From positions 1 through 27,539 of the IMG/VR virus record IMGVR_UViG_3300008107_001271: a stretch of DNA of 27,539 nucleotides; one strand, written 5' to 3'. Shown here piece after piece: positions 1 through 27,539 of the stretch; position 1 is the first letter of the stretch, and the number at the start of each line of letters is the position of its first letter. A program made the position numbers and the translations under genes. Under the pieces are notes generated by a model. That model saw only the letters and a list, made by a program, of their open reading frames with translations, made no database searches and was not told the origin of the DNA. The stretch is from a virus.

Positions 1-1973
1 TTAACTAAAACTTCTTTTAAAGTAAAAGAAGACTCAGAGTTGTCAGTAGTAAATATTCCAGTTTCTGAATTCCATTTTTTACCCGACCACTCGGCCCTTA
101 AAGAATCAGTATTAACTTTATGATTTAAATCTGCATCATCAAATACTGCATTAAAAACATTTCTTTGTTTAATTCTATACACGCCAGTAGGCTTAAAGGT
201 ATTTGGTTTTGCAAGTCCTAGATTAGACTGAATGTCTGATTCATTTTTAATCCATTTATGTGCTGTAGCTGGGCTGCCAGATGATGGCTCATAAACAAAT
301 CTAATGGCGTCGTACTCAATTATTTCTTTTTCTAGAATTAAATACCCAGCATAAGAATACAACTGTTGTGCAGCTCCTGAAATTTCTATTGGTCTTAGTT
401 TAATTACCCCATTAGGTGCATCTGTCTCTGCTGTAGCAATCTTTGGCAGATCAGCCATTAGCGCTGCTGCTCCTAGTGTAACTACTGGAGATGTGTATAG
501 GTCGTCTGCGTCACTGTCGTAGTTAGAAGTAAGTTGTGGTCTGTATGTTACTTTAATAGCTTTTACTGACGGAACATTCTCAATAGATATCCCTGCTATA
601 TTTGCTAACTTGCCATCTGATGTGTTGCTGTATCTAAAAGAAGCGTCTGGAGTTTTTGTTGTATTGAATATGTATCCTCTTGGATAAAATTGCAAAACAT
701 CATTGTTATCGAAAACAGCAATAGTTTGTGTGTCTTTACATAAATCTTGTATATGCTCCCATACTGTTTTCTCAGGATCGGTATACCAATAATATGGGGC
801 AACAATAGACGTATCAGATTCTATTAAATTAAACTTATAATTAGAAAATCCAACTGAATCCATATCTTTTGTTACAATATCGGGAGGCTTAATATATTGA
901 AGCTCTCTTGCACCATCTAGTGCATTTATAGAAACTTCTCCAAATTCGTCTACCTCGTATGAGTCAAGATAGAAAACTCCTAGATTAATTTTTTCTGATT
1001 CTACCACCACGTATGGTTTAATTGTAATATTTTCGTATAGACTTAATTTGTTTTTATTAAAAGGATTAGTTTTATCATAATTGTCGTAAGACCTGTCATA
1101 TGCGTTTAAACTAAGTCTTAAATAATTTGCTGTAACGTCTCCAACTGGGACCAGCCCATTTATTGAATCTGATGAATTTTGAGATATATTAAATGACTCA
1201 ACTATGCTAGTTACATCTTTTACTAGCCTTGCAGATACTTCAATGACTCCTAGGTACCCGCCCGAAATACTAATTGTATTAATTTGTAGTTTTAGTCCAC
1301 TTAGGTTTACCCCTTCAGAAATAGTAGATGGTTCTGTTTCTGACCAAGAAGAACCGTTGTAGTATAGATTTACTATGCCGTTGTCTGGACAAGTTGTGCC
1401 AGTATATATTAGGGATTCTAAGCCAGACAAGTCAAGCATCTTAACCGTCCAAGACGTAGGCTTGGAGTGTGATGTTTCAAATTTAACAACAATTTTATTT
1501 GTAGCAGCAGTTTTAACTGCTGGGTAGGACACTGATAATATACAGTTAGATAAAATTGTTCCTGCAGCTTTAGGGGTTACCCAATATTTATAGGCTGTCT
1601 TTATTCCAGAAAAATACAACCTTCTATTTAATTCTTTTGCTGATGCATAAGTTTTTGCACTTGCTGATCCGCTAGCGGCAAGGGTTGTGCTCAGGCTTGG
1701 ATCCGATACAATCATATATTGAATTCCCGCTACCTTTGGTCGCCTTGGGTCAATAATACTTTTAATTGGAAATAACTTTTCAAAAGGCTTATACTGATAC
1801 CCACCTTGAGAGGCTGGAGCGGTAAGGGTTGCCGTTATAACGCCTTCTGGGGCCGTTACAGACACTCCTGATATCAAGTCGTTCATATTATACTCAATGT
1901 GACACCCGTTGGTCACAGATACGTTTACGGCCTTATTTAGGGCATTCGTAGTATTTGAAGATACCTGTATCAT
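1..1973 (-). CDS. Tail hub / tail-associated (Tal-like) protein, partial (C-terminus outside window)
   Basis: An open frame of 657 codons runs from an ATG at 1971-1973 off the left edge with no stop. The ATG overlaps the preceding stop (TAATG). The position, after tape measure and Dit-position genes, is where siphophages encode the hub that closes the tail and carries the fibres. Residues about 400-470 (TVWEHIQDLCKD, then FYPRGYIF and VKAIKVTYRP) look like the conserved hub/baseplate domain of Tal- or gp27-like proteins. Residues about 515-555 (IKLRPIEISGAAQQLY, YAGYLILEKEIIEYDAIRF) continue the pattern. A beta-rich stretch at about 150-245, with two cysteines flanking a Trp/Tyr-rich strand, could be an inserted carbohydrate-binding-like sandwich. 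Hub assignment rests on position and these weak motifs; any lytic domain would lie outside the window. Confidence 0.7.
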   Translation of the reverse strand, partial: MIQVSSNTTNALNKAVNVSVTNGCHIEYNMNDLISGVSVTAPEGVITATLTAPASQGGYQYKPFEKLFPIKSIIDPRRPKVAGIQYMIVSDPSLSTTLAASGSASAKTYASAKELNRRLYFSGIKTAYKYWVTPKAAGTILSNCILSVSYPAVKTAATNKIVVKFETSHSKPTSWTVKMLDLSGLESLIYTGTTCPDNGIVNLYYNGSSWSETEPSTISEGVNLSGLKLQINTISISGGYLGVIEVSARLVKDVTSIVESFNISQNSSDSINGLVPVGDVTANYLRLSLNAYDRSYDNYDKTNPFNKNKLSLYENITIKPYVVVESEKINLGVFYLDSYEVDEFGEVSINALDGARELQYIKPPDIVTKDMDSVGFSNYKFNLIESDTSIVAPYYWYTDPEKTVWEHIQDLCKDTQTIAVFDNNDVLQFYPRGYIFNTTKTPDASFRYSNTSDGKLANIAGISIENVPSVKAIKVTYRPQLTSNYDSDADDLYTSPVVTLGAAALMADLPKIATAETDAPNGVIKLRPIEISGAAQQLYSYAGYLILEKEIIEYDAIRFVYEPSSGSPATAHKWIKNESDIQSNLGLAKPNTFKPTGVYRIKQRNVFNAVFDDADLNHKVNTDSLRAEWSGKKWNSETGIFTTDNSESSFTLKEVLV

Positions 1974-2440
1974 TATACCTCTTCTAGAGAGAGAGAAACA
2001 TCCCAAAACTCTTGAGGGACGGAGGCTGAAGAAGACTTAACGTTTCTTTTTATAACTGTAAAACTACATGAAGTAAATACCATTGAAATAATTTCATCTC
2101 TAGCTGACACTCCGTTGTAAGATATTTTTACCTTAAATGCTCCCTTGCCTTTATTTAAATAAAAAGATTGAATTTCTGAAGCACCCATGCCTCCATCTAC
2201 CGTCATTGTATTATAGGTTGGGAGCATGCTCCAGTTTGCGCTAAATAATTTTTTGTCTGCAATCCAAATTTTTCTAAGGGACCCGTTAGACATTCTCTGT
2301 GTCTTCTCTATTCTTTCTATTTCTAAAGAAGCACTTGATCTATTGTGCTCAGATACCTTTGTCCATGTTGGAGTTACTAGGTCCGTTCCTGTATCAAAAT
2401 ACAGCAAAGATCCTACTGGTAGTGTCATTGGGTAGCTCAT
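1973..2440 (-). CDS. Minor tail protein in the distal-tail (Dit) position
   Basis: This 155-residue protein starts at an ATG overlapping the tape-measure stop (ATGA) and ends overlapping the hub start (TAATG), so the three are probably co-translated. The sequence is beta-rich (SLLYFDTGTDLV, FKVKISYNG, IISMVFTSCSFTVIK, WDVSLSLEEV), with no signal peptide or membrane segment, as expected for a small ring-forming tail-tip protein. In siphophages the gene between tape measure and hub normally encodes the Dit hexamer that joins tube to baseplate. At 155 residues it is shorter than classical Dit proteins and may hold only the tube-like N-terminal ring domain. Function is inferred from position and composition; no diagnostic motif was recognised. 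Confidence 0.6.
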   Translation of the reverse strand: MSYPMTLPVGSLLYFDTGTDLVTPTWTKVSEHNRSSASLEIERIEKTQRMSNGSLRKIWIADKKLFSANWSMLPTYNTMTVDGGMGASEIQSFYLNKGKGAFKVKISYNGVSARDEIISMVFTSCSFTVIKRNVKSSSASVPQEFWDVSLSLEEV

Positions 2441-5400
2441 GTTCTTTTAATACTCACATTCATTGGCGTTCCTACCATTTTAGCATTACTTTTTATACTT
2501 GACTGCAAAAATTCATAGGCGGCAATTTTAGCCTTTGTTATTAATTGATCCTCATTCATTCCTGGGGAAGCATTAATTACTTGGGTGTAATTTATTACTC
2601 CTTGTCCGCCGCCCGAACTCTTCATTGGCTCAAACATTTTTTCCGCTTGCTTTACATCATATCTAGGAGAAGCATACGGGACCTTAGCCATGTTAGGAAT
2701 AATCATTCCGCCGAATGCCATTTCTGGCCCACGGTCTCCAACAATTGTAGGAACCTTTGGATTAAGCTTCATTGTTCCGTATCCAGCTTTTACTGGCTTA
2801 ACACTAAGACCTGCTCCACCCGCATCTCCTACAACCTTCCATTTTTTACCATCTTTGTCTAAAAACTCAACGCCAATCCAAGTAGCACTAGGTCTTCCAT
2901 TTGATGAAGTGCCTGATATTTGTGTTGCTCCCGCTGCAGATAATGTAGACGGATGAACAAAAGTAGAGCCCGAGTATGTACCCGAACCCTGCGGTATTGT
3001 TCTAGGAACAGAGTTAATCTTAGCTGTGGTTTTTGATGAATCCATATCTAGCTTCTTGCCGTTAATAATAACATCCCCAGCCATAGATGTAATCTTAAGT
3101 CCGTTTGCTGCTAATCCCTTTTCTACTGCTCCAGTTACTCCGCCCATCAATGAAAGTGCCTGATCAGCTACGCTAGTTCCTTCTACCCTTGGAGATCTTT
3201 TTAGCTGCAAAGGAGGCTTAACAGCAGTTCCTGGAACTGCTACATTAGATGTTCCAAGTACCGCTGCTGCGTCTTGTCTTCCAGCGTTAGGATTTTCTTC
3301 TGTTCCAGTTTTTATATAATCCTTAAGCTCTTTACCTGCGGCAATTGCATTAAGCGCTAAGGTGGTCATTGCTTGATTAACATCATCAATCTTTTGTCTT
3401 TCTGTAGCAATTTTTTTATTTAGTTTATCTAGTTCACCAGCAGCAATTGCGGCATTGTCGCTAAGCTTCTGTTGGCCATCATTAATTAATTTTATTTTAG
3501 CTTCAAGAGGAGCATTAGCTAGCTTAAGTGCATCTTCAATTGCTTTCTTTTGAGAGTTGTATTGCTGATCTGATTGCAGACCTTGAATGTCTAAACTTGC
3601 TTGCTGTGCGGCTGCGGTGTTTCCCGTAGCTAGGGCAGCTTCGTATGCTGCTTGTGCTTTTGCAATTTGTCTTGCAATGTCTCCCTCTTGCTTTGCGGCG
3701 TCAAGTGCTTTTAGTCTTGACTCTGCAAGCTTGTTGTTAGCATCTATCTGCTTTTGTAAGCCTTTCAGCTGCTCTCTAGTATTGATTTGTTGTCTAGCAG
3801 TTTGTCCTTTTGCTGCATTTTCTAAAACCTTTTGCTGAGCTGTTAGCTTTCCTAGCAATGCATAGTTTTCTTTTAAAAATCCTATTTTGTTTGCTGAGGT
3901 TATTGCTTGAGAGGTTGCATCAGCTACTCTTGAAAGTGTGCTGACGGCTTCTGCGCCTAACTTTGAAAGGTCTCCTGTAAATCCTTTTGCCGCAAGATTC
4001 ATTTTTTCAAAAAGGCTAACAACGGTATCTAGCGGGTTAATAATCTTTTTAAGCTCTGGATTTTGCTTAATCATTTCAGCTCTAGTAGATGCGCTTAAAG
4101 TAGTTCTAGAAGACTCTAGTTTATTTAGTTTCCTAAGCATTTCTTCTTGTGCTTGATATTGTGTTAATACTTTTGTATTACCTGTCTTATCTTCTTTTGC
4201 AGCCTTCTTGCTTTTTTCAATCATGTCAATAATTCCTGCATCTATAGCGGTTAGACCTGTGTTAACAGCTTGTGCACCCTCACGCCCATTTTGTGTTGAA
4301 GCCGTAGCATAACTATTAATTGCAGACTCTGCTGCATCTTGTCCTGTTTTAATATTTCTAAACGCACGATTTCCTACAGTAAAGGCTCCAGCCTTTTCTG
4401 CTTGGTCTGACATTTTAAACATTGCAAATATTTTTTTGCTTGCCTCATCTGCTGATAAGCCAGCGGCCATCAGGGCAGTCTTTATATCTATTGCTACTTG
4501 TGGAAGTTCTGATTCTTTTGACTGATTAATTAATTTAATCTGATCAGTATAAACTTCAGTAACTTCTTTTTTAAGCTTCTTATACTCTTCAATTGTCATA
4601 GATATAGGCATGCCAGCATCTTGCATGCTTTCGTAAAGTAACTGATTTCTTTCTCGTATTGCTTCTATGTTTTTAACTGTATCTGCAAGTTTTGAGTTAT
4701 AATCAGTAAACCTAAGTCCTGCTTTTTTAGCAGCCTCTTCTGTAAATCCGTACTGGGTTACCCCAACTCTTAAATGTTCGTTGTGATCCTTTATTCTCTT
4801 GTTGATAAGAATAAAAGCACCTGTTGCTACAGCAAGTCCTACATTTAATCTTGTAAGACCCATTCCAATTCTTGCTAAAGTTTTTGTTAATGCATTTCCG
4901 TTTTTAGCAGAATTTTGAAGAGCTGCACCATATCTGTTAAGCATTCTTCCGCCCTTGTCACCATATACGGCGTTGCCCAAAGCGTCTTCTCCAATTTTTG
5001 TGGGGCCAACTCTTGTCCCTCTTGATGTAGAGAAGATAGGGGTTTTTGCAGAAGCTGGAATCTTAGACATAAGGCCACCGACTCTGCCTTTTCCTCCTTC
5101 ATTTTGTGTTTGTATCATTGCTGTCATTATCATCTGAGGCAAAATAAATGACAATGTTTGCATTATTGTTTGAAGTAAAGGATTGGCAATTTTGCTAGAA
5201 ATAAGCATTGGGGCCAAAGATGCTCCAAGCATTGCTATGCTCCCTCCTTTTACGTATCCTTGAGGAATAGGTGCTTGATTAGGAACAATGCCTCCAGCAT
5301 TTCTTGGAACAAATATTTCTGGTCCCTTTTCTCCGACAAGATACGGCTTACCAGAGTTTACTGGGCCGCCCATTTCTCTTGGCTGGATTTCAAATATTAA

Positions 5401-8400
5401 CTTCTTTAATGCTTCTGTCATTGGGGTATCTTTTTTAGAATCCCAGTTCAAATACTTCTTTCTTAAAATATCTTTATCAATAGGAGACAACTGACTTAAA
5501 ACTGCTCGATCTCCTATCATATCTGATGCAGCAGATCTAATAACAGAATCTAATACATCTGGCTCAAGCGCATTCTTTAAAGACCCTTTTGCATCTTTAA
5601 CATATCCGTAAGGCTTTTCTTTTGCTAACGCTGCTGCAAACTTATCATAGAATAATTTTTGAGTATGCTTTCTTAATCCTGTATTTGCAAACAGTTTATT
5701 AGCCATATCAATTGATAAAGAGTTAACTCCCCATGGGGCTGACTCATACATACTTGGCTTAGGGGCGCCTGTTGGGCCAAAGCCTGCACCAATTCTATGC
5801 ATTGCTTTACCCTTAAGAACATTACCGATCATTCCGCCAATATTAAATCCATTTGCTTCAGTCTTAAAGTCATTATCAGAAAGACTTACTGCTGCGCCTT
5901 TTTGTCTGCGTTTTAATTCATCAGCAGCAATCATCTTAGCAAGAGCTGCTGGAGTCATTGTTTTTTCTGGTGCTATATTTAATGAGGAATGAACTCCGTG
6001 AAGATCTTGGTAAGTTTGTCTTCTTGCAGTGTCCAATCTTGCAATCATTGCATTATAGACAGCCTTTTCTTCTGAGTTTAAATCAAATCTTCCTACTGTT
6101 TGTTTTAGCTTAGGCAAAGCCCTATTAATTTCTTCAAGCATTCGACTATTATATTGATCAGCATTCATGCCCATAGGAATGTCTGAAGTAGACTCAGCAA
6201 AGAATTTCTTGGCTCCGCTTCCTTTTACACCCATTAAATTAATTAATGCTTGATGCTTAAATGAAGGTATAGTTGCAGAGTAATCTCTTGGCCCTGACGC
6301 TGTTGCAAATACTCCAGCTGGTCCAACATCTGCAAGAATGTTTCCAGAAAGATTGCCCCTTCCTAGATCTTTATCTCCACGTAATGCTGATGCGACTAGT
6401 TGTCTAAAATACTGATCTTCTGTAAACTTGCCATCCTGATTGGCTATAGCAGGATTATATTTGGATTCAAGAGCAAGTAATTTTCTTTTACCCGTTGGGT
6501 CTGTAGGGTCTCTCATAACAACAACTCTTTGATTAGGTGTTTGTAATCCATGTACATCACGAGCAATTTCAGTTGCTCTTATTTCAGCAAGAGCTGCTTT
6601 CTCATCTAGAACTGGCTTAACAAAAACTTTATCTCCACCCTTATTGTAAATGCCACCAATTCCAGCAACAGGGAAACTTCTTCCAGATGTTGGCTCTAGA
6701 AGTTCATCATAATTAGTTACTGGGGATTTGCTAAATCTAGAGTTATCAACTGCTTGACTGGCTTTTTCCATTGCAATTTTTGCTGCTCTTTGAGCGTCTA
6801 CCTGTTTAATAGATTTAGGCATTCCTAAGAATAATCTTCCACCGCCAAATAATCTTTGTGCAAACTTGCCAGGGACCGTACCGCCTTTATTTAACTTAAC
6901 CGATCCAGCAAGAGAAAGTTTTCCACGAACTGGAACCCAAGATTTTCCTGCAATAATTGATTGTAAGAACATTCTAAAAATATCTTTTTGTTTTACTGTA
7001 GGTGCTGGACCCCTTGGCGCAGAGGTTGCAGCTACGAATCTTGTATCGTGTTGAGCTGCTTTTACTATATCGTCTACGGTTCCAGGTACTCCAGTTTTCT
7101 TTACCATTCCTTCAAAATCTTTTATTGCTCCTGCTTGAGTTAAATGAATAACGTCAGGCTGAAAATTTTTGCCTTGAAGTTTTGCGGCTATATCGTTAAA
7201 CGCTGTAGGCATAACTGCTGCAAACCCTGCAAAGCCTCTTGATCCAACTCCACCTAATTTTGCTATTAAAGATCTTCTAAATGCGTGTCCTCTAACGCTT
7301 TCAACTAATCTTCCGCCTGGACCAGTTTTTAGTTTGCCCGTTGCTTTAGGAATTGATTTTAAATCTTCATGAGCATCTAAAAATGCTGGATTGGCTAGCA
7401 TTGCTGCTCTAACTCTGTTCATATATCTATTTAAAGAGTTGTCAGCAGTTAAACCTGCAGCAGTAGCCTGTCTGCCAGTTTTTATTAGCTTTCTGTCTCC
7501 CTTAACATACTGATTATCAAAATCTTCAAGTTGCTTTGTTCTAGTTTTAACCCAATCTTCTGGGGAACCATTTAAATCTTTAGCTGCATCAAAATTAGCA
7601 GATGCAATTTCAATTGCCTTTTTAGTTCCAATTTCTGGTGCAACCCCTAAATACTCTGAAGCATCTAACAGGATAAATCTTGCACGAACATTTTGTTCAT
7701 AGTTTGGATTGTTAATAAAATCATAATACATCTTAATAGCTCTTTTATATTGAGCTTCTGTCATAGGCTTTCTGTGAGGGTGTGGATGACCAGCAGGTCC
7801 ACCAGTATGTCTTCTCGTTCCAGATGTATTTCCTGGGCCTCCGTTTAACTGCAACATTAAGCCTGGATCCTTGCTGGCAATTTCTTCTGGAATAACCGCT
7901 TCTCCAGGTGTGAGAACTACAGGAACCTGCCCTCCATCATTTCTAAATACAGGTCTTCCACCTAGAAGATTTTCAATGATTGGCATATTTCTTTCTGTTG
8001 AAGCTTTATTAATTACAAATGCGCCTGGCTCTGCAGTTGTGTGGTATGTGTCAGTGTTTCCAGTTCCTGGAACAATACCACCCTTTGCAAACTTAGGTTT
8101 TGTTGTTTGAATGTTATACCCTGCGCCCGATGTCTTTACTCCACCCAAGGATCTTGCAATTTTATCTACTATATCTTTTGTTGTTCCCTTATGGAACATT
8201 TCTTTCATATTTGATTTACCAGTTACTGGGTCAACAACAGGCTGTGTTGTTAATGGAACTGTTGTTAAGTTTACAACTCTTCCTTGCCCAGCTGCTATCT
8301 TTTGAGCTGTTTCAGCAAGCATTGCTTCAACTGTTGCATTTAATTGAATTACTTTTAATCTTGCTTCATCTGCTGTTATTTTACTTTGTTGAAGTTGCTT

Positions 8401-10794
8401 AACAATTAATGCAGTTTCCTGTGCTGCTAATTCTGTAATTTCACTAAACTCTGGCAGGAGAGCTTGATATGAATCTGACAAGCTGGCAGTTACTGTTCCT
8501 GTTGCTTGTACTTCTGCTTTTAATAATTTTATTTCTGCATCTGACTGCATTGCAATTGCAGCTGTCATTGCATGCCATTTAGCCGCTTCTTGAGAAACAA
8601 TTCCCGTAGAAATTCCGTTTACTGAAGTTACCCCAGGGATCTTTGGCAAGTCTTGATTCATGTAGGCTTGAGGATTTTTTCCAATTCTAACGTTTACTGG
8701 ACCCGCTCCTGGAACTGTACCAAATATAGTTCCCATTTGAGGACTTCCAGATGGAATCATGTGAGACATATCTCTTGAATATGGCTCTCCAATTAATGGA
8801 TTAGTTTTATCAACCATTCTTCCGCCTGGATTTCCTGCAGCAATTACACTACCAGCAATTGTACTAATCCCTGGCTGTACTGCAACTTTAGCAGCGTTTG
8901 CTTTTAGTTCAAGACTATCAAAAGATGCAGCAAGTGTGTTGACGGCATTTGTTAAAACAACAGTTGCTTCTGCGTCACTGTAAAATGTTGTACTTAATCC
9001 TTTTGCTGCAGCATCAGCTGCTAATATTTCTGGAGTAAGGAGTTTAAATCCTTGTCCCCCTGACATCATCTGTCTTAAAGAGAATATTCCTTTTGTAACA
9101 TATCCTATAAAGTTGGCCATAACACCAGTTAACATGATGAGTGGTCCTGCAAATGCAGTTAGGCCACCTAGTGCATTTAAGAATGTTTTAACTGGCCCTG
9201 GAAGTCCTTGGAAGAATTTAATTATTCCATCTACTACTTCTAATACCTTTGTGCTAATCTTTAAAAATTGTTCGCCTACTCCTGCAAGATCTGCTTGAAC
9301 TGATGCAAGGGCTCTTTTAAATTTTCCAGAAGCTGACTCGGTTATCATCCCTAATTCTCGTTCAGCAATACCCGCTAGCTCTGCCGTGCTGGCTCCCATT
9401 AACTCCATAACCTGTACAGTTTGAGATCCTTCTTTACCTAAATTTTCAAAAAGTGCTGAAAGTCTTGCATATTGGAATTTGCCAAATAGCTGCTCTATTG
9501 CTCTTGATTTACTTAAAGGGTCTAACGTATCTAGGGCTGTTTGAAGATCTACAATTGTTTCAGTTAAATTACCTGCATTAGATGACACAATCCTGTCTAA
9601 ATCAATTCCAAATCCCATAAACATTTCTTTAGCAACCTTTGTTGGGTTAATAAGAGATGCTAGAGAGGACTTTATTGCATTTGCGCCTTCAGATGCATTT
9701 ACTCCACCCTCTTTCATAGCTGTCAAATATAGTGCTAAATCTTGAACATCTCCGCCTAAAGATTTTACTACTGGACCTGCTTTTGGAATTGCTTCAACTA
9801 GATCTGCAAGGCTGGTTGAGGTTTGGTTTTCAACTGCGTTAAGGAAGTTAATTGATTCCGATAACTCTTGAGTATTTTGTTTAAAAGCATTTTGAATTGC
9901 AAGAGTTGCTTTCATTGCTTCTTGTCTATCAATTTCTCCAAGCACTGCAAGCCTTGATGTTTCTTGTGTTGTTTTTAAAAGATCTGCTCCTTCTTGTCCT
10001 GTTGCAGCTAAATCCGCAGCTAAGGCAATGGTGTCTTTAAAAGCAATACCGTAAGATCCCGCAATTTCTCTTGCAGTTTCTGAAACATCTTTTCTAACCT
10101 TAGCTAACTCTGCAGAAGATACTGCCGTCAATCCTCCATAAACCTTTGTTAGTCTGACCAACTCTTCATCTGCGGCTCTAAATGCTTTTTGAGCAGCCAT
10201 ACCGAATGCTGCAAGTGGTACAGTTAATCCTACTGTTAGCTGACGACCAGCCCACTGAGTATTCTTACCCCAGTTGATAAGCTGATTAGATCCGTCAAGC
10301 ATAACCTTATTCATAATGGCTAGCTCTTGTCTTGCAATTGCTGTCTTATTCTTTACTTCGTCTAGGCCTTTTGCAACCATTACGTTGTACTGCATTAAAC
10401 CCTGTGCATTTTTACCAACTGGTTGAACAATAGCATTCTGAAGCATAACTTGCTGCTTAGCTAAATCTCTAATTAAGTTGCTTGTTTTCTTTGTATGCCC
10501 GCTCCAGGCGTTGTAATATTCTCCTAGCTTGAGTCTACCTCTGTCTAGGTTTCTTCCAAACTTTTCTACATCTGAAGTAAGCGATACAAAGTGTGATGAA
10601 AACTGTCCCGTTGATCGCATAGTTTCTGCGAAGGACTTATTCATTACAGCAATTTGATTAGCAAGCTTGGCGTTAGTTCCCGCCGTAGTTTCTTGTAATT
10701 TTACGAGTTGGGCAGTAGTCGCAGCAAGCTGGGATCTTAAGCCCGTAAAGTCTGCGTTGGCCGTAATATGGGTCGTGATTAAATTATCTGCCAT
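2437..10794 (-). CDS. Tail tape measure protein (2785 aa) with embedded globular domains
   Basis: This is by far the largest gene, directly after the frameshifted chaperones, as expected for a tape measure. The protein sets tail length and is thought to leave the tail during DNA ejection. Residues about 1-590 match the TP901/PhageMin_Tail type core: a helical N-terminus, a Gly/Ala-rich TAT(G)QEGAD-type helical repeat, then a hydrophobic segment near 545-590 (GLTAFAGPLIMLTGVMANFIG). Gly-Gly linkers typical of tape measures recur near 900 (KGGIVPGTGNTD), 960 (LTPGEAVI), 1300 (KGGTVPGK), 1810-1840 (YLVGEKGPEIFVP, AGGIVPN) and 2680 (IVGDRGPEMAFGG). Between them, residues about 980-1800 form globular-looking segments, one kinase-fold-like. 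Residues about 1960-1990 are hydrophobic and about 2000-2500 are Gln/Ala/Lys-rich coiled coil. The SD is weak. At the usual 0.15 nm per residue the length implies a tail of about 420 nm, less if the inserts are not stretched. Confidence 0.95.
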   Translation of the reverse strand: MADNLITTHITANADFTGLRSQLAATTAQLVKLQETTAGTNAKLANQIAVMNKSFAETMRSTGQFSSHFVSLTSDVEKFGRNLDRGRLKLGEYYNAWSGHTKKTSNLIRDLAKQQVMLQNAIVQPVGKNAQGLMQYNVMVAKGLDEVKNKTAIARQELAIMNKVMLDGSNQLINWGKNTQWAGRQLTVGLTVPLAAFGMAAQKAFRAADEELVRLTKVYGGLTAVSSAELAKVRKDVSETAREIAGSYGIAFKDTIALAADLAATGQEGADLLKTTQETSRLAVLGEIDRQEAMKATLAIQNAFKQNTQELSESINFLNAVENQTSTSLADLVEAIPKAGPVVKSLGGDVQDLALYLTAMKEGGVNASEGANAIKSSLASLINPTKVAKEMFMGFGIDLDRIVSSNAGNLTETIVDLQTALDTLDPLSKSRAIEQLFGKFQYARLSALFENLGKEGSQTVQVMELMGASTAELAGIAERELGMITESASGKFKRALASVQADLAGVGEQFLKISTKVLEVVDGIIKFFQGLPGPVKTFLNALGGLTAFAGPLIMLTGVMANFIGYVTKGIFSLRQMMSGGQGFKLLTPEILAADAAAKGLSTTFYSDAEATVVLTNAVNTLAASFDSLELKANAAKVAVQPGISTIAGSVIAAGNPGGRMVDKTNPLIGEPYSRDMSHMIPSGSPQMGTIFGTVPGAGPVNVRIGKNPQAYMNQDLPKIPGVTSVNGISTGIVSQEAAKWHAMTAAIAMQSDAEIKLLKAEVQATGTVTASLSDSYQALLPEFSEITELAAQETALIVKQLQQSKITADEARLKVIQLNATVEAMLAETAQKIAAGQGRVVNLTTVPLTTQPVVDPVTGKSNMKEMFHKGTTKDIVDKIARSLGGVKTSGAGYNIQTTKPKFAKGGIVPGTGNTDTYHTTAEPGAFVINKASTERNMPIIENLLGGRPVFRNDGGQVPVVLTPGEAVIPEEIASKDPGLMLQLNGGPGNTSGTRRHTGGPAGHPHPHRKPMTEAQYKRAIKMYYDFINNPNYEQNVRARFILLDASEYLGVAPEIGTKKAIEIASANFDAAKDLNGSPEDWVKTRTKQLEDFDNQYVKGDRKLIKTGRQATAAGLTADNSLNRYMNRVRAAMLANPAFLDAHEDLKSIPKATGKLKTGPGGRLVESVRGHAFRRSLIAKLGGVGSRGFAGFAAVMPTAFNDIAAKLQGKNFQPDVIHLTQAGAIKDFEGMVKKTGVPGTVDDIVKAAQHDTRFVAATSAPRGPAPTVKQKDIFRMFLQSIIAGKSWVPVRGKLSLAGSVKLNKGGTVPGKFAQRLFGGGRLFLGMPKSIKQVDAQRAAKIAMEKASQAVDNSRFSKSPVTNYDELLEPTSGRSFPVAGIGGIYNKGGDKVFVKPVLDEKAALAEIRATEIARDVHGLQTPNQRVVVMRDPTDPTGKRKLLALESKYNPAIANQDGKFTEDQYFRQLVASALRGDKDLGRGNLSGNILADVGPAGVFATASGPRDYSATIPSFKHQALINLMGVKGSGAKKFFAESTSDIPMGMNADQYNSRMLEEINRALPKLKQTVGRFDLNSEEKAVYNAMIARLDTARRQTYQDLHGVHSSLNIAPEKTMTPAALAKMIAADELKRRQKGAAVSLSDNDFKTEANGFNIGGMIGNVLKGKAMHRIGAGFGPTGAPKPSMYESAPWGVNSLSIDMANKLFANTGLRKHTQKLFYDKFAAALAKEKPYGYVKDAKGSLKNALEPDVLDSVIRSAASDMIGDRAVLSQLSPIDKDILRKKYLNWDSKKDTPMTEALKKLIFEIQPREMGGPVNSGKPYLVGEKGPEIFVPRNAGGIVPNQAPIPQGYVKGGSIAMLGASLAPMLISSKIANPLLQTIMQTLSFILPQMIMTAMIQTQNEGGKGRVGGLMSKIPASAKTPIFSTSRGTRVGPTKIGEDALGNAVYGDKGGRMLNRYGAALQNSAKNGNALTKTLARIGMGLTRLNVGLAVATGAFILINKRIKDHNEHLRVGVTQYGFTEEAAKKAGLRFTDYNSKLADTVKNIEAIRERNQLLYESMQDAGMPISMTIEEYKKLKKEVTEVYTDQIKLINQSKESELPQVAIDIKTALMAAGLSADEASKKIFAMFKMSDQAEKAGAFTVGNRAFRNIKTGQDAAESAINSYATASTQNGREGAQAVNTGLTAIDAGIIDMIEKSKKAAKEDKTGNTKVLTQYQAQEEMLRKLNKLESSRTTLSASTRAEMIKQNPELKKIINPLDTVVSLFEKMNLAAKGFTGDLSKLGAEAVSTLSRVADATSQAITSANKIGFLKENYALLGKLTAQQKVLENAAKGQTARQQINTREQLKGLQKQIDANNKLAESRLKALDAAKQEGDIARQIAKAQAAYEAALATGNTAAAQQASLDIQGLQSDQQYNSQKKAIEDALKLANAPLEAKIKLINDGQQKLSDNAAIAAGELDKLNKKIATERQKIDDVNQAMTTLALNAIAAGKELKDYIKTGTEENPNAGRQDAAAVLGTSNVAVPGTAVKPPLQLKRSPRVEGTSVADQALSLMGGVTGAVEKGLAANGLKITSMAGDVIINGKKLDMDSSKTTAKINSVPRTIPQGSGTYSGSTFVHPSTLSAAGATQISGTSSNGRPSATWIGVEFLDKDGKKWKVVGDAGGAGLSVKPVKAGYGTMKLNPKVPTIVGDRGPEMAFGGMIIPNMAKVPYASPRYDVKQAEKMFEPMKSSGGGQGVINYTQVINASPGMNEDQLITKAKIAAYEFLQSSIKSNAKMVGTPMNVSIKRT
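5995..6687 (-). other. Kinase-fold-like domain inside the tape measure (residues ~1370-1600)
   Basis: The order of elements resembles the HipA/PI3K/CotH-like branch of the protein-kinase fold. A Gly-containing strand pair precedes KVFVKP with K1393. Next comes an alpha-C-like helix with E1404/E1409 (DEKAALAEIRATEIARDVHG), followed by strands QRVVVM and KLLALESKY (hinge-like). Then comes a catalytic-loop-like GDKDLGRGN with D1474, D1476 and N1481, GNILAD, and a possible metal-site acidic residue in SGPRDYS (D1504). The residues are visible; the fold assignment is by eye and not verified. It could instead be a degenerate pseudokinase or an unrelated alpha/beta domain. Confidence 0.4.
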
Positions 10795-10803
10795 ATGTAT
10801 ATG

Positions 10804-11468
10804 TTACTCTACTGAGTATCCTAATCCTGCTCCAATACCAAATCCTGCATCTGTTGCAAAAGAGCCTTGAAGTGAAACAACGTCATCTGCTGACGCATTT
10901 ATTCCAAGTGCCCTACGTTTGACATCTTCGAAGGAAGATCCCTCCTCATTATTACTGCTATTATCATTTAACTCAATACCCTGAATTGAAGCCAAGAACT
11001 TTCTTTTTTCCGATTCAGTTTTTTGCATTGATTTAAATGTCTGGACCATCTCTGGCATTGAAAGATTATCTTCTAGTTCTTCGTAATTTTTCCAATTACC
11101 TAAAAGAAATACTTCCCCTTCTAAAGCGGCTAGATCTAGTTCTGTCCAGCCAGTACTGCTGCCGCTAGTAGGTTTGGGTCGTCCATCTTAATCCCTCCGC
11201 AAATTTCAAGGATGCGGTTGATGGTTGGTACGTCAAGTGTGTCTTCAAATGCGTCTTTGTCCTTAACCAATTCAGGCAGTTGCTTTTCTAGGGCTACCGC
11301 ACATGCTTCGATAAGAATGGTGAGCGTTTCGTCTTCTGATGTTACTTCTTGTGTCTTTGCAATGACCTTCATAAACTTGCGAAGCTCTTTAATTGTTAAA
11401 GGCTTAAGCTTAACTGTTGCGCCATTTTGTAGCTGAATTTCTTCAACATCGTATACTGTTGTTGCCAT
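10804..11468 (-). CDS. Tail assembly chaperone gpGT fusion (programmed -1 frameshift product)
   Basis: The frame of the upstream chaperone shifts by -1 at CCCAAAC (11172-11178). It then continues without a stop for 122 codons to 10804, giving about 221 residues: join of 11468-11172 and 11172-10804. The shifted part contains TELDLAALEGEVFLLGNW, then KNYEELEDNLSMPEMVQ and KKFLASIQGIEL-like text (RKFLASIQGIEL). This is the classic gpT-part pattern seen in many siphophages of Actinobacteria. The fusion chaperones the tape measure, encoded next, during tube assembly. The ATG at 11058 in the downstream frame has no need to act as a start, because conserved sequence extends well upstream of it. Its last codons lie 9 bases before the tape-measure ATG. 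Confidence 0.88.
11125..11166 (-). other. Candidate stimulatory RNA stem downstream of the slippery site
   Basis: AGCGGC (11161-11166) can pair with GCCGCT (11125-11130). The 5' arm begins 5 nt after the CCCAAAC heptamer, the usual spacing. The loop is about 30 nt and holds two short palindromes, CAGTACTG and CTAGATCTAG, that could fold further. It may also form part of a pseudoknot. Confidence 0.4.
11136..11468 (-). CDS. Tail assembly chaperone gpG (zero-frame product)
   Basis: This 110-residue, mostly helical acidic protein starts at an ATG with a good SD (AGGAGG, on the plus strand cctcct at about 11474). It contains LKPLTIKELRKFMKVIAK and a C-terminal VPTINRILEICGGIK segment, which fit small tail chaperones encoded between the tube and tape-measure genes. 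Zero-frame translation stops at TAG (11136-11138), 11 codons after the slippery site. Most ribosomes should make this short form, with a minority shifting to gpGT. It has its own promoter just upstream, after the tube-gene terminator. Arginine codons CGC/CGT and CGA are used here more than in the tape measure. Confidence 0.88.
   Translation of the reverse strand: MATTVYDVEEIQLQNGATVKLKPLTIKELRKFMKVIAKTQEVTSEDETLTILIEACAVALEKQLPELVKDKDAFEDTLDVPTINRILEICGGIKMDDPNLLAAAVLAGQN
11172..11178 (-). promoter_or_regulatory. CCCAAAC -1 ribosomal slippery heptamer
   Basis: In the gpG frame the codons read C CCA AAC, a perfect X XXY YYZ heptamer (AAC is codon 99). Slippage gives CCC AAA and joins the conserved gpT frame with no intervening stop. 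Confidence 0.9.
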
Positions 11469-11496
11469 TTAATCCTCCTAGGATCTAGTCTTAATT

Positions 11497-11525
11497 ATTG
11501 TATCATATTGACTATATAAGGGCAA
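11497..11525 (-). promoter_or_regulatory. Sigma70-type promoter for the chaperone/tape-measure operon
   Basis: On the minus strand, TTGCCC (11520-11525) is followed 17 nt later by TACAAT (11497-11502), preceded by TGA as an extended -10. The predicted start near 11490 leaves a leader of about 22 nt carrying AGGAGG before the ATG at 11468. The -35 directly abuts the U-tract of the terminator upstream. Confidence 0.6.
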
Positions 11526-11552
11526 TAAAAAACCCCTCAATTTCTTGAGGGG
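11526..11552 (-). terminator. Rho-independent terminator after the major tail protein gene
   Basis: On the minus strand an 8-bp stem CCCCTCAA/TTGAGGGG encloses a GAAA tetraloop and is followed by TTTTTTATT. It starts 24 bases after the tail-tube stop codon. On the plus strand the trailing run is CTTTTATT, so weaker termination in that direction is possible. Confidence 0.9.
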
Positions 11553-11576
11553 CTTTTATTAATTAATTAATATTAA

Positions 11577-12155
11577 TTATAGCCAGGTGCGGTCTACGAT
11601 TGTACCGTATTCTGCGCCTGCATCTCCTGCTGCTCCTGATGGAAGCAAACGGAATGTTACTGGGAATGTTGATGCTGCGTTACGAGCCAAAGAGAACTGT
11701 GACTGTTGTACAGAAAGAACACGACGTGCATAATATACACGCTCTGTCTTTGATGATGCTGCAGTTGTTGGAGCCTGTCCAATTGCAACTAGCTGACGCT
11801 CAACTGGAGCTTCTCCTAGTGCACCTGCTGCAAGTCCTAGCTTCTTACCTGACTCAGTAAGAGTTGCTTGTGACTGACCAAATACGGCAAGAACGTTCTC
11901 AAGAGTTCCTTCTGCCATTTCTGTTGCAATCATAACTTCCATTGTCTCCTTGAACAGCTTAGCTGTATCAAGAAGCTGATCTACTGTTACTGAACCGTAT
12001 GATGGGTTGTATGTAATACGACCAACTGCTCCTGTTACTGCAGTTCCTGGTACCAAGTTCTCTACGTATCCTGATGTAGTAGAATCTTCTACTGACAAGA
12101 ATAGCGGAGACGCTCCAACAAGAATGTTTCTAGCATTACCTGTGTTTTGTGCCAT
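11577..12155 (-). CDS. Major tail (tube) protein
   Basis: This 192-residue protein lies between the tail terminator gene and the tail chaperones, the standard place for the tube subunit. The sequence is beta-rich with small residues (ILVGASPLFLSVEDSTTSGY, GRITYNPSYGSVTVDQL, FPVTFRLLPSG), as in tube-fold proteins that stack as hexameric rings. It starts at an ATG with SD GGAGG about 9 nt upstream. Codon use is optimised compared with the tape measure and fibres (CGT/CGC for Arg, frequent C- or T-ended codons), as expected for a very abundant protein. It appears as its own transcription unit, with a putative promoter in the 110-base gap upstream and a strong terminator just downstream. Confidence 0.88.
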   Translation of the reverse strand: MAQNTGNARNILVGASPLFLSVEDSTTSGYVENLVPGTAVTGAVGRITYNPSYGSVTVDQLLDTAKLFKETMEVMIATEMAEGTLENVLAVFGQSQATLTESGKKLGLAAGALGEAPVERQLVAIGQAPTTAASSKTERVYYARRVLSVQQSQFSLARNAASTFPVTFRLLPSGAAGDAGAEYGTIVDRTWL

Positions 12156-12179
12156 GTTGTAAAACCTCCATTAAATAAA

Positions 12180-12208
12180 TATATATATATTGACTTACTT
12201 TAGATCAA
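12180..12208 (-). promoter_or_regulatory. Putative promoter for the major tail protein gene
   Basis: TTGATC (12203-12208) lies 17 nt upstream of TATATA (12180-12185) on the minus strand, in the 110-base intergenic gap. The AT repeat makes the exact -10 register uncertain. The predicted start is about 18 nt before the tail-tube ATG. The rest of the gap (12209-12265) shows nothing recognisable. Confidence 0.4.
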
Positions 12209-12265
12209 GCTGGCTAGGCTCATTTCCTCTTACCTAATTTTACTGGAAATAGGGTTTAAAAGCAA

Positions 12266-12775
12266 CTATGCAAATCTTCCTACGCCGTTTGTGACTCTTG
12301 AGTATTTGACTTCTAGTATTACGTCTGTCGATAGGAACCCCTGAAGCTCCTGAGAAGGATCAATAGGGGTTGTCTCCTGGACATATATGCTGTGGAAGAT
12401 TAATTTATTGGTAGTAATTGATGAATTTACGTCTTGGGCAGACTCATCCATTCTCCTAAATAGGTCCATGAGTAGATTTCTTATCTCATATATCTCTGTG
12501 ATGTTTGTTGAGTAAATTGTAAATAGGACCTTCTCGCAGCAAATCATCCAATTCTCTTCATAGGATAAACCAATCTTGTCATAGACAATATGCTTCTTGC
12601 CGCTAAGGAACTGATCCATTTCTGGCAATTGCTGAACTGGGATAATTGGTAGGACTTCTCTTCCTAGGTTATCTGAATAGTAGTCGTTCTCATTGAACAT
12701 TCCCGCCAACTTTAATTCTTTCCATAGGAATTTGCGGAGCTCAAACATTGCGTCTATTTTATAATCTACGGTCAT
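12266..12775 (-). CDS. Tail terminator protein (gpU-like position)
   Basis: This 169-residue protein overlaps the upstream neck gene by ATGA and precedes the tail-tube gene. The tail terminator caps the tube once its length is reached and joins it to the neck. Visible features are a helical N-terminus (FELRKFLWKELKLAG), a central strand/helix pair (KVLFTIYSTNITEIYEIRNL), and the C-terminal strand GFLSTDVILEVKYSR, which is characteristic of many siphophage terminators of this alpha/beta fold. Size and synteny fit. Assignment is from position plus the C-terminal pattern. Confidence 0.72.
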   Translation of the reverse strand: MTVDYKIDAMFELRKFLWKELKLAGMFNENDYYSDNLGREVLPIIPVQQLPEMDQFLSGKKHIVYDKIGLSYEENWMICCEKVLFTIYSTNITEIYEIRNLLMDLFRRMDESAQDVNSSITTNKLIFHSIYVQETTPIDPSQELQGFLSTDVILEVKYSRVTNGVGRFA

Positions 12776-13560
12776 AGTGCTCCTCCAAATGATGCTCTCA
12801 AGGCTGAGTCAGCCTGCATTCTTATTTTACCAGCACTAAAGCTATATTGCACTTTTCTAATATTAATAGGGACAGCAAGAGCTTTTGACATTGCTGAATT
12901 AAATATCCTCTGAAATCCCGATGCTTTGATAGAAGAATTTACTAGTTGCCCACCAAAGAATCTTCCATATGAAAGAGAAAATTGATTTGTAGCAGCAGTG
13001 CCTCCAGGCCTTTTAACGACTACAGAGGAGCCTTTAGGCATAAAGACTGTTCTACCATCTAATTCAAATACTAAGCGCTCTGCTGACCTTGGGCGAATTA
13101 CTACGGGCATTCCAGCTTCGATTACAGATGCTTTGTTTGCAAACACATACTTTTTCTTTTGTTTTTTATTTTTTGATGGTACAGAAGACTTGGATAGTTT
13201 AAAATCTCTAGATATTCTAAAAGATAATCCTGGTTGATCAACTAATGTTAGATTAAACAGTCTATGTGCTGGGCTTCCAACTTTATTCCATTCATAAACA
13301 TGATGAAGTGATTTTGGCTTGCTTCTTGCTTGAGCATCTATATATTGACCAAAGTCTTTGTCTATTTGATTAAAGATAGTTTTTTTAAATAGGCTTGCAA
13401 ATTCTGCATTTCGAGTTAGTTTAGATAGTACGCTTGCTTCATAATATAAGAATGCAGATATTTGTGCTACCGTGCTATCGGTTATAACACCTGGAACTGA
13501 ACCTGCCATTAATCTTTCTAGTCCGCTAGATGCTTGTATTAAGGCTACGCTATTGTCCAA
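12772..13560 (-). CDS. Neck / head-tail joining protein (HK97 gp10-like position)
   Basis: This 262-residue basic protein lies between the head-closure and tail terminator genes. The middle (about 125-145) is a Lys/Ser-rich loop (SKNKKQKKKYVF), and strands follow (RLVFELDGRTVFMPKGSSVV). The frame starts with TTG at 13558-13560, inside the last codons of the upstream gene, with AGG only a few bases before it. An ATG at 13507-13509 (residue 18) is an alternative start, so the N-terminus is uncertain. The stop overlaps the tail terminator ATG. Function is inferred from synteny; the length is greater than classical HK97 gp10, so a different neck protein is possible. Confidence 0.55.
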   Translation of the reverse strand: MDNSVALIQASSGLERLMAGSVPGVITDSTVAQISAFLYYEASVLSKLTRNAEFASLFKKTIFNQIDKDFGQYIDAQARSKPKSLHHVYEWNKVGSPAHRLFNLTLVDQPGLSFRISRDFKLSKSSVPSKNKKQKKKYVFANKASVIEAGMPVVIRPRSAERLVFELDGRTVFMPKGSSVVVKRPGGTAATNQFSLSYGRFFGGQLVNSSIKASGFQRIFNSAMSKALAVPINIRKVQYSFSAGKIRMQADSALRASFGGAL

Positions 13561-13978
13561 TTACCTGACTCTCCGATCTCTTGACGGTTGTGTTGTATCC
13601 AACAATTCCGCCCAGTGGTTCGGTCATTGGTGTGACTCCCATTACCTCAAATACTGTAGGGGTGTTATTTGGAAAATCTACTTCTTCCCAAATTATTGTC
13701 CCATCTGCGGTTCTGATGTTGGTAATCTTTTCTCTAAATGTAAGCTTGGTGGCAGTTCTTATTTGCAAAACTTGATCATTAAGATACTTGTTAGAAAAAA
13801 CTTGTTTGTCTCCAGATCGGGTAGATGCTGAGTTGCTAATTATTCCTTTTGCATGGCAAGCTACTGTTCTATTAAACTGCCACTCTTTTTTAAATGCGCC
13901 TGTTGACTCGTCTTGTGTATCAAATTGCTTATATACGTCCATAAGCATAGGCAGGACTGAATCAACAATGCTGTACAT
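13550..13978 (-). CDS. Head closure (stopper) protein
   Basis: This 142-residue protein starts at an ATG overlapping the adaptor stop (TAATG) and ends inside the start of the neck gene. The composition is beta-rich, with a polar segment (ACHAKGIISNSASTRSG) followed by strands (QVLQIRTATKLTFREKITNI) and a closing WEEVDFP...VFEVMGV region. The beta-barrel head-closure proteins related to SPP1 gp16 report a similar pattern of field-type strands. In this order (adaptor, closure, neck, terminator) it would plug the portal-adaptor channel. Role is assigned mainly by synteny. Confidence 0.6.
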   Translation of the reverse strand: MYSIVDSVLPMLMDVYKQFDTQDESTGAFKKEWQFNRTVACHAKGIISNSASTRSGDKQVFSNKYLNDQVLQIRTATKLTFREKITNIRTADGTIIWEEVDFPNNTPTVFEVMGVTPMTEPLGGIVGYNTTVKRSESQVIGQ

Positions 13979-14964
13979 TAGATAAGAACCATTTGAGTAA
14001 TTACATAAGGTGTTAGAAGCTGGTCTACGTACAGATTCCCTGTTCCTGATGATGCCGAGCTATTATACTCAAAACTCCAGTCGAATGTCTTAATTGATTT
14101 AATGTACTTATTTCTCCAGGTCTTATCCTTAGAGAAGTAGTCTTTCATTAATTCTATTGTTGCAAGTTGTACTGCATCTGGCACGGTTTCCCAGCCAAAT
14201 TCTCCAACCACTTTATACTGGACATTCTTTGAGAACACTCCATTAAACGTGTCGTTAATTGTTGGAGGCACTAGTCCATTTGCAACATATACTGCGTTAT
14301 CTAGCAGGTTTGTTCTATTAACTCTTATAGCAAAACCACTCTCTGAAACAACTGGATCATATAGCCAATTGTTTACAGGAGGGTTTACAAGATTATTGAC
14401 AAGCAATATATCATTAGAATACAACTGATAGATCTTATTTAACTTAGATGAAAGGGGAAGCGTATCTGATTCATCACCGTAAATAACTTGATTATCTGTG
14501 TATAGATAAAAGTCTTGCCCTGTGTAATCTTCAATTATCTTTCTTGCATATCTTTCTGCAGATTGAAGATCTCCATACGTCTTATAATTTGGATCGCTTG
14601 GGTCCGACCCAAAGTTCAAATCGTCTATCTGTTCATTGATAGAGATGTATGGGGTAATAACATTTAAATACGTTGTATGGGTTCCAGTCGATCCAGGGGA
14701 TACAACATACTCCCAGACAAGCTTTAGCTTTCTAGGATTTGCTGTGTAGGAAAATGGCAAGATTACTTGATATGTTCCAGCATCTGTCTCAACCGCTGTA
14801 GCGGTCAATGTGATTAAAATGGTATTAGGATTAACGTTACTAGTTATACTTTGTGTAACATCGTATACTTTTGCTGTAACGCTTCCTGATGGGGATACCA
14901 ATTCCCCCTGCCAATAGATCTTTGTTCTGACTGGCGAATTGCTGTTTACATATATCTCTGCCAT
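13978..14964 (-). CDS. Head-tail adaptor (connector) protein with N-terminal Ig-like extension
   Basis: This 328-residue protein appears to have two parts. Residues about 1-105 form a beta-sandwich-like extension (VRTKIYWQGELVSPSGSV, GTYQVILPFSYT, KLKLVWEYVV). Residues about 125-325 look like the gp6/gp15-type head-tail adaptor: helix SAERYARKIIEDYTGQDFY, a strand-rich insert, then GEFGWETVPDAVQLATIELM and a terminal helix leading to SFEYNSSASSGTG. Such proteins form a ring on the portal. The N-terminal domain is an addition to the usual adaptor of about 100-200 residues and may face the capsid or solvent. No clear SD precedes the ATG, 14 bases after the previous stop. Confidence 0.68.
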   Translation of the reverse strand: MAEIYVNSNSPVRTKIYWQGELVSPSGSVTAKVYDVTQSITSNVNPNTILITLTATAVETDAGTYQVILPFSYTANPRKLKLVWEYVVSPGSTGTHTTYLNVITPYISINEQIDDLNFGSDPSDPNYKTYGDLQSAERYARKIIEDYTGQDFYLYTDNQVIYGDESDTLPLSSKLNKIYQLYSNDILLVNNLVNPPVNNWLYDPVVSESGFAIRVNRTNLLDNAVYVANGLVPPTINDTFNGVFSKNVQYKVVGEFGWETVPDAVQLATIELMKDYFSKDKTWRNKYIKSIKTFDWSFEYNSSASSGTGNLYVDQLLTPYVITQMVLI

Positions 14965-14978
14965 TTTACAAGCTTAGA

Positions 14979-15383
14979 TTAGTTGTAATACTCCTGAACT
15001 TCCTTTGGAGTTGCTAATCTGAAGCCCTCCTCCTTATCAAAAATTTCTTGAGCATTTTCTTCTGTCATCGCAATGAAAGGATGCTCTTTTGTGAATGTGA
15101 ATCCAATAACGTCGTACCTGTAGTTTTCTCTAGTCATTCTAACTAGGACTGTGTTTTCTGGCTGAGCATCTGGATTAAATCTTGGAAGGATTTCTTCTGT
15201 ATCGGCAAACTCTTCTGCTGCCTCTTCAATATCCTTAACAGTCTTTTGATACACAGACCATGTGACTCCCTCTTCTGCAAGGGCGGCAACGATATCTGCC
15301 TTACTCTTAATTCCATCAGTGTCAACTGCAAAGTCCTCTGCAATTTTTCTGAGTTCTGCTACTTTCAATGTCTCAAATGACAT
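14979..15383 (-). CDS. Small head-region protein with SAP/Rho-N-like N-terminal domain
   Basis: This 134-residue acidic protein follows the capsid gene. Residues 4-38 (LKVAELRKIAEDFAVDTDG, then KSKADIVAALAEEG) match the helix-extended-loop-helix pattern of SAP, HeH/LEM or Rho N-terminal domains, which often bind nucleic acid. The remainder (VLVRMTRENYRYDVIGFTF, HPFIAMTEENAQEIFDKE) resembles short capsid-neighbour proteins whose role is unknown. It starts at an ATG with SD AAAGGAG, just downstream of an extended -10 promoter that begins a new operon after the capsid terminator. It may be a head-completion or decoration protein; this is inferred only from position. Confidence 0.7.
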   Translation of the reverse strand: MSFETLKVAELRKIAEDFAVDTDGIKSKADIVAALAEEGVTWSVYQKTVKDIEEAAEEFADTEEILPRFNPDAQPENTVLVRMTRENYRYDVIGFTFTKEHPFIAMTEENAQEIFDKEEGFRLATPKEVQEYYN

Positions 15384-15408
15384 ATTATCTCCTTTGTTAG
15401 GTTCTTTA

Positions 15409-15437
15409 ATTATAGCATTGTTAAATTAAAATGAAAA
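15409..15437 (-). promoter_or_regulatory. Extended -10 promoter for the neck operon
   Basis: TGCTATAAT on the minus strand (TATAAT 15409-15414, TG 15416-15417) is a perfect extended -10. TTTTCA (15432-15437), 17 nt upstream, is a weak -35 that lies inside the terminator U-tract. The start would be near 15402, leaving a leader of about 18 nt with SD AAAGGAG before the ATG at 15383. Confidence 0.6.
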
Positions 15438-15459
15438 GCCCCCAAAATTAATTGGGGGC
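15428..15459 (-). terminator. Rho-independent terminator after the major capsid gene
   Basis: On the minus strand an 8-bp stem GCCCCCAA/TTGGGGGC with a 6-nt loop is followed by TTTTCATTTT. It lies about 26 bases after the capsid stop. A second C-run just upstream (CCCCC at 15465-15469) could compete for pairing with the same G-run, giving an alternative fold. Confidence 0.9.
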
Positions 15460-15484
15460 CTTTCGGGGGTTAATTCTTAATTAA

Positions 15485-16534
15485 TTAAGAAGCAACCTTA
15501 ACGTTCTTTACGACTACCCAAGCATCTGCCTGCTCGATCTGGACGCCAACACGAGTATACATTGTGTACTCAATTGAGTCCTTACGTGGCCAGAAGAATC
15601 GGTAAACAGTTACATCACGCTTGACACCAATAACTACGTTATTTGGGAATGACAAGTGGATATCTCCGTGTGATCCTGTTGGAGTTGTGTAATCTCCAGT
15701 TTGTGTCTCATTAAGAAGTGGTACTTCAACAATCGGAATACCGAATGCGAATGGTGCCACATATCCTGCTGGTCCACCTAGAGGTGCGACTCCGCCACGG
15801 ATTACGCTTGATGCGATGTCCTGTGGGATAGTCTGGTTTGTTCCAATGCTGTTAGCATATAGGAAATCCTGAATCAAGTTTGATCCAGCAAGGAAGCGAA
15901 GGTCTCCACGACGTTGCTTGTACTTACGTGGCATAGCCTTAAGCGCCTTGTTGAATACTTCACGAGATACTGCGGCTCCAGCTGCGTCTACGACACGACC
16001 TGATGCCTTTGCCTTCTTTACAACACCATCAAATGACTTGTATAGTGCATCTGTGGTTAGAGCTGTATTTCCATTGAGGATTACATCTTCAATGTCATTA
16101 CCTGCTTGTGTCGCCATCAAACGTGCAATGTGATCTTCAAGATCTGCACCTTCGATGTTATCTTCTAGTGACTCTGTTGAGAGCTCCCAGTCCATGCGTA
16201 GTTTCTTTGTTGTTAGAGAAATTTTTGAGAAAGTAACAGCGTTATTTGCTGCTGTGTCGTCACCTTCGGTTGCAAGCTTCATAAGCTTCTCACCAACGGA
16301 CATACGATCAATCTCGGCTGTGTCTGACTTCATACGTACTGTACGTGCGACCTTACCAATTACGGTTGCGTCGAACATATAGTCAAGGAATCGAGCAGAC
16401 TGTTCTGGGTTAAGAAGACCACCATTGCCAGCTTCGCTAGCTCTGTGTACTCCTGTGCCCCCAGTTGTTGAAGCGAATGTGCCAGTGGCAGTTGTGCCAG
16501 CTGCAATTGCTTTTTCTAATGTTTCATTGCTCAT
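15485..16534 (-). CDS. Major capsid protein (HK97 fold)
   Basis: This 349-residue protein directly follows the protease/scaffold region. Features fit an HK97-type capsid: a short polar N-terminus, NPEQSARFLDYMFDAT leading to an N-arm/E-loop region (RMSVGEKLMKLATEGDD), helix DLEDHIARLMATQAGNDIED with the following VILNGN motif, the A-domain stretch SREVFNKALKAMPRKY with LRFLAGSN, and a final strand region HLSFPNNVVIGVKRDVTVY. There is no large N-terminal delta domain, in line with a separate scaffold. SD AAGGTAGG precedes the ATG. Codon use is strongly biased to CGT/CGC for Arg, unlike the AGA-rich tape measure, as expected for high expression. A terminator follows at once. Confidence 0.93.
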   Translation of the reverse strand: MSNETLEKAIAAGTTATGTFASTTGGTGVHRASEAGNGGLLNPEQSARFLDYMFDATVIGKVARTVRMKSDTAEIDRMSVGEKLMKLATEGDDTAANNAVTFSKISLTTKKLRMDWELSTESLEDNIEGADLEDHIARLMATQAGNDIEDVILNGNTALTTDALYKSFDGVVKKAKASGRVVDAAGAAVSREVFNKALKAMPRKYKQRRGDLRFLAGSNLIQDFLYANSIGTNQTIPQDIASSVIRGGVAPLGGPAGYVAPFAFGIPIVEVPLLNETQTGDYTTPTGSHGDIHLSFPNNVVIGVKRDVTVYRFFWPRKDSIEYTMYTRVGVQIEQADAWVVVKNVKVAS

Positions 16535-16550
16535 TTATTTTATACCTACC

Positions 16551-16986
16551 TTAGTTAAATATTTCATTCACGGAACCGAGGAAAGAACCGTTCCACTTTG
16601 ATTTTTTGATTGTTACTTCCTCTGATCGGCCAAGATCAGAAGACTTCTTAATTGCAGTCTCGGATTCTACTGCATCGACACGCTTTTGTACACTATCAAT
16701 CGTGTTCTTGATATCATTTACAGCGCTTGAAAGTGCTGTGTGTTGTTCTGCCAACTCTGAGATGCGAACATCTACGCTCTTGCTAAAGGTTTCAACAGTT
16801 TCTTTAATTGCTGTAACCTGTGATGCATTTGCTTCTGATGCTTTACCTAGAGTTTCTGAGAAAAAGCCTTTTAGATCGCCTAACATCTTCGCAAAATCAG
16901 GTTCATCAACCTTATCTTCTGATACTTCGGCTGCTTTTTCCAGAGTTTCGGCAGGAACGTCCTACGTTTTCTGTGTTTTCTGACAT
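16551..16986 (-). CDS. Capsid scaffolding protein, nested in the protease 3' end, with a one-base frame break
   Basis: The coding signal starts at ATG 16984-16986 behind a near-perfect SD. It reads MSENTENV and then must skip one base at GG (16961-16962) to continue as DVPAETLEKAAEVSEDKV, EPDFAKMLGDLKGFF and on to the stop at 16551. With the skip the product is about 144 residues: acidic, soluble, with a long coiled coil (QVTAIKETVETFSKSVDV, then NDIKNTIDSVQKRVDAVE), typical of scaffolds between protease and capsid. Without the skip, the only ATG in the downstream frame is at 16884-16886 and has no SD, giving a 111-residue fragment. Scaffold identity is inferred from position, composition and predicted coiled coil. 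The frame break may be a sequencing error, a mutation or recoding. Confidence 0.7.
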
Positions 16987-17775
16987 TTCATTACCTCCTT
17001 CTGCGTTTGCCTGTTTTGCAATTTTTTGTGTTTCAGGCAACGTAAATCTTGATTGCTTATGTGCATCAAGAATCTTATCTATCTCTTTTGCTTTGTTAAC
17101 ATCTGAACTCTCAACCCAACCAATTAGTGTTGTTGGCTTGCCAGATACTGGCGAGTCATATGTTTTATCTGTTGAGATAAAAACAGAATCACTGTCTTCA
17201 CAGTAAAATATATTTTCGGTTACAACTCCAACAGCAATACCTTTTGCTATAAGTTGTCCGTTTACTTTCTGTATAGAAAGAATGTTGCATAATTCATTTG
17301 CTGGTGAATCAACAACTGAAAGTTCGATTAGATCGTATCCCTTGATAAAGCGAACAGATTTACCTGTAGCCTTATTAACTTCGTTATCTGATTCTGAAAT
17401 CTTTCCGCCGATTGAAAATCCTTGCAATGTTCCGTCTAAAATCTTTTCCCAGGTGTCCTGAGCGCCCTTTGAAATGTATGCGTCTACATAAACTCCGTTA
17501 TAAAATTCTTTTGACTTTGGGTCATAAAAAGTTTCTGGCTTAAAGGAAACCATTTTGCCAACTGCGTTTGATCCATGCATCTCACGGATGTTACCTCTGA
17601 AGCTTTCAAATGCCTTTAGGCTTGCCTCTGCGGTTACAACATCTCCTGTTTGATCTACGTTATCAAGCGTAGCAAATCCAGATACCGTTCTCTTTTCACG
17701 GTTAACTTTAGTAAAAGGAACCGATAAAACAATATCATTTCCATGGCTAGTCCACAAAGACTTTTCAATGTTCAT
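16912..17775 (-). CDS. Prohead (capsid maturation) protease, XkdF/S78-like
   Basis: This 287-residue protein lies between portal and scaffold. The protease part (about 1-175) has the S78/U35-type pattern: VSGFATLDNVDQTGDVV near 31-47, a catalytic His in REMHGSNAVGKM (H67), GFSIGG at 120-124, and the Ser motif IELSVVDSPAN with S153. Such proteases cleave scaffold and capsid N-termini during head maturation. A second part (about 175-260) is beta-rich and of unknown role (FYCEDSDSVFISTDKTY, TTLIGWVES). The last 24 residues, after the internal scaffold start, are Arg/Ser-rich and out of character, caused by the one-base frame change at 16961-16962. Restoring the frame would fuse protease and scaffold in one frame, as in lambda C/Nu3. 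No SD precedes the ATG; an AT-rich TATAAA lies just upstream. Confidence 0.85.
   Translation of the reverse strand: MNIEKSLWTSHGNDIVLSVPFTKVNREKRTVSGFATLDNVDQTGDVVTAEASLKAFESFRGNIREMHGSNAVGKMVSFKPETFYDPKSKEFYNGVYVDAYISKGAQDTWEKILDGTLQGFSIGGKISESDNEVNKATGKSVRFIKGYDLIELSVVDSPANELCNILSIQKVNGQLIAKGIAVGVVTENIFYCEDSDSVFISTDKTYDSPVSGKPTTLIGWVESSDVNKAKEIDKILDAHKQSRFTLPETQKIAKQANAEGGNEMSENTENVGRSCRNSGKSSRSIRR
16993..17000 (-). promoter_or_regulatory. Internal ribosome binding site for the nested scaffold start
   Basis: AAGGAGGT lies 7 nt (6 after the final T) before the in-frame ATG at 16984-16986, within the 3' end of the protease gene. It is one of the best SD sites in the window and marks an internal translation start. 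Confidence 0.8.
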
Positions 17776-17832
17776 ATGCTTAATTTTATAGTGTTATACA
17801 ATATAAAGCAAATAACAGTTGAGTAGACTTAG

Positions 17833-19266
17833 TCAACCTGACTTCCGTCGCCTTTTGCATTTCTGCCTTCTCCAGATATATCTAATTACCTGCATTCTTA
17901 AATATCTTTCATCGATTTTAGACTGGGTGTCTTCGTCGGTTAGAGTTAATTCATTAAATTTAAGAGATAGGGCATCTGTTTTTTCATCAAATATTAGATT
18001 AATCTTTTTCTCTAAAATCATTTGAGCTGGTCTGCATACTTGCTCTTTAAATGTTTTATCGGCATCTCTTGCTACCGCTAAATTAACTCCTTCTGGAGTT
18101 CCGATTTTATTAATTGGGACTCTATGGGCCAATAGGATTTCGTCTCTATTTGATTTACGGTATTTCTCAAATGAGCCTTCTTGATTACCCGCCTCAATTG
18201 GTTCCATTTTAAATTCAACCTTTGAGTCTGCGCTGTCGGCTGGTAGGGGAACATAAAGCGATCTATGGTTCTTACCCTTTAATCCGACCTGGAAAAACTC
18301 AAGTAATTTACGCTCTGACTCTGGAGAAAGCTTTGCTCCCTTAACAGTAATAATATATCGTGGGACTGCTTTGTTCTCAAAGTAATCTAGGTTATATCTT
18401 CCAGACAACTCGTTACCCGCAAGTGCAACCTGAGCTGCAACAATATCTGGGGTTCCGTAATAGTTGTTCATCGGGGTATACTTCTTTAAATGAATAATTT
18501 CGTTTGGACGGTCTTCTTGTCCTGCAATTGGATTCTCTGTTTGTGTATCTCCGAAGTTATTAAAGAACACAGCCTTGCCATAAAGTAGTTGAACAAACCC
18601 ATCTCTTAGTCTACGAACACGCATTGTCTTTGCTGGGATATGCCCAATGTATCCAATGTTTCCGCCAACTGTTCTGCCAACTTCGATATATCCATTACCT
18701 GTTGCTTCTAAGTCTGTGTATACCTTGATCAATGTCTGTGTAAATGTGTCTTCATCGTTTGTTGAATCTAGCCAGGCGTGTAGATCTTGACGCAATTTGT
18801 TAAGTTTTCTACGGGCTCTTTCAAGCTGCTTGTCATCTGTGATTGAATCAAACGCATCATTTGTTTTCTTTGTCTCTACAAAGTCATAGCCTAGGCCGAC
18901 AATGTTTGCCACTTTTGCATTAATTGCTGCATAGTTGTATGTTGAAATTTCATATACCTTTGATAGGTATTCTAAATTGTATGGTGGCTCTATGAGGTCA
19001 AACATAGCATATCCACTAATTGCTTGTGCAAGTAGATTTTGCTGTGTGCCTGTTTCTTCAACGCCTGTAAATGCTTTTGAGAACTCTCTATTTATTCTAC
19101 GCTTAAATGCGGAACCTAGTCCTCTTACCTTTTTTAAATCTTCAAGTCCCATTGAGAATGGATCATTTGAGCTTTTCTCATCTTTTTTAAATGAGAACCA
19201 ATCTGCTGTATTAGATATATCTACAATATTCTCTGAGTTATCTTCATTAAGAAATTCTACGGTCAT
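17833..19266 (-). CDS. Portal protein (PBSX/HK97-like family)
   Basis: This 477-residue protein overlaps the preceding gene by ATGA. Landmarks of PBSX-like portals are an N-terminal Pro/Tyr segment (DLIEPPYNLEYLSKVYEIS), the GNGYIEVGR and YIGHIPAKTMRV strands, EIIHLKKYTPMNNYYGTPDI (the wing/stem hinge seen in most portals), YFENKAVPRYIITVKG, the 'NRDEILLAHRVPINKIG' tunnel-loop region, and the C-terminal helix QVCRPAQMILEKKIN. Twelve copies form the vertex for DNA packaging and head-tail joining. The last 16 residues (IRYIWRRQKCKRRRKSG) are unusually basic. The +1 frame over the same bases reads LDISGEGRNAKGDGSQVD and then stops, more like a portal tail, so the 3' end may contain an indel. Confidence 0.92.
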   Translation of the reverse strand: MTVEFLNEDNSENIVDISNTADWFSFKKDEKSSNDPFSMGLEDLKKVRGLGSAFKRRINREFSKAFTGVEETGTQQNLLAQAISGYAMFDLIEPPYNLEYLSKVYEISTYNYAAINAKVANIVGLGYDFVETKKTNDAFDSITDDKQLERARRKLNKLRQDLHAWLDSTNDEDTFTQTLIKVYTDLEATGNGYIEVGRTVGGNIGYIGHIPAKTMRVRRLRDGFVQLLYGKAVFFNNFGDTQTENPIAGQEDRPNEIIHLKKYTPMNNYYGTPDIVAAQVALAGNELSGRYNLDYFENKAVPRYIITVKGAKLSPESERKLLEFFQVGLKGKNHRSLYVPLPADSADSKVEFKMEPIEAGNQEGSFEKYRKSNRDEILLAHRVPINKIGTPEGVNLAVARDADKTFKEQVCRPAQMILEKKINLIFDEKTDALSLKFNELTLTDEDTQSKIDERYLRMQVIRYIWRRQKCKRRRKSG

Positions 19267-19610
19267 CTTAGTCCACCCAACTTTTTCATTTCGTCTTTAT
19301 AGTTTCCAATGTCCAGAGGGTCTGGAACTAGTCCCCATTTAAGTCTTGATTCTTGCTCTTGAAATTCTTCGTCTGTAATTTTGCGTCTTGCTGAAAGAAA
19401 TTTAGGCCCGCCCTCATATATACCAAATGAGCGAACTTCTCTAGCCAAAGCATCGATTCTGGATCTATTTCCTTTTTTGGACGTGACTGAAAGAAAGTTC
19501 CCATCGTCATCCCCAATCCATCTGCCATCTGGCATTTCCCAGACGTAGATTCCTAGTGTGCTTTCTTCTTCAAGTACGTTGTACTTAGGGTTATTCATAT
19601 CCATAGACAT
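19263..19610 (-). CDS. Unknown small protein upstream of the portal
   Basis: This 115-residue charged protein has its stop overlapping the portal ATG. It contains GIYVWEMPDGRWIGDDDGNF (an exposed WxMPDGRWIGD motif), a helix RIDALAREVRSFGI, and ITDEEFQEQESRLKWGLVPD near the C-terminus. No family was recognised. It sits where terminase or head-vertex genes are usually found and is tightly coupled to the portal, so a head-assembly or packaging accessory role is plausible but unproven. There is no SD before ATG 19608-19610. TATGAT preceded by TGG lies 2 bases upstream, so it may be expressed from a nearly leaderless transcript, with Met3 or Met5 also possible starts. Confidence 0.7.
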   Translation of the reverse strand: MSMDMNNPKYNVLEEESTLGIYVWEMPDGRWIGDDDGNFLSVTSKKGNRSRIDALAREVRSFGIYEGGPKFLSARRKITDEEFQEQESRLKWGLVPDPLDIGNYKDEMKKLGGLR

Positions 19611-19666
19611 AAATCATACCATTATTCTGTGTTAAAGTCCAGAGATTGTACGCTGGATGGACAAAA

Positions 19667-21466
19667 TTAAATACTTACTGACTCTGGCTCTACCACTGTG
19701 ATGAAAAAAGGAGTAGAACTGTCACCGAGAGATGACTCTGAAATGCTGAAAGATGTATCCGATATTAGATTAATTGTATTTCCTGTATATAGCAAGTGAT
19801 GGTTTAATATACTATTTACAGATAGGGCGTTTTCGTATATAGCCACATTATTATACATATGGCCTAGCCCTGACTTAGAGTCATTCTGGTTCTGATTAAA
19901 TTTAATACTTGTAGCCGCCGCCGTAAAATTGATCACAATATGATGCGGGTTATTGACTGAAAGGAAGTCCCAGACATTTGTCTCAGATGTCCTATTTATA
20001 CCATTTACATATATTGAAGATATTCCAGTCTTTGTAATGGCTCCTGCCGAGTTCCACTCATATATTTGAGATGCCCCAGAAACTAGAACATTTTGATTAT
20101 ACTGGGGGGTAAATATAAGCTCAACAGATCTAACGCTTGGGATGCTGTTTAAAGAAAATCCGTGGCCATTATACATAATTAAACCGTTGTTTCGATTGTA
20201 AGACAAGGTTTTGCTATTTACTTTAGGCAATGCATAATCATAAGAGGAAGATGCATAATATCCAGAGTTGTCGCTGTAGAAATTCTTTGAATTATAGAAT
20301 GCAATATCTAAAGAAGTTAAAATAGGAAGATATCTAGAAGAGTCGTCTGATGACAACGTTACTCTTAAATAAAGAATGTCTGAAACTTGATTATCGTTTT
20401 TATTAAAATAAGGTAGTGGTGATCCATTTACACATGTTTGCCATGTGACATTATTTATACTTGCTTCTACCAAAATACCCTTTACGTCATTTTCCCAGTG
20501 TATCTGTGAAGTTGTAATTCCTAAATAATTTGGAACAATAAAATGATCGGTAAATGAGAAAGATTTAGCTCCCGTTGATTCTGGTATATATACATAAGAT
20601 TGATCGCTTGATAAATACTCTGCACTTATATTTAATTCTTCCCACAATTTTGATACTGGGTAGGTATATGAAAATCTACGCTGCATAGATTCGGTATTCA
20701 TGCTAAACAAGTATCCTGCATCTATTGATACAATTTGAGATATATTTACTTCTTTAATTCCTTCATTGTAATGATTTAGTATCTGCGTATTTGATAATGC
20801 ATATCTATAAAATGCTACTGAATCTATTACAAGTCTGCCTGTGCATGGACCAGTTTTAAATGTAGCCAGCTCGTTAGAGAATTGATATGAAGTCAAAGAC
20901 AAGGTATCTACAATAGATCCGTTTACATATAGAGATAATAGGTTGCTTTGAAATATACCTACAACGTGTATTGCTTGAGCATTTGATACAGTATGCTCTA
21001 CTTTATTTGTACCAACCTTAAATATGATATTTCCATTTTCATAGAATATACCCGTATTAATTGAAGGATCTCCAACAATAGTTGCGCTTACATTGTTTGC
21101 AGGTAATGCACACCATGCCTCTATAGAGAATGAATTATCTTTATAGTATTTAGTTGCTATACCTTTTGGCTCATAGTATATTTCTGTAAGACTAGATACT
21201 TCTGTTCCTCTAATCCCGCCCGATACTAATGGCATTAATTGTTTTATGGATGCATTAGATGCAAAGCCGTTATTAAGGCTTCCTGAGTAGTCATAAACTG
21301 GCATTCCATTTATATCTGCATATGTCAATCCACTATCAAGCAAAGCCTGATAAGTAGGGTATTGAGATAGTAGTGCTACATAATCATCAATTGACCCAGA
21401 CTGAACTTCATCAAGTAAATAGAATGAGTTTGGAAAGTCATTTAGAACTGTATTTTTATATGACAT
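19667..21466 (-). CDS. LamG/concanavalin-A-like lectin-fold structural protein
   Basis: This 599-residue protein starts at an ATG with SD AGGAGG. Residues about 1-60 form an N-terminal segment (LNDFPNSFYLLDEVQSGSI) often found in phage LamG proteins. A first LamG-type jelly-roll spans about 95-235 (SFSIEAWCALPANN, HVVGIFQSNLLSLYVNGSIV, IDSVAFYRYALSNTQILNHY). A central beta-rich region is at about 250-420. A second LamG-like domain spans about 440-575 (SVELIFTPQYNQ, HHIVINFTAAATSIKFNQ, YNNVAIYENALSVNSILNHH). Such domains usually bind sugars or decorate fibres and capsids, so this is probably an adhesin or head/tail decoration protein. Its place just before the portal leaves open a capsid-fibre role. 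The following 56 bases hold only the approach to the next gene. Confidence 0.82.
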   Translation of the reverse strand: MSYKNTVLNDFPNSFYLLDEVQSGSIDDYVALLSQYPTYQALLDSGLTYADINGMPVYDYSGSLNNGFASNASIKQLMPLVSGGIRGTEVSSLTEIYYEPKGIATKYYKDNSFSIEAWCALPANNVSATIVGDPSINTGIFYENGNIIFKVGTNKVEHTVSNAQAIHVVGIFQSNLLSLYVNGSIVDTLSLTSYQFSNELATFKTGPCTGRLVIDSVAFYRYALSNTQILNHYNEGIKEVNISQIVSIDAGYLFSMNTESMQRRFSYTYPVSKLWEELNISAEYLSSDQSYVYIPESTGAKSFSFTDHFIVPNYLGITTSQIHWENDVKGILVEASINNVTWQTCVNGSPLPYFNKNDNQVSDILYLRVTLSSDDSSRYLPILTSLDIAFYNSKNFYSDNSGYYASSSYDYALPKVNSKTLSYNRNNGLIMYNGHGFSLNSIPSVRSVELIFTPQYNQNVLVSGASQIYEWNSAGAITKTGISSIYVNGINRTSETNVWDFLSVNNPHHIVINFTAAATSIKFNQNQNDSKSGLGHMYNNVAIYENALSVNSILNHHLLYTGNTINLISDTSFSISESSLGDSSTPFFITVVEPESVSI

Positions 21467-21483
21467 TCCTTCCTCCTATCTAA

Positions 21484-21681
21484 TTAAATTGCTGCTATTT
21501 GTGTTTGCTTTTCGGTAATTTTTGCTTGTAGGTCTGCAACTCTATCTGCGTCTGGCGCAAGCTTTGCATTTTCTACTATAATATCTACCTCTAGCGAATA
21601 CATCTGATACTCTAAATTGCGTTTAGCTGCAATTTTAATTTGAGCTTTTTCGTCATCTGTTAGCTGTGTATATGTTGTCAT
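21484..21681 (-). CDS. Small helical protein preceding the LamG gene
   Basis: This 65-residue protein starts at an ATG behind a strong SD (AGGAGG, 6 nt upstream) and an extended -10 promoter. It is nearly all helical and heptad-like (YTQLTDDEKAQIKIAAKR, DRVADLQAKITEKQTQIAAI), with no membrane segment. No family was recognised. Short coiled-coil genes of this kind next to phage fibre genes are sometimes fibre chaperones or trimerisation partners. That is an inference from context only. Confidence 0.75.
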   Translation of the reverse strand: MTTYTQLTDDEKAQIKIAAKRNLEYQMYSLEVDIIVENAKLAPDADRVADLQAKITEKQTQIAAI

Positions 21682-21701
21682 TTTTTCCTCCTGTTATATT
21701 T

Positions 21702-21710
21702 ATTATATCA
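21702..21710 (-). promoter_or_regulatory. Extended -10 promoter before the small helical/LamG pair
   Basis: TGATATAAT on the minus strand (TATAAT 21702-21707, TGA 21708-21710) is a perfect extended -10 without a clear -35. The start would be near 21695, about 14 nt before the ATG at 21681, with the SD in between. Confidence 0.5.
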
Positions 21711-21733
21711 TTTAACCTTAATTATTCCCAGGG

Positions 21734-21928
21734 TTAAGGCCAAACCCCTCCTAGACTTTGTAGTTCCTCTAATAATGCTGATTTACTGGCATTACAATCT
21801 GGAAGTACTTCATCTAAAGAATACTTGTCTTTAAATAAATCTGCATGACTAATGTAAGAATCAATTTGTCCTTGAATATTATTTAATTTATTAATAATAA
21901 TTTTTATTTTTTCTTCATTGCTTATCAT
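21734..21928 (-). CDS. Small helical protein following the Ig/Fn3 adhesin
   Basis: The likely start is ATG 21926-21928, preceded by AGGAC about 7 nt upstream, giving 64 residues. An upstream in-frame ATG at 21967 would overlap the previous gene by 31 bases and lacks a better SD. The protein is helical (KIKIIINKLNNIQGQIDSYI, ASKSALLEELQSLGGVWP), with a DLFKDKYSLDEVLPDCN centre. No family was recognised. It follows a fibre-like gene, as do two other small genes of the cassette, so an accessory or chaperone role for the adhesin is possible. Confidence 0.72.
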   Translation of the reverse strand: MISNEEKIKIIINKLNNIQGQIDSYISHADLFKDKYSLDEVLPDCNASKSALLEELQSLGGVWP

Positions 21929-21936
21929 TATTTGTC

Positions 21937-23673
21937 CTATACATATGTCGTAGCGCTTGGATCCCATGTACCATACGTGGAAACTCCGTTGCTATTTCTT
22001 GACCTTACTCTAATTCTTACATAGTTATTTGGAGAAGCATATCCATCTGATGAAGTAAGCTGATAATATGTTTGTCCTCCAGGTATCGATAATATGTAGT
22101 AAGGACCTGCTGCTCCTGCACCCGATGAGTTTGTTGCTGTGTAAAATTCTATTTCATATGTGGCAACAGATCCAGTACTTGCTCCCCAAGATACATATCC
22201 GCTTCCAGTAACAGTTGCTCCAGTTGGTGTGCCTGGGACGGACGTCCCTCCAGTAGTAGTGTAGCTGCCGCTTGAAGTTGCTGTATGTCCCGTTGAAGAA
22301 GTAATAGTAACTGTGTAGGAATAAGTTGTTCCTGCTGTTGCTCCAGTAAAAAGTCTTGAGGTTGCAGTAAATCCTGATGCCCCGTCAAGTGATGTACCTG
22401 GAGCAGAAATAGAATATGAACTCTGGTTTGTAGAAGCCCAGCTTAATTGCCCTCCTGTGCTTGTAATGCTTGAAACTGTTGCAGCTGATGTAAATGTTGG
22501 AATAACCGCAGCGGCTGGAGTAGAAACACTGTAACTACCAGAAGCTGTGTTGCCAGAATTGATAGTGCCTGATGTTTGAGCAGTTAGTCCTGCCTGATTA
22601 ATTGTTCCACTTGCGGTAGCTCCCGTTGCCTCCGCACCTTGTGAATTTCTAGACCTTACATTTACGGTTAAATTTCCTGTTGATCCCCAGTTATAATCTA
22701 AAGAAGTGCCAGTATAACCTTGTTGATACAAAGAGCCATTTATATAAATATCATAAGATGTTGCATTGCTTCCTGCTGTCCAACTTATTGTTGCTCTTCC
22801 ACTTGAATTCCAAGCAGTTACGTTAACAGTATAAGAAGCTCCGCTACTTGCAGTTAAAGTAAATGTTCTATTTGCTGAATCTGCTGAAAGAGATCCTACA
22901 TTTGTACTGTACGTGTAGTATGAAAAATTTGTAGGCAATGTCCAGCTTCCTTGTGCGGTGGTAGTTCCTGCACCCTTAACGGTAACTGTTCCACTATAGT
23001 TACTTGATGCAGATGTTGATGCAGTGTAAGATGTTTCTGATGTTCCTGATGCGCTAAAGGAACCAGAAACTTGCCAAGAAGATTGGTTGGTTGATGTCCA
23101 ATTAATTGTAGCAGAAGAAGAAGTAACGTTTGTATTGCTACCCATTGTTATTGTAGGAACAACTGCAGCAGAAGAAGAGCTAACTGCAAATACGCCAGGG
23201 GTGACGGTAGAGCTTATTACCGATAAATTACTAGGTGCTCCAGGTAGCGCTGATTGTATTGTAATAGAATTGCTAGTTGTTGATGGAGTTGGGCCTCTAC
23301 CGTTTGATACAGTAACTCTACAAGATATTGCTGTTCCTACATCTGCTACAACTGTTAAATATTGATTTCCAGTGGCTCCAGAAATATTAGATCCATTTCT
23401 TAGCCATTGATATGCTGTAGATGTATATGTAAAAGCCTTATCGTTATTCTGAAAGCCTTTCCATGTTCCGTCTGTTACGGTTAAAACATTTCCTTGAGTA
23501 GAGCTTCCAGAAATAGTTGGTGCTGTAAGATTTACAGGGTATTCTGGATAAAATTGTTTCCAAGAAGATCCATTCCACAACCAGCCTTTTGCAGCATCTT
23601 TCCATGCAGAACCGTTATATATTCTTAAATTTTTATATTCTTTCCAGTCTCCGCTGAATACTTTGTTTGTCAT
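21937..23673 (-). CDS. Fibre/adhesin with bacterial Ig-like and fibronectin III-like domains
   Basis: This 578-residue, Ser/Thr/Gly-rich protein follows fibre 3 by 2 bases. The N-terminus (YNGSAWKDAAKGWLWNGSSW) looks like a short anchoring or trimer segment shared by phage fibres. An Ig-like domain (about 50-140) is marked by YQWLRNGSNISGATGNQYL and AISCRVTVSNGRG. Four Fn3-like beta-sandwiches follow to the C-terminus. Two of them, near 170 (AAVVPTITMGS, INWTSTNQSSWQVSG) and 385 (AAVIPTFTSA, LSWASTNQSSYSIS), are clear internal duplicates. The last domain (about 490-578) ends with VRIRVRSRNSNGVSTYGTW. Such domains commonly mediate weak carbohydrate or cell-surface binding on virions. It is most likely part of the tail-fibre apparatus, but capsid decoration is also possible. 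Confidence 0.8.
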   Translation of the reverse strand: MTNKVFSGDWKEYKNLRIYNGSAWKDAAKGWLWNGSSWKQFYPEYPVNLTAPTISGSSTQGNVLTVTDGTWKGFQNNDKAFTYTSTAYQWLRNGSNISGATGNQYLTVVADVGTAISCRVTVSNGRGPTPSTTSNSITIQSALPGAPSNLSVISSTVTPGVFAVSSSSAAVVPTITMGSNTNVTSSSATINWTSTNQSSWQVSGSFSASGTSETSYTASTSASSNYSGTVTVKGAGTTTAQGSWTLPTNFSYYTYSTNVGSLSADSANRTFTLTASSGASYTVNVTAWNSSGRATISWTAGSNATSYDIYINGSLYQQGYTGTSLDYNWGSTGNLTVNVRSRNSQGAEATGATASGTINQAGLTAQTSGTINSGNTASGSYSVSTPAAAVIPTFTSAATVSSITSTGGQLSWASTNQSSYSISAPGTSLDGASGFTATSRLFTGATAGTTYSYTVTITSSTGHTATSSGSYTTTGGTSVPGTPTGATVTGSGYVSWGASTGSVATYEIEFYTATNSSGAGAAGPYYILSIPGGQTYYQLTSSDGYASPNNYVRIRVRSRNSNGVSTYGTWDPSATTYV

Positions 23674-23675
23674 AT

Positions 23676-24377
23676 TTAAGCCTCATGGTGTATAAATATA
23701 TCGCCTGCAGCATTTGCTGTAGGATTTGTACCAGATGAGTTATAAAATATTTTATTTGAGACCGCAACCATTCCATTGGAATATGCTGTTGAGGCAACGG
23801 TTACAGAGCCCCCAAGAGAGACGGCGGACCCATTTACTGTAATAGATGAATTTGCAAGCTTGGCATTTGTAATTGACCCGTCTGCAATAACTGCTTCAGG
23901 ACCTTGTGGTCCTTGTATTCCTTGAAGTCCTTGTGGGCCTTGTGGGCCTTGTGGGCCTTGTGGGCCTTGTAAACCCTGTGCGCCCGTATCACCAGTATCA
24001 CCTTTGACACCTTGTAGCCCCTGTAGGCCTTGTAAGCCTTGTGGGCCTTGTGGGCCAACTATCTGTCCAGCAGAGGTCCAAGATGTGCCTCCCCATATAT
24101 ACAGGTCTCCATCAGAATCTACTATTCTTGCATCGTTGGCGCTATTGCCAGTAGATGGAAGTGATCCTACTGTTGCAACAGAAGCCTTTACATTTATAGA
24201 TGTTCCTTGTGGGCCTTGAATACCTTGAATTCCTTGTGGGCCTTGTTCTCCCTGTGGGCCTTGAGCACCAGTTGATATTCTTTGCAGGGTCCAGGCAGTT
24301 CCATCCCAAATCCATGTGTTTCCTCCAGCGGTAAACTGTTGATTTAACGTTGGACTATTTGGAAAATCTATTGCCAT
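23676..24377 (-). CDS. Collagen-like tail fibre protein 3
   Basis: This 233-residue protein starts with [27 protein letters not shown], nearly the same N-terminal head as fibre 2, suggesting attachment to the same virion site. Two Gly-X-Y stretches (about 38-60 and 110-160, mostly GPQ, GLQ and GIQ) flank a small domain ending in [20 protein letters not shown]. The C-terminus ([20 protein letters not shown], then GDIFIHHEA) is a short phage-fibre tip. Collagen-like repeats form triple helices in phage fibres without hydroxyproline. The small domain is also present in fibre 1 with high DNA similarity. SD TAGGAG overlaps the stop of the preceding small gene. Confidence 0.85.
23929..23970 (+). 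repeat. 9-bp tandem repeat encoding Gly-Pro-Gln
   Basis: The unit CCTTGTGGG (plus strand) repeats 4 times exactly, with a further partial copy. It encodes the collagen-like GPQ triplets of fibre 3 on the minus strand. Similar but less perfect runs lie at 24025-24055, 25540-25570, 26760-26800 and 27170-27345. Confidence 0.9.
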
Positions 24378-24387
24378 TTTATATCTC

Positions 24388-24603
24388 CTAAGCCCCTGCT
24401 ATTGCTCTAGCTTCAGATTCAGTTAATCCTAAAGACATTAATTTAAGTAATGCAGAAGATTTAATTGGATCAACAGGTGCACTTGTAGAGTCTTGTTCTA
24501 TTATAGCATTTATTTCAGCATTTCTTTGTAGTAATTCTTCAGCCGTATATTCTCGATATACAACTTCTTTTGTTTCTACATTTAATTCATTTACTTCGTT
24601 CAT
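24388..24603 (-). CDS. Small fibre-associated protein, paralogue B
   Basis: This 71-residue acidic protein starts at ATG 24601-24603, sharing one base with the fibre 2 stop (TAATG). A longer in-frame start at 24642 would lie inside fibre 2 and is less likely. It shares with the gene at 25695-25937 the pattern REYTxEEL...R near the N-terminus and the C-terminal K(L)xSLGLTExEAxAIxG. Both end in stop codons that form part of the SD of the following fibre gene. Similar short proteins with a C-terminal 'LGLTxxEAxA' helix occur beside many phage fibre genes and are candidate fibre chaperones. This role is inferred. Confidence 0.82.
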   Translation of the reverse strand: MNEVNELNVETKEVVYREYTAEELLQRNAEINAIIEQDSTSAPVDPIKSSALLKLMSLGLTESEARAIAGA

Positions 24604-25685
24604 TATGATGCTCCCCATAGTTTCCATGTTCCGCCGCCCCAAGTTCCCCCGCCTGTACTTATATTAATAGAATTTATTGCAGAGCTTGCATTGTAGGATC
24701 CACCTACAGTTTCAAACTGATCATAAACAATAGTGCTTGTTACTTCTCCACAAAGAATTCCAGTGTGTGAAAGGAATACTCCTTTGCTTCCAGTACTGTT
24801 TGCATTTGTAATACGCAAAGATCCTGAACCATAAGTATGTCCATTAAAATATGCTAAAAATGTTGGTATACAAAGTGTTGTTGTTACCGAAAGACCATTG
24901 TATGCGGTTCCTCCATAGGTTCTACTTATTTGAAAATCATAATCAGAAAAGTTTGTACTATTATTTAATTTAAACAGTGGCCTATTTGATGTTGTGTGAT
25001 ACACTCCTGAAAATGTTAAAAATAATTCTTTGTAAGCTCCATTTAAATTAGAAAAAGAAACTGTTGATCCTCCAGTTGAACTAACTTGTCCTATATAAGA
25101 CCAAACTCCGCCTCCTGATCCTGCTGGCCCTGTTTCACCTTGAATCCCTTGAATACCTTGTGGACCTTGTATACCTTGTATGCCTTGCAGGCCTTGAGGA
25201 CCTAAATCAGAAACAGTAATTGCTCCTGCCATTGATGAATGATATTCACACGCATAATAAAGAGCGGGTGCATTAAAAGGAACTTCAAATATAATAGTTC
25301 CTACATCTTCTCCATTATTTGTTACTCCAGAGCTATAAACATTTCCAGAGCTGTACGCCCCAGGAACTGTTTGAATCCAAAATGGATGACCTGATGCATT
25401 TACGTTAATTACATAACGATGGCCTCTTATAAAAGATAATGTTGGATTGTTTGATCCGTTAATAACATATGCGCCAGATCCAGAATTAGTTACAGATAAC
25501 GTTATACCTCCGCTTGCCCCTGCTGGTCCTGTTAAGCCTTGAATTCCTTGCGGTCCTTGTGGGCCTGTTGGACCCGTTACGCCTGTTCTAACAACATTCC
25601 ATGTAGTACCATTCCATGTCCATGAGTTTGTTCCTACAGTAAATACTTGATTCAATGTGGGGGAATTTGGGAAGTCTATTGGCAT
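24603..25685 (-). CDS. Collagen-like tail fibre protein 2 with cupredoxin-like domain
   Basis: This 360-residue protein begins with the same head as fibre 3 ([27 protein letters not shown]), then a short Gly-X-Y run (38-58). Residues 61-160 form a cupredoxin (plastocyanin)-like beta-sandwich with potential type 1 copper ligands H100 (SGHPFWIQT) and C146/H149/M152 (YYACEYHSSMAG). Similar domains are known in structural proteins of aquatic phages. A second collagen stretch (161-190) follows, then a C-terminal beta-rich tip (200-360) ending INSINISTGGGTWGGGTWKL. This tip pattern is shared loosely with fibre 1 and is a likely receptor-binding domain. SD GGAG overlaps the upstream stop; its own stop overlaps paralogue B's ATG. 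Confidence 0.88.
   Translation of the reverse strand: MPIDFPNSPTLNQVFTVGTNSWTWNGTTWNVVRTGVTGPTGPQGPQGIQGLTGPAGASGGITLSVTNSGSGAYVINGSNNPTLSFIRGHRYVINVNASGHPFWIQTVPGAYSSGNVYSSGVTNNGEDVGTIIFEVPFNAPALYYACEYHSSMAGAITVSDLGPQGLQGIQGIQGPQGIQGIQGETGPAGSGGGVWSYIGQVSSTGGSTVSFSNLNGAYKELFLTFSGVYHTTSNRPLFKLNNSTNFSDYDFQISRTYGGTAYNGLSVTTTLCIPTFLAYFNGHTYGSGSLRITNANSTGSKGVFLSHTGILCGEVTSTIVYDQFETVGGSYNASSAINSINISTGGGTWGGGTWKLWGAS
25206..25505 (-). other. Cupredoxin-like domain of fibre 2 (residues 61-160)
   Basis: The segment has the order His (H100) ... Cys-x2-His-x2-Met (C146, H149, M152), with strands YVINVNASG and FEVPFNAPALYYACEYH. The ligand set matches a type 1 copper centre, although C-x2-H-x2-M spacing is tighter than in plastocyanin. 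Confidence 0.65.
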
Positions 25686-25694
25686 GTTATTCTC

Positions 25695-25937
25695 CTATAA
25701 CCCTACTATTGCTTTAGCTTCATCTTCAGTTAACCCCAAAGACTGTAGTTTAATAATAGCAGATTCTCTTAAAGCAACAGATTCTTGATTTTCTAAAAAT
25801 TGATCTTGAGCTCTCATGTCAATAACTTTTTGCGGAGGATTAGATTCAAGTTCTGCTCTTTTATCTAGCTCTTCTTGAGTATACTCTCTTTCAATAACTT
25901 CTCCAGTAGAAATATTAATCTCTGTTATATTTGTCAT
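25695..25937 (-). CDS. Small fibre-associated protein, paralogue A
   Basis: This 80-residue acidic helical protein has its ATG overlapping the fibre 1 stop (ATGA), so it is probably translated by coupling. The N-terminal strand NITEINISTGEVIEREYT is followed by a helix rich in Glu and Gln, and the C-terminus reads SAIIKLQSLGLTEDEAKAIVGL. It is a paralogue of the gene at 24388-24603. The last codon pair TTA TAG overlaps GGAG of the next SD. It may be a chaperone or trimer-cap for fibre 1; no enzymatic motif is present. Confidence 0.83.
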   Translation of the reverse strand: MTNITEINISTGEVIEREYTQEELDKRAELESNPPQKVIDMRAQDQFLENQESVALRESAIIKLQSLGLTEDEAKAIVGL

Positions 25938-27539
25938 AATGTACTCCCTAATACAGTAAAGTATGTTGACAGTTGAAGCGATCCGCCAATAACTCTACCA
26001 AATGCTCCTGCGCTTCCATAAAGCAGTTCAAATGTAATTGAGTTAATTGGTCCTGTGTTATTCCATATCCCAGTTACATTTCTAGTTTTTGGATAAGCCC
26101 CGCTGCCAATAGATGATCTTCCTTGTGCTACTAAGTTATATGATTTTGCAGTAGCAGATAAATTATCAAAAATTTCTATGTACCCTCCCGAAGGACCTGA
26201 AGGAACTATAAATAGTCCTGGGTCTCCGTTATTTGCTCCGTAAGATTGCGCTTCATATCCAGATAATCCAGTTCCGCCTGTTGCGCCAGTTCCATAAAAT
26301 GAGCTCTGTGAATAACCAATGAAGTCTAACAATCCGTATCCAAATTTACTATTTGCCGCTCCTCCGCCATTTACAGATGCTACTAGAAGGTGATTATTTG
26401 GATCAGAAGGTGCGGCAAGTGTTCCACCGCTAACTTCTTGTCTAAACCAAATTATTTTAAGTCTATTGTATGATCCAAGTCCAGACAGCGTAACTGTAGT
26501 CCCAGATGTTACTGCTTGATTAGTAATTATTTCTGTCCATCCAGTTGGGGTGTAGCCACTTGGACCTGCTGGTCCTTGTATGCCTTGAGGCCCTGTTGCA
26601 CCTTGTGGACCTGCTTGAGAATTTCCAAATTCAATCCATGATGAATCATAATAAATGTAGGTAAGTCCATCATCTGAGTTATACCAAGCTTGTCCTTCTA
26701 CTGGATTTGAAGGAGGTGTTGATGCTACTACTGAGAATGTTGCTTTTGATCCCGCCGCACCTTGTGGTCCCTGTGGGCCTTGTGGGCCCTGCGGTCCTAC
26801 AATTTGTCCTGCTGAAGTCCAAGATGTGCCATCCCATATATAAAGATCTCCGTCTGCTTCTACAATTCTTGCATCGTTAACAGTATTTCCCGTTGAAGGC
26901 AATGCTGCAGATGTTAACGCAGATGATTTAAGATTTATTGAAACACCCTGTGGTCCTTGTGGACCTGCTGGTCCTTGAGGCCCTGTTGCACCAGCGGGAC
27001 CAGATAAAGATGATCCAACTTCAACCCAATAAGAATCATAATAGATATAACTCTTACCGTTTAAAGAATTAAACCATGCTTGACCCGCAACTGGATTAGA
27101 GGGTGCTGTTTCTGATGTAATAGAAAATGTTGCTTGAGGTCCTTGTGCACCAGTTAAACCTATATTTCCTTGCGGTCCTACTGGTCCTTGTGCACCAGTT
27201 AAACCTTGTGGGCCTTGTGGTCCTGTTGCACCAGTTGCTCCTGTGTCTCCAGTATCACCTTTAACACCTTGAATTCCTTGAATTCCTTGCGGTCCTTGTG
27301 GGCCTTGTGGTCCTGTTGCACCAGTTAAACCTTGTGGGCCTTGAATACTTCCAACGTTATCCCACTCGCTATTTACTGAATCCCAAACATGCAAATCACC
27401 TGAAATTAAATAACCATCTCCAGCACTTCCTGTTGGATGTGCTGCTTGTAAAGCTGCAAGTGTTGCATATGATCCTAATATTTCTATGCCAGTTCCCGTT
27501 GCTCCTTGAGGACCCGTGTCTCCTGTATCGCCTTTATCG
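25934..27539 (-). CDS. Collagen-like tail fibre protein 1, partial (N-terminus outside window)
   Basis: The frame is open up to the right edge: upstream of 27394 it reads [48 protein letters not shown]. The first internal TTG at 27394 is therefore not the start. At least 534 residues lie in the window. Gly-X-Y blocks alternate with small beta modules. Two modules are internal duplicates with SNPVxGQAWxNS, then YIYYDSxWxExG. One ([28 protein letters not shown]) is shared with fibre 3. The C-terminal 200 residues form a beta-rich tip with a Gly/Ser-rich face ([28 protein letters not shown]), probably receptor-binding. The stop overlaps paralogue A's ATG. Confidence 0.9.

Follow-up and report, generated by a model that had tools for sequence, protein, structure and literature searches.

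A predicted kinase-fold domain carried as exchangeable cargo in the tape measure proteins of uncultured tailed phages

The tape measure protein of an uncultured tailed phage was found to contain, at residues ~1355–1605, a domain which, judged by its predicted structure, almost certainly has a kinase-type fold, and whose conserved residues and model make catalysis likely. The domain can be assigned by its model to the kinase-fold superfamily, yet falls into no named sequence family. We consider it reasonably probable that it represents a tail-delivered phosphotransferase with a fold of the HipA/CotH/PI3K type, which would act on the host early in infection. The domain is encoded in a window, that is, the whole stretch of DNA analysed (27,539 bases), which is a piece of the phage genome with head and tail genes on the minus strand (Table 1).

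Table 1. Features of the tape measure ORF and of a second kinase-like segment in a related locus. Residue n of ORF 2437–10794 (minus strand) begins at position 10794-3(n-1); positions refer to the window unless a locus is named, and counts refer to 136 homologous domain sequences.
Feature	Position	Strand	Evidence
Tape measure protein, 2785 aa	2437..10794	(-)	Open frame; PhageMin_Tail, E 1.2e-27; PHROG tape measure families, best E 1.7e-120
Tape measure core, residues 1-650, common to all relatives	8845..10794	(-)	PHROG/Pfam span; BLAST between tape measures
Gly-rich linkers 'KGGIVPGTG...PGAFVI...LTPGEAV', residues ~904-977, upstream of cargo region	7864..8085	(-)	Sequence
Variable slot, residues 1000-1300	6895..7797	(-)	Comparison of related tape measures
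Predicted kinase-fold domain, residues ~1355-1605	5980..6732	(-)	AlphaFold2; kinase matches in Foldseek and VIA-align
Putative glycine loop G1378-x-G1380-G1381, upstream of K1393	6652..6663	(-)	132, 135 and 136 of 136
K1393, putative beta-3 Lys (DKVFVKP)	6616..6618	(-)	136/136; model strand, local 49-56
E1404, putative alpha-C Glu	6583..6585	(-)	E 131, D 5 of 136; model helix, local 59-76
Putative catalytic loop R1472-G-D1474-K-D1476-L-G-R-G-N1481	6352..6381	(-)	R1472, D1474, D1476, L1477, N1481 136/136
D1489-V-G1491, probable DFG equivalent	6322..6330	(-)	D1489 136/136, G1491 127/136; placed from model DSSP
D1504, non-conserved acidic site	6283..6285	(-)	D 96/136, otherwise E/G/A/T/S
Second kinase-like segment (HGDMHPGNLLLKGKKTLGAFDWG), residues ~2985-3235 of 4157-aa ORF	L027:15110-15862	+	Also in L039

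ORF 2437–10794 is a phage tape measure protein, as seen both from its profile matches and from its position: directly upstream lie an ORF for an Ig-domain, major-tail-like protein (11577–12155) and a weak chaperone match (11136–11468), and the order of major tail, chaperone and tape measure genes is the one annotated in phage Wofford. Hydrophobic stretches at residues 537–566 and 1979–1997 of the protein flank the kinase-fold domain. Among isolated phages, those whose tape measure cores are nearest to this one have mostly Streptomyces and Gordonia as hosts, so that the host here is likely actinobacterial. Elsewhere in the window, a 599-residue ORF with a Laminin_G_3/ConA-like lectin domain (19667–21466; E 1.8e-9) is located between the portal and tail fibre genes, and several ORFs at 23676–27394 match tail fibre, collagen-like and baseplate-wedge connector proteins; the tape measure there is of the siphophage type.

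A first AlphaFold2 model of the domain, derived from 22 sequences, had a pLDDT of 74.5, and its matches already included CtkA, HipA and HipT. The second model, derived from 43 sequences, reached a pLDDT of 84.6 and a pTM of 0.80; its least certain part follows the catalytic loop (local residues 151–170; mean pLDDT 60–69), and C-lobe-like helices are found further downstream (local 173–264). When the second model was compared with the PDB using Foldseek, three CtkA chains led the matches (E 4.2e-4 to 7.0e-4; prob 0.99 for the best), AmiN and HipA (5.7e-3) were among the next, and the others in the best 50 were likewise kinases. The global TM-scores are low (about 0.33), and we therefore claim the fold and not a close relationship to solved kinases. 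VIA-align ranked CotH from Bacillus cereus first (PDB 5jda, 5jd9; Z 12.3, 214 residues aligned, r.m.s.d. 3.8 Å), along with CtkA (10.8), PI4KII (10.1), MavQ (9.8), PI3K-delta (9.6), HipT (9.4) and HipA (8.8); 111 chains had a Z of at least 8, and 49 of the best 50 PDB rows are kinases of the HipA/CotH/PI3K group, the other being the N-terminal part of LepB from Legionella. By the program's own caveat a Z below 8 may reflect a common arrangement, and the kinase values given here exceed 8. An earlier note on this DNA had proposed a HipA/PI3K/CotH-like fold and a structure search as the way to examine it; the closest solved folds, namely CotH, PI4K/PI3K and HipA/CtkA/HipT, come from exactly the groups that it named, and the model which matches them is a confident one.

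Within a library of viral structures, the best matches were parts of other large phage proteins, headed by a 1340-residue 'ADP-ribosyltransferase' of Mycobacterium phage Onyinye (BFVD A0A6B9L6W7; E 2.2e-5), which suggests that the predicted fold recurs in other phage proteins. For the Onyinye protein itself, the match would put a kinase fold beside an ART.

At the level of sequence, the domain had no significant match in Pfam, PHROGs or the PDB, nor among 50,697 isolated phage records, and 84,980 species genomes of bacteria and archaea yielded no relative. An hhalign comparison with 15 HipA sequences gave a non-significant E of 0.086, the 26 aligned columns lying outside the catalytic region; given that this set was narrow and of the E. 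coli type, the result is weak evidence against kinship with HipA. As an aside, a metagenome-assembled genome labelled Candidatus Nanosynbacter (L267) carries a HipA that is 100% identical to that of E. coli K-12, probably owing to contamination of the public record.

The comparison with individual kinase groups is thus one of shared predicted fold and differing sequence and context. CotH, the best structural match, is only 8% identical to the domain, whose sequence does not match the CotH profile (PF08757), and is a spore coat protein rather than part of a phage tape measure. The Ser/Thr kinases HipA, HipT and CtkA resemble the domain both in fold (Z 8.8–10.8) and in the D-x4-N catalytic loop; the domain, however, has no match to the HipA profile (PF07804) and is not a toxin–antitoxin gene. 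Likewise, the fold is shared with the PI3/PI4 lipid kinases while the PI3_PI4_kinase profile (PF00454) finds no match. The presence among the structural neighbours of the lipid kinases PI4KII, MavQ and PI3K and of the amicoumacin kinase AmiN lends some credit to the idea, which we regard as unlikely but worth serious attention, that an active, delivered kinase-fold enzyme catalyses another reaction, be it AMPylation, glutamylation, or the phosphorylation of a lipid, a sugar or a small molecule. SelO and SidJ are examples of kinase folds with other chemistry. Nonetheless, the best overall neighbours (CotH, CtkA, HipT and HipA) are protein kinases, although the fold does not settle the substrate.

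Residue conservation was counted over 136 distinct homologous domain sequences that are 35–100% identical to the one in the window. G1381, K1393, R1472, D1474, D1476, L1477, N1481, D1489 and R1503 are, among others, invariant in all 136. The earlier note had pointed to an order of kinase elements at positions 5995–6687, which indeed encode residues 1370–1600 and contain every residue that it named where it placed them. That order is present, but the pattern hydrophobic-x-hydrophobic-K...E...DxxxxN...D arises on average 1.67 times per shuffle of the tape measure sequence, and 73% of the shuffles contain it one or more times, so that the order of residues by itself is at chance level and carries no weight; the conservation lies well above that level, and the fold is not at it either. 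K1393, D1474, D1476 and N1481, which had been singled out as kinase residues, are retained throughout, and no homologue lacking any of them was encountered among the 136. Of two residues offered as alpha-C-like Glu, E1404 holds up, whereas the position of E1409 varies (Q/E/I/T/D/K).

The later acidic site of that proposal, D1504, was rejected as the DFG Asp for want of conservation. Instead, D1489 (in the motif D-V-G in the window phage) stands out: no other acid in the stretch from N1481 to the C-terminal helices is invariant, and the model places D1489 after a very short beta-7/beta-8 hairpin (local 143–148); on these two grounds we infer that D1489, rather than D1504, is probably the metal-binding, DFG-type Asp. 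Its spacing of 8 from N1481 is unusually short, the corresponding spacing in E. coli HipA being 18 if the metal-binding Asp is, as we assume, D332. Hence the glycine loop, the beta-3 Lys, the alpha-C Glu and the DxxxxN loop, i.e. the classical kinase set, appear from the alignment to be kept, with the placement of K1393, D1476 and N1481 in the predicted active site judged from secondary structure and conservation.

This pattern bears directly on the rather unlikely reading that the domain is a pseudokinase or kinase-fold binding module, which would hold a nucleotide, DNA or a host protein and aid channel or tail assembly without phosphotransfer. The non-canonical DFG spacing, the variability of D1504 and the poor modelling of the segment after the catalytic loop would all fit such a module. 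Pseudokinases, however, usually have lost at least one of the beta-3 Lys, the catalytic Asp, the Asn and the downstream Asp, and here the first three, together with one downstream Asp, are kept without exception in 136 copies, which are divergent and recombine.

When IMG/VR was searched for the domain, an initial scan retrieved 112 related stretches and a profile retrieved 337, and scans with divergent members added more. Of 321 cases, with each overlapping locus counted on its own, 314 have the domain and the tape measure core encoded in one ORF; five of the other seven are truncated at the sequence's 5' end, and two represent one contig with a short ORF. At L037:8945-10111 (same contig as L117), the domain lies in a 389-residue frame without the core, either because the gene is split or because the assembly is wrong. 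In ORFs with a whole core, the domain starts anywhere from residue about 747 to residue about 1391. For the most distant tape measures, alignment with the window is confined to two parts, the core at the N terminus, at about 39% identity, and the domain, at up to 58%; the sequence between and after them differs. In some distant relatives the domain is more conserved than the core (57% versus 39%).

The kinase-fold domain is under purifying selection: among close relatives dN/dS is about 0.10–0.20 for the domain and 0.06–0.13 for the core, and the flanking slots diverge. Residues 1000–1300, for example, are 21–24% identical where the cores are 83–93% identical, and are often non-homologous between otherwise close tape measures; this variable slot (6895–7797) adjoins the domain. 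Identities between pairs of loci also diverge in both directions, the core being 91% and the domain 48% identical between L224 and L255, and 34% and 66%, respectively, between L154 and L150. It thus appears from these comparisons that core and domain have separate histories and that the domain has been exchanged between phages. Moreover, it is absent from 12 distinct tape measures whose cores are related and which continue for at least 900 residues beyond the core; eleven come from IMG/VR contigs and one from Streptomyces phage Wofford. In seven domain-less tape measures (L196, L216, L240, L241, L245, L262 and L264), residues ~740–1400 are other sequence not recognised by Pfam. Because the domain is exchanged and is absent from these 12 relatives, its distribution indicates that it behaves as optional functional cargo and not as a structural part or ruler segment; the possibility that it is an essential piece of the structural core was rejected in view of the related tape measures without it.

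The same relatives weigh on an improbable reading in which the domain would act on phage proteins during assembly (tail proteins or itself, in the control of tail length or release) and not on the host. Being encoded within the tape measure ORF among structural genes, the domain is present during tail assembly; however, since related phages with cores 63–71% identical manage without it, assembly in general does not need it. The last alternative, a mere structural spacer with a chance likeness to kinases, is largely refuted and highly improbable, for although the order of the motifs, taken by itself, would be expected in shuffled sequence by chance, kinases are the best structural neighbours in two models and the catalytic residues are invariant.

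We thus return to the tail-delivered phosphotransferase. It is believed that tape measures leave the tail on ejection and pass into the cell envelope, where they form a channel. The domain would be packed in the tail tube, probably unfolded or extended, would be ejected together with the tape measure during DNA injection, and may then, by analogy, refold at or inside the host membrane. There it would use ATP to phosphorylate a target in the host, for which a protein is the likeliest candidate, and thereby favour early infection; ATP use, refolding, location, target and timing are all proposed. A bolder reading, to which we give somewhat less than even odds, is that in a large group of uncultured phages the tape measures serve as vehicles for an exchangeable, active and previously undescribed kinase family, sometimes accompanied by an APH/ABC1-like kinase in the same protein, which would arrive in the cell with the first DNA and phosphorylate host targets before phage genes are expressed.

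Enzymes delivered with the virion are known, namely Alt of T4 and the RNA polymerases of N4 and P23-45, and the tape measures of siphophages are usually regarded as rulers and channel formers. Kinase-fold cargo in tape measures would mean that tailed phages inject protein-modifying enzymes via the tail, and the domain would enlarge the kinase superfamily by a branch missed by sequence profiles. The domain and its residues, together with the domain-less relatives as a natural negative control, allow the first minute of infection to be tested.

The closest precedent comes from Thermus phage P23-45, whose virion RNA polymerase and tape measure are fused; the polymerase was proposed to act at the pore (PMC10770324). 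Like the proposed enzyme described here, it is built into a tape measure and is thought to enter the cell along with it; unlike the present domain, which lies mid-protein and is known from sequence and model, it is a different enzyme, N-terminal and biochemically tested (PMC10770324). Kinase folds in large phage proteins that are predicted to be injected have also been described for polyvalent proteins, mainly from elements of Verrucomicrobia, Chlamydia and Bacteroidetes (PMC5512222, Iyer et al. 2017). These kinases lack the C-terminal subdomain, whereas the model of the present domain keeps C-lobe-like helices (local 173–264) and its carrier is a tape measure. Finally, the actinobacterial effector Sle1 has a tape-measure-derived carrier with exchangeable functional domains, in a paper that does not mention kinases; it belongs to contractile injection systems in bacterial genomes and not to the tape measure of an uncultured phage (PMC13277306). 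No report of a tape-measure kinase domain was found in the open-access literature searched, which is not proof of absence.

Two of the related tape measures, L027 and L039, exceed 4,100 residues and contain a second kinase-like segment with the motifs HGDMHPGN...FDWG, for which no match was found among isolated phages. In L027, Pfam assigns it E-values of 1.1e-4 for ABC1 and 2.6e-4 for APH, both just short of the curated cut-offs, and of 0.088 for HipA_2. The occurrence of two kinase types in one tape measure strengthens the view of these domains as cargo. The L027 tape measure also contains an OmpA domain at residues ~2697–2790 (E 3.3e-17), which perhaps binds peptidoglycan.
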